A DNA stretch of 64,000 bases, taken from Nitritalea halalkaliphila LW7. GTDB lineage: Bacteria; Bacteroidota; Bacteroidia; Cytophagales; Cyclobacteriaceae. The DNA lies in assembly GCF_000265075.1 (NCBI RefSeq), contig NZ_AJYA01000016.1:1-64000 (forward strand), read 5' to 3'. The notes beneath the pieces were generated by a model. The model was not told the DNA's origin, ran no database searches, and saw nothing but the letters and a program-made list of their open reading frames with translations. Position 1 is the stretch's first letter. Every line of letters starts with the position of its first letter. Shown here piece after piece: positions 1 through 64,000 of the stretch. The translations under genes were made by a program, and so were the position numbers.

Positions 1-1301
1 ACGAAGTCATCTAAAACGACAGCGATACGGCGGCCGATGTTATCTGCTGTTACTCGTCTCCACTTGCGCGCACCTTCTGCATTCATCTGCATGGAAACTG
101 CTGGTCGGGAACTTTGATCCAGGGTCTGGCGGGCATCTGTTACCACATCACCTTCTAAAAGTGCCTGGTCAGAAGAACGGTTAACTCGGATACCGTAAAG
201 CTCTAAAAGCTCCATACCGTCCGCCTGCTGAGGCTTTACAGACCAGAGTAACTTTAGGTTTCTTGGCATCAAGCTTTTCACATCTTCGCGTGCGAAAATT
301 CTATTAATCGTTACAGTGTCACGAATATCATACACCAAGCCATAATTCGCCTTCGTAAGTGCGAAAATAGGGGATACCTGAGAAGAAAAATCATCACCAT
401 CTTCGATTTCAGCGAGCTGACGCTCTAAGTCGATTTCCTCTTCCTCAGACGCACCTTCTTCGGTAGCTTCTGCTTCAGTAGTGCTAGTAGAAGTAGCCGC
501 TTTTTTGGCTTTAGCCTCCTCCACTAAAAGCGTGTTGATGGCTTCTAAATCACCGATATATTCATTAATCTCGACTACTTCCCAAAACTGAAGCTTGGCC
601 ACGCCTTGTAAAAGGTTACGTACACGCTCTGGGTTATCTACACCAGGAAGTTCGATTTGAATACGGCCGGAACCTTGGATCCGCTGGATGTTCGGCTGAG
701 AAGTACCGAAACGATCGACACGTGTTCTTAGAATGTTAAAAGAACGCTCTATCGCATTTTCTACTTCTGTGTTAATGATCGCTAAAATCTCTGAATCGGA
801 AGATTCTAAGGAGATACGTCCACGGTTAGCGGCAGTAGCGAAAACGCTATTGAGCTTACGATCGCCTGCCTTATCTTTCCAAGCGCTGTAAAAGATGTCA
901 GCGAAATTTTGATTGCTCGTTTTCGCTTCTTCTACCGCCTGCTCGATAGCGGCATTAAATTGAGGATCCTTGCTGTTTCCAGCCAGACCCCGCACGATTT
1001 CAGTAGGAGAGACCTCTAAGGTAACTTGCATACCGCCCTGAAGATCGAGACCTAAACCTAATTCGATTTCCTTAATTTCCTTATAAGTAAAGGAAGCGCC
1101 TAAGAAATTATACACGGGTAAGCGGTAGATGGAATCCAAATACGCTTGTCGCTTGACGAAGTCGACGTTACCATTTTCATCCGTGGCGTAGGCGACCGCT
1201 TCTTTTTGGATGTTATTGGATACAAATGTGAATGACAAGTAATACAGGCAGAGCCCTGTAATCACGACCGTCAAAAACACAATGAGGCCTTTGTTACGCA
1301 T
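1..1301 (-). CDS. secD: Protein translocase subunit SecD (N-terminal part of SecD or SecDF fusion), truncated by window edge
   Basis: Reading leftwards from the ATG at 1301 gives an open frame that runs off position 1, so about 433 N-terminal residues are visible. It starts with one membrane helix (MRNKGLIVFLTVVITG), then shows the SecD signature GLGLDLQGGMQVTLEV near residue 83, and later RVDRFGTSQPNIQRIQGSG followed by IQIELPGV, both typical of the SecD periplasmic P1 region. A Ser/Thr/Glu-rich low-complexity insert follows. SecD works with SecF in the inner membrane, using the proton gradient to pull secreted proteins through SecYEG. In Bacteroidota SecD and SecF are usually one polypeptide, so the missing part probably continues into SecF; that is knowledge of the phylum, not seen here. 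Confidence 0.93.
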   Translation of the reverse strand, partial: MRNKGLIVFLTVVITGLCLYYLSFTFVSNNIQKEAVAYATDENGNVDFVKRQAYLDSIYRLPVYNFLGASFTYKEIKEIELGLGLDLQGGMQVTLEVSPTEIVRGLAGNSKDPQFNAAIEQAVEEAKTSNQNFADIFYSAWKDKAGDRKLNSVFATAANRGRISLESSDSEILAIINTEVENAIERSFNILRTRVDRFGTSQPNIQRIQGSGRIQIELPGVDNPERVRNLLQGVAKLQFWEVVEINEYIGDLEAINTLLVEEAKAKKAATSTSTTEAEATEEGASEEEEIDLERQLAEIEDGDDFSSQVSPIFALTKANYGLVYDIRDTVTINRIFAREDVKSLMPRNLKLLWSVKPQQADGMELLELYGIRVNRSSDQALLEGDVVTDARQTLDQSSRPAVSMQMNAEGARKWRRVTADNIGRRIAVVLDDF

Positions 1302-1404
1302 AGTAAATGTAGAAATATAAAGTATAAAGTATGATTACATGATTAGGAGACAGCTCCGTAGCTATAGGCGGACTGTCGAGAATAGTGTACTACCAGAAAG
1401 GAAA

Positions 1405-1794
1405 TTAAGGGGCGTTCTTCGAAATGATACGCTCAAAAAGTATGGTGTTAAAATCGCCTGAAAGGGGTATCAAGCGAAGCGTCCACTCGCCTTTCGGCTG
1501 AAGGGGAGGCAAAATTTCATAAATAAAATAGAGCATCTGCTCTGCTATCAAGCTGATAAAAGGAAGAACTGCCTGCACGGGTGCCGCTAAAAAACTCTCC
1601 CCCGGGACACTCTCACGCTCTGCATCTGCTGATGCTGCCGATTGCTCTAGGTGCACATCAGCATGCTGACGTAGCTGCTCGTAAAGAAATTCCCCACTCG
1701 AAAACAAAAAGCAAAAAAATACAGCCAGCAGGAGCGATAAGCGCTGCTTCCATGTAACCGTATGTGTTGCCTTATTTTGTTTCATAATGGGCAA
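1405..1794 (-). CDS. Small hypothetical membrane protein
   Basis: A 129-residue protein; a start three codons later (MKQNKATH, at 1785) is equally plausible. It has a basic N-terminus followed by a hydrophobic helix at about residues 18-34 (LSLLLAVFFCFLFSSG), an acidic, Ala/Ser-rich middle, and a second hydrophobic stretch around residues 72-95 (VQAVLPFISLIAEQMLYFIY). The C-terminus is polar. I do not recognise a family. It lies just downstream of secD's start, on the same strand, between udk and secD, and could be co-transcribed with them. Confidence 0.55.
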   Translation of the reverse strand: MPIMKQNKATHTVTWKQRLSLLLAVFFCFLFSSGEFLYEQLRQHADVHLEQSAASADAERESVPGESFLAAPVQAVLPFISLIAEQMLYFIYEILPPLQPKGEWTLRLIPLSGDFNTILFERIISKNAP

Positions 1795-1908
1795 AGATAG
1801 TGAAATGCAACTACTTCCCTAAAAAATCAACAAAAAATATGTTAATTTCCTCGAGATGAGCACCTTGGAAATAGCCGAAGACCAAAAAAGGAGGCTAACC
1901 GTATCCGT

Positions 1909-2529
1909 CTAGCGGCTGATTTTCATCTTTAAATAAGTCCGGATAATGTCGAGCGCCTTATCAAAGCTCTTGTTATTCGGAATGATTAGATCTGCATCTT
2001 GCTTAAACGGCTCAATGTATTTTTCATACGTCGGCATCACATGCCGCTCATAGCGGTACAGTACATCGTCTAAATCATAGCCCCGCTCCACCTTATCACG
2101 CACGATACGGCGCTTCAGCTTGATGTACTCTTTCGCATCTATAAACACCTTTAAATCGAGTAAGTCTGCTAATTCAGGATAATACAAGACAAAAATACCT
2201 TCCACCACCACTACAGGAGCGGGTTCGAAGCTGAGCATCTTCGGCTTTTTATTGGGATTATTAAAGGTATATTCTTGCCGCTGCACCGTTTCCCCTCTCT
2301 GAATCTTCGCGATATCTTCCGCATACTGTTCGAAATCTATCGAGTGTGGGGTATCGAAGTTATGCACGCCCTTATCATCGATCGGCTGCAGGTGGCGGGG
2401 TTTGTAATAATTATCTTGTGAAATCAGACATACCTCCCCGGGTTCGAAGGCATGTAATAAACGATCCAAAAACAATGTTTTGCCGGAAGCACTGCCTCCT
2501 GTAATTCCTACGATGTACGGCCTGTTCAT
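1909..2529 (-). CDS. udk: Uridine kinase
   Basis: A 206-residue P-loop kinase that phosphorylates uridine and cytidine to UMP and CMP with ATP or GTP in pyrimidine salvage. The Walker A motif GGSASGKT is at residues 11-18. The substrate-binding region ISQDNYYKPR, the segment HNFDTPHSIDF, and RRIVRDKVERGYDLDDVLYRYE are all characteristic of uridine kinases. The length is normal for Udk (about 205-215). It is the downstream member of a minus-strand run with rdgB, the fRMsr gene and ribD, separated from rdgB by about 70 bases. Confidence 0.95.
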   Translation of the reverse strand: MNRPYIVGITGGSASGKTLFLDRLLHAFEPGEVCLISQDNYYKPRHLQPIDDKGVHNFDTPHSIDFEQYAEDIAKIQRGETVQRQEYTFNNPNKKPKMLSFEPAPVVVVEGIFVLYYPELADLLDLKVFIDAKEYIKLKRRIVRDKVERGYDLDDVLYRYERHVMPTYEKYIEPFKQDADLIIPNNKSFDKALDIIRTYLKMKISR

Positions 2530-2601
2530 GGGTTACAAAATTAGAAAATTCTTAGCACTTACAACCCATTCCTGCCGCTCAAAATTAAAACCTCACCTAT
2601 T

Positions 2602-3192
2602 TTAGGGCTTTTTTATCCTTTCCTGAAAAAAATCGACCAGCTGGCGTACGGCTTTACCCCGATGGCTGATCTGGTTTTTCTCCTCCATGGACATCTCTGC
2701 GAACGTGCGTTCCTGCCCCTCAGGAACGAAAAGTGGGTCATAACCGAAGCCGTCTGTACCTCTAAGCTCCTCGAGGATATGTCCATGCGCTTCACCGATA
2801 AAAGTATGCCGTTCATTTTCTTCTAAAATCAAGGCGATAACTGTTCGAAAAGCAGCATGCCGATCCGTTTTTCCACGCATTTCCTGCGCTAACTTGGCTA
2901 CATTCCGCGCATCTGATCGCGGTTCTCCCGCATAGTAAGCCGCATGCACACCCGGCGCACCGCCCAGTGCAGACACTTCCAGCCCTGTATCATCCGCGAA
3001 ACAGGGCACTCCATACTTTTCGAACACATAACTAGCTTTCTCGAAGGCATTATGCTCGAGGGTTTCGCCCGTCTCGGGCAAAACTTCCGTACACCCGATC
3101 TCCGCTAAACTCACTAACTCCACCGAATCCGGTAGGGCGGCCTGCACTTCAGCTAGCTTCTTTTTGTTATTCGTCGCAAAACAAATTTTCAT
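2602..3192 (-). CDS. rdgB: XTP/dITP pyrophosphatase (RdgB/HAM1 family)
   Basis: A 196-residue non-canonical purine NTP pyrophosphatase that hydrolyses dITP, ITP and XTP to the monophosphate and so keeps deaminated purines out of nucleic acids. The family motifs are all present: the N-terminal FATNNKKKLAEV, the metal-binding ADDTGLEVSALGG, the segment DGFGYDPLFVPEG and the C-terminal QISHRGKAV. The length is as expected. It starts 10 bases after the stop of the preceding fRMsr gene, so the two are probably co-transcribed. Confidence 0.95.
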   Translation of the reverse strand: MKICFATNNKKKLAEVQAALPDSVELVSLAEIGCTEVLPETGETLEHNAFEKASYVFEKYGVPCFADDTGLEVSALGGAPGVHAAYYAGEPRSDARNVAKLAQEMRGKTDRHAAFRTVIALILEENERHTFIGEAHGHILEELRGTDGFGYDPLFVPEGQERTFAEMSMEEKNQISHRGKAVRQLVDFFQERIKKP

Positions 3193-3202
3193 CTTCTCCC
3201 GC

Positions 3203-3685
3203 TTAAAATTTCTCGGCTACTACTGCCATTAGCCGCTCCAGTTCCTGAACATCTACCGCTGTGAAATCATCCAGCTGATCACTGTCCACATCTAATACGC
3301 CTAAAACCACTCCATCCTTAACGATAGGAATGACCACTTCGGAACGGGAGGCACTACTGCAGGCGATATGGCCTGGAAAAGCATCCACATCCGGGACGAG
3401 GATACTTTGCGCCTGCGCCCAAGCCTGACCACAGACACCCTTACCTTTTCGAATCCTCGTACAAGCCAGTGGCCCCTGAAAAGGCCCTAACACAAGCTCC
3501 TCATCCTTTACCAGATAAAAGCCTACCCAGAAAAACCCAAAAGCCTCTCGCAGCACCGCCGAGACATTCGCTAAATTAGCGATCAGGTCGCTCTCTGCAT
3601 CGATTAGTGCCTTAATTTGGGGATAAATCGCCTCGTAAACAGCTTGACGCTCACGGGTTTCTGGTAGAAATAAGGACTCTGCCAT
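3203..3685 (-). CDS. msrC: Free methionine-(R)-sulfoxide reductase, GAF domain (fRMsr)
   Basis: A 160-residue single GAF-domain protein. It carries the signature of fRMsr enzymes, which reduce free methionine-R-sulfoxide in the cytoplasm: FFWVGFYLV, then LACTRI with Cys75, GVCGQAW with Cys85 and HIACSSASRSEVV with Cys109, and finally GVLDVDSD. The three cysteines occupy the positions of the catalytic and resolving cysteines of the Escherichia coli and yeast enzymes. It sits between ribD (27 bases) and rdgB (10 bases) in the same direction, an apparent housekeeping operon for damage repair of small molecules and riboflavin synthesis. Confidence 0.92.
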   Translation of the reverse strand: MAESLFLPETRERQAVYEAIYPQIKALIDAESDLIANLANVSAVLREAFGFFWVGFYLVKDEELVLGPFQGPLACTRIRKGKGVCGQAWAQAQSILVPDVDAFPGHIACSSASRSEVVIPIVKDGVVLGVLDVDSDQLDDFTAVDVQELERLMAVVAEKF

Positions 3686-3712
3686 CTGTATCTTTGGTTT
3701 ATTTGTACAAAT

Positions 3713-4789
3713 TCAATTAAATGCGCCGGGCGGGGCATCAGCCACCTCAGCCTGTGCTTCACGATAATAATAGGCCAGCTGATCACCACCGATTTCCTCC
3801 ACATGCGCGGCGGAAACGCCTAAACGGGGAGCTGCTAGGCCGCTGTGAAAACGCTGTGCACTGGTAAACACGCGCGCCTCGTCCCAAAGTTCCTGCTCCA
3901 CAAAGCTCCGCAGGATCCCAGCGCCACCTTCCACGAAAATACTACGAATCCCGCGACCAAAAAGGTCCTCTAAACTACCGTGCAACTGGCTGCCTGGCCC
4001 TTGCGGCACATAAATCGGGCCTTGAATCACTTTCGGGGCAGTGAATTCCTCCTGTCGATGATAAATCAAGGTCAGCTGACCGTCTGCCAGCACATGGCGG
4101 TCTTCAGGAACCTCCAGGTGTTCGTCCAGCAGTACCCGCGTAGGAGAGGGGCCCACCCAGTCGCGCACATCTAGGCGGGGATTATCCGCGATAGCAGTTC
4201 CTGCGCCGACTAGGATAGCATCCTCCTCAGCCCGCCAGCGATGCACCAGCTGCCGGCTTAGGGAGGAGCTAATCCACTTAGAGTCTCCATTTTCTCGCGC
4301 CACGAAACCATCAGCCGTCTGTGCCCATTTTAGGATGATATAAGGGCGCTTTCGGCGCAAAGTAGCAAAAAAACGCCTATTCTGATGCCGCACTTCCCGC
4401 TCCAGAATGCCTACCTCCACCTCGATTCCGGCAGCCCTCAACTTGGCCACACCTTTCCCCGCCACTAAGGGGTTCGTATCCAAGGCAGCGATAACCACCT
4501 TCTTCACTGCACTTTCTACCAGCAAATCGGCACAGGGAGGGGTTTTGCCCCAGTGGGCACAGGGCTCTAAGGTAACATACACCGTAGATGCCGCTAAGCG
4601 TGCCGGATCCTGAACAGCGCGAACTGCATGCACCTCCGCATGAGGACCCCCATAGGCCTGATGATAGCCTTCCCCTATAATTTCATCTTCATGCACGATG
4701 ACACAGCCCACCATCGGGTTAGGACTAACATGGCCTGCTCCTAAGGCGGCCAGCTCCAGGGCTCTTCGCATGTATCTTTCGTCGCTCAT
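3713..4789 (-). CDS. ribD: Riboflavin biosynthesis protein RibD (deaminase/reductase)
   Basis: A 358-residue bifunctional enzyme: the N-terminal domain deaminates the pyrimidine produced by GTP cyclohydrolase II, and the C-terminal domain reduces the ribosyl side chain with NADPH. The zinc-binding deaminase motif HAE is at residues 50-52 and PCAHWGKTPPC holds the two zinc cysteines (77 and 86). The reductase part begins near residue 150 (RPYIILKWAQTADG) and contains VEGGAGILRSF. Its ATG overlaps the stop of the upstream DUF4382 gene by four bases, indicating translational coupling. The other riboflavin genes are not in the window. Confidence 0.95.
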   Translation of the reverse strand: MSDERYMRRALELAALGAGHVSPNPMVGCVIVHEDEIIGEGYHQAYGGPHAEVHAVRAVQDPARLAASTVYVTLEPCAHWGKTPPCADLLVESAVKKVVIAALDTNPLVAGKGVAKLRAAGIEVEVGILEREVRHQNRRFFATLRRKRPYIILKWAQTADGFVARENGDSKWISSSLSRQLVHRWRAEEDAILVGAGTAIADNPRLDVRDWVGPSPTRVLLDEHLEVPEDRHVLADGQLTLIYHRQEEFTAPKVIQGPIYVPQGPGSQLHGSLEDLFGRGIRSIFVEGGAGILRSFVEQELWDEARVFTSAQRFHSGLAAPRLGVSAAHVEEIGGDQLAYYYREAQAEVADAPPGAFN

Positions 4790-5583
4790 GGGGTTCGCTG
4801 CTGTAAAGTGATCGGATCTAGGTTCAGTTCGCCTCCCGGCAAAACAGTGAGATTAAACAAGGTGTCTACCGCGAACATGGGGTTACGCGGGAAGAAATAC
4901 AGGTCATAGGTGCCATTTAATCCAAAAAGTGTGAAATCCCCCGTGGCAGCGTTTTCCTCTAGCGTCACCCCCGTGGCGATCGTATCCGTTTCGTTTACGG
5001 CCCAGACCTGAACCTCCATGCCACCCGGGCGAACGGCGCCACGAAGTCTTCCCGTTTCAGCCGTTACAAAACCACGTGCCACAGGCCGGAAAAATAGTTG
5101 ACCACTCGCATTTTCGAATATCGAACGAAAAATATCTAAATCGATCACGAGGTCATAGGCGAAAGCCGGCAGTAAACGCGCGTTCACATTTATACTTAGC
5201 TGGCGCAAATTTTCATTGGTAAACGTAAGCGGAAGCACGCGTTCGTCTCCAAAACGGACTTCCTGCTGACCGCCGAAGAGTAGTTCCACGCGTTCTAATT
5301 GGCCGGCAGGGACCTCATCCCTACCCAGCAGCCCGAGGCGTCCCCCCACGAGAAGGCTAACATTTACCAAGCGTGTGGGGCCATCGTAAGGCACGAAAAT
5401 CGGCATGCTTTCCCCTTCGAAAAAGAGATTAACGCCTTCGATTTCCACGAAAACCTGCTCGAAAGGTCCGGGTGCATCGGTTAAAAAGATATTTAACAAG
5501 GTTTCCGTTCGCTCCTCAGCATTCGAACAGGCGCTGAGGCCGAGGAGGAGAAAAACGATTAAGCTATAGAGAAGAGATTTCAT
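4786..5583 (-). CDS. DUF4382-type lipoprotein
   Basis: A 265-residue predicted lipoprotein: hydrophobic signal peptide MKSLLYSLIVFLLLGLSAC with the lipobox LSAC and acceptor Cys19. The mature part begins with LLNIFLTDAPGPFEQVFVEI, which resembles the opening of DUF4382 domains (a beta-sandwich of unknown function common in Bacteroidota lipoproteins). The C-terminal half reads like a carboxypeptidase-regulatory-like beta fold (GDFTLFGLNGTYDLYFFP). It is the first gene of the ribD run and diverges from dgt. No enzymatic role can be assigned. Confidence 0.75.
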   Translation of the reverse strand: MKSLLYSLIVFLLLGLSACSNAEERTETLLNIFLTDAPGPFEQVFVEIEGVNLFFEGESMPIFVPYDGPTRLVNVSLLVGGRLGLLGRDEVPAGQLERVELLFGGQQEVRFGDERVLPLTFTNENLRQLSINVNARLLPAFAYDLVIDLDIFRSIFENASGQLFFRPVARGFVTAETGRLRGAVRPGGMEVQVWAVNETDTIATGVTLEENAATGDFTLFGLNGTYDLYFFPRNPMFAVDTLFNLTVLPGGELNLDPITLQQRTP

Positions 5584-5676
5584 GTCCTATGTGTGAGCGC
5601 TAGTCGATTTAAGCTTCTTATTAAAAGGTAAATTTACGCTTTTATCAGGAATTTTTAGATTTCTTTTCAGAAGCCT

Positions 5677-5684
5677 TACCTTTG
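5677..5684 (+). promoter_or_regulatory. Putative Bacteroidota -7 promoter box upstream of dgt
   Basis: TACCTTTG matches the Bacteroidota -7 consensus TAnnTTTG and ends six bases before the first ATG of dgt, which would imply a very short or absent 5' leader. No clear TTTG -33 box is seen at the expected distance, so support is weak. Confidence 0.3.
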
Positions 5685-5689
5685 TCTTT

Positions 5690-7038
5690 ATGATGCAGTG
5701 GGAAAATCTACTCCGCCCGGGACGCTACACCCCTGGAAAACCTTATGTAAGCAGTGCTGAGCCGCACCGGAGCCCTTTCGAAAGGACTATGACCGCATCC
5801 TTTTTTCGGCACCCTTCCGAAATCTCCAGGACAAGACACAAGTCTTTCCCCTCCCTGAAAACGCCTTTGTCCATACTAGGCTCACACATAGCCTGGAAGT
5901 GGCCAGCGTGGGGCGCTCTCTCGGCAAGCAGGTAGGCGACTTTTTACTTCAGCGCTACACTTCCCTGCAGGAAAACTACACCACAGCAGACATCGCTGCC
6001 ATCGTTTCGGCTGCGGCACTCTGCCATGACATCGGGAATCCTCCTTTTGGGCATGCTGGCGAAACGGCCCTCTCCGACTACTTTCGCTTCGGCGAATATG
6101 GCATGGTATGGCAGCGCTATGTGCAGCCAGAAGAGTGGGAAGATCTGATCGCCTTTGAAGGAAATGCACAGGGGCTGCGCATGCTCAGTGCCCCCCAGAG
6201 CGGCTTAAATCTCTCAGCCGCCACCGTGGCTGCCTTCATGAAATACCCGCGGCCTGCACAGCTCTTTCAGCCGGACCCCCACCGAAAAAGCCAGAAAAAG
6301 TACGGCTTCTTTGCCGACCAGGCAAAGGACGTAGAAGCTCTCTACAGTTACTTGGGCATACCTGAAATCGGCTCCGGCGCATTCTACCGGCACCCACTGA
6401 GCTTTCTAGTGGAAGCTGCGGACGATATCTGCTACAGCATGATCGACCTAGAAGATGCCTGTACCTTGGGCTTGATCTCAGAAAACACCTACGTCGAACT
6501 GCTGGCCTCACTACTCGGACACCGGTTTCAGCCGGAAAAACTGCGCGCTTATCCTGAAAAAACCCAGCGCCTAGCCGTTTTGCGCTCCCTGGCCATCGGT
6601 ACCCTGATCGACAGCTGTGCTGCGGTCTTCCGGGAAGAGGAAAGCGCGATGCGCAAAGGGACCTTCGATCAGGCCCTTACCTCCTGCATTCCTGAAAAAG
6701 AGCCTCTAAACGCCATCGCACACTTTTCCGTGCAGCATATTTACCGCTCTGCACCGGTACTGGAAAAAGAGGCGGCAGGATTTCAGGTCTTAGAAGGGCT
6801 ATTAGAAGCATTTCTGCGGGCCTTCCACCACGCGCGCTATCAGACCGAACGCTACGGCGGAAAAGACAAGAGCATGCTGCGGCTTCTTCCAGAAAGCTTA
6901 CAGCTTAAAATCAAACAAGAGGAGTTCTCCACATACACGCTGCTTCGCCTGCTGCTGGATCACATCAGCGGCATGACCGACAAGCAGTCTCTTACCCTTT
7001 ACCGAAAAGTTCGAGGCATCAGTTTACCTGGCCATTAA
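5690..7038 (+). CDS. dgt: dGTP triphosphohydrolase (dGTPase), one frameshift in this sequence
   Basis: HD-domain enzyme that splits dGTP into deoxyguanosine and triphosphate. The N-terminus MMQWENLLRPGRY and RSPFER is in one frame; from 5788 the other frame continues with YDRILFSAPFRNLQDKTQV, then the HD-family motif THSLEVASVGRSLG, HDIGNPPFGHAGE, and the later helices. Adding one G in the run at 5784-5785 joins them (RSPFER-DYDR), so this is a single-base deletion. The joined protein is about 449 residues, normal for the family. The ATG at 5693 is an alternative start. Its stop codon overlaps the stop of the convergent TPR gene. The intact catalytic motifs argue against a real pseudogene. 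Confidence 0.9.
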
Positions 7039-8254
7039 TCGCCACCACTCGTTGCGCACCACTTGTCACGGAGACGCAGCGCGGGCTTGAAGTTTTGGGC
7101 GGCAGCCTGATGCAGCGCCCTGCACGCCCCGGCAGTATCATCTAGGGCCGCTAAGGATCTGGCCAGTAAAAAATAGGCTTGGGGAAACTCTGGGCGCTCC
7201 TGTATGGCACGGGAATAAGCCGCCACGGCCTCCTCATGGTTTTCTTGCTTGCGCGCTATATTCCCTAGGCCGAAATACACTTCCGCCGGAAACAGACCCT
7301 CACGTAAAAGCTCTTGATAAGCCGCATGGGCAGCATCCAGCTCTCCCGTTTTCTCCAGTGCGATGGTATGCATCAGCACGATTTCCTTATCTTCATGCAC
7401 AGCTAAAATCGCTTGGAAATAGGTTAAAGCTGTTTCAAAGTCCCTGACTGCAAGCAGGTTCGCCCTTTTTCCTTCCCCGGGGCCGTAAACGTGGGCAGTG
7501 CGTCTCGCATTTGGGTAAAGAAAACGGGGTCTTGGTTGTCTGCATCCTGTTCCGCGAGTGTCAGCACGAAAGCCATCCCATTTAAAGAGGCTAAATGGTA
7601 GGGATTTATCGAAAGTACCTTCGTGTAGTGCTCGACAGCCAGTCTATAATGGCCAAAATGCCGCAAAAGCTCCGCTCGCGCGAAATAAAGCTGTGGGTCT
7701 TTCGTCTCGTACTTGATCGCCTTCGAATAATACTGCAAGGCCACATCGTAAACCTCCAGCTCTTCATACCCTTTCGCTAGGGTCGCATAAATCGACGCTT
7801 TCTGCGCCACGATATCGGCCTTATCGCCTAAGATACCATCGTAGCGTGTTCCTCTCAAATAATGTAACCGATTATCGAGCGAACGTAACTCCAGCAAGCG
7901 CTCTAAGTCAGGAATCGCAGCCACATAATCGCCACGTTCCGCACGAAGCATAGCATGCCCGTAAAGCGCCTGTGGTAGGTTCGGGGCCAGCTCCAGCAGG
8001 AGCACATAATCACCGATGGCACCCTCTCGGTTTCCCATTTGCTCACGAATAGCAGCACGAAGCAGATACGCTTCCTTAAAATAAGGATGATCTCGAAGAA
8101 TCGTGGTAGTTAACTGCTCAGCACCTTTCACTTCACCCTCTTCCCAAAGCACCAAAACAGACGCTATCGCCTCTCTTTGGCTGTAGTCTTGCGCCTGAAG
8201 CGCAAAGGCCTGCAGAGCTAAAATCCATAAAAATGATAGGCTTTTGTATAGCAT
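7035..8254 (-). CDS. Secreted tetratricopeptide-repeat protein, one frameshift
   Basis: Start chosen at 8254, where MLYKSLSFLWILALQAFALQAQ forms a signal peptide; an upstream extension to 8329 lacks that logic. At least six TPR-like helix pairs follow, for example AIGDYVLLLELAPNLPQALY, YYSKAIKYETKDPQLYFARA and HYTKVLSINPYHLASLNGMA. The first frame ends shortly after PGKEKG; the other frame continues with RDFETALTYFQAILAV and further TPRs up to 7035. The break falls in the G/A runs at about 7461-7482 and is best explained by a one-base indel. The joined protein is about 406 residues. TPR proteins are protein-protein scaffolds; the partner is unknown. Confidence 0.8.
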
Positions 8255-8503
8255 GGTAGAAATGATTACGTAAAAAGACTGGAAACCGTTGCTACTCCTT
8301 AAATTTAAGGGTATTATGGCGAAAAACATACAGCTTGTTTGGATTTAAACGTTTACATAAGAAACATTCTTCGCATAAGGCCGTTGAAAATGCAATCTAC
8401 ATGACTAAAAAAGAGACGTCACTGGCTATTTCACGTTATTTTCGGCACCTTTATTGCTGAACGGAGGTTTTATTATACAGTTTCTATAAAACAGTAAGGC
8501 ATC

Positions 8504-9088
8504 ATGAACAAAGTTACGCGTTACGTGCTGCTGGCTGCGGTAGGGTTAAGCATCAATTTTACAGCGTCTGCACAAAGCACACTTAACGAGGGGTCTATCT
8601 CTACCCAATTCGACTACTTGAATGAGATTTCGAATAACTATCAGGAGTTTAAAGTGGTAAAAAAGACCCACCTCGAACAGCTGAAAAAAAACGTAACCGA
8701 TTCACTCCGCACCTACGCTGAAGAACAAAAGGTTCTGGCCGAAAAGATAAAACGCCAAGAAGCTGAGATAAAAAGCCTCCAAGAAGATCAGGAGACCCTG
8801 CAGGCTGAACTAAGTGAGGCGATCGCCAATCGCGAAAACCTGACCCTCTTAGGCATTCAAACCTCTAAAACTGTTTATAATTCCATTTTGTGGACCATCA
8901 TCGCAGCATTAGCAGGAGCATTTGCCTTTTCTTTTATACAGTTTAGCCGCTCTCATAAAATTATCAAGCAAGCGCGCAAAGACCTCGCAGATACGATGGA
9001 GGAGTTCGAACAGCATCGAAAAAATACCCTAGATCGTGAACGCAAGTTGAAACGTGAACTAGTCGATGCCTTACAAGGCAAAAAATAA
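8504..9088 (+). CDS. Hypothetical exported membrane protein with coiled coil
   Basis: A 194-residue protein with signal peptide MNKVTRYVLLAAVGLSINFTASAQ, a charged periplasmic coiled coil at about residues 45-110 (heptad-like EEQKVLAEKIKRQEAEIKSL), a transmembrane helix at about 126-147 (ILWTIIAALAGAFAFSFI), and a second, cytoplasmic coiled coil rich in Lys/Glu. I do not recognise a function; proteins of this architecture recur in Bacteroidota genomes as conserved hypotheticals. It is followed directly by a strong terminator, so it is the last gene of its transcript, probably monocistronic. Confidence 0.65.
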   Translation: MNKVTRYVLLAAVGLSINFTASAQSTLNEGSISTQFDYLNEISNNYQEFKVVKKTHLEQLKKNVTDSLRTYAEEQKVLAEKIKRQEAEIKSLQEDQETLQAELSEAIANRENLTLLGIQTSKTVYNSILWTIIAALAGAFAFSFIQFSRSHKIIKQARKDLADTMEEFEQHRKNTLDRERKLKRELVDALQGKK

Positions 9089-9089
9089 A

Positions 9090-9126
9090 AAAAGTCCTCC
9101 TGACCATGGATCGGGAGGACTTTTTA
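9090..9126 (+). terminator. Rho-independent terminator after the coiled-coil gene
   Basis: GTCCTCC at 9094-9100 pairs with GGAGGAC at 9114-9120; an A-run precedes the stem and a T-run (9121-9125) follows. It starts two bases after the stop codon of the 8504-9088 gene. Confidence 0.85.
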
Positions 9127-9265
9127 GGTATATGGGAAAGGCCTACGTGACCGATTTGCGGACACCACTCCGCAATACACCGCATTTGAAAAGGGATCAA
9201 CACTCATCTAAGATCAACCAGAAACAAATAAAGTGGGTACGTAAGCCTTATGTAAAGAGCATCAA

Positions 9266-9589
9266 CTAGGTAATCAGGATTAAGATAAGGAGGATAATAA
9301 TGATCGCTCCCACACTTAAATAAACACCTTCCTGTTTTTTCGCTTCTTTTTTAAGCGCTTTCAGTTCCTTGCGTACCTCTTTACGCTCTGTGCTCGTCAT
9401 GGCAGAAAAATCCATGTCTTTAATCTCATCCACGCGCTCCGAAATCTCCTCGGCACGTGACTTGACGAGCATCTCTTCAGCAGCGCTCACGGGCGCTACC
9501 TTCTCATCGGTACGCTCATTTAGGTTAGCCCAGGCACTAAAGCCTACAGTAACCACAAGGGCACAGGCTAATAACAGTTGCTTGATCAT
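9266..9589 (-). CDS. Small hypothetical exported membrane protein
   Basis: A 107-residue protein with an N-terminal signal sequence (MIKQLLLACALVVTVGFSAWA), an acidic helix (RAEEISERVDEIKDMDFSAM), a very basic helix (ERKEVRKELKALKKEAKKQE), and a C-terminal hydrophobic helix GAIIIILLILILIT. It is typical of small Bacteroidota envelope proteins of unknown function. It lies alone on the minus strand between two plus-strand genes. Confidence 0.6.
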   Translation of the reverse strand: MIKQLLLACALVVTVGFSAWANLNERTDEKVAPVSAAEEMLVKSRAEEISERVDEIKDMDFSAMTSTERKEVRKELKALKKEAKKQEGVYLSVGAIIIILLILILIT

Positions 9590-9874
9590 GTAGTTGATTG
9601 ATTTTTAGGTACGTAATAATTATTTAGGTACTCGTCAACTCAAAATTGAGGCCAAAGATATGAAATTAATCCATTACTTCTAAAGATCAGCTAAAGATGA
9701 ATAGCTAAAAAAGTATATATTCGGGTATTTTACTGAAAAAAATCAATTAGGCATGCTATGCTTTTACCATGCCATCTGATTTCTGTCGCTTAAAATCCCC
9801 TGCCGAGCCATTAAATTTCGTACCTTAGCCCGTTCGAAAGTGATTTAAAAAACTAGCTGAAGCACCCACCTGAT

Positions 9875-12708
9875 ATGACGAAGAAAGGGGATAAAAAACT
9901 ATTTCTTTTAGATGCGATGGCGCTGATATACCGCGCGCATTTTGCGTTTAGCAAAAATCCACGTATTAACTCCAAAGGCCTCAACACGGGCATCATGCTG
10001 GGTTTTACGAATACGCTGCTCGAAGTGCTGGAAAAACAGGCGCCCAGCCACATCGCCGTGGTATTCGATACGAAAGCACCTACTTTTCGCCATGTGCAGT
10101 TCGAAGCCTATAAGGCGAATCGGCAGGAGCAGCCGGAGGACATCGAGATAGGTATTCCCTGGGTGAAGCAGCTCGTGCAGGCCTTCCGCATCCCCACCTT
10201 AGAACTGGACGGATACGAAGCGGACGACATTATCGGCACCTTGGCGAAAAAGGCAGAGCGTACTAGCTTCGTGGTGTACATGATGACGCCAGATAAAGAC
10301 TACGGTCAGCTGGTAGAAGACCACATTTATCTTTACAAGCCTGCCTTTATGGGGAATGAGGTAGAGGTGCAGGGGCCGGCAGAGGTCTGTGCCAAATGGG
10401 ACATCGAGCATCCCGACCAGGTCCGCGATATTCTGGGCCTGATGGGAGATAGTGTGGATAATATTCCTGGTATTCCGGGTATCGGTCCTAAAACTGCCGC
10501 CAAGCTACTAAAGCAGTACGGTACTTTAGAGAACCTTTTAGAAAACACCGCGGACTTAAAAGGCAAGCAGAAAGAGAAAGTGGAAGAATTCGCCCAGCAG
10601 GGCTTACTTTCTAAGGAGCTGGCTACCATAAAAGTAGATGTTCCTGTAGCCTTCGAAGAAGAAGCGCTCCGGTATAAAGGTCCTGACGAAGAAGTGCTGA
10701 AGGCCTTGTTCGCAGAGTTAGAGTTTAAAACCCTCACGAAAAGGGTCTTTGGCGAAGCCATAAAAAAACCAAAAGTGCAGGTGAGCGAGCAGCTCGGCCT
10801 CTTTACAGGAGAAGCGGAAAGCAAGCAGGAAGAGGTTACTGGCGTGGAGGCCACCGAACAGCGCGATAGTCCTTTCGGGGAGCAGGAGCTAGGGCCTGAA
10901 ACGATCGCGACCCGCGCCCATCAGTACCACTTACTGGATAGCCAGGAGGACATCATGGGCCTCGTTCCCTTTTTGCTCCGACAGGAGCGCTGCTGCTTCG
11001 ACACGGAAACCACCTCCGTGCATGCGCATGAAGCGGAATTAGTCGGGATCGCCTTCGCTTATGTGGAGGGAGAGGCCTTTTATGTGCCGATTCCAGCGGA
11101 TAAGGAGGAGGCTGCGGCCAGGCTAGAGCTGCTCAGGCCCTTTTTCGAAGCGGAACATATTTTAAAAATAGGACATAACATCAAGTATGACATGCTGGTC
11201 CTCATGCGGCAGGGCATCGCTGTTCGTGGGCCCGTGTACGATACCCTCATCGCGCACTCGCTACTCGATCCTGAGGCGAAGCACGGCATGGATGCTTTAG
11301 CGGAGCGTTACTTGAATTATAAGCCAGTATCGATCGAGAGTCTGATCGGTAAAAAAGGCAAAAAGCAGGTGAGCATGCGGGATGTACCGGTGGAGGAGGT
11401 GGCTCCTTATGCTGCCGAAGATGCTGACATTACGCTGGCCCTGTATACCCATTTACAAGCACTTATTCGTGAGCAAGGGCTGGAAAAGCTGCTTTTGGAG
11501 GTGGAAAACCCGTTAATTCCTGTGCTGACGGCTATGGAGCTGGAAGGGTTCGCCTGAACACGGAGGACTTAGCGCTCATGTCGAAAGAATTAGAGCGGGA
11601 GGCCGCAGAAATCGAGGAGCAGGTATATGCCCTGGCAGGCGAGACGTTTAATTTGGCTTCGCCAAAGCAGTTAGGGGAGATTCTTTTCGGTAAGCTGGCC
11701 TTAGATCCGAAGGCGAAGAAAACCAAATCGGGACAGTATGCCACCGGAGAAGAGGTGCTGAGTAAGCTGGCTGGGGAGCATGAAATCGTGCGACTGATCT
11801 TATCGCATCGGCAGCTGGTGAAGCTGAAGTCCACCTATGTAGACGCACTGCCGGAGCTTATCGCCCAGGATACAGGACGCATTCACACCACCTATAACCA
11901 GTTTGTCACGGCGACAGGACGACTTAGCTCCACGAATCCCAACTTACAGAATATTCCGATTCGAACGGAGCGAGGCAGAGAGATTCGGAAGGCCTTCGTA
12001 CCGCGGGATGCGGATCATGTGATTTTGGCGGCGGATTACTCGCAGATCGAGCTGCGAATTATGGCTTCCTTCGCGGAAGATACGTCCATGATCGAAGCAT
12101 TTAAGGAAGGGCAGGACATCCATGCGGCGACGGCGGCTAAAATTTTTCAGGTGCCTCTGGAGGAAGTGGAGTCCGATATGCGAAGAAAAGCGAAAACGGC
12201 TAACTTCGGCATCATTTATGGGATTAGTGCTTTCGGACTAGCGGAACGCCTTTCGATTCCACGGGGAGAGGCCAAAGCCATCATCGAAACCTATTTCCAG
12301 CAGTTTCCTACAGTAAAGGCCTACATGGATCGGGTCATAGAAGAGGCACGTGAACAGGAGTTTGTGAGTACACTCCTGGGCAGAAAGCGCTACCTCCGGG
12401 ACATTAACAGTCGCAACTTCACGATGAGGGGTTTTGCGGAACGCAATGCCATCAACACGCCGATCCAAGGCTCAGCGGCCGATATGATTAAGATCGCCAT
12501 GATCAAGGTACACCGCTGGATGGAAGCGGAAGGCCTGCGCTCGAAGATGATATTGCAAGTGCATGATGAACTGGTTTTCGATGCTCATAAGGAAGAAGTG
12601 GAGCTGTTGAAGCAGGAAATTCCGAGGCTGATGGAAGAAGCGATGGAACTAAAGGTGCCGCTAGTCGTGGAAGTAGGAACAGGAGAGAATTGGTTAGAAG
12701 CACATTAA
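9875..12708 (+). CDS. polA: DNA polymerase I, one frameshift in this sequence
   Basis: Three-domain DNA polymerase I for Okazaki fragment processing and repair. The 5' nuclease spans residues 1 to about 300. The 3'-5' exonuclease is complete and likely active: DTET with Asp376 and Glu378, GHNIKYD, and YAAED with Tyr512 and Asp516. The polymerase domain has motif A DYSQIELR (Asp721 in corrected numbering), motif B RRKAKTANFGIIYG and motif C QVHDELVFD (Asp898). The first frame stops at 11557 after MELEGFA; restoring one C in the stretch 11549-11553 gives MELEGFRLNTEDLAL and joins the second frame. The corrected protein is about 944 residues. alr follows five bases later. Since polA is a core gene with intact motifs on both sides, the shift is most likely a sequencing error. 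Confidence 0.96.
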
Positions 12709-12712
12709 ACGC

Positions 12713-13867
12713 ATGTTACACACCTCATATTTAGAGATCAGCAAATCTGCGTACAAAAAAAATATCGCCTTTATCCGCTCAGAAGTAGGGGAGGGCACCG
12801 AAATTTCGATCGTCGTGAAGGGCAATGCCTATGGCCATGGAATCGAGGAAATCATTCCGCTGGCAGAGGCGAATGGCATTCGGCACTTCAGCACCTTCAG
12901 TGCGGATGAGGCAGCGCGCGTGCATGCTTGCAGCAGAAAAAACGCTACGGTGATGATCATGGGCATGCTTCAGGATGAAGATATGGAGCTACTCATAGAA
13001 AAAGGTATCGAGTTTTTCGTTTTTGAATTCGATCGCTTAAAAAGTACCATAGAAGTGGCACGCCGGCTGGGTAAAAAAGCCCGCATCCATGTAGAGGTGG
13101 AGACAGGATTTAAGCGTACCGGATTCGAGTGGGAGGACCGAGAAGCCCTCACTGAAATCCTGAAAAACTACGGCGAACATCTAGAGTTAAAAGGCCTCTG
13201 CACACATTATGCAGGCGCAGAAAGTATCTCCAACTATGTGCGCGTAACGCAGCAGATCAAACGCTTCGAACGCTTTTATACTTATTTCCAGGAGGTCGGT
13301 CTCTCTTTCGACCGTTATCACAGCGCCTGTTCGGCAGCCATGCTCAGCTATCCCTCCACGATCATGGATATGGTACGCGTAGGCATCGCCTCTTACGGGT
13401 TTTGGCCCACACAGGAAACCTACATGTACCGGTTCGACTCGTTACCCGAAGACGACAAGAATCCCCTAAAGCGTCTCATTTCTTGGAAATCAAGTGTAAT
13501 GAGCTTGAAACAGGTGAAAATGGGCGAGTTTATCGGCTACGGTTCCAGCTACATGGCTCCGCGCGACATGACGATCGCACTCGTTCCTGTCGGCTATTCG
13601 CATGGTTTCGCACGCACCCTAAGTAACCAGGGCAAGGTCCTCATCGGAGGAAAAATTCTCTCTGTAGTGGGTACCGTAACCATGAACAGCATCTCCGTAG
13701 ACATCACCGACGCAAAAGGCATTAAAAAAGGGGACGAGGTCGTACTCATCGGTAGGCAGCGCAAGAATGAAATTACCGTGGCCTCCTTTGGAGAATCCAC
13801 CCAGCAGGTCAACTATGAGCTGCTCACCCGACTGCCCATGAACATCCCGCGGAAAATCGTGCCTTGA
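12713..13867 (+). CDS. alr: Alanine racemase
   Basis: A 384-residue fold-type III PLP enzyme that interconverts L- and D-alanine for peptidoglycan. The PLP lysine is Lys36 in VVKGNAYGHG (the usual Ala after Lys is Gly here). HVEVETGFKRTGF and MVRVGIASYGFWP are typical Alr strands; the second active-site tyrosine lies in IGYGSSYMAP. It starts five bases after polA and is likely co-transcribed with it. A relaxed-specificity amino-acid racemase of the same fold is possible but less likely given the motifs. Confidence 0.9.
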   Translation: MLHTSYLEISKSAYKKNIAFIRSEVGEGTEISIVVKGNAYGHGIEEIIPLAEANGIRHFSTFSADEAARVHACSRKNATVMIMGMLQDEDMELLIEKGIEFFVFEFDRLKSTIEVARRLGKKARIHVEVETGFKRTGFEWEDREALTEILKNYGEHLELKGLCTHYAGAESISNYVRVTQQIKRFERFYTYFQEVGLSFDRYHSACSAAMLSYPSTIMDMVRVGIASYGFWPTQETYMYRFDSLPEDDKNPLKRLISWKSSVMSLKQVKMGEFIGYGSSYMAPRDMTIALVPVGYSHGFARTLSNQGKVLIGGKILSVVGTVTMNSISVDITDAKGIKKGDEVVLIGRQRKNEITVASFGESTQQVNYELLTRLPMNIPRKIVP

Positions 13868-13878
13868 AAAGAAGCCGC

Positions 13879-16821
13879 TTAATCGAGGAGGGCGTCGATG
13901 TCCTCCTTGCTTAGACTCTTCATAAAACTTTCTTCCGTAGAAATTAGGCCTCCGGCCAAAGCCAACTTACGCTCCTGAAGCGCCATAATTTTTTCCTCTA
14001 CTGTCTCTTTAGAGATAAACTTGTAGATAATCACCTTATTTTCCTGCCCAATACGGTGCGCACGGTCGATTGCCTGCGCCTCCACGGCTGGATTCCACCA
14101 GGGATCCAAGAGGAATACGTATTCGGCAGCCGTTAAATTCAAGCCTACTCCACCCGCCTTCAGGGAAATTAGAAAGACTTTCACCTCTTTGTCCTCCTGA
14201 AACTTAGTTACCTGCTCTCGGCGGTCCTTCGTCGTACCATCTAAATAGGCATAGGGCATACCCTTTTCCTCTAAGTATTCTCGGATGATAGCCAGATGCC
14301 GGACAAACTGACTAAAAACAAGCACCTTATGGCCTTCACTGGCCGTCGCATCGAGCATGTGGATCACATCCTCTAGTTTCCCGGAATCTCCGGTATAGCC
14401 TTTATCCACTAGGCGGGGGTGGTTCGCCAGCTGTCGAAGCTGCGTTAATCCACGTAAGAGGGTAAACTGCTGGTTGCGCAGTCCAGAGATGGAAAACTCC
14501 TGTGCGATTTTCTCTCGGTAACGGCTTTTAACTTCCTCGTAGACTTTTTCTTGCTCGGCAGTCATCGATGAATAGCGCACATTGATCACCTTTTCAGGCA
14601 GATCTGTGGCCACTTGGGTTTTTAGACGCCTTAAGATAAAAGGCTTGATCGTGGCATGCAGCTTCACGATTTTATCCGTATCCGCCTGCTTTTCGATCGG
14701 GAGCAAAAACTGTTTTTTGAAACTATTTTGATTCCCTAAAAGGCCTGGATTGATAAAGTTCATCTGCGACCAGAGGTCCATCGTGCCATTTTCGACGGGA
14801 GTACCTGTTAAAATCAGGCGATGATTGCAGTGCAGTTCATTAACCGCTTTTGCAATCCGGCTCCCTGGGTTTTTAATAGCTTGGGATTCATCTAAAATGA
14901 TGTAATCGAAGTAAAATGACTTCAGAATCTCTATATCGATGCGCGTAATGCCATACGAGGTAAGCACGACATCATAGGCACTAAACTGTGCGGCGCGCTT
15001 AATCCGATGCGTGCCGGCATACACGAGCACCTTAAGCTTTGGGGTAAATTTTTTCGCCTCCACTTCCCAGTTGTAAATCAGTGAAGTTGGCATGATAAGT
15101 AGGGAAGTGGTTCCCTCGGCGGCCTCTTTGCGGTGCGCCAGCAGCGCTAAAGTCTGTACCGTCTTCCCCAGACCCATATCATCAGCCAAGCAGCCTCCAA
15201 AACTGTATTCGTTTAGAAAGCGGAGCCAGTTATAGCCTGCCTGCTGGTAAGGGCGAAGCTTCCCTTTAAAATAAGTGGATAGCGGATAATCTTCGATTTG
15301 GGTGAAGTCCTGTAGCTTCCTTAACTTATCGGAAAGGCTGACCTTCAGTAATTTATTTTCATTCAGCTCTTGGGCGAGCGCGATATGGTGCTTTTTCAGG
15401 ATTAGGCTCGTCGTCGTACTATCCGGCTGCGTCTCCTCCTCTAGAAAAGAGAAAATCTCTCCGTAATCCACAAACCAAGAGCGAGGAATAACCGCGATCT
15501 CTCCATTTGGTAGTTCAAATTCCGTGACACCCTTAATCAGGTATTTACGAATTTTATGGAAAGGAATCTCATGCTCCCCGAATTTTACTACAGCATGCAC
15601 ATCGAACCAGTCGATATTTTCAGCCAGACGAATATTAATCTTCGCATGGCCCACGAAATAGCGCTTTTCCTTTTCTCCAGCTTGGCGCTGGACAAACTGT
15701 AGGCCTTCCTCTTCGAGCGTCGTCTTAAAACGGTTCAGCCAGTCGAAGGCCTCCGTCTTTTTCATCACCGCCTTGCTGCTTTGGATGTGCAGCCCGAGAG
15801 ACTTCAGGCGCTCCAGCAGCTGATTTTCAAAATCTGGGTCTCGAACTACCTTATAAAAAGTATACTCATCCCCGATTTTTTCGAGCTCTGCATTACTTAA
15901 CACGCGGTTATCCGCTCGAAAGCGATAAGAACCATACTGAAAGTGCAGTGTGAAAACGATTTTGCTTTCCTCCTCCACAGCCAGCTTGTTTCCGAATAGG
16001 TCTTGGGCCATTTTGCCTTCGGCAAAGTCCATAAACGTTAATATCCCCTGCGGTTTACTTCTCTCCACGATGATATCAAAGCCCTCCGCATGCACATCAA
16101 AGGAAGATACCAGCTGCGTGATAAATTTTTTATAATAAACTTCTTCTACGGCCTTCTTAACGATAATTCTTTTCTTAGAAAAGAAAGGCTTTAGCTTATA
16201 GCCATCGACACCCTTTTTAAAGCTATACAATTTGTCCTCCGCGATCATCCACGCAGGATCGTGACAGATCAGGTAAGAAGAATTAAACTGCCAGTTAACC
16301 AGTTCCCCTTGGTACTTAATCGTCGGCCAGTAATGGGTCACCTCCTCATTTCGCATAAAATGAAAGAGGACCTGCGCCCGCTTAGGGAGTATTTCTATTT
16401 CTTTCCAGGTAGGATTTCCATCCGAGCCCATAACGAAAAGCCTTTTGTTACGCAGCAGCTCTAAAATTTGAGCACGCTTCGTATCCATATTTTGGCGGAT
16501 AAGGTCTATGAGCTGCTGATTCGGTGCCTGCGGATCGAAAATTTTACGCAAGAACTCCTTCGGCTTAAGCTTCTTTTTATTAAATGGCTTCACCACTTCC
16601 TCTTGCTGCATACTGTCCATTAGGCGGATAAGCTTATAATCCGCCTCATCACAAGAAGCAGCAAATTCATGCGCGTTTTTATAAGATATATTTTGATAAG
16701 CGAAGGAAAGCTTTCCCTTTTCATTTAACTGCACGACAAATGACTCGAAAAGTAATCCGAGGTATTCATGCTCGAAAAGCGAGTAAATAAGTTGATGAGG
16801 TGCCTCTGCAGAAACTTTCAT
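13879..16821 (-). CDS. SNF2-family DEAD/DEAH helicase (Swi2/Snf2 ATPase)
   Basis: A 980-residue protein. The C-terminal half is a full SNF2 ATPase: motif I DDMGLGKT at residues 547-554, motif II DESQ at 644-647, motif III LTGTPVENG, motif IV VLVFSQF, motif V GVGLNLTAAEYVFLLDPWWN and motif VI QAIDRAHRIGQ near residue 926. The N-terminal ~500 residues are beta-rich and not recognised, in the place where other bacterial Snf2 proteins (RapA, HepA relatives) carry accessory domains. The likely role is ATP-driven remodelling of nucleoprotein complexes, for example recycling RNA polymerase, but this is by family only. It converges with alr with an 11-base gap. Confidence 0.9.
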   Translation of the reverse strand: MKVSAEAPHQLIYSLFEHEYLGLLFESFVVQLNEKGKLSFAYQNISYKNAHEFAASCDEADYKLIRLMDSMQQEEVVKPFNKKKLKPKEFLRKIFDPQAPNQQLIDLIRQNMDTKRAQILELLRNKRLFVMGSDGNPTWKEIEILPKRAQVLFHFMRNEEVTHYWPTIKYQGELVNWQFNSSYLICHDPAWMIAEDKLYSFKKGVDGYKLKPFFSKKRIIVKKAVEEVYYKKFITQLVSSFDVHAEGFDIIVERSKPQGILTFMDFAEGKMAQDLFGNKLAVEEESKIVFTLHFQYGSYRFRADNRVLSNAELEKIGDEYTFYKVVRDPDFENQLLERLKSLGLHIQSSKAVMKKTEAFDWLNRFKTTLEEEGLQFVQRQAGEKEKRYFVGHAKINIRLAENIDWFDVHAVVKFGEHEIPFHKIRKYLIKGVTEFELPNGEIAVIPRSWFVDYGEIFSFLEEETQPDSTTTSLILKKHHIALAQELNENKLLKVSLSDKLRKLQDFTQIEDYPLSTYFKGKLRPYQQAGYNWLRFLNEYSFGGCLADDMGLGKTVQTLALLAHRKEAAEGTTSLLIMPTSLIYNWEVEAKKFTPKLKVLVYAGTHRIKRAAQFSAYDVVLTSYGITRIDIEILKSFYFDYIILDESQAIKNPGSRIAKAVNELHCNHRLILTGTPVENGTMDLWSQMNFINPGLLGNQNSFKKQFLLPIEKQADTDKIVKLHATIKPFILRRLKTQVATDLPEKVINVRYSSMTAEQEKVYEEVKSRYREKIAQEFSISGLRNQQFTLLRGLTQLRQLANHPRLVDKGYTGDSGKLEDVIHMLDATASEGHKVLVFSQFVRHLAIIREYLEEKGMPYAYLDGTTKDRREQVTKFQEDKEVKVFLISLKAGGVGLNLTAAEYVFLLDPWWNPAVEAQAIDRAHRIGQENKVIIYKFISKETVEEKIMALQERKLALAGGLISTEESFMKSLSKEDIDALLD

Positions 16822-16978
16822 AGATGGGCCCGTATAAGTCAGCTATACAAGCGATTTAGTGCTAAATTTTTTCGTAATTCAATTCGAAAATTAGCATTTA
16901 TTTTTTTAGTATAAAAGAAATTAAGTACTTAAAAAGGAAACGTTATTTGGTGGGAAGAAGAAAAAATACGCTTCTCTA

Positions 16979-17641
16979 TCAGCTGAGAACTGATTTTCTT
17001 GCACTTATTCGCTCGAAATGATAGTAGGTTCCGGCGGTGTCACTAAGGGTAAGGCGGGTAGCGCCCACTTCATGTAAGCGAAATCGGCTAGCTTGATGTT
17101 GTTCATCGAGGATCCACAAGTACCCCGCAGTATCGATGACATAAGGACGCCCTTGAGGATATTTTTCATTGTAAATGTGTGTAGGACCTATGGTATACCA
17201 GAGAGCTTCGTTTTGCTCTTCCTGCCAATAACCAAAAATAACCGGGAGAAGCTCTACAAAAAGCTCCTCCCGGCTGGTGTGTAAGTTTCGCTTAAAAAGT
17301 TTTGGGCAGTCACTGCCCATTAAAAAATAAATATCCTGGTGGCCACCCTCTAAGTGAATAGACCATACAGCATAGGCGCTGTCAGGTATCTGATGTGCTG
17401 CATAGTCAGATGCATCGATTCGACAGGCGCGTTCACCTTGAAGAAAAGACAGGACATATTCCTTTTCGGGACTTTCAAAAACTACCATAAAATCAAACAT
17501 GCCATTCGTGAGTGCGCTGCCCTTTTCTACCCTAATCAAAAACGCTCTTTCCAGATCATCCTTGTGAACAGACGCCTTCTTACATGCTGTACCCAAAAAA
17601 AGAATCACAAAAATAAGTCCTATGTCCTGTGCTCTTTTCAT
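16979..17641 (-). CDS. Hypothetical lipoprotein
   Basis: A 220-residue predicted lipoprotein: MKRAQDIGLIFVILFLGTAC with lipobox LGTAC and acceptor Cys20, followed by KKASVHKDD. The mature part is mixed alpha/beta with several Tyr/Trp-rich strands (GYWQEEQNEALWYTIGP, YVIDTAGYLWILD). I recognise no family. It stands alone between the SNF2 gene and the S9 peptidase, all on the minus strand. Confidence 0.6.
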   Translation of the reverse strand: MKRAQDIGLIFVILFLGTACKKASVHKDDLERAFLIRVEKGSALTNGMFDFMVVFESPEKEYVLSFLQGERACRIDASDYAAHQIPDSAYAVWSIHLEGGHQDIYFLMGSDCPKLFKRNLHTSREELFVELLPVIFGYWQEEQNEALWYTIGPTHIYNEKYPQGRPYVIDTAGYLWILDEQHQASRFRLHEVGATRLTLSDTAGTYYHFERISARKSVLS

Positions 17642-17730
17642 GTGATAAAGATAGGTAAATTCCCCCCTGCGAAAAGTGAGAATTCACGAAAAAGGCTCGA
17701 ACCTGCACGAGACCCTCAATCCAATTCATA

Positions 17731-17766
17731 AAAGAAATGCCTGCCCATCACGAAGACAAGCAGGCA
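17731..17766 (-). terminator. Terminator of the S9 peptidase gene
   Basis: TGCCTGC at 17738-17744 pairs with GCAGGCA at 17760-17766. On the minus strand the stem is followed by a T-rich run (complement of 17731-17737). It lies about 30 bases downstream of the peptidase stop. Confidence 0.65.
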
Positions 17767-17794
17767 CATCCATAAGCAGGTAATTAAAGAATAA

Positions 17795-20225
17795 TTATCT
17801 GTTTTTCACATATTTCTCTAACCATTCGTGCTGCTCATAAAGTGTATGCAGAATAGACTCACGAGCCGCATAGCCATGGCTTTCATGCGGAAGGAAAACC
17901 AATCGAGTAGTAGCTCCGTGCCCTTTTAGCGCATTATAGTAGCGCTCACTTTGTACTGGGAAAGTACCGGAGTTATTATCCGCCTCTCCGTGGATGAGTA
18001 AAATAGGCGTTTTCACCTTATCCGCGTTCATGAAAGGAGACATGGTATTATACACATCAGGGCTTCCCAGTAGGTACGCTGCTCATACTGGAAGCCGAAA
18101 GGTGTCAGCGTACGGTTATAGGCACCGCTACGCGCGATACCCGCCGCAAATAGATCTGAATGGGAAAGTAAATTGGCCGTCATAAAGGCCCATACGAGTG
18201 TCCACCTACAGCGATACGGTTACGATCACCGATACCACGCTCCACGATATAATCGATAGCCGCCTCTGCATTCGCTACCAGTTGCTCTACGAAGCTGTCA
18301 TTCGGCTCGATTTCACCCTCACCTACGATCGGCATTTCTGTTCTGTCCATAATCGCATAACCTTGGGTTACCCAGTACAGTGGAGACCCCCAGCTCAGGC
18401 GGGTAAAGGTATGCTTGGACCCACGTACCTGCGCAGCTACTTCGGCAGACTTATACTCCCGAGGATACGCCCACATCACCACAGGAAGTGGACCATCACG
18501 CTCTGCATCATAACCCTCCGGCGTATAAATTACAGCAGAAAGGTTCAGCCCATCTTTACGAGAGTAGGTGACCAGTTCCTTCTGTATGCCTGCGATAGCC
18601 GCATACGGATTTTCGAAATCTGTTAACTGCATCGGTGCGATACGGCGCTTGGTATTGACCAACCAATAGTTAGGCTGCAGTTCCGTGCTCTCTTTTAAGG
18701 TAATAAACTCTGTAGCATCAGCATTTAACACCCGTACGACACGCTCATAGAAGGGCGCTTCCGATCTCCAAAGGATCTTTTGTTCTTTTTTCTTTACATT
18801 AAATGCGGAAAGGAAAGGGTAACTGCCATCAGGGGAGCCTCCCTCACTGGTCATGAAGACATCATCGCCCTTTTTAAGCAAGACAGAGCGACCGAACTCA
18901 TTTGTCTTCGTAACTGGTGACCCTGGATCGTTATAAATATCATCCGAAGAGCGCTCGATAATTACACGAGGCTTCTGCGCAGGATTCTCCGGGTTAATTA
19001 CGCTCACCCGCTCTTGGCGACTAGCAAACCAGCGCTCACTTAAAAGCGCGAAATTCTTATCTTCCGACCACGTAATGCCACCAAAACGGTATCCGATAGC
19101 CGCTAACTTTTGCTTCTCACCATTAAACGGCGCATCCCAAGTATAGATGATCTCTCTTTCTTCCATCTGCTTGCGCGGATCACCACCGTCCTGAGCTTCT
19201 ACCCAGTATAAGGTAGCCCCCTTATCGGCTCTCCAGCTGATAGAACGAGGACCCTCCACCGTGGCATCGAAACCTGTAGGGCGCACTTCATCCAGCGGTC
19301 GAGAGGTGATCAGCTTCACCTGCTTACCCGTACGATCCAGTACCTCCACATCGTAAGGAAAACGAGAGGCAGGAACTAAATAAGAGAACGGTCTCTGAAT
19401 GCGATCCACCATGAGGAACTTGCCATCAGGAGAAAGGCTCATCCCTTTAATCATACCCGGTGCACCTACAGGCTTTTGGCTGCCATCCAGCATCACTTCC
19501 ATGAGCTGGGAATCCATAAAATAGGCGAAAAGATCCTCTTCGTAAGGATTCGTCAGCAGATCCTGATAAGTTCTGGAAGGAGCTGCATTTCCTGAAGTTT
19601 CCTGAACATTAGGCCCTACCGGGGCCAAAGGTGCCTGCGGCATCGTCCCACGCTTCGGATTCACCGCCTTTACGATGATCGTATTTTCTGGCGTCCAAGT
19701 GGTAGCATTTCCGTAAACCATATTGACCTTTAGGTCTCCGAGCTGTTTCGCCTCATAAGTCACCATGTCGACGACCCATAGCGTCACACCGTCTGCTTCC
19801 GTATGATAAAAAGAAAGAAATTTCTCGTCCTTAGAAAAAGAGAAGCCAGAAAGCTTCGGCTTTGCCGGCAAGCCTTTTACCTGAATTTCATCTCCTGAGC
19901 GAGTCTTTCTGATCTTAAAATTTTCGACACCTCCCGTTCGGGAAGGACCTGTGGTGGCAGGATTAATTCGGATACCCGCTATTCGGAGCTCTGGCTGCGC
20001 TAAATCCTCTATACTCGGATTTCCAGCCCGCTCTAATACTAACATCATCTCACCATCACGACTAAAACTAATCGACGGTGTATTCGGCGCATCTACTAAA
20101 TCTGCGATGGCTTTCGGGGGCACTTGATAGGTCGCTTTGTCCTGCGCGAATGAAGCAGCAGGAGCGAGGTACAGCATAAAGGCCGCAAGACCTATCCGTA
20201 ACCAGGTAACCTTAGGTTTCCACAT
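17795..20225 (-). CDS. S9 family prolyl oligopeptidase-like peptidase, two frameshifts
   Basis: Secreted alpha/beta-hydrolase peptidase (S9, prolyl oligopeptidase / acylaminoacyl peptidase-like). A signal peptide (LRIGLAAFMLYLAPAASFAQ) is followed by a beta-propeller of about 430 residues and a hydrolase domain. The catalytic serine is in GGHSYG (Ser677); the acid is in HGEADNN and the histidine in HESHGY, both in the short C-terminal frame. Two one-base losses separate the parts: a G in the GGGCC run at 18187-18191 (GHSYG-AFMTANLLSHSD) and a C at 18060-18062 (TYWEA-PDVYNTMSP). Corrected length is about 810 residues, normal for the family. With the whole triad preserved, these look like sequencing errors. 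Confidence 0.88.
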
Positions 20226-20552
20226 ATTGCTATTTTTATAAAATGATCAGTTAAAAATACAGTATTTTAAAAGCTACTGGTCCTGTTTTACTTTTACAGG
20301 CTACTCTCTTATATAAATGGTTCGCTAATCGCATAAATTGAAAAAAAGGCCTAGCCAGTGAACGTTTTCCCAAGAACAAGTCCAGCTACGCATGCTGCAG
20401 GATAACTTCATCTAAAAAAACAAAAACGCTTTCCCATAAGGAAATCAGCTTAACCTAAAAGGTACTCACAGAGAGTTCACGAAAAAAGCCAGGACGTACA
20501 TCCTGGCTCTTGTTATTTCCTTTGCGCGTAAGCGCTGAAGCATAACGCTTAT
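20226..20552. other. 327-base non-coding gap between S9 peptidase and gldJ-like gene
   Basis: Apart from the terminator of the gldJ-like gene at its right end, I see no gene, repeat or RNA signature here. It presumably contains the promoter of the S9 peptidase gene, which I cannot place. Confidence 0.5.
20482..20508 (-). terminator. Terminator of the gldJ-like gene
   Basis: AGCCAGGA at 20487-20494 and TCCTGGCT at 20501-20508 form an eight-base-pair stem with a six-base loop; on the minus strand it is followed by a run of T (complement of 20482-20487). Confidence 0.85.
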
Positions 20553-21785
20553 TTATTTTCCTTTCGCTCCGACCGAAATCATAGCACATCTGAAGCCGAT
20601 GTGGTTCGTGGCAGAATCCTGATGCATAAAACGTCTGGTACCTGGAGACAACCAGTAGGCCATATCTCTCCAAGACCCTCCTTTATACACGCGGTGGTTA
20701 TCATCGAAAAACGAAATCATATAATCCTCCTCCGGGTCCTTGTAACCATCCTTACGCACTGGGTTCAGGTCATCCATATCTTGGTAGGACATCGGACGAT
20801 ACACATCGTACACCCATTCGTTTACATTACCAGCCATGTGGTAAAGTCCAAAATCATTAGGAGGCATATCGTACACGTTAGTAGGTAAAATCTCCCCATC
20901 ATTCGCCATGCCACCGGAAAGACCCGCATAATCCCCTCTACCTCGTTTAAAGTTAGCGAGAAAATCCCCTTGGCTACCTTTTCTTCTTACTGTGTACGGA
21001 TTTCTTAGGCCGCGACCATCCCATGGATAGATACGTCCATTTTCTTGGTTTTCATCGCGGTACTGGGTGCCTACCATGGCTTTGGCAGCATATTCCCACT
21101 CCGCCTCATTCGGTAAGCGGTACTCAGCGATGGCCACACCTCTTTCGATTAAGCGGGTCTTCGAAAGGGTGCTGTCCACCTTATTTTTTTCCATAAAAAG
21201 ACGGCTCACCACTTCTGTTCTCCACTGGCTGTAAGCGGTGGCCTGCTTCCAAGACACCCCTACCACGGGGTAAAAGTTAAATCCAGGGAATCGGAAATAA
21301 TAGTTATCGTATACATCATTATACGAAAGTGACCCTCTCCATACATTTTCGTCTGGCTCTAGCTTCATGATGGAGTCCGTGCTGACACGCTTACGCATGT
21401 CAAAAAGAAACTCTTTATAATCCACATTCGTCACCTCTGTCTCATCCATGTAGAAAGAGGCCACCGTCACTGTACGCTCCGCATTATCACGAAAAGCCAT
21501 AATATCCTCTTCCTGAGAACCTAAAACAGTTCTTCCTCCCTGAATGTAACGAAGGCGCGGGCCTACCTTCTGATCCGATATCTTCGTAACGAAAAAATTT
21601 GTGCTATCCGCATCCTTAAAGCTATAAGAAGCACCTGTGGAGGCAGAAGTCTTTCCGGGCTTGGCGGCAGTTCTTCTACCATAACTAGGATTTCGATTAC
21701 ATGAGGCTAAAATACTTCCCCCCACGATAAGCGCGATTCCCATAAATAAACTCCACTTTGAACTACTTGAAGTCATGGTTTTCAT
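20553..21785 (-). CDS. gldJ: Gliding motility-associated lipoprotein, GldJ/GldK type (FGE-sulfatase fold)
   Basis: Start taken at 21785 (MKTMTSSSSKWS); a start at 21776 is also possible, while the extension to 21839 adds a sequence unlike a signal peptide. A lipoprotein signal ends in ILASC, then about 360 residues of formylglycine-generating-enzyme (SUMF1) fold: RYIQGGRTVLGS, ASFYMDETEVTNVDYKEFL, GVSWKQATAYSQWR, YRLPNEAEWEYAAKA, MAGNVNEWVYDVY, RVYKGGSWRDMAYWL and the C-terminal HIGFRCAM. GldJ and GldK of gliding Bacteroidota have this design and belong to the machinery for gliding and type IX secretion. GldJ is preferred because no gldL-gldM-gldN neighbours are seen, but GldK or another paralogue cannot be excluded. 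The enzymatic role of the fold in these lipoproteins is doubtful. Confidence 0.75.
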   Translation of the reverse strand: MKTMTSSSSKWSLFMGIALIVGGSILASCNRNPSYGRRTAAKPGKTSASTGASYSFKDADSTNFFVTKISDQKVGPRLRYIQGGRTVLGSQEEDIMAFRDNAERTVTVASFYMDETEVTNVDYKEFLFDMRKRVSTDSIMKLEPDENVWRGSLSYNDVYDNYYFRFPGFNFYPVVGVSWKQATAYSQWRTEVVSRLFMEKNKVDSTLSKTRLIERGVAIAEYRLPNEAEWEYAAKAMVGTQYRDENQENGRIYPWDGRGLRNPYTVRRKGSQGDFLANFKRGRGDYAGLSGGMANDGEILPTNVYDMPPNDFGLYHMAGNVNEWVYDVYRPMSYQDMDDLNPVRKDGYKDPEEDYMISFFDDNHRVYKGGSWRDMAYWLSPGTRRFMHQDSATNHIGFRCAMISVGAKGK

Positions 21786-21895
21786 GTTTGTAATTGTCGC
21801 TATTAAAACGCTAATATAGGTGCAATATTCACCCAGCACAATAAAACATGCGGGTAATTTATGCTAATCTACAGGACTTATCGGAAATTCCGACG

Positions 21896-24800
21896 TTATA
21901 AAACTTCATTTTTCATGCCCTGTAACCACTCGATCGCCTTTTTGACCGATTTTACGTCTGAAACAGTAAGCATTAAACGCTTCCGATATTCTTTTATTTT
22001 ACAGGTTTTCGGGTGATAACTGATAAACTTTAGAATTTTCTGGAAAACATCCTGCTTAAAATACTGCTCCCTATCGGAAGGAACGAAATAGCACTTCATC
22101 TGTTCATTTTTCAGCACTAACTTTTCGAAACCGAGACGCTCCGCCTCCCACCGTAAGCGCACTGTGGCCATTAACCGGAGGATAGGAGGGGGCAGGGGCC
22201 CAAAACGATCGACCAGCTCCTTCTCGAATGCCTCCAGTTCGGCTTCTTGTTTAATTCCGTCCAACTTACTATACAGCGCGAGCCGCTCGGAAATATTCGA
22301 AACATACGTTTCAGGAATAAGTATCTCCATATCCGTTTCGATCACGCAGTCCTGAACTAAAACCTGGACCTTCTCCTTAAAGTCTTCTTCAAAAAGTGCT
22401 GCAAACTCATTTTCTTTCAACTCTTGCACGGCTTCGTCGAGAATTTTATGGTAAATATCAAAACCCAAATCCGTTATAAAGCCGCTTTGCTCCGCTCCTA
22501 ACAAGTTACCGGCACCTCGGATATCTAAATCCCGCATGGCCACCTTAAATCCATCTCCCAAATCAGAAAACTCTTCTAGCGTCTGTAAGCGCTTCCGCGC
22601 CTCGGGTGTAAGACCTGAAGTAGGGGTGGTCAGCAGGTAACAAAAGGCCTTTTTATTACTTCTCCCCACGCGACCGCGCATCTGGTGTAAATCACTTAGC
22701 CCGAACATGTGTGCGCGGTTAATAATGATGGTATTCGCATTCGGAATGTCCAGACCGGATTCTATGATATTTGTAGAAACGAGTACGTCATAAGCACCTT
22801 CTATGAAGTCCACCATCACTTTTTCCAGTTTCTTGCCATCCATTTGGCCATGGGCCCTATCACACGGGCATCAGGTACCAGACGCATGATCAAGTTCGCG
22901 ATGGAATCGATTTCTCCCACGCGGTTATGCACGAAGAAAACCTGACCACCACGGCGTAGCTCATAGGCGACCGCATCTCGGATGACCTCCTCCTGAAAGG
23001 TGTGAATTTCCGTGGTTACCGGCTGCCGGTTAGGGGGTGGGGTGGCGATAACGGAAAGATCCCGCGCCCCCATAAGAGAAAAGTGCAGCGTACGTGGAAT
23101 CGGGGTGGCGGTCAGGGTGAGCACGTCCACATTTACCTTCATCTGCTTTAGCTGGTCCTTCACTTTCACGCCGAACTTCTGCTCTTCGTCGATAATGAGC
23201 AGCCCGAGGTCTCGAAAGGAGATATCCTTATTCACGATACGATGTGTGCCCACCAGAATATCGATTTCTCCACTGGCCACCTGCTTGATGATTTCCTTAA
23301 TTTCCTTAGCCGTGCGGAAACGGTTAATGTAATCCACCTTGACGGGAAAATCCTTTAGACGCTCCTGAAAGGTGCGAAAATGCTGCATGGCCAGAATGGT
23401 AGTTGGCACTAGCACAGCCACCTGCTTCCGGTCGTTCACTGCCTTAAACGCCGCACGCACAGCTACTTCTGTCTTGCCAAAGCCCACATCCCCACACACG
23501 AGCCGATCCATCGGATAGCTTTTTTCCATATCCTTTTTCACATCTGCTGTAGCGGAAGCTTGATCAGGGGTATCTTCGAACACAAAGCTACTCTCTAATT
23601 CTACCTGCAGTACCGAGTCGCCATTAAAAGCGAAACCTGGGGCATTGCGACGCTTAGCATACAGGGCGATCAAGTCTTTCGCGATGTCTTTTACCTTACG
23701 CTTAACCTTCGCTTTTTTATTGTCCCACTCTGGCGAACCCAGCTTAGACATGGTCGGTAAGGTCCCTTCCTGACCGCTGTATTTAGAAACCTTATGCAGC
23801 GCATGAATATTTACGTACAGCAGATCGTCATCACGGAAAATGAGACGGATAGCTTCTTGCATTTTGCCATTTACATCTACCTTTTCCAGCCCCGCAAAGC
23901 GCCCAATACCATAGTCGATATGGACCACGAAATCTCCAGGCTGAAGGTTTTTAATCTCCTTCAGCGTGAGGGCCTTCGACTTCGACGACTTCCGCTTGAC
24001 CTTATACCGGTGATACCGTTCGAACAGTTGATGGTCTGTGTAACAGAGCAGCTTCATGCGCCGATCGATAAATCCTTCGCGAAGCCCGATTTGCAGGTAC
24101 TGCACCCCTAAAGTCGGGTCCAGCTCACGAAAAATATTGGCTAATCGCTCCAGCTGCTTATCATTTTCAGCTGCTAAAATCGTCGTGAAACCCTGCTTGG
24201 CATACTCTTGTAAATCCGTCACGAGCAGCTCGAAATTTTTATTAAAAGAGGGCTGGGGAGCTGCGTCCCAGTGTAGTGTATCCGCATCGGAGACGCTATA
24301 GTGAAAGCGATGGCCGATTTCGACACGCTTGAACCGCTGCAGCCTTTGCGCGAGCGCCTCCCCCGAATCGAAAAGCAGCGCGGGCTCAGGCAGCAGACTG
24401 GCTTTACTCCGTTCCACCTGCACTTGGTACTGCTCCTGGGCGCGTAGATAAAACTTGTCCATCGTTTCCAGGGTCAGCTGGGTATCCTTTAGCCATACCA
24501 CGCTGGTCTCGGGCAGAAAATCAAGTAGCGACTGGCGCTCTTCTTTCAGCAGCTGGGTCTGCACATTCGGCAGCAGGCTGATGGATTCCACCGGTTCTAG
24601 TGAAAGCTGATCCTCCGGATCAAAGGTCCTGATGCTCTCCACCTCCCGGCCGAAAAGCTCTATGCGGTAAGGGTATTCGTTAGCATAGGAAAAGACGTCG
24701 ATAATACCACCTCGGATAGAAAACTGGCCCGGCTCATAAACGAAATCCTCCCGTTCGAAGGCATAGGCCTGTAACATTTCAGAAAGGAACTCGATGTCGA

Positions 24801-25260
24801 TTTTTTCACCGACCTTTACCGCTATGCTATTTTCTGTGAAAGAGCGCTTATTCAGCACCTTTTCGTAAAGTGCCTCCGCATAGGTGACCAGCACATAAGG
24901 GGTCTCCGGGTCTAGTCGCGAGAGTGTGGACAGGATCTCGGCCCGCATCAGTACGTTCGCGTTATCCACTTCTTCTATTTGGTACGCCTTCTTAAAACTA
25001 GAAGGAAATAAAGATGAATTTTTATTTCCTAAAATTTCTTGGAGGTCGGACTGTATATACGCAGCTTCCTCTTTATCGGAGGCGATAAACACTTGAAGGC
25101 CGGTTAAATGGCGCGTGGCCGCTGCTATCAGGAGGCTATCCAGACTTCCAGTAGCCTTTTTTAAATGGAAAACGCCGTCTTTACGCGTCCCGATTTCCGC
25201 TAAAAAAGCGCGGTAAAAGGGATCATTTTCGTACAAGGACAGAAAAGCGTGTATATTCAA
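21896..25260 (-). CDS. mfd: Transcription-repair coupling factor Mfd, one frameshift
   Basis: Mfd removes RNA polymerase stalled at lesions and recruits UvrA. In order: UvrB-like N-terminal region, the CarD-like RNA-polymerase interaction domain (LQPGDFVVHIDYGIGRF, from about residue 438), then the RecG-like translocase with Walker A CGDVGFGKTEVAVRAAF near 590, the DEEQ box in LLIIDEEQKFGV, and in the second frame STNIIESGLDIPNANTIII, QMRGRVGRSNKKAFCYL and the C-terminal TRCF domain. The first frame ends after VPDARVIGPMA; restoring one base in the GGGCCC at 22852-22857 gives VIGPHGQMDGKK and keeps the residue spacing of Mfd. Corrected length is about 1121 residues. It is the first gene on the minus strand here. 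Confidence 0.95.
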
Positions 25261-25464
25261 AACGAAGTACTTTTGTGTTTAAATTCGGGTGTGTAAATCA
25301 GTTTTTCTCCTCGGCGCTCCCGCGCCAAAAATAGGGAGTGCTGCCAGTTTTCGTGACAAAAGTACCACATTCTACGCATTTCGTCTATAAAATTTGCTTT
25401 TCCCTGAACTACCTACAGGTTAAAGGGTTTTCATTCTGAAAGCTTATAGTACTTATCATAGCAT

Positions 25465-26073
25465 ATGGATTCTTCTTCTCCGACTTGGCTTCAGCGCCTC
25501 GAAAACATGCACCCCTATCAAACCCTAATTTATTTAGGCATGTTTGGAAGTGGTCTGATTTTTCTTTTCATGACCGTGGCCTTTTTGGCCTCCGTCTCTG
25601 GAAAGCTCTACAGCTTTACCTTCGAAATGCCACTATCCTTTATCATTAGCACGGTGATTATTTTAGCTAGCGGCTATTCTACCTCTAAGATGCAAGTTCA
25701 TTTTAAAGCCGAAAATGTACGTAGACTTAAAAATAGCCTGCTAAGCACCTTTTTTTTAGGACTTGCGTTTACTATCTTACAATTTATCGGTTGGAAAGAA
25801 TTAACCGATTCTGGAATTGATTTCAGAGGGCTTCCGAGTGGAAGCTTTTTGTACGTATTAAGCGGCATTCACCTGTTCCATTTACTTGGAGCTATGGTGT
25901 TCGCGCTAATTTTAGTTGCCCAGTATGCCAAAAGGGAAAAAGATGGCATCGCCCAGCTTATCATGCTGACCAACCCCTTCGAGCGGATGCGTATCCAGCT
26001 CTTCGCGGTGTACTGGTACTTCATGGATGCTGTGTGGATTGTGCTCTTTGTTACCTTTTTATTGGTTTTTTAA
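25465..26073 (+). CDS. Orphan cytochrome c oxidase subunit III-like membrane protein
   Basis: A 202-residue integral membrane protein with five predicted helices. The COX3-family features are YLGMFGSGLIFLFMTVAFL at the start, SGIHLFHLLGAMVFAL in the fourth helix (two histidines) and VYWYFMDAVWIVLFVTFLLV at the end. Subunit III stabilises the proton-pumping core of haem-copper oxidases. No subunit I, II or IV gene is in the window, so this is a stand-alone paralogue. It lies 34 bases upstream of hflK and could be co-transcribed; a role in assembly or in an alternative oxidase is speculation. Confidence 0.8.
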   Translation: MDSSSPTWLQRLENMHPYQTLIYLGMFGSGLIFLFMTVAFLASVSGKLYSFTFEMPLSFIISTVIILASGYSTSKMQVHFKAENVRRLKNSLLSTFFLGLAFTILQFIGWKELTDSGIDFRGLPSGSFLYVLSGIHLFHLLGAMVFALILVAQYAKREKDGIAQLIMLTNPFERMRIQLFAVYWYFMDAVWIVLFVTFLLVF

Positions 26074-26107
26074 GAAAATTCACTTCATTAAATTAATTTA
26101 AAAATCT

Positions 26108-27085
26108 ATGTCAGAAGAAAAGTATGAGATCAATATTGATCCGGATTGGATAAAGCGCTATGCCTGGCGAATCGTCTTGGGCATCGCTCTGCTTCTGGGA
26201 GCCTTTACCAGTATCAAAACGATCGGCCCGGAGGAAGAAGGTGTCGTACTACAACTCGGAAAATACGACCGCACGCTATTACCCGGCTTGAATTTTATTT
26301 TGCCGTATGGCATCGAAACCCTTTATAAAATTCCTGTACAGCGTCAGCTCAAGCAGGAGTTTGGTTTCCGGACGAGAAGCTCTGACACACGCTCGGAGTT
26401 TTCTAAGTCTGCCTTCGGAGATGAAAGCATGATGCTGACGGGTGACCTAAACTTATCCGATGTGGAGTGGGTCGTTCAGTACAGAATCGTAGATTCCTAT
26501 CGCTTCTTATTCCGGGTAAGAAATGCTGAAAAAACGCTTCGTGACATGTCAGAGGCGGCGATGCGCAAAATCGTGGGCGACAGAACCGTAAATGAAGTGC
26601 TTACCGTCGGTCGCCAAGAGGTAGCTTCCGCAGTGGAAGTATTACTTCAGGAAATGTGTGAAGAATATGAGAACGGAATTCGCATCGATCAGGTGGTGCT
26701 TCAGGATGTGAATCCGCCAGAGCCTGTAAAACCTTCCTTTAATGCCGTCAACCAGGCCCAGCAGGAACGTGAAACCCTTATTAATCGCGCCGAAGCAGAG
26801 TATAACCGTGTGATTCCAAGGGCACGCGGGGAAGCCGAAGAGACGATACAGCTGGCAGAGGCTTACGCCCTTAATCGTGTAAACCGTGCCACAGGGGAGG
26901 CGCAGCGCTTTGATGAATTTTACCAGGCGTATGTGAAGGCCCCTGAAGTAACGAAGCAGCGTATCTACCTAGAGACGATGGAGCGTGTGATGCCAAGATT
27001 AGGAAATAAGGTCATCGTAGACGAGCGTGGCTCGAATGTTCTTCCCTTATTAAACTTGGATAATGCCAAACCTTTAAAGCCATGA
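26108..27085 (+). CDS. hflK: FtsH protease modulator HflK
   Basis: A 325-residue SPFH/band-7 protein with an N-terminal membrane helix (about residues 19-37, YAWRIVLGIALLLGAFTSI). The start of the SPFH domain, TIGPEEEGVVLQLGKYDRTL, the central PVQRQLKQEFGFRTR and the charged C-terminal helix (INRAEAEYNRVIPRARGEAE) are HflK hallmarks. With HflC it forms a periplasmic cage that controls the membrane protease FtsH. Its stop overlaps the hflC start by four bases. Confidence 0.93.
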   Translation: MSEEKYEINIDPDWIKRYAWRIVLGIALLLGAFTSIKTIGPEEEGVVLQLGKYDRTLLPGLNFILPYGIETLYKIPVQRQLKQEFGFRTRSSDTRSEFSKSAFGDESMMLTGDLNLSDVEWVVQYRIVDSYRFLFRVRNAEKTLRDMSEAAMRKIVGDRTVNEVLTVGRQEVASAVEVLLQEMCEEYENGIRIDQVVLQDVNPPEPVKPSFNAVNQAQQERETLINRAEAEYNRVIPRARGEAEETIQLAEAYALNRVNRATGEAQRFDEFYQAYVKAPEVTKQRIYLETMERVMPRLGNKVIVDERGSNVLPLLNLDNAKPLKP

Positions 27086-28017
27086 GTAAAACCATTATAT
27101 ACCTTATCGTAGGGATTGCGGCGATCGTTACCCTATCGAATACCATCTTCATTTTAGATGAAACGAACCAAGCTATCGTCACGCAGTTTGGTAAACCTGT
27201 AGGTGAACCGCGCACTTCTCCGGGCCTAAATTTCAAAACGCCCTTTTTACAGAAAGTGCAGTATTTCGATAAGCGCTATTTGGAGTGGGACGGAGATCAA
27301 AATCAAGTCCCTACCAAAGATAAAAAGTTTATCTTCGTAGACACCTACGCGCGCTGGGAAATCACAAACCCCCTGCAGTTCTTCATTCGTCTTCGCGATG
27401 AGCGTAGTGCGCAGTCACGCCTAGATGATATTCTCGATGGTGAGACGCGTAATGCAGTAGCTTCGCATGACCTATTGGATATCGTTCGCTCTACGAACCG
27501 GAACCCCGAAGTGACGGAAGACTTCATGGAGGAAATCGAAATACTCGAAGACATTTCGGTGGGCCGTGCCGCCGTAGAAAAGATTATTCTCGAAAAGGCA
27601 AATGAAAGAACCGCCGATTTGGGCGTTAGAATTCTCGATTTTCGCTTTAAGCGAATGAACTACGTAGACGAAGTGCGAGATCGCGTATACGACCGTATGA
27701 TTTCCGAAAGAAATAGAATCGCAGACCAGTTCCGTTCTGAAGGGGAAGGAGAAGCCCGTAAAATAGAAGGGAATAAGGAGCGTGACCTGGCGCAGATCCA
27801 GTCTGAGGCCTTCCGTGAGGCGGAACTGATTAAAGGTAAGGCAGATGCTGAGGCCGCAGATATTTATGCTGCCGCTTATAACAGAAACCGACAATCCGTG
27901 GAGCTCTACAAATTCTTACGTTCTCTCGAAAGTTTCGAAAAATCTTTAGACGAAAATACCAGCGTCATTATCTCCAGCGATAGTGAGCTCTTTAAATACT
28001 TGAAGAGAGCAAACTAA
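27082..28017 (+). CDS. hflC: FtsH protease modulator HflC
   Basis: A 311-residue SPFH-domain protein, partner of HflK. One N-terminal membrane helix (IIYLIVGIAAIVTLSNTIFI) leads into DETNQAIVTQFGKPVGEPR and SPGLNFKTPFLQKVQYFDKR. The HflC-specific middle YARWEITNPLQFFIRLRDE and the C-terminal RMISERNRIADQFRSEGEGE are present. The ATG lies inside the end of hflK (ATGA overlap), so the two are translationally coupled. A GC-rich hairpin about 80 bases downstream may end the transcript. Confidence 0.93.
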   Translation: MSKTIIYLIVGIAAIVTLSNTIFILDETNQAIVTQFGKPVGEPRTSPGLNFKTPFLQKVQYFDKRYLEWDGDQNQVPTKDKKFIFVDTYARWEITNPLQFFIRLRDERSAQSRLDDILDGETRNAVASHDLLDIVRSTNRNPEVTEDFMEEIEILEDISVGRAAVEKIILEKANERTADLGVRILDFRFKRMNYVDEVRDRVYDRMISERNRIADQFRSEGEGEARKIEGNKERDLAQIQSEAFREAELIKGKADAEAADIYAAAYNRNRQSVELYKFLRSLESFEKSLDENTSVIISSDSELFKYLKRAN

Positions 28018-28094
28018 GTCTAGCATGACCATTCCAGATGTAGACGAGAAGTTTTAAGACTTTTCGTTATTAATCAAAAGGATACAAAGTACCC

Positions 28095-28127
28095 GTTTAC
28101 CCCTCCCTCATGTATGGAGGGGTAAAC
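28095..28127 (+). terminator. Hairpin downstream of hflC
   Basis: GTTTACCCCTCC at 28095-28106 pairs perfectly with GGAGGGGTAAAC at 28116-28127 around a nine-base loop. The following T-run is poor (ATTTCT), so it may be a terminator of the hflKC operon or a leader structure of the next gene, whose ATG is 28 bases on. Confidence 0.55.
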
Positions 28128-28155
28128 ATTTCTCCCCATCAATGCTTTCTTTTTC

Positions 28156-28605
28156 ATGAAGTTTACGATTCGAACCACTGTGGATCAGGATTACCTAACC
28201 GTAAAGGCTGGGTTTAATGAAAGTCTCTTTCGAAAACTGGCACCGCCTTTTCCCCCACTAGCACTTAAGCGCTTTGATGGCTCCCGAAAAGGAGATATCG
28301 TCTCCATGGAGCTAAATTTCTTCTTATTTAAGCAGACCTGGACGAGTTTAATTACCCATGACCACACAGATGCCCATCAGTTTTACTTCATAGACGAAGG
28401 TACAGAGCTACCGTTCTTCTTATCCTACTGGAAACATAAGCATGTCATGGTAAACTTGCCCGACGGCCGAACAGAAATCCGTGATGAAATCGCCTACAAA
28501 GGTCGACCCACTTGGCTAAGTGCGCTACTTTACCCCGCCCTTTATGTGCAGTTTTGGATGCGCAAACCGATTTACAAGCGGATTTTCAAACTAGAAAATG
28601 CCTAA
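28156..28605 (+). CDS. SRPBCC-superfamily (ligand-binding) protein
   Basis: A 149-residue cytoplasmic protein that reads like the START/Bet v1-like SRPBCC fold found in conserved Bacteroidota proteins: opening beta strand and FNESLFRKLAPPFPPLALKRF, then GDIVSMELNFFLF, WTSLITHDHTDAHQFYFIDE, LPFFLSYWKHKHVMV and IRDEIAYKGRP, with a C-terminal helix ending in WMRKPIYKRIFKLENA. The fold holds a hydrophobic cavity; the ligand is unknown. It is followed by a bidirectional terminator. Confidence 0.6.
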   Translation: MKFTIRTTVDQDYLTVKAGFNESLFRKLAPPFPPLALKRFDGSRKGDIVSMELNFFLFKQTWTSLITHDHTDAHQFYFIDEGTELPFFLSYWKHKHVMVNLPDGRTEIRDEIAYKGRPTWLSALLYPALYVQFWMRKPIYKRIFKLENA

Positions 28606-28631
28606 GGTGCCAAAAAAAATAGAAGCATAAT

Positions 28632-28677
28632 AAAAAAGGTGAGGACGCAGGCTATAATCCGATTCCTCACCTTTTTT
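28632..28677. terminator. Bidirectional terminator between the SRPBCC gene and fur
   Basis: AAAAAAGGTGAGGA at 28632-28645 is the exact reverse complement of TCCTCACCTTTTTT at 28664-28677, with an 18-base loop. A-run and T-run flank both sides, so it can serve both converging genes. Confidence 0.9.
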
Positions 28678-28721
28678 GCTTCCGCGAGACGGGAACTTTG
28701 CGCTCCGCGCAAAAAAAACCG

Positions 28722-29192
28722 CTATAGTAGACTTAAATTCTCACAATTCTCTATCTGGCAGTCTCCATAAAGGACTAAGGAATGGCTGGTGATGCCAGAC
28801 TGGAATTCTTCCCCCATGGCTTCCTTGATGAGATTAATGCGCTCATCAGAAAATTCACGGATCTTTCTACACTGATTACAGACATGGTGGTCATGGTGCT
28901 TATAGGTCAGAGCCTGCTCGTAGAGGGCGACCTTATCCTTAAACTGATGCTTGACGGCGAGCCCACACTCCACCAGAAGATCTAATGTATTATATATAGT
29001 GGCGCGACTGATCGTGTAGCCTTTATTCCTCATTAAAAGGAATAAGCCTTCCACATCGATATGCTCATCCTGCGGAAGTCCATACAATTCATCGATTACC
29101 GAAAACCTTTCCGGTGTTTTTCTACTGCCCTGGCGGGCTAAAAAATTCTCAAATATCTTTTTCGCTTTTTCTAAAACTGATTTATCTGCCAT
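28722..29192 (-). CDS. fur: Fur-family transcriptional regulator
   Basis: A 156-residue Fur/PerR/Zur-type regulator: N-terminal winged helix with recognition helix ISRATIYNTLDLLVECGLA, then the metal-binding dimerisation domain with HHDHHVCNQC (His99-His100, His102-His103, Cys105, Cys108) and a second cysteine pair Cys145 and Cys150 in GDCQIENC. The second pair is spaced C-x4-C rather than the common C-x2-C. Such proteins sense iron, zinc, manganese or peroxide; which metal cannot be told from sequence alone, so the symbol is the family name. An iron ABC transporter at 55.7-59.5 kb is a possible target. Confidence 0.88.
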   Translation of the reverse strand: MADKSVLEKAKKIFENFLARQGSRKTPERFSVIDELYGLPQDEHIDVEGLFLLMRNKGYTISRATIYNTLDLLVECGLAVKHQFKDKVALYEQALTYKHHDHHVCNQCRKIREFSDERINLIKEAMGEEFQSGITSHSLVLYGDCQIENCENLSLL

Positions 29193-29398
29193 GATTCACA
29201 ACTATAAAGGGTAAAGATGCCGCTTTTTTACCTTATTTTCAATTTTTTCGCGCACAGGGGCTTTTGAAAGGGATAATTTACCTTTAATCTAAATAATGAA
29301 AACGCTTTGGCTTCGATTCGCCCGAACGAATGGAAGTGACTCGCACGTAGAACCTACTTAAAAGGCAAATATTACGCCTAAAAATACCGAAAGTGTAA

Positions 29399-29424
29399 AA
29401 AATCGAACAAATTTGCTCGATTTT
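29399..29424. promoter_or_regulatory. 26-base near-perfect palindrome upstream of the retropepsin gene
   Basis: AAAATCGA (29399-29406) and TCGATTTT (29417-29424) flank the self-complementary core CAAATTTG (29408-29415). It lies in the gap between divergently read fur and the retropepsin gene, 36 bases before the latter's ATG. It could be an operator or a hairpin; nothing decides between them. Confidence 0.4.
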
Positions 29425-29459
29425 CTTTTAATAGAGAAACCTCTGATTGAATTGAGTTT

Positions 29460-30725
29460 ATGCTGATAAAGTCTTTACTAGCTCTCGTATGCATGTACCT
29501 CCTGAGCCTGTCTGCTTCAGCTCAAATTCCTGCTTTTTACACCAAGGAGCCAGGCAAACGCAAGGTCTCTTTTCCTGTTCAGATTCATAATAATCTCGTC
29601 GTACTTCCTGTCCGCATTAACGGTAAAGAAGATCGAAACTTCTTATTAGATACGGGAGTAAAGACGAATATCTTATTTGATCCCGCCGATATAGAGCGCT
29701 TAGGCTTAGAAGTTACACGGAGTTTAAACCTCGTAGGTGCGGATGGAAGGACGCTGATAACGGCCTCTGTCTCCCCTTATAACACGATCGATCTCGGAGA
29801 GGTAGAGGGCATTTTTCAAACGATTTTAGTACTAAACGAAAATGTTTTTGAGCTAGAAAGCATCGTAGGCGTACCCATTCACGGTATTATAGGTTATGAA
29901 TTCTTTAAATATAACCCCGTGCGCATCAGTTACGATAAAAAACGCATTGACTTTTACCGCTCTGATGCACTGCGCTGGAGACCCATCGGTTTTCGAAAAA
30001 CAGCTATGACCTTCGATAATGGTAAGCCTTATATCCAAGCGAAAGTTAAACAGCTGGACGGTGTACTTCCTGTAAAGCTCCTGATCGATACGGGTGCGAA
30101 CCATGGCTTACTGCTGAACCGAGAAACCAGTGACCGCATTAATCTTCCCGCGCGGTACATCGAGACTGATTTAGGCAAGTCTCTGGGCGGTGACCTCTAT
30201 GGCTTGCTCGGCAGAAAGCGGCGCCTGACCATAGAAGGGCTAAATTTCTACGATGTCATCACCTCCTTTCCCGATGAAACAGAATTTTCCTACGTCATTA
30301 AAGAGTCCGGCCGACAGGGGAGCTTGGGCTCCGAGATCTTTGCCCGCTTAGAATTAATCATCGATTACAGAAGAGAGCGGCTGCTATTTAAAAAAGCGAA
30401 GAGTTTTAATGTGCCCTTCGAGTTCGATATGTCAGGCATCGTCCTAAAAGCCTACCCCGACGGAGAGGTGGAGCGCTACTATGTGGCAGATTTACGGGCG
30501 GACTCGCCTGCGGCAAAGGCCGGCATCCAGGTCGGTGACGAAATCGTCTCTTTAAATAAGGTTCCCGTGGATTTTTGGAACCTGACCAAGATGATTGACC
30601 TCCTGCGCTCGGAACCTGGGAAACAAATTTTCATGCGTGTCCTACGATTAGGAGAAGGCAGCACGGAAGAAAATCCAGTGGTGGAAACGCATGAAGTTAA
30701 TTTTATTCTGAAAAGAGAAATTTAA
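29460..30725 (+). CDS. Exported retropepsin-like aspartic protease with C-terminal PDZ domain
   Basis: A 421-residue protein with signal peptide (MLIKSLLALVCMYLLSLSASAQ). Two retropepsin-type active-site loops are visible: FLLDTG with Asp64 and LLIDTG with Asp210, each followed by hydrophobic-hydrophobic-Gly motifs (HGIIGYEFFKYNPVRISYD and RQGSLGSEIFARLELIIDY). The two lobes within one chain resemble a fused pepsin-like dimer. The C-terminal 85 residues form a PDZ domain (SPAAKAGIQVGDEIVSLN), which usually binds C-termini of substrates. It is probably a periplasmic protease; substrates are unknown. A clan-AA family in Bacteroidota has this layout. Confidence 0.82.
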   Translation: MLIKSLLALVCMYLLSLSASAQIPAFYTKEPGKRKVSFPVQIHNNLVVLPVRINGKEDRNFLLDTGVKTNILFDPADIERLGLEVTRSLNLVGADGRTLITASVSPYNTIDLGEVEGIFQTILVLNENVFELESIVGVPIHGIIGYEFFKYNPVRISYDKKRIDFYRSDALRWRPIGFRKTAMTFDNGKPYIQAKVKQLDGVLPVKLLIDTGANHGLLLNRETSDRINLPARYIETDLGKSLGGDLYGLLGRKRRLTIEGLNFYDVITSFPDETEFSYVIKESGRQGSLGSEIFARLELIIDYRRERLLFKKAKSFNVPFEFDMSGIVLKAYPDGEVERYYVADLRADSPAAKAGIQVGDEIVSLNKVPVDFWNLTKMIDLLRSEPGKQIFMRVLRLGEGSTEENPVVETHEVNFILKREI

Positions 30726-30828
30726 TCGCTTATTTTTGTGGACAGCTATCCGTGTTCTGCCCGCCCTTTGTGCGGAAGCATTAACCCTTATGCTGTATTT
30801 TCGCGTAAAAAGTCTAAACGATTCAGCC

Positions 30829-31419
30829 ATGAAAAAAGCACTTATTCCTATTCTTATTTTGCTCGGTCTGGGCCTCTTTGTATACTCCAAAGCGGTGGGA
30901 ACCTATAACTCACTGGTGACGATAGAGGAGGATATAAATGGTAAGTGGGCCGAGGTCGAGACGCAGTATCAGCGTCGTGCCGATCTCATCCCTAACCTAG
31001 TGAATACCGTCAGAGGTTTCGCGGACTTCGAAAGGGAAACGCTAACGGGTGTGGTGGAAGCTCGCGCTAAAGCGACGGGCATCACCCTAAATGCCGATCA
31101 GCTCACACCGGAGAATCTGGCCAATTTTCAGGCCGCGCAGGATCAGCTGAGTGGAGCGCTAAGCCGGCTCCTGGTATCCGTAGAGCGCTATCCCGAGCTG
31201 AAGGCTAATCAAAACTTCTTAGAACTGCAGGCACAGCTAGAGGGTACCGAGAACCGGATATCCGTAGCGCGTAGAAACTTCAACCAGTCGGTCCAGCAGT
31301 TTAATGGGAACATCCGCACCTTCCCGAATAACATGATCGCGGGCTTCTTCGGCCTAGAGCGTAAAGGCTACTTCGAAGCCAGTGCCGGTGCAGAGCAGGC
31401 ACCTACCGTAACCTTCTAA
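30829..31419 (+). CDS. lemA: LemA family protein
   Basis: Start placed at 30829 (MKKALIPILILLGLGLFVYS), because the upstream in-frame extension to 30736 has no signal-like features. The protein is about 196 residues: one N-terminal membrane anchor and a helical LemA domain with the diagnostic DINGKWAEVETQYQRRADLI, PNLVNTVRGFADFERETL and ARRNFNQSVQQFN. LemA proteins are membrane-anchored helical-bundle proteins of uncertain role. It is followed by two TPM-domain genes, a conserved association. Confidence 0.9.
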   Translation: MKKALIPILILLGLGLFVYSKAVGTYNSLVTIEEDINGKWAEVETQYQRRADLIPNLVNTVRGFADFERETLTGVVEARAKATGITLNADQLTPENLANFQAAQDQLSGALSRLLVSVERYPELKANQNFLELQAQLEGTENRISVARRNFNQSVQQFNGNIRTFPNNMIAGFFGLERKGYFEASAGAEQAPTVTF

Positions 31420-31430
31420 CCTCCCTAAGC

Positions 31431-31865
31431 ATGCCACAAGACCTATTTTCAGAAGACGATCGCGCTTTACTTACCGCCGCCATCCAGGAAGCGGAACGAA
31501 AAACATCAGGAGAGATTCAGGTACACATCGAGAAATACTGTAAGGAAGACGTGCTAGACCGCGCTGCCGAAGTCTTCGATGCCCTGAAGATGCAGGAAAC
31601 TGCTGCACGAAATGCGGTGCTTTTTTACTTGGCGACAGGAGATAAAAAGTTCGCCATCCTCGGAGATGCGGGGATTCATGCTGTGGTTGAGGAAGGGTTT
31701 TGGGACGATATTAAAGAAGAAATGCTCGGGCATTTTAAATCCGGCGCCTTCACCAAAGGCCTGGAAATAGGTATTTTACGGGCTGGCAAGGCCCTTAGCA
31801 CACATTTCCCTTATGCAGATAAAGGGGATACAAACGAACTTCCAGATGATATTTCTTTCGGGTAA
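31431..31865 (+). CDS. TPM-domain protein (cytoplasmic, short)
   Basis: A 144-residue protein consisting of one TPM domain: LLTAAIQEAERKTSGEIQVH, AARNAVLFYLATGDKKFAIL, GDAGIHAVVEEGFWDDIKEE. No signal peptide or membrane helix. TPM domains are often found next to LemA and in some plants and bacteria act in photosystem repair or as phosphatase-like folds; function here is unknown. It starts 11 bases after lemA and ends four bases before the next TPM gene's ATG. Confidence 0.85.
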   Translation: MPQDLFSEDDRALLTAAIQEAERKTSGEIQVHIEKYCKEDVLDRAAEVFDALKMQETAARNAVLFYLATGDKKFAILGDAGIHAVVEEGFWDDIKEEMLGHFKSGAFTKGLEIGILRAGKALSTHFPYADKGDTNELPDDISFG

Positions 31866-31869
31866 GCCC

Positions 31870-32681
31870 ATGGCAGCACATAAAAACTTCTTTCTTACCC
31901 TTAGCCTGCTTTTCCTTTGCTTTTGGGCCATGGCCCAAAATGATTTTCCTAGCCAGCCTTCTCCGCCGCGCCTGGTGAATGATTTCACGCAGACTTTAAA
32001 ACCTGCGGAAATTCAGCAGCTGGAGCGCAAGTTAGTGGCCTATAACGATAGCACGAGTACACAGGTCAGCATCGTCTTGCTGCGCTCGGTGGGTGCTTAT
32101 GACATCGGTGATTATGCTTTTCAACTGGGAGACCGCTGGGGAATCGGCCGCTCAGATGTGGATAATGGGGTCCTGATTTTAGCCGCTATCGAGGACAGAA
32201 AGGTCTTTATAGCCACGGGCTATGGCATGGAAGGGTCCTTCCAGATGCTCTGGTGAAGCGGATGATCGAGCAACTTATCATTCCGAATTTCCGCATGGAG
32301 GCTTACTACACAGGTTTAGATAGAACGACGGACCTGATCTTCAGCCTGGCTGCGGGTGAATTTTCCCCTAAGGAAGCCTTAGGCGCACCCTCACAGCCTG
32401 AAGTACTGCGCGGATTTATCGTCTTTTTGTTTTTTGTGCTCTTCTTCCTGATACCTCTTCTACGGAATAAAAGAGACCGCAGAAACCACATCGGAGGGCG
32501 AGGGGCAGACGTGGATCTGATGAGCACCATCATGCTCGCGAACATCCTGAAAGGAGGCAGCAAAGGCAAATATGGGCAGTTTAGCGCTGGAAGGGGCTCT
32601 TTCGGAGGAGGCTTCGGCGGTGGTTTTGGTGGTTTTGGTGGTGGCTCTTTCGGAGGAGGAGGAGCAGGGGGAAGCTGGTAA
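31870..32681 (+). CDS. TPM-domain membrane protein with glycine-rich tail (YgcG-like), one frameshift
   Basis: Start at 31870 (MAAHKNFFLTLSLLFLCFWAMAQ, signal peptide). The TPM domain has LVNDFTQTLKPAEIQQLERK, STQVSIVLLRSVGAYDI and GDRWGIGRSDVDNGVLILAA. The frame breaks after GYGMEG; adding one G to the GGG at 32233-32235 gives GMEGVLPDALVKRMIEQLI, joining the second frame. That part holds a membrane helix (about GFIVFLFFVLFFLIPLL) and ends in a Gly/Phe/Ser-rich tail (GGGFGGGFGGFGGGSFGGGG) ending in SW, typical of YgcG-like proteins. Corrected length is about 270 residues. Confidence 0.85.
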
Positions 32682-32693
32682 AGCACCTTCCCC

Positions 32694-33383
32694 TCAGCGG
32701 CCCGCTGCTAAAACGAAGACATCTACGCGCTTAGCCCCCTGCTCCACCAGACTATTCATGCAGGCGATGAGCGTGGCACCGGTAGTCATCACATCATCGA
32801 TGAGCAACACATTTTTTCCCTTCACATTTTCTTGAGCTTGAAAAATTTGGTTAACAACCTCCAGGCGTTCCATGCGATTTTTTTTGGTTTGAGAGAGGGA
32901 ATGTTGGGTTCGGACTAGCCCTTGGAGTATGGGGATTTCGAGTGCTTGCTGTAGGCCTTCGGCCAAAGCCTGGCTTTGGTTATAGCCTCGAATGGTCATT
33001 TTTTTAGGATGGAGCGGCACAGGAACTAGAGCATCTATGTGCGCTAGGGGATTCCCCAGATTCCTTAATAGGGTTCCATAGGCATTTCCAAGATAGGTAG
33101 CCAGTTCGGGGCTGTCTTTATACTTAATGGCGTGCAGCACTTTCTGGCTCATACCCCCTTTAGAAAATCGTAAATAAGCAAAAGCCTGATGGACGGGACA
33201 GAGTCCAATCAACTTATTGACAAGCTCATTTTTATGTGGAGTTAAGTGAAAAGAAGTGACTGGAAGTGCGTAAAAACAGGTAGAACAGAGTCCAATTTCA
33301 TTTGGCAGCAGTACTTCTGTACAGGTTACACAATGCTTCGGAAACAAAAGCGAGAAAAAGTCTTGAAAAATGGGGTATTTCAT
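32694..33383 (-). CDS. comF: ComF family protein (phosphoribosyltransferase fold)
   Basis: A 229-residue protein with an N-terminal zinc-ribbon (HCVTC near residue 18 and LCSTC near 33) and a C-terminal phosphoribosyltransferase domain with VPVPLHPKKMTIRGYNQSQ and the PRPP-binding VLLIDDVMTTGAT. ComF family members take part in DNA uptake for transformation in several bacteria. No other competence gene is nearby. It converges with the TPM gene (12 bases between stops). Confidence 0.9.
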   Translation of the reverse strand: MKYPIFQDFFSLLFPKHCVTCTEVLLPNEIGLCSTCFYALPVTSFHLTPHKNELVNKLIGLCPVHQAFAYLRFSKGGMSQKVLHAIKYKDSPELATYLGNAYGTLLRNLGNPLAHIDALVPVPLHPKKMTIRGYNQSQALAEGLQQALEIPILQGLVRTQHSLSQTKKNRMERLEVVNQIFQAQENVKGKNVLLIDDVMTTGATLIACMNSLVEQGAKRVDVFVLAAGR

Positions 33384-33464
33384 GGTTAAAAAAGCGTTGT
33401 AATGAATCTAATGCAGGCATGAACCTGTTATATTTGTTAATTAGTATACCTATAGCTAAAAATA

Positions 33465-33818
33465 ATGAATTTAGTAGAAGAATTCAATTCCTACCGAACG
33501 CGGATGAATGAAAGCATCCTGAGTGAGGATAATAAAGTACTTAAGCGCTTCTTTAATTTAGATACGAACGCCTATGCGGCAGGCGCGGTAGATGTGAAGG
33601 CGAAAGAAATGATCGGCTTGTCGTGCTCGATGGTTTTACGCTGTGACGACTGCGTGCGCTATCATTTAGGGAAGTGTTTCGAACTAGGCATGAAGCGGGA
33701 AGAGGTTTTTGAGGTATTTTCGATCGCCACGTTAATCGGAGGTTCTATCGTTATCCCTCATTTGCGCCGTGCTGTGGAATATTGGGAAGCTTTAGAAGTT
33801 GAAAAGGAGAAGGCATGA
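33465..33818 (+). CDS. Carboxymuconolactone decarboxylase/AhpD-like protein
   Basis: A 117-residue all-helical protein with the AhpD-like redox motif CDDCVRYH (C-x2-C-x3-H) after GLSCSMVLR, and the helix EEVFEVFSIATLIGGSIVI. Members of this family are alkylhydroperoxidase-like reductases or related disulfide redox proteins; substrate unknown. It starts a plus-strand run with overlapping reading frames: its stop overlaps the start of the next gene by four bases. Confidence 0.82.
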   Translation: MNLVEEFNSYRTRMNESILSEDNKVLKRFFNLDTNAYAAGAVDVKAKEMIGLSCSMVLRCDDCVRYHLGKCFELGMKREEVFEVFSIATLIGGSIVIPHLRRAVEYWEALEVEKEKA

Positions 33819-34183
33819 TTCGCGTTAAAAAAGAACACGATTTAGAAAAGCGCTGGTCCAAGTTACTTCTCGGCTTAGAGGAGACGATAGGGAAGCGTCC
33901 GAAAGATTTAAATGGTGTTTTATTCTTAATAGGTGTTCAAGAGCTAGGTAGGGGGAACCGAACCTTTACAAAAGAGGAGAAACAAGACCTGATGCATATC
34001 GCCATTTGCAAGGTTTTAAGTCTAAATGGTTATTACAGCTTGGACTTTATCGATCAAGAGGGTTGGCCACATTGGAAATTAGAGAAAGAGCTCCCTCATT
34101 TTGACATTTTAGAGCAAGAAAAGCTTTTAAAGCTATCTGTGCTCACTTACTTTGAGGAAGAGTTTGGGATAGAAATCCTATGA
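33815..34183 (+). CDS. Conserved hypothetical protein (Bacteroidota)
   Basis: A 122-residue soluble protein without signal peptide, charged and mostly helical (KEHDLEKRWSKLLLGLEETI, EEKQDLMHIAICKVLSLNGY, GWPHWKLEKELPHFDILEQE). I do not recognise a domain. It overlaps both the upstream AhpD-like gene (ATGA, 33815-33818) and the downstream xth gene (34180-34183), so its expression is tightly coupled to an exonuclease III, which suggests a link to DNA or redox maintenance without proving it. Confidence 0.7.
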   Translation: MIRVKKEHDLEKRWSKLLLGLEETIGKRPKDLNGVLFLIGVQELGRGNRTFTKEEKQDLMHIAICKVLSLNGYYSLDFIDQEGWPHWKLEKELPHFDILEQEKLLKLSVLTYFEEEFGIEIL

Positions 34184-34959
34184 GTATTAAAAGGATGAAG
34201 TATTTGTCGTATAATGTAAACGGTATTCGTGCGGCCTTAAAAAAAGGCTTTGCGGATTGGATGGCGGAAGAATTACCTGATTTAATCGCCCTGCAGGAAG
34301 TTAAGGCGAGCCAAGAGCAGGTAGATCTACGTCCATTTGAAGATTTAGGCTATCAAGCGTACTGGCATGATGCCGAGAAAAAAGGGTACAGCGGTGTGGC
34401 TTTTCTGAGTCGTCTTCCCGTGGATCAGGTAGTTACTGGTATGGAGAACCCTAAATACGATGCAGAGGGACGGGTATTACGTGTCGATATAGCCGACATT
34501 TCCTTTTATTCCGCCTACTTTCCATCGGGGACTACAGGAGACCTACGACAAAACTTTAAATATGAATTCTTGGATGATTTCTATACATTTATCCAAGGAA
34601 AATTAAAAGAGAAAGAAAAAATAGTTGTAAGCGGGGATTATAACATTTGTCATAAAGCGATAGATATTCATAATCCGGTGAGCAACAAGAAAAGTTCGGG
34701 CTTTTTACCGGAAGAGCGTGCTTGGATGGATAAGTTGACAGAAAACGGTTTTCAAGACAGTTTTCGCTTATTTCACGAAGGTCCGGATCACTATAGTTGG
34801 TGGTCATATCGTGCGAATGCTCGGGCGAAGAACCTGGGATGGAGGATCGACTACCACATGGTCAGCGAGGCATTAGTACCACAAGTTAAAGGAGCCGGTA
34901 TTTTACCGGATGTACATCATTCGGACCATTGTCCTGTAGCAGTAGAAATAGATATTTAG
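34180..34959 (+). CDS. xth: Exodeoxyribonuclease III / AP endonuclease
   Basis: A 259-residue endonuclease/exonuclease/phosphatase-fold enzyme for abasic-site repair. The start at 34180 overlaps the previous stop; MKYLSYNVNGIR five codons later is the alternative. Motifs are MKYLSYNVNGIRAALKKGF, LIALQEVKAS (catalytic Glu), GYSGVAFLSR, VVSGDYNICH, and VHHSDHCPV with the catalytic Asp-His at the C-terminus. It lies between the hypothetical gene and an RsbW-like kinase in the same run. Confidence 0.93.
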   Translation: MSIKRMKYLSYNVNGIRAALKKGFADWMAEELPDLIALQEVKASQEQVDLRPFEDLGYQAYWHDAEKKGYSGVAFLSRLPVDQVVTGMENPKYDAEGRVLRVDIADISFYSAYFPSGTTGDLRQNFKYEFLDDFYTFIQGKLKEKEKIVVSGDYNICHKAIDIHNPVSNKKSSGFLPEERAWMDKLTENGFQDSFRLFHEGPDHYSWWSYRANARAKNLGWRIDYHMVSEALVPQVKGAGILPDVHHSDHCPVAVEIDI

Positions 34960-34966
34960 ACAGACT

Positions 34967-35368
34967 ATGACTTCATTTAAAATAGCGATTCCTTCTCTGA
35001 TAGAGAACATAACAATCATCGAAAGTTTCATCGATAATGCTCGAGAGAAGTTTGACATTAATGATGATATCTATGGAAACATCATGATATCCGTTACTGA
35101 GTGCGTTAGTAATGCGATTATTCATGGTAATGGAAAAGATATCGAAAAGAAGGTCCACATAGAGCTACATTTTTCTGATGACCAGCTAACCTTTATCGTT
35201 TCTGACGAAGGAACGGGTTTCAACCATGATACGCTAAAAGATCCTACAGCACCTGAAAACCTGGAAAGAACAGGAGGTAGAGGAATCTACATTATGGAGC
35301 ATTTAGCAGATGAAGTCAAATATGAAAATAATGGCAGTAAAGCATTTCTTACCTTTTACATGAATTAA
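34967..35368 (+). CDS. RsbW-like ATP-binding protein (anti-sigma factor kinase family)
   Basis: A 133-residue GHKL ATPase domain protein: N box SVTECVSNAIIHGN, G1 box VSDEGTGFN, G2 box TGGRGIYIM. This size and layout match serine-kinase anti-sigma factors of the RsbW/SpoIIAB type, which bind or phosphorylate an anti-anti-sigma partner. No RsbV-like partner or PP2C phosphatase is seen in the window. It lies 7 bases after xth and 3 bases before ybeY, so it belongs to the same operon. Confidence 0.82.
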   Translation: MTSFKIAIPSLIENITIIESFIDNAREKFDINDDIYGNIMISVTECVSNAIIHGNGKDIEKKVHIELHFSDDQLTFIVSDEGTGFNHDTLKDPTAPENLERTGGRGIYIMEHLADEVKYENNGSKAFLTFYMN

Positions 35369-35371
35369 GTT

Positions 35372-35803
35372 ATGGCAATTTCTTTTTTCGTAGAGGATGT
35401 TCGCTATGATTTGAAACCTAAGAATACACATAAGAAATGGCTTAGGACGCTAGCGCAAAGTAAAGGGTTTACCATTTCAGAGTTGAGCTACGTTTTCTGC
35501 TCAGACCCCTATCTACATGAGATGAATGTAAATTTCCTCAATCATGACACCTACACAGACATTATCACTTTCGATCAATCTGATGATCCTACCGATAAGA
35601 CGATAGAAGGGGACATTTACATCAGTGTAGATAGAGTTAAGGAGAATGCAGCCAAGCTAGCAGAACCAGTTGAAGTAGAAATGCGCCGTGTACTAGCACA
35701 CGGCCTGCTGCATCTCATGGGTTTTAAAGACAAAAGTGAAGAGGAGGCGCGAGCCATGCGTGCAGCAGAAGATGACGCTATCGCACAGTATGAAACTATC
35801 TGA
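35372..35803 (+). CDS. ybeY: Endoribonuclease YbeY (rRNA maturation)
   Basis: A 143-residue metalloprotein required for 16S rRNA 3'-end maturation and ribosome quality control. The metal motif HGLLHLMGFKD is at residues 110-120: His110, His114, and Asp120 where many proteobacterial enzymes have the third His, a substitution common in this phylum as far as I know. Also present is NFLNHDTYTDIITFD. The first parS-like palindrome begins immediately after its stop codon. Confidence 0.92.
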   Translation: MAISFFVEDVRYDLKPKNTHKKWLRTLAQSKGFTISELSYVFCSDPYLHEMNVNFLNHDTYTDIITFDQSDDPTDKTIEGDIYISVDRVKENAAKLAEPVEVEMRRVLAHGLLHLMGFKDKSEEEARAMRAAEDDAIAQYETI

Positions 35804-35819
35804 TGTTCCACGTGGAACA
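35804..35819. promoter_or_regulatory. parS-type ParB-binding site 1
   Basis: Perfect 16-bp palindrome TGTTCCACGTGGAACA, one of three identical copies in the 629-base ybeY-mnmG gap. It matches the widely conserved parS pattern TGTTNCACGTGNAACA and begins directly after the ybeY stop codon. Confidence 0.85.
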
Positions 35820-36066
35820 CATAAAAACAGAAATCGTCGTTAACAAAACAACGGAAATAAAAAAGGACGAACTAGGGTAGAACTGAAACAAGAGTAAATG
35901 AATCCAACAAAGTTCTTACCTCTACCCTGAAACGCAATTAAGGAGTGAACCAGGACTAGACATAAAATTCAAACAATACAAATACGGATTTATCCCAGAA
36001 TTATTAAAATTGAGCAGAACTGATATAACATCCTTAATAACATAAAGCCACATGCGGGAAAGCAAA

Positions 36067-36082
36067 TGTTCCACGTGGAACA
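36067..36082. promoter_or_regulatory. parS-type ParB-binding site 2
   Basis: Second exact copy of TGTTCCACGTGGAACA, in the middle of the ybeY-mnmG gap. Confidence 0.85.
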
Positions 36083-36403
36083 CTTCTAAAGAATGGAGAT
36101 GAGAATCTGAGCAAGGTAACAAAGACAACAAGGACCATGTGTGGAGTATGAAGCCTAGATTCGTTTAAAGAAAAGTCAGGTTTTAAAGTTAGAATAAAGA
36201 AAAGAATGCCAAAAATAGGGGATAAATGAAACCAATTATCATCAAAATGAATTGAAGGACGAAAGGTAGCGGATTAGCTTTTATTAGTAGAATGAAATCA
36301 AATGAGCTTCTAAATGAAACCGATTCATGCGTACATAGAAAGTCTAGTTAACTTCTATGCTTCTATGCAGGCAGGAGCTATAAAATAATAGTGAATAAGT
36401 AAC

Positions 36404-36419
36404 TGTTCCACGTGGAACA
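36404..36419. promoter_or_regulatory. parS-type ParB-binding site 3
   Basis: Third exact copy of TGTTCCACGTGGAACA. It ends 13 bases before the mnmG ATG, so ParB binding here would overlap the translation-start or promoter region of mnmG. Confidence 0.85.
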
Positions 36420-36432
36420 CAAGAATAAAGAT

Positions 36433-38299
36433 ATGTTTTCAGAATACGACGTAATAGTAGTTGGTGCAGGACATGCGGGATGCGAGGCAGCACATGCTGC
36501 CGCTACCATGGGAGGAAAGGTCTTACTATGCACGATGAACATGAATACCATTGCACAGATGTCTTGTAACCCCGCCATGGGTGGGGTGGCCAAAGGTCAA
36601 ATCGTGCGAGAAATCGATGCGCTAGGGGGTATGTCAGGGATAATATCTGATAAATCCATGATTCAGTTTCGTATGCTGAACAGATCAAAAGGCCCTGCCA
36701 TGTGGTCACCACGAACACAAAATGATCGAATGCGCTTCGCCGAAGAGTGGAGACTAGACTCTTGAAAAAACACCAAACGTCGACTTTTGGCAAGAAATGG
36801 TGCGCGAACTTATCGTAAAAGATGGACATGTCTTAGGGGTTAAGACAGGTATGGGGCTAGAAATAAAAGCGAAATCTGTCGTACTTACCAATGGTACCTT
36901 CCTGAATGGAATAATTCATATAGGAGAAAAACAATTTGGAGGAGGAAGAACAGGAGAATCCGCAGCAAAAGGTATCACCGAACAACTGATAAGCTTAGGA
37001 TTTGAAGCGGGAAGAATGAAGACAGGTACTCCACCACGTGTGGACGGCAGAAGCCTCGACTACTCTAGGATGGAGATTCAATATGGTGATGAGCAACCCG
37101 AAAAATTTTCCTATTCAGACGAAACCAAACCACTCGAAAAGCAACATTCGTGCTGGATTACCTATACAAATAAAGAGGTACACGAAACATTAGAGACCGG
37201 ATTCGATCGTTCACCGATGTTTAATGGCCGAATTCAAGGACTAGGACCACGATACTGCCCATCTATAGAAGATAAAATTAATCGATTCTCTGAACGAGAA
37301 AGGCATCAGATATTCGTTGAACCAGAAGGGTGGAACACAGTAGAGATATACGTGAACGGCTTTTCAACATCTCTACCTGAAGATGTACAGTATAAAGCGA
37401 TGCGTAAAATAGCAGGTTTTGAACATGCGAAAATGTTCAGGCCCGGTTATGCGATAGAATATGATTTCTTCCCACCTACCCAGCTGAAACTCACATTAGA
37501 GACACAGCTAATCGAAAACCTCTATTTTGCTGGGCAAATTAATGGGACTACTGGTTATGAAGAAGCGGCATCCCAAGGGCTTATAGCAGGAATAAACGCT
37601 ATTCGAAAAGTGCGAGAAGAGGAAGCTTTTATTCTGAAACGCTCTGAAGCATACATAGGTGTACTCATCGATGACTTAATAACCAAAGGGACTGAAGAAC
37701 CTTATCGTATGTTTACATCGCGTGCAGAATTCAGACTGCTGCTACGCCAAGACAATGCCGACCTACGTCTTACCGAAAAAGGGTATGCCATAGGATTAGC
37801 CAGTCATGAGCGCTATGAAGCCATGAACAATAAGAAAAAGCAGACCAAAAGATTAATCCATGATTTAACTCAAAAAAAGGTAACTCCGGATGAAGTAAAT
37901 GATAAACTAACTGGAATCGGAACAGCTGAAATAAGAGAGAAAATAACTGTTGATAAACTACTAAAACGTCCCCAGCTAGGACTGGATGCCATCGCTACGC
38001 TAACAACAGATTTAGCGGACTATCTGAGCAAGTTCAGTAAAGAGGTACGAGAACAAGCAGAAATACAGGTGAAGTACGACAGTTACATCGAAAAGGAACA
38101 ACAGATGGTTGAGAAAATCAATCAAATGGAAAATTTTAAAATTCCGATGCAATTTGATTACCTCGCAGTACCTGCTTTATCTGCAGAAGGAAAGCAAAAG
38201 TTACACAAAATTAGACCTGAAACACTCGGACAAGCAAGTAGAATAAGCGGAGTAAGTCCCGCAGATGTTTCTATACTAACAGTTTATCTAGGAAGATAA
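36433..38299 (+). CDS. mnmG: tRNA uridine-5-carboxymethylaminomethyl(34) synthesis enzyme MnmG, one frameshift
   Basis: FAD enzyme (GidA) that with MnmE modifies U34 of several tRNAs. The start at 36433 ([20 protein letters not shown]) is preferred over the upstream GTG because that GTG lies inside a parS copy. The FAD-binding [10 protein letters not shown] is at residues 11-20; [20 protein letters not shown] and [20 protein letters not shown] follow. The first frame stops at 36765 after EEWRLDS; one extra base (or two missing) at 36753-36762 explains the shift, since the other frame continues [18 protein letters not shown]. Then come [20 protein letters not shown] and the C-terminal MnmE-binding helices. 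Corrected length is about 621 residues. mnmG often sits near bacterial origins. Confidence 0.95.
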
Positions 38300-38306
38300 A
38301 AAATAC

Positions 38307-39198
38307 ATGGAAGACCTCTTACACTGCCCACTTTGTAAAAGTGGGCGTTTTCTTGTCTTTACCAAAGTAAAGGACCATGCGATTAGTAAGGAAACCTTTA
38401 CACTTTGCCATTGCACGAAGTGCAAATTACATTTTACAAATAAAAGACCCACAGCATCTGAAATAGCTCCCTATTATGCTTCTGACAACTACACCTCCCA
38501 CAAAGATGAAGGTGCTGGACTGAAAACATGGCTTTACAAAAAGGGTACGCGGAATCAACCTTCAAAAAAAGATAAAGCACCTTAACGGCTTACAGACAGC
38601 ACATAAAAAAATGCTGGATGTAGGAAGTGGCTTGGGATATTTACCAGAGGCAGCGAGAGAAGCGGGGTGGGAAGTGGCAGCATTTGAACCAAATGAACAA
38701 GCGAAAAACCAGATTCTTAAAAAAGGAATTCCATTAGAAGAAAGCCTAGATAACTTGAATAGGGATAGCTACGATGTCATTACACTGTACCATGTATTAG
38801 AACATATACATGACCTGAGATCCACCTTAAAACGGCTTAGAAAGGCGCTACGAGAAGGAGGCTACCTTATCGTGGCTGTTCCTAATCATGACGCATATGA
38901 GCGATCTATGTATCAGGAATACTGGGCAGCATACGATGTACCGCGGCACTTGTACCACTTTAACAGGGAAAGCATCCACTATCTATGTGAAAAGTTTAAA
39001 TTTGAAATTATAACAGAGGAGCTCATGCCCTTTGATAGTTTTTATGTCAGTCTCTTATCTGAAACATATAAAAACCCAGAGGCATCTACGTTAAATCACT
39101 ACATAAAGGGCTTCTTCATGGGTCTGAAGTCTTACTGGGCAGCCAGAAAAAACATCCGTAGCGCATCAAGTATTCAATATACGCTAAAGAAAATCTAA
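38307..39198 (+). CDS. Class I SAM-dependent methyltransferase with N-terminal zinc ribbon, one frameshift
   Basis: The first frame has a zinc-ribbon-like start (CPLCKSG near residue 8 and HCTKC near 35) and FTNKRPTASEIAPYYASDNY; the second frame has the SAM-binding motif MLDVGSGLGYLPEAAREAGW with AAFEPNEQA, the motif DVITLYHVLEHI, GGYLIVAVPNHDAYE and DVPRHLYHFN. Between them the shift is a one-base loss in the A/G run at 38538-38546: the other frame reads VRGINLQKKIKHLNGLQTAH. The joined protein is about 297 residues. The substrate is unknown; in Bacteroidota this gene type commonly neighbours mnmG. Its stop overlaps the next ATG by one base (TAATG). Confidence 0.85.
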
Positions 39199-40988
39199 TG
39201 AACCAGGTATATTCACCCTACATTCCACTCTTATTTTTATTGAGCTTATTGTTGATAGGTGCATGTGCACAGCAAAGCACACCCATGGGCGGTCCAAAAG
39301 ACGAAACACCGCCTCAACTGATACGAATCAAACCAGAAAACGAAACACGAAATGTCAAGCCAGAGGTTATAGAATTGGAATTTGATGAGTTCGTGAAGCT
39401 AGATAATGCACTCAAACAAATTATTATCACTCCGCGGGTAAAAAAGGATGAAATGGAGATAACGGCTAATCGAAATCGAGTCCTGATCAAGTTGAACCAG
39501 GAGCTAGAAGACAGTACGACTTACCTATTCAACTTTCAAAAAAGTATTCAGGACATTTCAGAGGGAAATCCAGCTGAAAATTTAAAGCTGGTATTTTCCA
39601 CAGGTCCTGATATCGATAGCTTAACAGCTGAAGGAAATGTACGCTTTATTTTTCCTAGGAATAAAATGGAAGATGTACTCGTAGGTCTCTATGAAGTAGG
39701 GGATACCACGAATGTACTCACAGCACCACCCTATTATGTAGCCAACGCAGATACGAGTGGTAATTTTAGGATGACCAACCTACGACCAGGAAAATACATG
39801 GCCTATGCTTGGCACGATGATAATAATTCCATAAAAGCGGAAGATAAAACAGAGGCTTATGGCTTTATCTTAGATACCATTCAGATAAAAGAAAACGTCA
39901 AAGACCTACAGTTTTACATCAGTAAGGCGGATCTCTCCGACTTTAAAATTACACGCGCCGCAAGCTCTGGAAGCAACTTTGATATCGTTTTAAGTAAAAC
40001 ACCAGTGAAAATAGAACTGGAAAATGAGGATATAGGTAAAACACTTTTTTACCGATTAAACGAAAAAACACTACGCTTCTATCATACGGCACTACAGGAA
40101 GACAGCACATCGATGCGCCTACAGTTTAAAGACTCCGTAGGATTCCATATTGATACCGTGCTATTCGCTAAATTTGAGAGCAGCGAAAGAAGAAAAGAGA
40201 AGCTAGAGGTTAAGACCAATAGCGGTAAAAGCTTTTTGAAGGCATTCACAGCAGAAATAAATTTCAATAAACCCATAGCAGAAATACGTTTAGATTCCCT
40301 TCTCATACAATACGATTCCGCAAGTGTCATACCGGTACAAAAAGAATGGATAAGCTTCTTAGATTCAGCTAAACGAACAGATATACGCATCGATCTAAGC
40401 ATTATAGACACCGTAAGCACAACGCGAAACTTTAAACTATCCGCTGCAGATTCTACATTCTTAGATGTAGAAGGGTTGTTTTTTGAAGGTAAGGTAGAAG
40501 TAAATTTTAAACGATCTAATCCAGAAACATTAGCTGAACGACTAGGAATTACCTACGTAACAGAAAAAGAAGGGCCCTTCCGCTATGAGCTGCTTAAGAA
40601 GGAAGAAGTCATCCGACACATCACGACAAAAGAGAAAACTGTGGCATTTACACAGGTGGATCCAGACACCTATCAGGTGAGAGTCATCGTGGATGCTAAT
40701 GAAAACAACAGGTGGGATCCTTCTAATTTCTATGAGGGAAGGCAAGCAGAAGAGGTATTTTATGCGATCAATCCAGAGGCAGAAAAAAATAAACGGGATG
40801 TCATTTTAAAAGCTGGATGGGAGAATAACATTACTATCACAGAAACACCACCCCTGGGATGGAGACCAAAAGCTAAGGAGGAGGCTCCAAAAAGTGTCAT
40901 TGAACCCATTCTAACACCGGAACAAATGGACTTGAAAATCCAAGAATGGCTGGAAAACAAGGTAGAAAACCCTGTGGATAAGCAGTAA
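39198..40988 (+). CDS. Ig-like (Big_5) domain-containing lipoprotein
   Basis: A 596-residue surface or periplasmic lipoprotein. Signal MNQVYSPYIPLLFLLSLLLI with lipobox GAC (Cys23), followed by STPMGGPKDETPPQL, a very typical opening of this Bacteroidota family. An Ig-like SbsA/Big_5 domain spans about residues 40-115 (PEVIELEFDEFVKLDNALKQ), then beta-sandwich repeats (SGNFRMTNLRPGKYMAYAWH and TYQVRVIVDANENNRWDPSN). Function unknown. Its 3' end carries the first DnaA box of the putative origin. Confidence 0.85.
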   Translation: MNQVYSPYIPLLFLLSLLLIGACAQQSTPMGGPKDETPPQLIRIKPENETRNVKPEVIELEFDEFVKLDNALKQIIITPRVKKDEMEITANRNRVLIKLNQELEDSTTYLFNFQKSIQDISEGNPAENLKLVFSTGPDIDSLTAEGNVRFIFPRNKMEDVLVGLYEVGDTTNVLTAPPYYVANADTSGNFRMTNLRPGKYMAYAWHDDNNSIKAEDKTEAYGFILDTIQIKENVKDLQFYISKADLSDFKITRAASSGSNFDIVLSKTPVKIELENEDIGKTLFYRLNEKTLRFYHTALQEDSTSMRLQFKDSVGFHIDTVLFAKFESSERRKEKLEVKTNSGKSFLKAFTAEINFNKPIAEIRLDSLLIQYDSASVIPVQKEWISFLDSAKRTDIRIDLSIIDTVSTTRNFKLSAADSTFLDVEGLFFEGKVEVNFKRSNPETLAERLGITYVTEKEGPFRYELLKKEEVIRHITTKEKTVAFTQVDPDTYQVRVIVDANENNRWDPSNFYEGRQAEEVFYAINPEAEKNKRDVILKAGWENNITITETPPLGWRPKAKEEAPKSVIEPILTPEQMDLKIQEWLENKVENPVDKQ

Positions 40989-41355
40989 ATAAGCGTGGAT
41001 AAATCAGGATAACTTGTGCATAAAGGAAGGCTTATCCCCAGCAGGCTCTAAATTTCGAGATCAGAATTTTAAGCTGAGGATAAACGCTAGGTTATGCACA
41101 AGTTAAGTTTCTGTTATGCACACAGAGATACACACGTAGGGCAGAAAGTGGAAAATAAGGCCAAAATGTGGATAATACGATAAAACCTACATTTACAGCT
41201 AAGTACACGTTCACAACTTGTGGATAAAGCTCCAATCACGTGCATAAATGGTGCAGAATACCGTGGATAAAAAGCTACCAAGAAGTTATCCACTTATGCA
41301 CGCCTTAATAACAATAATAGTTTTTTTTATATATACTTATATAATTACTAAATAG
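40973..41355. other. oriC: Putative chromosomal replication origin (oriC) with a DnaA-box array
   Basis: Six perfect TTATNCACA boxes (either strand) start at 40973, 41015, 41092, 41114, 41167 and 41219; five more with one changed last base start at 40994, 41239, 41262, 41286 and 41294; weaker ones are at 41032 (TTATCCCCA) and 41075 (TGAGGATAA). Neighbouring boxes are often about 20-24 bases apart (two helical turns). The array is followed by an A+T run. The 435-base gap after the lipoprotein gene has no other recognisable content. Known for the field: DnaA-box clusters next to an AT-rich unwinding element define oriC. What I infer: this is the origin; parS copies 5 kb away support that. It is not next to dnaA here. 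Confidence 0.85.
41305..41355. other. AT-rich DNA unwinding element (DUE) candidate
   Basis: Nearly all A and T for about 50 bases, including an eight-T run and TATATATAC-like steps, just after the last DnaA box (41294-41302). It fits the usual position of the DUE in bacterial origins, next to the box array and before the downstream gene. Confidence 0.75.
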
Positions 41356-41423
41356 GGTGTGGACAGTGGATTTGCATAACGGCTAACTTTTTAATATTTT
41401 CAACATCCCAAACCCATATAACC

Positions 41424-43178
41424 ATGAAAGTAACCAGGCTCTTTGATATCATCGATCATCAAATCGCTCAATACGACAAAGAAGTGGCACTCGCCCAAAA
41501 AACCAATGGAAGCTGGAGAAGCTATTCTTCTCGCGACGTTAAACAGATCGTGGATAATGTCAGTCTTGCGCTTCTCCAAGCTGGTATTCAAAAAGGCGAC
41601 AAGGTAGCCATCATCTCGAATAACCGTCCCGAATGGAATTTCATAGATCTCGCCTTACAGCAGGTCCATGCTATTTCAGTTCCGATGTATCCGACGATCT
41701 CGGCGGATGATTATGCCTATATATTTGATCATGCCGAGGTAGCCATGATCTTTGTCGGTGACGAGGAAATTTTGGCAAAAGCCAAAGTAGCGAATGCCCA
41801 AAAAAAGGTACCTATTTACACCTTCGATCAAATTAAGGGAGAAAAATTCTGGAAGGATTTCATGGACTCCGGAGAATCAGGTAATCTAGCCGATCTGCAC
41901 GCTTTAAAGGAGCAGGTGAGGGAAGAGGACCTCTTTACCATTATCTACACCTCAGGGACCACCGGAAGGCCTAAGGGGGTTATGCTCAGCCACGCGAATG
42001 TTATGCATAATGTGCGCGCGGTAGAAGATCGCATCGTAGCACCCAAAGGCACTTCCAAGGCACTAAGCTTTCTTCCGCTCTGCCACATCTATGAACGCAC
42101 AGGTTCCTTCTGCTTTATGTACATGGGTATCTCCATCTATTATGCGAAAAGTATGGAGACTATCGCCGATAACTTAAAGGAGGTGCAGCCACAGATTTTC
42201 AACACTGTACCTCGACTACTTGAAAAAGTCTACGATAAAATCGTGGCAAAAGGGTATGAACTCACAGGGATAAAAAAATCACTCTTTTTCTGGGCGCTTA
42301 ATCTTGGTCTCAAGTATGAACCTAACCAGAATCAAGGTGCTTTTTACAACTTTCAGCTCAAGTTAGCGAATAAAATTATTTTCAGTAAATGGAGGGAAGC
42401 CCTAGGCGGGCAAATAATCCAAATCAATAGCGGTGCCTCTGCGCTGCAGCCACGACTGGCTCGTGTTTTCTGGAGTGCTGGCATTCCCGTGTGCGAAGGC
42501 TACGGACTGACAGAAACCTCTCCCGTAGTGGCCGCCTCTGTACGTTCCCATGAAGATATTCGCATCGGATGCGTAGGTAAAATCGTTCGCGATGTAGAAG
42601 TCCGCATCGCTGAAGATGGCGAGGTCATGGTAAAAGGCCCTAATGTAATGATGGGCTATTACAAACAGCCAGAAATGACTGCTGAGGTAGTAAAAGACGG
42701 TTGGTTCTCGACTGGCGATATCGGAGAAATCGTAGAAAAACACTACTTGAAGATCACTGATCGTAAGAAAGAGATGTTTAAAACCTCGGGAGGTAAGTAC
42801 ATCGCTCCACAGCCAATGGAGAATAAGTTTAAGGAGTCTACTCTGATCGAACAGCTCATTATCGTAGGGGAAAATCAAAAGTATCCAGCGGCACTTATCG
42901 TTCCGAGCTTTGATGGCCTGAAGGATTACTGTAAACACAAGGATATTCCTTATACGACCGATGCGGAGATGATCCAAAAACCCGAGATTAAGGAGAAATT
43001 TGATCGGGAGATCGAGCAGCTCAACAAGTATTTTGGAAACTGGGAGCAGATAAAGCGTTACACGCTCCTAGGAGCACCATGGACTGTGGAGACAGGAGAG
43101 CTAACCCCTACGATGAAGCTAAAAAGAAAGATAATCCATAGTAAATATGCCAAGGAAATAGAGCGCTTGTACGCTTAG
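41424..43178 (+). CDS. Long-chain acyl-CoA synthetase (AMP-forming)
   Basis: A 584-residue ANL-superfamily enzyme that activates fatty acids via acyl-AMP. The AMP-binding P-loop IIYTSGTTGRPKGVMLSHAN lies near residue 175, EGYGLTETSPV near 357, WFSTGDIGEI near 435 and the hinge ITDRKKEMFKTSGGKYIAPQ near 452. The short form (about 585-600) is usual for bacterial FadD-like enzymes. It faces the marR-fadN-fadA-fadE operon downstream and would supply acyl-CoA to it. A terminator follows its stop. Confidence 0.9.
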   Translation: MKVTRLFDIIDHQIAQYDKEVALAQKTNGSWRSYSSRDVKQIVDNVSLALLQAGIQKGDKVAIISNNRPEWNFIDLALQQVHAISVPMYPTISADDYAYIFDHAEVAMIFVGDEEILAKAKVANAQKKVPIYTFDQIKGEKFWKDFMDSGESGNLADLHALKEQVREEDLFTIIYTSGTTGRPKGVMLSHANVMHNVRAVEDRIVAPKGTSKALSFLPLCHIYERTGSFCFMYMGISIYYAKSMETIADNLKEVQPQIFNTVPRLLEKVYDKIVAKGYELTGIKKSLFFWALNLGLKYEPNQNQGAFYNFQLKLANKIIFSKWREALGGQIIQINSGASALQPRLARVFWSAGIPVCEGYGLTETSPVVAASVRSHEDIRIGCVGKIVRDVEVRIAEDGEVMVKGPNVMMGYYKQPEMTAEVVKDGWFSTGDIGEIVEKHYLKITDRKKEMFKTSGGKYIAPQPMENKFKESTLIEQLIIVGENQKYPAALIVPSFDGLKDYCKHKDIPYTTDAEMIQKPEIKEKFDREIEQLNKYFGNWEQIKRYTLLGAPWTVETGELTPTMKLKRKIIHSKYAKEIERLYA

Positions 43179-43195
43179 CACCTGTTCACAGATAG

Positions 43196-43231
43196 AAAGG
43201 ACTAGCAGATGGAACTGTTAGTCCTTTTTTT
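43196..43231 (+). terminator. Terminator of the acyl-CoA synthetase gene
   Basis: AAAGGACTA (43196-43204) pairs with TAGTCCTTT (43219-43227), with inner CAG/CTG pairs, followed by a T-run. Confidence 0.85.
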
Positions 43232-43417
43232 AACACGTCGGGGGTAACATAGGAGAAATTACTGCGTTCGGAGCACAAAAATTCCGAAAAAAAAATTCAA
43301 GAAACTAATTTTCGAATTATTAGTTTTTAAAAGAATATTATTTCTAAAATAGAGTTTATTTTGATTTAACCTGTTATAATATTTGGATTTGCTCCCAAAG
43401 ATGCCAACTTAATTTCT

Positions 43418-43488
43418 TATGCATGCAGCATTTTTTTTCTCTAATAGTATGCATGCATAACTTTTTTTTTCTTAAATTAGTATGCATA
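43418..43488. promoter_or_regulatory. Tandem TATGCAT repeat array, putative MarR operator
   Basis: Three units: TATGCATGCA at 43418-43427, palindrome TATGCATGCATA at 43448-43459 and TATGCATA at 43481-43488, spaced 30 and 33 bases, each followed by a poly-T tract and a TAG. The array ends 12 bases before the ATG at 43501. Palindromes of this size just upstream of a MarR gene are typical autoregulatory operators. Confidence 0.65.
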
Positions 43489-43500
43489 AATAAAGTGCCT

Positions 43501-43977
43501 ATGAAACGAGAGGAGACAGTCGATCACCACATTAAGAGTTCCTGGCACGCCATATCCAGAATGTACAATCAGCAAGCCGCCAAGGAGGGCTTTACCACCT
43601 CGATTGGGTTTGTGCTTATCAATATCAACTCAAAAGAGGGCACGCCAGCCACTAAGATAGCGCCGCTGATGGGACTAGAGTCAAGGAGTTTAACCCGTAT
43701 GCTAAAAGGTATGGAAGAGAAGGGACTGATCTATAGAAAGCAAGATCCAACCGACAAGCGTTCTGTGCGTATCTTCTTAACAGAGGAAGGCATTAAAAAG
43801 AAAAAAGTATCCGTCCAGGTGATTAAAGCTTTCAACTTACATGTCCGCGAAAGGGTCTCGGAAGAAGAATTAACCATTTTTTTCCGGGTTTTTGAGAAAA
43901 TCCAGTCTGTCATCGAAGATATAGTAATAGAAAACGTGAACCCAAATAAGTATAAGTCGGCCTTATACGACAGCTAA
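43501..43977 (+). CDS. MarR family transcriptional regulator
   Basis: Start at 43501 (MKREETVDHHIKSSWHAISR); an upstream in-frame extension to 43423 runs through the operator-like repeats and is not protein-like. The protein is 158 residues with a winged helix (ATKIAPLMGLESRSLTRMLKGME, the recognition helix; then EKGLIYRKQDPTDKRSVRIF, the wing) and flanking dimer helices. It starts 12 bases before fadN and is the first gene of a fatty-acid oxidation operon; it probably represses the operon and is released by an acyl-CoA or related ligand. Confidence 0.85.
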   Translation: MKREETVDHHIKSSWHAISRMYNQQAAKEGFTTSIGFVLININSKEGTPATKIAPLMGLESRSLTRMLKGMEEKGLIYRKQDPTDKRSVRIFLTEEGIKKKKVSVQVIKAFNLHVRERVSEEELTIFFRVFEKIQSVIEDIVIENVNPNKYKSALYDS

Positions 43978-43988
43978 AAACCAAAATT

Positions 43989-46394
43989 ATGAAACGAACC
44001 ATTAAAAAAGTAGCTATTCTAGGCTCAGGAGTAATGGGATCCAGAATCGCCTGCCACTTCGCTAACATCGGTGTACAGGTGCTTCTTTTAGATATCGTCC
44101 CATCTGAGTTAAGCGATGATGAAAAAGCCAAGGGCCTTTCTTTGGAGGATAAAGCAGTGCGCAACCGCATTGTAAATGCCGCATTTGAAAATACACTGAA
44201 AGCCAAACCAGCAGCTCTCTACGATAAAGCAAATGCTAGCTTGGTCACCACAGGTAACTTCGATGATGATCTCCCTAAAATTAAGGATTACGACTGGGTC
44301 ATGGAAGTAGTGGTGGAGCGTTTAGATATTAAACAGAGCCTTTTCGAAAAGGTAGAGAAATATAGAACACCCGGTACACTCATTACCTCTAATACCTCAG
44401 GTATTCCGATGCAGCTGATGACAGAAGGCCGTTCGGAAGACTTTAGAACGCACTTTGCGGGCACGCACTTTTTTAACCCTCCACGCTATCTGCGTCTTTT
44501 AGAAATTATCCCAGCACCAGAAACCAAGCCAGAAATCATAGATTTCCTTATGCACTATGGCGATCGTTTCCTCGGTAAAGAAACTGTTTTATGTAAAGAT
44601 ACACCTGCCTTTATCGCGAATAGAATCGGTGTCTATGCCATCATTTCAGGCATGCATACCGTAGAAAAGATGGGTCTCGGCGTTTCTGAAGTAGATAAGT
44701 TGACCGGAACCGTTATCGGTAGAGCCAAGTCAGCCACCTTTAGAACCATGGATGTCGTCGGTTTGGATACTACAGTGAATGTAGCGAATAACCTGTACAA
44801 AACCCTTACAGAGGATGAGTCCAGAGAAAAATTCAAGCTTCCTAAAATCGTGGAAGTGCTCTATGAAAATAAGTGGCTAGGTGATAAAACGGGTCAGGGT
44901 TACTTTAAAATGATCCGTCATAAGGATGGACGTAAAGAACTGAAAGAGCTTGACTTTAATACCTTCGAATATAAGGATGCCGAAAAGCCAAAATTCAAGG
45001 CGCTCGAGGCTTCGAAGGAAATAGATGATCTGAAAAAACGCATCAAGTTCCTTGTGAACTTCGAAGATAAGGCAGGGGAATTCTACCGGGCTTCCTTCTA
45101 TGATTTATTCAAGTACGTTTCACACCGTATTCCTGAGATTTCGGATGAACTCTATCGCATCGACCAGGCGGTATGCGCAGGTTTCGGCTGGGAGTTAGGT
45201 CCATTCGAGACCTGGGATATTCTCGGCGTAAAAGAAACGGTAGAGAAAATGGAAGCTGCTGGAGAAAAGGCCGCTGACTGGGTACATGAAATGTTAGCCG
45301 CTGGACATGAAAGTTTCTATAAAGTAGAGTCCGGCCAGAAGAAATACTACGACATCCAGTCCAAATCGTATCAGACTATCCCAGGAACAGGAGAATTTAT
45401 CCTTTTGGATACCCTTAAAGCTGCTAATAAAAAAGTTTGGGGGAATGCGGGTGCCACACTCCATGATTTAGGGGATGATGTTTACGGATTAGAGTTCCAC
45501 ACGAAAATGAATTCCTTAGGTGCCGAAGTTATCGAAGGCATTAATACCGCCATCACCATGGCAGAAAAATCCGCTAAGGGACTTGTTATCGGAAATGAGG
45601 GAGGTAACTTCTCCGCAGGGGCGAATCTAGCCATGCTGTTTATGTTCGCTGGAGATCAGGATTTTGATGAAATCAACCTGATGATCGCACAGTTCCAAAA
45701 CACCATGATGCGTGCACGTTACTCCTCTGTGCCAGTAGTAGTGGCGCCTCACAATATGGCACTTGGTGGCGGTTGTGAACTTTCCCTGCATGCAGACGCC
45801 ATTCAGGCTCATGCAGAACTTTATATGGGTCTCGTCGAAGTAGGTGTCGGCCTGATCCCTGCTGGTGGTGGAACGAAAGAAATGACCCTGCGCTTTGCCG
45901 ATCAGGTGAAGTCCGGCGACGTGGAGCTTAACCGTTTACAGGAATATTTCATGAATATCGCGATGGCGAAGGTATCTACTTCCGCTAAAGAGGCCTATGG
46001 GCTGGGTTATTTAGCGGACAAGGACGCCATTACCTTAAATAGAAAACGTGTTTTGGCGGACGCCAAAGCCAAGGTACTCAGCTTAGATGAGGCCGGCTAT
46101 ACACAGCCGATTCACCGCACGGATATTCGTGTGCTCGGAAAAACGGCCCTGGCGCTCTTCGAAGCAGGTATCACTGGCATGCAGTATGGAAAATACATCT
46201 CCGAGCACGATGCGAAAATCGCCCGTAAGCTGGCTTATGTGATGGCCGGAGGTGATTTATCCAGCCCGACCGAAGTGAGCGAGCAGTATCTGCTAGACCT
46301 AGAGCGTGAGGCCTTCCTCAGCTTAACAGGTGAGCAGAAAACACTGGAGCGTATTCACAGCATTCTATTTAAAGGAAAGCCGCTAAGAAATTAA
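43989..46394 (+). CDS. fadN: 3-hydroxyacyl-CoA dehydrogenase/enoyl-CoA hydratase (FadN-like)
   Basis: An 801-residue bifunctional beta-oxidation enzyme. The order is dehydrogenase first: Rossmann VAILGSGVMGSRIACHFANI at the N-terminus and catalytic HFFNPPRYLRLLEIIP near residue 155, then the 3HCDH C-terminal domain, then an enoyl-CoA hydratase domain from about 490 (KGLVIGNEGGNFSAGANLAM, oxyanion and acyl-CoA binding; ALGGGCELSLHADAIQAHAE and VGVGLIPAGGGTKEM). This order and length match Bacillus FadN rather than proteobacterial FadB, where hydratase is first. It lies between marR and fadA. Confidence 0.92.
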   Translation: MKRTIKKVAILGSGVMGSRIACHFANIGVQVLLLDIVPSELSDDEKAKGLSLEDKAVRNRIVNAAFENTLKAKPAALYDKANASLVTTGNFDDDLPKIKDYDWVMEVVVERLDIKQSLFEKVEKYRTPGTLITSNTSGIPMQLMTEGRSEDFRTHFAGTHFFNPPRYLRLLEIIPAPETKPEIIDFLMHYGDRFLGKETVLCKDTPAFIANRIGVYAIISGMHTVEKMGLGVSEVDKLTGTVIGRAKSATFRTMDVVGLDTTVNVANNLYKTLTEDESREKFKLPKIVEVLYENKWLGDKTGQGYFKMIRHKDGRKELKELDFNTFEYKDAEKPKFKALEASKEIDDLKKRIKFLVNFEDKAGEFYRASFYDLFKYVSHRIPEISDELYRIDQAVCAGFGWELGPFETWDILGVKETVEKMEAAGEKAADWVHEMLAAGHESFYKVESGQKKYYDIQSKSYQTIPGTGEFILLDTLKAANKKVWGNAGATLHDLGDDVYGLEFHTKMNSLGAEVIEGINTAITMAEKSAKGLVIGNEGGNFSAGANLAMLFMFAGDQDFDEINLMIAQFQNTMMRARYSSVPVVVAPHNMALGGGCELSLHADAIQAHAELYMGLVEVGVGLIPAGGGTKEMTLRFADQVKSGDVELNRLQEYFMNIAMAKVSTSAKEAYGLGYLADKDAITLNRKRVLADAKAKVLSLDEAGYTQPIHRTDIRVLGKTALALFEAGITGMQYGKYISEHDAKIARKLAYVMAGGDLSSPTEVSEQYLLDLEREAFLSLTGEQKTLERIHSILFKGKPLRN

Positions 46395-46510
46395 GCGTTT
46401 TTAAGGCGGGGGCCTAAAGGCCAAAGTGAACGGTTTTCAGGCCCCTTACCATGTATCCAAACATGGATGAGCACGGAAAAACAAAAACACAAAATAACGA
46501 CATTCAACAC

Positions 46511-47685
46511 ATGGAAGCATATATCGTAAATGGATTTCGCTCAGCAGTGGGCAAGGCAAAGAAAGGTGGCTTTAGATTTTATCGCCCAGATGACTTAGCC
46601 GCTGACGTGATTAAGTTCTTAGTGGAAAAAACCCCAGGCCTAGACCCGAAAAGGGTGGATGACCTCATCGTAGGAAATGCCATACCTGAAGCAGAACAAG
46701 GCATGCAGATGGGCCGGATGATTTCCCTTTTGGCCCTCGGAAAAGAGGTTCCAGGTTTTATCATCAATAGATACTGCGGATCGGGCTTAGAAGCCATCGC
46801 TTTGGCCGCAGGCAAAATCAAAGCCGGCATGGCAGACTGCATCATTGCAGGTGGTACAGAGTCCATGTCCATGGTTCCTATGATGGGGTATAAAACGGCC
46901 CTCAACTGGAAAATAGCTTCTCAGACGCCTGATTACTACCTCAGCATGGGCCTCACGGCGGAGGAGCTGGCGGGTGAATATGACATCACACGAGAAGATG
47001 CCGATGCCTTCTCCGTTCGCTCTCACGAAAAAGCACTAGCGGCTATCGCCGAAGGGCGTTTTAAAGACGAGATCGTGCCTGTGGAAGTAGAAGAAACCTA
47101 CCTGGATGAGAAAGGCAAGCGTAAGACGCGCAAGTATATCGTAGACACCGATGAAGGACCTCGAAAGGGTACACCATGGAGGCCTTAGCAAATCTCCGTC
47201 CTGCTTTCCGACAGGGAGGTCAGGTCACAGCGGGGAACTCTTCCCAAACGTCTGATGGTGCCGCTTTCGTCCTCGTGATGTCAGAGCGCATGGTGAAAGA
47301 GCTCAATTTAGAGCCAGTAGCACGCCTAGTGTCTTACAGTGTAGCGGGCGTGGAGCCGCGTATCATGGGTATAGGCCCGAAGGAAGCCGTGCCGAAAGCG
47401 CTAAAGCAAGCAGGTATCGGCTTGGGAGACATCGACCTTATCGAATTAAACGAGGCTTTTGCAGCACAGGGTCTCGCAGTAATCAAGTCGCTGGATATGA
47501 ATCCGGATATTGTGAATGTGAATGGTGGTGCGGTGGCACTCGGACACCCACTCGGATGTACTGGTGCTAAGCTCACCGTCCAAATTATCAATGAGCTTAG
47601 AAGAAGGAACGGCAAATATGGACTCGTTACCGCTTGTGTCGGCGGTGGTCAGGGTGTAGCCGGTGTGGTAGAATTACTGAAATAA
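46511..47685 (+). CDS. fadA: Acetyl-CoA acyltransferase (thiolase), one frameshift
   Basis: Start at 46511 ([20 protein letters not shown]), the usual thiolase start; in-frame ATGs at 46451 and 46463 lie in a probable leader. It catalyses the last step of beta-oxidation. Catalytic nucleophile in [14 protein letters not shown]; His in [20 protein letters not shown]; second Cys in CVGGGQG. The frame breaks after GPRKGT; one base missing at 47166-47175 restores [16 protein letters not shown]. The corrected protein has about 391 residues, a normal length. fadE starts 34 bases later. Confidence 0.92.
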
Positions 47686-47719
47686 GACACGAAAATTAAA
47701 CGCATTAAAGGTTATCATT

Positions 47720-49517
47720 ATGCTAACGCAAAAACAATCAATTAACGGAGGAGAATTCCTTATTAAGGAAACCCAAGCCCAAGATATCTTTATCTTCGAA
47801 GAGTTTAATGAGGAGCAGCGCATGATGGCGCAGGCTTGTCAGGATTTCATCGACACCGAAATTACTCCGAAGATGGAGGAAATCGATTCGATGAAGCACC
47901 CTGAATTAGTGCCAGCTATTTTTAAGAAAGCAGGAGAGCTCGGTCTTTTAGGTATTTCAGTGCCTGAAGAATTCGGGGGGATGGGAATGAGCTTTAACAC
48001 CTCGATGCTAATCGCAGATATCATCGGAGCTGCTGGAGCCTTCTCTACCACTTACGGAGCACATACAGGTATCGGTACTCTTCCGATCTTGTACTATGGA
48101 AATGAGGAGCAGAAATCCAAGTATCTTCCTAAGCTAGCGACAGGCGAGTGGGCAGCTTGCTACTGCTTGACCGAGCCAGATGCAGGTTCTGATGCTAATA
48201 GCGGTAAAACCAAAGCCGTACTTACCGAAGATGGTAAGCATTATGTCATTAATGGTCAGAAAATGTGGATCTCGAATGCGGGATTTGCGGATATTTTCAT
48301 CGTGTTCGCGAAAATAGAAGACGATAAAAATTTGACTGCCTTTATCGTAGAGAAGGATTTCGGTGGCATCACCATGAACGAGGAGGAGAAGAAAATGGGT
48401 ATTAAGGGTTCTTCGACCCGCCAGGTGTTCTTTAACGACTGCAAGGTGCCTGTAGAAAACATGCTCTCCGATCGTGGTAATGGGTTTAAAATCGCCGTAA
48501 ACATCCTAAACATCGGACGTATCAAGTTAGGTGCAGGTGTCCTAGGTGGATGTAGAACGGTTATCTCCCATGCCATCAAGTATTCTACAGAACGTAAGCA
48601 GTTCGGAGTGTCCATCAATACCTTCGGTGCCATAAAATCTAAAATCGCTGAAATGGCAGTGAAGACTTTCGTGAGTGAGTCCCTCTCTTACCGTGCGGGT
48701 CAGGATGTAGAAGACCGTATCGCTGCGCTTATCGAGGAAGGTATGGATCCTACGGAAGCGAAATTAAAAGGAGTAGAGCAGTTCGCGATCGAATGTGCGA
48801 TTTCTAAAATCCATGGCTCGGAGGTTCTGGATTATGTCGTGGATCAGGGCGTACAGGTATATGGTGGTATGGGCTATTCGGCCGATGCACCGATGGAGCG
48901 TGCCTATCGTGATGCCCGTATCGCACGTATCTACGAAGGTACAAATGAAATCAACCGTATGCTTATGGTAGGAATGCTCCTTAAGCGTGCGATGAAAGGA
49001 GAGGTGAATCTCTTCGATCCTGCTATGGCCGTATCGAAAGAGCTTACTTCTGTACCAAGCTTCGATTCTATCGACACTTCTGAGCTTTTCGCAGCAGAAA
49101 AAGAAGTGATTAAAAAGCTGAAGAAGGTCTTCCTCATGGTAGGCGGTAAAGCGGCGATGGCTCTGCAGGATCGCATCGAGTCTGAGCAGGAAATCATGAT
49201 GAACCTCGCAGATGTGATGATCGAAATTTATGCTGCAGAATCTGCTATCCTACGGGCTGAGAAACTTGCCGAGCATCCAAGGTGAGGAAGCGACAAAGCA
49301 TCAGATCAACATGGCGCGTATTTATCTAGCAGAAGCAGCAGATAAAATCAATGTGGCAGCAAAAGAAGCCATCGCCTCTTTCACGAAGGGTGATGAGCAG
49401 AAAGTGATGCTCATGGGCTTGAAGCGCTTCACTAAAATGGATCTAATCGATACACGTTCTTTACGTCGTGAGATCGCAGATTACATGATCGAAAAAGGAA
49501 AATACCCCTTTTCTTAA
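47720..49517 (+). CDS. fadE: Acyl-CoA dehydrogenase (FadE-like), one frameshift
   Basis: FAD enzyme that starts each beta-oxidation cycle. Family motifs: CYCLTEPDAGSDANSG for acyl-CoA and FAD binding, MWISNAGFADIFIVFAKI, RKQFGVSINTFGAIKSKIAE, and YEGTNEINRML with the catalytic glutamate. A long C-terminal extension gives a total of about 598 residues, as in Bacillus FadE. The break at 49268-49275 looks like one extra base: the first frame ends LRAEKLAEHPR, the other reads SIQGEEATKHQINMARIYLA and matches family spacing. It is the last gene of the operon and is followed by a terminator. Confidence 0.92.
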
Positions 49518-49550
49518 TAAGCTGAAGTGCCCCTAAGTAAATAAGTGTAA

Positions 49551-49580
49551 GGCCTCCTATTCGTAGGAGGCCTTTTTTTT
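49551..49580 (+). terminator. Terminator of the marR-fadN-fadA-fadE operon
   Basis: GGCCTCCTA (49551-49559) and TAGGAGGCC (49564-49572) form a perfect nine-base-pair stem closed by a TTCG tetraloop, followed by eight T. Strong. Confidence 0.95.
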
Positions 49581-49674
49581 ATAGAAATACCTTTCGATCG
49601 GATTTTGGAAAAAGTAAAAGCCTTATGTGATAAAAGGAACAGATTTTGGCAGCAGAGCGGCGTAAATTGCGTGT

Positions 49675-50938
49675 ATGTCTGTTTTAAAGTCAAATACTTC
49701 TAATAAAATCACTTTAGGTCTGCGAGAAAATTGGCAACAGTTCGCACTTCTCGTACTGGTTAATGCTTTCGTAGGCGGTATGATCGGAATGGAGAGAAGT
49801 ATTTTACCGGAATTTGCCTCCGTTCGCTTCGGGCTAGTTTCTACCTCAGTGATGCTTACGTTTATTCTTGCATTCGGCATCTCGAAGGCCATCGCAAACT
49901 ACTATACAGGCCGTTTAGCGCAGCGATTAGGTAGAAAAAAGCTCTTAGTAGTGGGCTGGATTATAGCCCTTCCCGTACCGATGCTACTTTTAGTTGCCCC
50001 CACATGGAACTGGGTCATAGCAGCTAATATCCTACTGGGTATCAGCCAAGGGTTAACGTGGAGTGCCGCGGTGATTATGAAAATCGACCTCGTGGGACAA
50101 AAAAATAGGGGTTTCGCCATGGGCATTAATGAGTTTGCAGGTTATTTTGCCGTAGGCCTAATCGCTTTTCTTACAGGTCTTGTCGCATCGAATTTTGGTG
50201 TCCATCCCTATCCTTTTTACCTCGGTATAGGTATTAGTTTATTGGGTCTATTCTTTTCAGTTTTTTTCGTCAAAGATACTATACAGCACATGCAGGCTGA
50301 ATCTTCAGCGCCAGAGCTTAGTACGCAAGCTATCTTTCCCAATATTTTTTTGGCCACAACATTTAGTAACAAGACCTTAAGTACAGTTACACAGGCTGGC
50401 CTAATAAATAATTTAAACGATGGCATGATTTGGGGACTTCTGCCTGTTTTACTCCTCCAAAACCAGTTTTCTACCGCAGATGCCGCTATTTTAACCGCAT
50501 TGTATCCCACCGTATGGGGCTTGGGTCAACTTTTCACAGGAAAATTAGCGGATGTATTGGCGAAAAAGCCTCTCTTGGTGATGGGGAATGCTGGCGCAAG
50601 GGGTGGCCATCATCGGCATTACCATCTGGACTTCCTTTACAGGGATCGCGCTGATGGCTGTGGTACTTGGCTTGGGTACCGCACTGGTTTATCCGACATT
50701 CTTGGCCACTATAGCCAGCGCCACACACCCTAGCCAGAGGGCCGAAAGTATCGGGACTTTCCGACTTTGGAGGGATCTTGGATATGCCTTCGGGGCGATG
50801 TTATCGGGAGTTTTAGCAGATTATTTTGGTATCTCCGCGGCTATCGTCACCATCGGTGCCCTAACCATAGCCTCAGGGGTATTGATCCTGCTGCGAATGC
50901 CGAATGGAAAGGAAGTCATGCACGAAATGAATCCATGA
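49675..50938 (+). CDS. Major facilitator superfamily transporter, one frameshift
   Basis: About 421 residues after correction, 12 predicted helices. The TM1 start NWQQFALLVLVNAFVGGMIG, the loop RLAQRLGRKKLLVVGW (the MFS A-motif region) and IGISLLGLFFSVFFVKDT are clear. One base is missing in the GGGG at 50583-50586: LLVMG-MLAQGVAIIGITIW joins the C-terminal frame, which ends RMPNGKEVMHEMNP. The substrate is unknown. It lies alone between the fadE terminator and a convergent enzyme gene. Confidence 0.85.
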
Positions 50939-50965
50939 TATATGGAGAAATACTTCGAAAAAATG

Positions 50966-52033
50966 TCAGGACAGAAGAGCTCCCTCCGTGTTGAAGACTA
51001 AAATGCCATCTACTGCCGAGTAGTGGAGCGCTTCGCGCAATTTTTCCACCTCCGAATCCTGTACCAAGGAACGCACCGCAGCCATGCCCGCCACTCCTGA
51101 AGCGCCAAAATCTACCTGCCCTTTAAAAAACTGAAGGGTCGCTGCTGCTGCCTCTTCACTAATAGTTAGCGCCCCCCGACTTAATGCACGTAAAATGGGC
51201 CAAGCTAAACTGGAAGGAATGCCACACTGCAAGCCTCCCATAGTGGTCGGCCCTTCGAATTCAGGTGCTCTTCGATATCCTGCCTCCAAACTGCTCAGAA
51301 ATCCCGCCGATCCTTCGGGCTCCACCAGCAGCACCTGCGGCATCTCCCTTCCAAAGCGTTCATACAAATAAAGCGCCACGGCAGCTGCCCAAGAGCCTAC
51401 GCCTACTTGCAAAAACACCCAGCTATTCTGCGATAAACGCTTAAAAACACCCTGCCGTTCCAGCTCTATCAGGTGCGTTCGATAGCCCGCCATGATCCAA
51501 GAGGGAATCTCCGTGTAGCCTTCCCAAGCAGTATCTTGAACGCATGTAAGGCCCCTTACCTGACTTTGCGCCAGCGCAAAGGCGACCGTCTCATCATAAT
51601 TCAAGTCTAACTGCTGAACCTCAGCACCCTCTTTTTCAATCGCTAACTTGCGAGCAGCCGACACCTCCCGAGGTACGAAAATCAATGCAGGCAAGCCCTC
51701 CCGTGCGGCGGACCAAGCCAGTGAGCGCCCATGATTTCCATCTGTGGCAGTGCAGACCCCTTGTATGGAGGGTTCGCGTTCCAGTAGGCGGTGTAGAGCA
51801 TAGGAGGCACCCAGCGCCTTAAAGGCCTGAAGCCCGAAACGCTCGCTTTCATCTTTTATGAAAATCGGCGCCGGACAGTGTGCTAAGCGCTGTAGTCGCA
51901 CAGGAGCCATCCGATAAGCCGGTAATCGTTCATGATAAGCGATGGCCCGATTGTCCTGCAGCATTTCCAGCTGCGCGGCACTGAGCCCTATGTTAAAATC
52001 GGGGTTTTGGAGGTAAAAACGTCGAATCGCCAT
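50966..52033 (-). CDS. dpaL: Diaminopropionate ammonia-lyase-like PLP enzyme
   Basis: A 355-residue fold-type II PLP enzyme. The PLP lysine is in FGLQAFKALGASYAL (Lys72, preceded by IFIKDESERFGL, both typical of DpaL/YgeX). ATDGNHGRSLAWSAAREG and GVGSWAAAV are phosphate-binding loops; GLQCGIPSSLAWPIL is a DpaL-like segment. DpaL breaks 2,3-diaminopropionate to pyruvate and ammonia; a threonine-dehydratase-like activity is possible. Its start lies four bases after the stop of the sensor kinase gene on the same strand, so the two may be co-transcribed, which is an odd pairing. Confidence 0.78.
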   Translation of the reverse strand: MAIRRFYLQNPDFNIGLSAAQLEMLQDNRAIAYHERLPAYRMAPVRLQRLAHCPAPIFIKDESERFGLQAFKALGASYALHRLLEREPSIQGVCTATDGNHGRSLAWSAAREGLPALIFVPREVSAARKLAIEKEGAEVQQLDLNYDETVAFALAQSQVRGLTCVQDTAWEGYTEIPSWIMAGYRTHLIELERQGVFKRLSQNSWVFLQVGVGSWAAAVALYLYERFGREMPQVLLVEPEGSAGFLSSLEAGYRRAPEFEGPTTMGGLQCGIPSSLAWPILRALSRGALTISEEAAAATLQFFKGQVDFGASGVAGMAAVRSLVQDSEVEKLREALHYSAVDGILVFNTEGALLS

Positions 52034-52037
52034 CAGC

Positions 52038-53879
52038 TTAAAAGGTTTTTAGCGGCATGTCCAAGCATACTAAGGTGCCCGTGCCGTCTGCATGTAGATC
52101 TTCTACAGCGTAAACGATAGGGAAAGCGTTTCGTTCACGCATCAGCTCGATGCGTTCTTTGATGATTCCTGTGGCCTTAGAGACATGACCGCGCACTTGC
52201 TGGGCATAGAGTGCCGCAGAAGCTGCCCGTCCGATCCCATCGTCTTCCACTTCTATCCGAATAGGGGCGCCCTCATCCGTAGCGCCAGCCACCTTCGGTA
52301 AAATCCGTAGGGTCAGGTGACCTCCAGGAGCACGATGGCGAAGTCCATGTTCGATGGCATTTTCCAGCAGGGGCTGTAGTAGCATCACGGGGAGACGCAC
52401 ACCCAGATGTTGCAGCTCCGCTGCCACGTCTACCTCATAGCGAAAGTGCCCCGGGAAGCGCAACTGCTGCAGCTGCACATAGTGCTGAAGAAACTGTAGC
52501 TCCTCCTCCAGGTCGATAAATTCCTGCTCGGATGCATCTAGGGCCTTGCGCATCAGCTGGGAAAAGGCATTCAAGTAGCTATCAGCGTCGGCCACGCGCT
52601 CCTGCAGAACGACGGACCGCAAGGCGTTAAGGGCATTGAATAAAAAGTGGGGGTTCATCTGACCCCGCCGCCAGCGCTGTTCAGCGTCCAACTGTACGAT
52701 ACGGCTTTCCAAGCTCTTTTTACTGGTATAGGTATAGCCTGCGATAAGTAGAAGCAGCAGGGTGCCCAGGCCACCAGCCAGGAGGGTATTACGGCGTGCG
52801 AGCTGCAGCTGCTGAATTTCATTCGCCTGCGAGAGGGCTAGAATTTCAGTTTCCTTTTGGCTTAGATCGAATTTAGCTTGCATTTCCGCCACCTGCTCGT
52901 TTCGCTCCAGTAAGGCCAGGCTGTCCGCCTCCTCGCGTGAGCGGGTAGATAGCGCATAGGCCAGCTGAAAATCTCCCCTAAGCGCGGCCAGAGCAGCCTG
53001 TGCATCCAAAATCCGTAGCCCCATTTTAGGAGAGCCGATTTGAAGGGCCTTTTCAGCGGCCTGCGCGTAGTACGACTCCGCCAGCGCGTAAGTTGCTGCC
53101 TCCAGCTGGTAGAGCTGCGCCAGATTAAAATAGGAATGCATCATAAGAAAATGCTCTCCGATCTCCTCTTCTATCTGTAAGGCCAGCTCATAATTCGCGA
53201 TGGCCTCTTGGGTACGCCCTTCCTTTTCGAAGACCCCGCCCAAGTAGTTTAGGCTATACGCTTGACCCACGGGATTTTCTAAGGACACCTGCAGCTCGTA
53301 GGCCCGATTTAAGAAGTCCTTAGCTTCTTCGAAGCGCTCCAGACGTGCATATAAATTTCCTAAATTGCCAGAAATGACAGCGATACCTGGCAGGTGATTC
53401 AGCCGATTCATAAAGGCAAGGGCTTTTTTTAGGTACTCCTCAGCCTGTTTTAGATCGTCTAATTCCTGATAAATGGCAGCAATATTATTCAGCGTTCGTG
53501 CCGCCATCATGCCATCGTCTAATGCCGTAAAAAGTGTACTCGCCTCCAGCAGATACTGTAGCGCCTGCTCCATCTGAGACTGCCAAGCATAAAGCGAACC
53601 GATCCGCATGGCCGCCTCCGCACGCAGGTCCTGAAGAAATGCCTGATCAGCAGTTCCACGGTAGGCTTGCTCGCAGGTTTGTATGGCCAGCGTGTAGTCC
53701 CCAGCCCGCTGAAGCTGTTCCGCACTGTCGATAAGGGCACGGTATTCCTCACGCTCAGGAGAGGGGTTTTGCCTGGCGGCAAGGGGGCCGAAGCTGATCC
53801 AATAGCAGCAAAGCAAGCACCAAAATAGGGAAGGTGCGACTTTACATCGGGTGAGTGGGGATAGAACAGGGCGATTCAA
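52038..53879 (-). CDS. TPR-containing sensor histidine kinase (LytS/YehU-type HisKA_7TM-like His_kinase)
   Basis: A 613-residue two-component sensor. N-terminal signal/anchor (SLFWCLLCCYWISFG), then periplasmic TPR repeats (about residues 55-310, for example LNNIAAIYQELDDLKQAEEY), one membrane helix at about 366-386 (LLAGGLGTLLLLLIAGYTYT), then the His_kinase domain with RRGQMNPHFLFNALNALRS (phosphoacceptor His411) and a GHKL ATPase (LLQPLLENAIEHGLRHRA with N box, VEDDGIGRAAS with G1). Such kinases usually partner a LytTR-domain response regulator, but none is next to it here. The TPR module may sense a protein or peptide. Confidence 0.87.
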   Translation of the reverse strand: MNRPVLSPLTRCKVAPSLFWCLLCCYWISFGPLAARQNPSPEREEYRALIDSAEQLQRAGDYTLAIQTCEQAYRGTADQAFLQDLRAEAAMRIGSLYAWQSQMEQALQYLLEASTLFTALDDGMMAARTLNNIAAIYQELDDLKQAEEYLKKALAFMNRLNHLPGIAVISGNLGNLYARLERFEEAKDFLNRAYELQVSLENPVGQAYSLNYLGGVFEKEGRTQEAIANYELALQIEEEIGEHFLMMHSYFNLAQLYQLEAATYALAESYYAQAAEKALQIGSPKMGLRILDAQAALAALRGDFQLAYALSTRSREEADSLALLERNEQVAEMQAKFDLSQKETEILALSQANEIQQLQLARRNTLLAGGLGTLLLLLIAGYTYTSKKSLESRIVQLDAEQRWRRGQMNPHFLFNALNALRSVVLQERVADADSYLNAFSQLMRKALDASEQEFIDLEEELQFLQHYVQLQQLRFPGHFRYEVDVAAELQHLGVRLPVMLLQPLLENAIEHGLRHRAPGGHLTLRILPKVAGATDEGAPIRIEVEDDGIGRAASAALYAQQVRGHVSKATGIIKERIELMRERNAFPIVYAVEDLHADGTGTLVCLDMPLKTF

Positions 53880-54098
53880 GGTACTTGTAGTTTGGGCTTA
53901 TCAGTGAAATTACACACATTTTTACCAATTTAAAAGCGGGAAATAGGGTTTTAACCTACCAAGTTTTTAGTTTTTTTTACTGTTTATATTCAGCCTAAGA
54001 AGCTATCGGGTATAGCTAGCTAAGAATATTTAATAAGGGATCCTTTGAATAAGACAAAATTTAGCGTAGCTTTCCCTTAAATTCAAGATGCAGCAACT

Positions 54099-54677
54099 AT
54101 GAAAACTATTTTGAAACCGCTAGCCGGCGCATTTTTATTCCTGTGCCTGCTCGGACCATTAAGTGGCTACGCTCAAGAGGTGAACCCCGGAAAAGCACCA
54201 GGGTCGAATAACTTTTTTATTGAACTTGGTGGCCCTTCCTTGATTTATTCCTTTAACTATGACTTCCGCTTTGATCGCAGCCAGCGTGACGGCTGGGGAA
54301 TGCGCGCAGGTCTGGGAGGATTCTACCGCCGAGAGCCACGATGGGATTCCTCGGAAGGCATGCTCGTAGTCCCCGTACAGATTAATAGGCTGTATGGGAA
54401 TGGCAAGCATTTCTTCGAAGTAGGTGGAGGGGCTAGCTTCGTTTACTTCCAAGATACCTTTACCGACTGGAATACCCAGCGACCTGTTCGCCGTAACGAT
54501 TACGACTTTATCCTCGACCTGGGGGAAACCCCCTCCTTAATGGGTACCTTTACCCTGGGATATCGCTTAGTTCCAGAGAAAAGTGGCTTCCTGTTTCGTG
54601 CGCAGATGACGCCTATATTTAATCAAAATGGCTTTTGGCCTTTCTGGTTCGGGGTGAGCTTTGGCTATTCTTTTTAA
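54099..54677 (+). CDS. Hypothetical outer-membrane or secreted beta-barrel-like protein
   Basis: A 192-residue protein with signal peptide (MKTILKPLAGAFLFLCLLGP to SGYAQE) and alternating aromatic/glycine beta-strand pattern (GMRAGLGGFYRREPRW, HFFEVGGGASFVYFQD, FTLGYRLVPEKSGFLFRAQM) ending in FWFGVSFGYSF, with a terminal Phe as often in outer-membrane barrels. No family is recognised. It is monocistronic with a strong terminator behind it. Confidence 0.65.
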   Translation: MKTILKPLAGAFLFLCLLGPLSGYAQEVNPGKAPGSNNFFIELGGPSLIYSFNYDFRFDRSQRDGWGMRAGLGGFYRREPRWDSSEGMLVVPVQINRLYGNGKHFFEVGGGASFVYFQDTFTDWNTQRPVRRNDYDFILDLGETPSLMGTFTLGYRLVPEKSGFLFRAQMTPIFNQNGFWPFWFGVSFGYSF

Positions 54678-54716
54678 GCACGAAGCAAAGCCAGAAAGGG
54701 GCTGGCCCGCACATAC

Positions 54717-54758
54717 GAAAGCCCTTCTCCATACCTGAAAGGGAGGAGAAGGGCTTTC
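54717..54758. terminator. Bidirectional terminator
   Basis: GAAAGCCCTTCTCC (54717-54730) pairs perfectly with GGAGAAGGGCTTTC (54745-54758). It lies between the convergent barrel gene and the epimerase gene. Confidence 0.9.
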
Positions 54759-54796
54759 ATTTTAGCCTACATACTTGGGGCACTCAGGCCTTCCGG

Positions 54797-55664
54797 TTAG
54801 ACGTAGTCCGCTTTAGCCAGATAGTTAAAGCTGCGCTCGATAGATTCCATCGGCTCATAATTATAGCGCTCTACCTCTACGAAATAGTGGCGCATGCCCC
54901 CCGCCTTACGCGCAGTATGAAAAATAGATGCAAAATCCATTTCCCCACTCTCGCCGATTTCCTTTTCGTCTTTTATATGGAGAAGTTCAAAGCGCCCAGG
55001 GTGTTTTTCCATAAATTCCACCGGCGATACCCCGGCCTTTTGGCACCAGTACACGTCCAGCTCAAATGTCACCAGCTCAGGATTGGTTTCCTCGATTAAA
55101 AAGTCGAGCATGCGTACATCACCCACCTGTCGGAATTCCCAGTCATGGTTATGGAAGCCGAATTTCAGTCCGCGCTCCGCGCAAATAGCCCCAATAGTAT
55201 CGTAATACTTCACCCATGCCGCTAAAGCAGCCTTGGTCTCAGGCACCGGCATCGCAGGCTTTACCAAATAAGTCGCCCCTAAAACGGCATGATCATCAGC
55301 AGCTTTTTTCCAAAAATCTGTGGCATACTGTGTTCCTGCTGGATCAAATTCCGGTCCCATCACATGGGCCGAACGCACCTGTAAACCTAAGCCGTCTATA
55401 AAACCCTTAAACTCTGTCGGGCGCATCGTATAAATTTTTCATCGGCATAACTGGCCGTCTCCAGCTCTTTATAGCCGATCTCCGCCACCCGTTCTAGCTG
55501 CGCCTTGCGTGTGCCTGCATATTATCGCGGATGGAGTATAACTGAAGGCCGATGGTTTTTTCGTGTCTTTTCGCCCAGCCGATTCCTGGACTGAGTAGCG
55601 TTCCCGCCAGCACCGTTCCGCTTAGTGCGAGAAATGTTCGCCGGTCATAAGGGTTCTTTTTCAT
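54797..55664 (-). CDS. Tat-exported sugar phosphate isomerase/epimerase-like protein, two frameshifts
   Basis: The N-terminus MKKNPYDRRTFLALSGTVLA at 55664 has a twin-arginine (RR) signal, followed by KTIGLQLYSIRDNM; this short frame ends at a stop and a second frame gives KAQLERVAEIGYKELETASY. A further shift near 55431-55436 leads to YTMRPTEFKGFIDGLGL and the rest of a TIM-barrel isomerase (FGFHNHDWEFRQVGDVRMLD, FELDVYWCQKAG, ELLHIKDEKE). Two one-base losses (about 55513-55518 and 55431-55436) explain everything. The metal ligands typical of the xylose-isomerase-like fold (Glu, His, Asp, His-containing loops) are present. Substrate unknown; it lies 42 bases after fbpC. Confidence 0.78.
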
Positions 55665-55706
55665 GGGTTAACTTGGTTTATATAGGTTTAAAATAATGCT
55701 CGGAGC

Positions 55707-56766
55707 TTATACCGCCTCTGCCGTCGCATACTGAAGCAGTCGGAAGGCCAGCAGCCCAGATTCGGGTAAAACCATGTCTGCCGCTACCCGAATGCTGATT
55801 CTCTTTCCGAATTCATCGCTCAATTTAACGATTTGATGGTCGCCATAGTAGTTTACCTTATATAAACGGCCGAAAAGAAGGGGGTGGCTAGGGTCATCTG
55901 TCTTTTTTGCCTCCGGCAAAAGCTGCGCATGCTCAGGGCGAAAAAGGATCTGTACCTTCGTTCTATACTCCCCCGCTCGTGGATCGGGAATGTAACCGAA
56001 ATCGGTATAAAAGCCTTCCGTAGTAGCACTGGCCAAAATGGCATTTTGCTTGCCAAAAAAGTTAGCCACATACGCATTCGCGGGTTGTTCATAAAGCGTG
56101 CGAGGCACATCTACCTGCTGCAGTCTGCCTTCATGTAAAATGGCGATTCGATCCGCGGTCGATAGCGCATCTCGTGTGTCATGGGTCACAAAGATGGCCG
56201 TAATCCCCGTTTTTTTAATGATAAGGCGGATTTCTTCTCGAACCTGATCTTTTAAGACAGCATCCAGATTCGAGAAAGGTTCGTCCATCAGCAGAATTTT
56301 AGGATTGGGTGCGATCGCCCGTGCCAGTGCCACACGCTGCTGCTGCCCGCCAGAGAGCTGATGTGGGTATTTTTTTACACTTTCCTGTAGTCCGACCAGG
56401 CGGAGCGTGTTCATGGCCACGGTTTCTTGATCCTTTCTACTGCCTTTTAATCCGTAGCATACATTTTCCAAGAGGGTGAGGTGAGGAAAAAGCGCATAAT
56501 CCTGGAAGACCATGCCGATTTGGCGCTCATGCGCCGGCACCGTAAAACTACCTGAGACTGACTTTCTTTATTTAGAAGGCGGATATTACCCGAATTCGGA
56601 TGCTCTAAACCCGCGATTAAGCGAAGCAAAGTCGTCTTTCCAGAGCCACTTTCCCCGATCAGGCCACGATCTCTCCCTCTTCTACGTCCAAATCCAGGTC
56701 GCGTACAGCATAAGATTTCGAACTGCTGTAGCGCTTCGATATTCCCTTAAGTTTTAATAAGGTCAT
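55707..56766 (-). CDS. fbpC: Ferric iron ABC transporter ATP-binding protein (FbpC-like), two frameshifts
   Basis: Three overlapping pieces: the N-terminus [20 protein letters not shown] from 56766, the Walker [20 protein letters not shown] in a second frame, and [20 protein letters not shown], signature [15 protein letters not shown], Walker [13 protein letters not shown] and switch His FVTHD in a third. A C lost at 56662-56665 ([12 protein letters not shown]) and a base lost at about 56551-56575 join them. A TOBE-like C-terminal region follows. Corrected length is about 353 residues, as for FbpC. It drives iron import with FbpB and FbpA just upstream on the same strand. Confidence 0.85.
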
Positions 56767-56787
56767 GCTTAAGCTTAGGTGAATAAA

Positions 56788-58438
56788 TTAAGCGCGCCTC
56801 TTAATCAGTTTATTTAAAACGATAATGGGAATAATTCCTGTTAGAATAATGACTAAGGAAGCGCTGGCCGATTCTGCTATCATCTCATTCGTAGCCATAT
56901 CGAATGCCTTCGTGGCTAGGGTATGATAGTTGAAGGGCCTAAGGATCAAAGTTAAGGGTAATTCCTTTAAAACATCCACAAAGACGAGCAGAATGCCCGA
57001 AATCAAGCTTGTTTTTACTAATGGCAGTTCGATTTTTCGTAAGGTACGCGTGCTTCTACTTCCTAACAGTCGGCTGGCCTCATGCACATGCATGCCCACC
57101 TTTTCGAAACCGGCTTCTACGGGGTTATAGCCTACCGCCATAAAACGTACGATATAGGCGAAGACCAGCACGAAGAGCGTGCCCGAAAGAACGAGCCCCA
57201 GCGTTTCCTTCGACACGAAGGTCGCATAAAGCCACTTGTCTAAGGCTAAAGCGGGTATCAGGACGCCCACGGCGATCACGGCTCCCGGGATGGCATAGCC
57301 TAAAGTGGCCACTTTTACCAGCGCTTTCATCTCCCGAAAAGGAGAGAGCCGCAGTGCGTACAGTAAGACCACACTTAAAAAAACGACCAGCGCCCCCGTC
57401 GTGGCAGCGAGGGTAAAACTTCTGTAAATAAGCGTAAAAAATGCCGCATCGATGACTTTCGCATAGGTGAGCTTCGCCCAGTACAGCAGCTGTAAAAAGG
57501 GAATAAAAAAGCTAACCGCGAAAAGTAGGCCGCAGAGTAAGGTGAGCAGTCCCTGACGAGCTGGACTTAACTTCAGACGGACGAGCGGCTTGTTCAGACC
57601 ATTAACATTACTGTAACGGCGCTGTCCGCGCTGCTTCGACTCGATAAAAAGAATACTGAAGACAAAAACCATGAGCAAGGCCGCCAAATAAATGGCTGTG
57701 TTCGCATCGCCCATCGAAAACCAGCTACGAAAAATTCCGGTCGTGAAGGTGCTGACGCCAAAGTACTTTACCGTACCATAATCATTCAGTACCTCCATGG
57801 CCGCCAGTGCGATCCCCGCCACGATAGCAGGTCGCGCCATAGGCAAAGCTACCTTGAAAAAGGTTTTGGTACGGCTCATCCCCAGCAGATAGGAAGCCTC
57901 CTGCAGGGTCTTGGACTGCTGAATGAAGGAACTCCTGCTGATTAGGTACACGTAAGGAAATAGGGTGATGGAAAGAATAAAAATGGCGCCAGGCAGGTTC
58001 ATCAGGTCAACTAAGCTCCCCTTCACCTGAATGTCCAGGCTATTACGTAGGAAACTTTGGATCGGCCCCGCATAATCTAATAGGCCCACATAGGTGTAGG
58101 CCATGATATAGCCCGGAAAAGCTAAGGCAAAATCAGTAGCCATTCGAACCACTTGCGCCCTGGAAAATCGTACGTTGAGACGAACCAAGCGCTGCTTACA
58201 CCCAGTAAAAAGGTAAAACACGCCACCCCCACTAAGAGGAGTAGCGTGTTTTGAAAATAATGCGGAAGTAGGTTTTCAGCCATGTGCGTCCACGTTTCCC
58301 CCGGACGCTCGAAAAGCTTGACGAAAATCGTCAGCAAAGGCGTGGCCACCAGGCCAAAATAGCCAGCGCATAAGCTGTCCATTTGTTCCACCAATACAGC
58401 TTTTTCCCGCTGCTACGCTCTGCTACTTCTGTACGCAT
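56788..58438 (-). CDS. fbpB: Ferric iron ABC transporter permease (FbpB-like), two frameshifts
   Basis: About 550 residues after correction, double-length permease with two BPD_transp_1 domains. Start at 58438 (MRTEVAERSSGKKLYWWNKW). A C missing at about 58351-58356 joins YALAILALVATPLLTIFVKL, another at 58123-58128 joins EWLLILPLAFPGYIMAYTYV. EAA-loop-type motifs are SYLLGMSRTKTFFKVALPMA and ASRLLGSRSTRTLRKIELPL, which contact the ATPase. The gene lies 11 bases after fbpA and 21 before fbpC. Confidence 0.85.
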
Positions 58439-58449
58439 TTTACTTGTTT

Positions 58450-59499
58450 TTACTTCCAGCCTACCTGATCGAAGATCACGACGGCGCGCTGGTTATTTTC
58501 TCCTAAAATGGAAAGATTTAAATCGTCAGACTTGAAAGCACCCCACTTTTTTAACTGCTCCGAGAAAGCTACATCCTCACGAACAGGGTACTCATAGTTG
58601 ATATTCGCTAAAAACTGCTGAGACTCCTTATTGGCTAGAAACTCGATGAACTTAATCGCATTTTCCTTATTTGGCGCATATTTGGTCACACCCGCACCGG
58701 AGATGTTCACATGCGTGCCACGATCGTCTTGGTTCGGGAAGAACACTTCGATCTGTTCGGCTGCCTTGCGCTCCTCCGCATTATCATCGTTTAGCATCAG
58801 CCCGATGTAGTACGTATTTACGATGGCCACATCGCCCTCTCCAGAAGCGATCGCTTTTACTTGGTCACGGTCACCACCCTTTGGCGCGCGCGCCAAATTA
58901 TCCAGAACGGCAGAAGCCCAAGCTGAGGCTGCTTCCTCGCCGTTATGCTCGATGATGGAGGCCATCAGGGACTGGTTGTAGATATTTTCAGAAGAGCGGG
59001 TTAGGATCCGGCCCTTCCACTGTGGATCGGCGAGGGCTTCGTAGCTGCTGAGCTCCTCCGGAGAAACGCGCTCCTTATGGTAGGCTAAGATGCGGGCACG
59101 GTAAGTAAGACCAAACCAGTAACCTGCTGGCTCACGGAATTTCGCCGGGATGGCGGCCTCTAGGGTGCTGGAGCTCACAGGTTGAAGGAGATCTTTCTCC
59201 TGAGCACGGTATAGACGACCTGCATCCACTGTAATGAGCACATCAGCCGGGGAACTGGCACCTTCTATTTCGAGTTTTTGGATAAGCTCATCTGCAGAGG
59301 CACTGACCACATTCACACGAATGCCAGTCTCCTCTGTAAAGCGATCAAACAACTGCTGATCTGCCTCGTAATGGCGATGGGTGTACACATTAACGACGCC
59401 GGCCGACTCCTCTTCAGAGCTAGAACCACCGCTACATGCAAAGAAACTGCCGGCGATAAAGCCGATGCCGAAAAGGCGAAGTAGGGATTTCTTCATCAT
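58450..59499 (-). CDS. fbpA: Ferric iron-binding lipoprotein (FbpA-like)
   Basis: Start at 59499 (MMKKSLLRLFGIGFIAGSFF); a longer form to 59520 would start with TTG. Lipobox SFFAC, then about 325 residues of the periplasmic ferric-binding fold: VNVYTHRHYEADQQLFDRF, ADVLITVDAGRLYRAQE, the Tyr-Tyr pair in IVNTYYIGL that coordinates iron in FbpA proteins, and GAGVTKYAPNKENAIKFIEF. It is the first gene of the fbpA-fbpB-fbpC run and diverges from oxyR. No clear Fur box was identified upstream by eye. Confidence 0.88.
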   Translation of the reverse strand: MMKKSLLRLFGIGFIAGSFFACSGGSSSEEESAGVVNVYTHRHYEADQQLFDRFTEETGIRVNVVSASADELIQKLEIEGASSPADVLITVDAGRLYRAQEKDLLQPVSSSTLEAAIPAKFREPAGYWFGLTYRARILAYHKERVSPEELSSYEALADPQWKGRILTRSSENIYNQSLMASIIEHNGEEAASAWASAVLDNLARAPKGGDRDQVKAIASGEGDVAIVNTYYIGLMLNDDNAEERKAAEQIEVFFPNQDDRGTHVNISGAGVTKYAPNKENAIKFIEFLANKESQQFLANINYEYPVREDVAFSEQLKKWGAFKSDDLNLSILGENNQRAVVIFDQVGWK

Positions 59500-59567
59500 C
59501 TTACGTTTATTTGAGGGCAAAAATAATCACTATTTAAATCAAATCTAAATAAAACAAAAAAAGATTT

Positions 59568-59575
59568 TATCTTTG
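59568..59575 (+). promoter_or_regulatory. Putative -7 promoter box for oxyR
   Basis: TATCTTTG fits the Bacteroidota TAnnTTTG pattern, 56 bases before the oxyR ATG in the oxyR-fbpA gap. No convincing -33 TTTG partner at the usual 19-base spacing was found. Confidence 0.3.
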
Positions 59576-59631
59576 TAGGCAGAAAGCGTGCTTCGTCAGT
59601 TCGCAAAAACCTTTTAGCAAGACCTTAAACG

Positions 59632-60567
59632 ATGACGATCCAACAGTTAGAGTACATTTTAGCCGTGGACAAATACCGCCACTTCGGCCATGCCGCGGAA
59701 TCCTGCTTTGTCACCCAGCCGACCCTAAGTGCTCAGATTCACAAGCTCGAAAAAGAGCTGGAAGTGACCATTTTTGATCGCTCGAAAATGCCCGTTATCC
59801 CCACCGAAATCGGCTCCCAGCTGATCGAGCAGGCGAAAAAGGTGGTGGCAGAAAGTAAAGGAATCTACGAAATCGTCAACCAAATGAAGGGGGACATCAG
59901 CGGTGTCGTCAAGCTGGGCATCATCCCCACGCTGGCACCTTATCTGTTGCACCGTTTTGTGAAAAATTTTCTTTCTAAGTACCCGAAGGTGCAGCTGCAG
60001 GTGGAGGAGCTGATTACGGAGGAGGTCGTGCGTAAGCTGCGAAATGATGACCTCGATATCGGCATCGTGGTCACCCCACTAGAGGAACAGGGCATTCTGG
60101 AAAAGCCACTTTTTTACGAAAAATTCTATGCCTACCTCTCGCCTGACCATTCGCTCCTGAAAAAAGAGTCCCTTACAGCGGCAGATTTAGAAGTAGACGA
60201 TATGTGGATCCTACAGCAGGGGCACTGTTTCCGCGACCAGGTGCTGAATTACTGTAACAGGACCAAGTTTCAGCACATGAACTTTCACTACGAAAGTGGC
60301 TCGCTGGAAGGTTTGAAAAATATGGTGAACAAGTACCAGGGACTCACCCTGCTCCCTGAGCTGGCCACGTTGGAGCTGGAAGCGGAAGAGCAGCAGCGCC
60401 TACGCGGGTTTTCCGACACGCCGCCGATTCGGGAGGTGAGTATGGTACTCACGCGTAGCTTTTTAAAGCGTAAACTCGTCGAGCTCCTTTATGAAGAAAT
60501 CGTGGCTTCCGTGCCGCAAGCCATGACCTCGAAGGCACATGGCGTGGTGGTGAAATTTAAATATTGA
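59632..60567 (+). CDS. oxyR: Hydrogen peroxide-sensing LysR regulator OxyR
   Basis: A 311-residue LysR-type activator. The N-terminal winged helix contains HFGHAAESCFVTQPTLSAQI (recognition helix). The redox pair of OxyR is conserved: Cys199 and Cys208 in GHCFRDQVLNYC, at the same positions as in Escherichia coli OxyR. So it should form the activating disulfide with peroxide. It is transcribed away from the fbpABC genes, which share its intergenic region, suggesting it may regulate them or itself. Start is the ATG at 59632. Confidence 0.95.
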   Translation: MTIQQLEYILAVDKYRHFGHAAESCFVTQPTLSAQIHKLEKELEVTIFDRSKMPVIPTEIGSQLIEQAKKVVAESKGIYEIVNQMKGDISGVVKLGIIPTLAPYLLHRFVKNFLSKYPKVQLQVEELITEEVVRKLRNDDLDIGIVVTPLEEQGILEKPLFYEKFYAYLSPDHSLLKKESLTAADLEVDDMWILQQGHCFRDQVLNYCNRTKFQHMNFHYESGSLEGLKNMVNKYQGLTLLPELATLELEAEEQQRLRGFSDTPPIREVSMVLTRSFLKRKLVELLYEEIVASVPQAMTSKAHGVVVKFKY

Positions 60568-60696
60568 GCCTTACGCCGTGGTGCAAGGTTTTTCCACGTA
60601 TATTCGGGCATGAAAGGCTGGTTTCACACGCACCACACTCGACGTACCCTCATTTTCTCTCTTTTTCGCCTGCAGGGAAGGGAGAACGATCTTTTT

Positions 60697-61847
60697 ATGG
60701 GGTTTTCCTGTTACAAACAGCCCTTTTTCTGGCCTTTTCTAACCCTCTTCAGGCGCAGGACAGCCGGCCGAATTTTGCTAAGCGTTACCTGAATGGGATT
60801 TTTAATGATACCACCGACATCCGTCAGCCTCAGTTTATCATTTATCCCACCTTAGCCTTCGCCCCAGAAACCTCTTGGGAAATCGGCGTATCGCCGCTCT
60901 ATGTTTACTATGCGCGCAGGGATACTTCGAACCGGCTATCTGAAATTAACGGCTTCGCTTTCGTGACACTCGAAAATCAGTACGGGCTGTGGCTGGATCA
61001 TGCGAACTACACCCACGAGAACAAGTGGTTTTTCCTCGGCAGTCTACGCGTACAAACCTTTCCGCTGAAGTATTTTGGAATCGGAATGGACGTACCGCTA
61101 GGCCCGGAAAATAAACATTTAGCCATCGTAGATGCGAATCAAATCCAGTTTAAAGAGCGTGTTCTACGTAAAGTTTCAGAGAATTTTTTTGTCGGCCCTG
61201 AGTTTGATTTTCAGCGCTTTTCTTCTGTACGCTTTTTAGATCGCCCAGAAGCTCCTGCCTTTGAACGCCCACAAGGGGATGCCGGAAGCACGAACTTTGG
61301 AATCGGCTGGGGACTGGTCTGGGATGAGCGGCATAATGTGCTAAATGTCCGTCATGGTAATTTCCATGAGCTCGCCTACTTGCGCTATCACCCGGCGTTA
61401 AGCACATTTGACTTTCATACGGTGATCAGCGATAACCGCATATTTAGAACCCTTCGGCCGAATCAGGTGCTGGCGATTCAGGCACTTGGCGTCTTTAACG
61501 CAGGAGAAGTGCCCTTTAACCAGCTGGGGCTACTCGGCGGAGAAAGCCTGATGCGCGGCTATTATTTGGGACGCTTTCGGGACAAGCATTACTTAGCGGG
61601 ACAAGTAGAATACCGCTTTTTACCCCTACCACTGGGCTTTACGAAGCGTCTCGGAGCAGCTGTTTTCGCGGGTGCGGGCAGCGTGGCACCCCGACTGCGG
61701 CCAGAAGCTTTTACGAAGCTGGCCTACTCGGGAGGGGCTGGCCTGCGCTTTCTCTTGTTTCCGAAAAAGGACATTTACACCCGCCTAGATTATGCACGCA
61801 CCCCAGAAGGCAGCGGCGTCTATTTTTTCATTGGAGAAGCCTTTTAA
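60697..61847 (+). CDS. BamA/TamA-like outer-membrane beta-barrel protein, probable 5' frameshift
   Basis: The main frame contains NFAKRYLNGIF and a C-terminal beta-barrel with the Omp85-like GESLMRGYYLGRFRDKHYLA and AGQVEYRFLPLPLG, ending in a terminal Phe. The barrel of Omp85 proteins sits in the outer membrane. The in-frame N-terminus can only use a TTG at 60564 (overlapping oxyR's stop); instead, ATG at 60697 plus one missing G at 60699-60706 gives MGVFLLQTALFLAFSNPLQA and a signal peptide cleaved after AQ. No POTRA domain is seen. The protein is close to single-domain surface antigen (D15) types; the start is uncertain. Confidence 0.72.
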
Positions 61848-61889
61848 TGTCTTCTTTCTGCTGAGGTATTCCGTGTTTTTTCGTACGGC

Positions 61890-63285
61890 CTAACCGGCCA
61901 AAGCTCCCGTTTTCAGATACTCATAGAGTGCTGCCAATTTCGTAATCGGAAGTACTTCGATCTGGTGGTATTTACCTAAGTCCAAGCCCTTAATTGCATA
62001 TTTAGACAGCATAATCTGCTTAAAACCGAGTTTTTCTGCCTCGGAAATGCGGCTTTCGATACGGTTCACGGCTCGGATTTCGCCCCCTAGACCCACTTCT
62101 CCTGCGAAACAAAGCGTCTCCGGTACATGCACGTCATCATAGGAGGAAATCAGCGATGCGCAGACGGCCAGATCGAGTGCCGGATCGTCCACCCGTAGGC
62201 CTCCAGCCACATTTAAAAAGACATCTTGGGTTCCTAGGCGCATGCCACCACGTTTTTCTAGGACCGCTAAGAGCATGTTGAGCCGCTTCGCATCATGCCC
62301 AGTACTACTCCGCTGGGGAGTTCCATAGGTGGCCGTGCTTACTAAAGATTGAATTTCAATCAACAAGGGGCGATTGCCTTCCATCATGCGCCGATCGCCA
62401 CACCATGGGCAAGCTCCTCACGCTGCGTCAGCAGAATTTCGGAGGGGTTGGGCACTTGGCGTAGCCCTTCGGCACGCATTTCGTAAATGCCTAACTCTTG
62501 GGTGCTACCAAAACGGTTTTTGCTGGTGCGCAGGATGCGGTAGGAGAGGTGGCGGTCCCCTTCGAACTGCAGCACAGTGTCCACCATGTGCTCCAGCACT
62601 TTCGGGCCAGCGATGGCACCATCCTTCGTGATGTGACCTATTAAAAAAACGGGCGTATGGCTTTCTTTCGCGAACTTCATCAGCTGCGCGGTACATTCCC
62701 GCACTTGGCTCACAGAACCTGCGGCCGACTCCACCTGCGGGCTGGCCAAGGTCTGAATAGAATCGATGATCAGCACCTCCGGCTCTAACTGCTTCACAGC
62801 CTGAAAAATGGCTTGCGTATTCGTCTCAGCCAGCAGAAAAAGCTGGTCCGACCGAAACGGCATGCGCAGCGCGCGCATCTTGATCTGCTGCTCACTTTCC
62901 TCTCCGGATACATAGAGTACTTTTTGGCGAAGTGTGAGCGCGATTTGTAGCATCAAAGTAGATTTTCCGATGCCTGGTTCTCCCCCGATGAGCACCAGTG
63001 CACCCGGTACGATACCCCCGCCCAGAACACGATTTAACTCTTCATCAGCCGTGTGGAGGCGGCTTTCATGTCTTTCTTCTACATCGAGGAGACGGATGGG
63101 GGCAGATTTTTTGGCCTTCAGGCCACCTGAGGAAATGTCCCGCCACTCACTTTTACCTGGACTATCTTTCTGGACGATTTCTTCCACATAAGTGTTCCAA
63201 GACCCACATGCAGGGCATTTACCCACCCATTTTGGCTCTGAGCCCCACATTCCTGACAGAAAAATGTTGTTTTTACCTTCGCCAT
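61890..63285 (-). CDS. radA: DNA repair protein RadA, two frameshifts
   Basis: RecA-like branch-migration protein. Start at 63285 (MAKVKTTFFCQECGAQS, zinc finger), continuing after one lost C at about 63233-63236 as PKWVGKCPACGSWNTYVEE. Walker A GGEPGIGKSTLM, the RadA signature KNRFGSTQELGIYEM, and, after a second lost base near 62385-62392 (VAIGA-MMEGNRPLLIEI), the Lon-like C-terminal domain. Corrected length is about 465 residues, normal. RadA processes recombination intermediates with RecA. It converges with the barrel gene. Confidence 0.93.
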
Positions 63286-63384
63286 ACCCGCTGTTTTCGG
63301 CTGTAAAACTATAGAATTCAGCGCGCATCTGCTAACCGGTAAGCGGAAAAACCGCTGCTAGCCTTTTGGCCGGCAGGCCTTCGG

Positions 63385-64000
63385 TCAATTTCCATGCATG
63401 CGGCGTACGATTCCCTCGAAAAGTGCCACCCCAGTCGGGATTAGCGCATCCGGAAAATCGTAGGTAGGCGCATGCAGTTGAGGCAGTTTTTCCCCCGCAC
63501 CGAGGCCGAAGAGCACCGTGGGCATTTCTGCAGAAAAAACGCCGAAATCCTCCGACCAGCGAAAGGGAATCCGAATATGTTTGGTCTGCAGCTCGAGGGC
63601 CTTCGCCGTCTCGTTTACCTGTTCCCAGGCTTTGGGGTGGTTTGCGTGGCCGCAAAATGCTCTACCAGTCCACCTGACATCCTAGTCCATAGCTCTCTGC
63701 GATGGAGCGGGCCAACTTCTCGCTGTAGCCGCGGAGCTGTTCCAGGGTCTCATCTTCGTAGGCACGCAGGGTGAGCATGATGGTCGCAGCCCTGGAGTAG
63801 TGCCAAAAGCCTGCTGCCGAGCTGTGCATGCACCACGGTCACGAGGCTAAATTTCTTCATGGCATCCGGCAAGTACTGGAGTGCCACGATGGTTTTGCTC
63901 ATGGCTTCCGCTGGACTTAGGCCGTCTTCGGGGTGAGCGGCATGGGCGGTTTTGCCAGATAATTCGATGATCATGCCTACTGAGACTGCCGCAAAACTGT
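63385..64000 (-). CDS. M20-family amidohydrolase, C-terminal part, several frameshifts, truncated by window edge
   Basis: Read leftwards from position 64000: SFAAVSVGMIIELSGKTAHA, then VVHAQLGSR and AFGTTPG, IMLTLRAYEDETLEQLRGYS, VEHFAATQT, PKAWEQVNETAKALELQTKH and FRWSEDFGVFSAEMPTVLFG, ending LFEGIVRRMHGN at a TGA. This is the dimerisation domain plus C-terminal catalytic part of an M20D aminoacylase/amidohydrolase (HipO/IAA-hydrolase type), which hydrolyses N-acyl amino acids. Four one-base losses (about 63631-63640, 63659-63668, 63787-63793, 63806-63812) break the frame. The N-terminal metal-binding half is outside the window. Confidence 0.75.

Follow-up and report, generated by a model that had tools for sequence, protein, structure and literature searches.

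A DnaA-box array downstream of mnmG as the probable chromosomal replication origin of a Cytophagales bacterium

The Cytophagales (Bacteroidota) bacterium studied here very probably carries its single chromosomal oriC in a dense array of DnaA boxes and the A+T-rich tract that adjoins it, a reading to which we give a probability of about 0.95. The array lies in the window, that is, the whole stretch of 64,000 nucleotides analysed, which makes up the first part of contig C16 (212 kb) in a draft genome of 140 contigs and 3.63 Mb (G000). Four observations carry this reading: the array itself, the conservation of its linkage to mnmG, a conserved junction between boxes and A+T tract, and the GC-skew flips that relatives show at the corresponding array. 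The oriC is now placed in this draft genome; the finding is sound and of use, though of an ordinary kind. The features concerned are the following.

36365-38299, + strand: mnmG/gidA, read in two frames with a frameshift near 36765-36797; start approximate
39198-40988, + strand: gene for a Big_5 Ig-like domain protein, with the first box within its 3' end
40973-41302, both orientations: DnaA-box array of 13 boxes, six exact and seven with one mismatch (box search)
40973, 41015, 41092, 41114, 41167, 41219: exact TTATNCACA boxes
40994, 41032, 41075, 41239, 41262, 41286, 41294: one-mismatch boxes
41286-41302, + strand: tandem box pair TTATCCACT-TATGCACG adjoining the A+T tract, its position and orientation kept in relatives
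41305-41355, + strand: tract that is 90% A+T and starts with TTAATAACAATAATAG; presumed from composition and position to be the DNA unwinding element
41371-41379, - strand: further weak box (TTATGCAAA), past the A+T tract (box search)
41424-43178, + strand: AMP-binding long-chain acyl-CoA synthetase gene, right of the origin

The original prediction of eleven strong and two weak boxes agrees with the 13 that we recovered when a box was defined as TTATNCACA with at most one mismatch. Their spacings across the array are 21, 21, 17, 43, 17, 22, 53, 52, 20, 23, 24 and 8, and for eight of these twelve the predicted separation of about two helical turns is a fair description. As is expected of an oriC, the cluster stands well above background: 0.31 boxes would be expected per 330 bp from the window background, against the 13 found (Poisson P ~3e-17), and shuffled versions of the array stretch held 0.7 boxes on average and 4 at most, against 14 in the real stretch. 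The claim that such a density exceeds chance was thus borne out; its figure of near 50% G+C is to be corrected to about 40% around the array and 46-49% across the contig. An Rfam search of window positions 40500-42000 returned no match.

As predicted, the 3' end of an Ig-like gene, here with a Big_5 domain, contains the first box, and the gene to the right encodes an acyl-CoA synthetase whose top named matches are from Bacteroidota, the nearest being a Mongoliibacter MAG. The origin is also not beside dnaA, as predicted; this gene lies on a separate contig (C19) and encodes a protein with the N-terminal, ATPase and box-binding (DNA-binding) domains. About 2.7 kb upstream of the array lies mnmG (gidA), a classical neighbour of oriC and a landmark overlooked in the original prediction. 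Two reading frames are needed to read each of mnmG (window 36365-38299), dnaA (L270, 1059-2488) and mnmE (L109, 5879-7245), so the draft probably has many single-base indel errors.

We located mnmG in 13 other Cytophagales genomes, read about 14-20 kb around each and scored box clusters by counting 1 for an exact box and 0.5 for a one-mismatch box, summed per 500 bp. An mnmG-linked array was present in 12 of the 13, which gives the window array the conserved position beside an indicator gene by which an oriC is recognised. In 11 relatives the array scored at least 4.5 and lay about 2.8-3.9 kb downstream of the mnmG GIDA domain; in the twelfth (G011) it is clipped at a contig end and retains the junction module described below. 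The sole exception was G025, with no array at mnmG. The 94 control stretches, drawn from four of the same genomes, contained no 500-bp span with a score above 2.5. The gene beyond the array varies, being an acyl-CoA synthetase gene in G000, G001 and G023 and a different one in the others, and the array, not the right-hand gene, is the constant companion of mnmG. For the Cytophagales examined this provides a search rule, namely that the origin is to be sought some 3-4 kb downstream of mnmG and not at dnaA; records of these genomes rotated to dnaA would not begin at the origin. The 4.8-Mb contig C1 of G010 (L159, 1-15600) starts about 4.5 kb ahead of mnmG, as though its record were rotated to begin near the origin.

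This conservation already refutes the notion that the cluster is due to chance, to an assembly artefact or to a piece of integrated plasmid. The assembly is indeed a frameshifted draft, but chance is excluded statistically, independent genomes carry homologous arrays with the same flanks, and the genes examined around the array are chromosomal housekeeping and metabolic genes, leaving this explanation with a negligible probability.

An oriC far from dnaA and beside mnmG is already known in the phylum. The Bacteroidetes oriC is commonly distant from dnaA (Prevotella intermedia genome paper, citing DoriC; PMC4755523), and in Flavobacteriaceae it has been placed at mnmG by Ori-Finder, with the GC skew agreeing, in Mariniflexile litorale (PMC11278836) and Algorimicrobium (PMC12843772). 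Because of these published cases we count the window origin as a known type with an ordinary arrangement. It resembles the Ori-Finder and DoriC predictions for Bacteroidota in its GC-skew switch and its distance from dnaA, and those of both Flavobacteriaceae papers in being mnmG-adjacent. Unlike these predicted origins, it belongs to the order Cytophagales, is separated from mnmG by a gap of about 2.7 kb and has an acyl-CoA synthetase gene next to it. With the gidA-oriC-mioC arrangement of Enterobacterales (Yersinia; PMC10225481) it shares the gidA/mnmG neighbour, multiple DnaA boxes and an A+T-rich unwinding region, whereas the box order and the genes between mnmG and the origin are different. 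Annotation pipelines had been predicted to miss this origin, which is true of tools that rely on dnaA but not of Ori-Finder. This program works from box clusters, skew and indicator genes, gidA among them (PMC2275245), and can be run on draft genomes (PMC10225481). In PMC11278836 the legend of Figure 3 gives the label ter to mnmG and the label oriC to leuB/dnaA, the reverse of that paper's text.

The 50-base A+T tract predicted to follow the boxes was found as 51 bp (41305-41355), and its composition and its position beside the boxes make it a candidate unwinding element, as an oriC should have. The arrays have in common a junction module on the mnmG strand, in which two head-to-tail boxes are followed by 2-3 nt, TTAATA and then A/T-rich sequence. 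A pattern search matched the module in 11 arrays, that of the window among them, and the arrays of G021 and G022 have a looser form, judged by eye; TAATA is invariant across nine aligned junction sequences. The same loose module pattern occurs 10 times in 1.87 Mb of control sequence. We found no earlier description of the TTAATA junction in the open-access literature. This conserved junction is probably the site of duplex opening, and it offers a short sequence with which the opening of these origins could be tested.

From the general mechanism of oriC, DnaA would bind and fill the 13 boxes at 40973-41302, and the tandem pair at 41286-41302 may guide it to one strand of the adjoining A+T tract. 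The duplex would then open at 41305-41355, the exact site and the direction being predicted, and the opened tract would load helicase for two forks. Binding by DnaA, opening in this manner and use in living cells are what we infer for this locus.

The basal unwinding system (BUS) comprises tandem DnaA boxes, a spacer and DnaA-trios (PMC8287927). A box or tandem boxes at the unwinding site, as in the BUS, were found at 41286-41302 and at the equivalent places in relatives, and the window shares with it the tandem boxes, the 2-3 nt and a conserved A/T motif; unlike the BUS consensus 3'-GAT-5', the repeat here is TTAATA or (N)TA-like. Runs of DnaA-trios (at least three in register, at most 16 bp from a box) occur near boxes, in most genomes no more often than composition gives. 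We tentatively raise the possibility, which we hold at rather less than even odds, that the origins of Cytophagales have in common an opening module specific to the clade, made up of tandem DnaA boxes, 2-3 nt, the invariant TAATA and an A/T tract, and that this module may act as a variant BUS, with trios other than 3'-GAT-5'.

GC skew was sampled from stretches of the genomes, with contig C16 representing the bacterium's own genome. In the complete, single-contig genome G012 the skew was negative in 8/8 samples between 0 and 1.74 Mb and positive in 9/10 between 1.78 and 4.3 Mb, and it returned to negative values at 4.7 and 5.1 Mb. This genome has its array at 1.7497 Mb, with the second sign change roughly opposite, and contiguous reading placed the local minimum of the cumulative skew at 1.777 Mb. 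On contig C1 of G010 the array is at 8.7 kb, and 11 of the 12 samples between 0 and 2.4 Mb were positive; because all nine samples beyond were negative, a sign change coincides with the array, provided that this contig is circular. In the Roseivirga genome G019 the local minimum (529.5 kb) is 24 kb from the array (553.9 kb), and the samples of G016 were uninformative. The skew minimum of an oriC is thus found in G010 and G012 and to within 24 kb in G019. On the bacterium's own contig the mean skew is -0.023 to the left and +0.049 to the right of the array, and the GC3 skew of the coding strand changes sign in the same direction as the raw skew; the flip is noisy, with 41-81 kb mixed and the raw cumulative minimum at 25.8 kb, 15 kb off the array. 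The skew of its own genome agrees with the origin but is not decisive. Together with the conserved mnmG-linked position, the change of skew sign that two relatives show at their own array supports the interpretation as a chromosomal origin.

The skew minima lie 15-27 kb away from the array in G000, G012 and G019, and boxes by themselves are no proof of opening, which could suit a DnaA reservoir or a regulatory site of the datA or DARS type that lies close to the origin and is not itself the initiation site. However, offsets of this size are expected, since local skew is weak and noisy; the array adjoins the A+T tract through the conserved junction, and the contiguous stretches read around the G012 and G019 minima contained no comparable array. 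We regard such a reservoir as very improbable and keep to the array as the initiation site.

Exact boxes number 145 genome-wide, against 91 for the reversed control. In a scan of box density, which the original prediction had suggested, the window array scored 10 and was the densest of the clusters found, the listing being complete for TTATSCACA, with TTATWCACA sites on later contigs only counted. The next-best clusters, at C13:25694-25799 and on the dapD side of C25, scored 4.5 and 3.5, and no denser array at a skew minimum appeared among them. If one of these two were the true origin, the window array would be a DnaA-titration or regulatory site. The C25 cluster (L109, 8524-9923) occupies a divergent intergenic region of 1.4 kb that is flanked by dapD and an IdeR/MntR-like regulator gene and contains several DnaA boxes, and the C13 cluster (L108, 10694-10799) has four TTATCCACA boxes, three of them in exact 10-bp tandem. 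Nevertheless, both are weaker than the window array, the tandem-box/TTAATA module is not present in either cluster stretch, and in relatives it is at the mnmG array that the skew flips. Around dapD, none of seven relatives had an array (best score 2.5), and the C25 cluster was rejected as the origin on these grounds. An origin at C25 or C13 is accordingly most unlikely, and the mnmG-linked array remains the oriC that we favour. In Blattabacterium the origin has been placed in dapB, without DnaA boxes (PMC2768785). The C13 cluster, with a CLC/CBS chloride-channel gene on one side and a thioredoxin-like gene on the other, is possibly a DnaA-regulatory or titration site.
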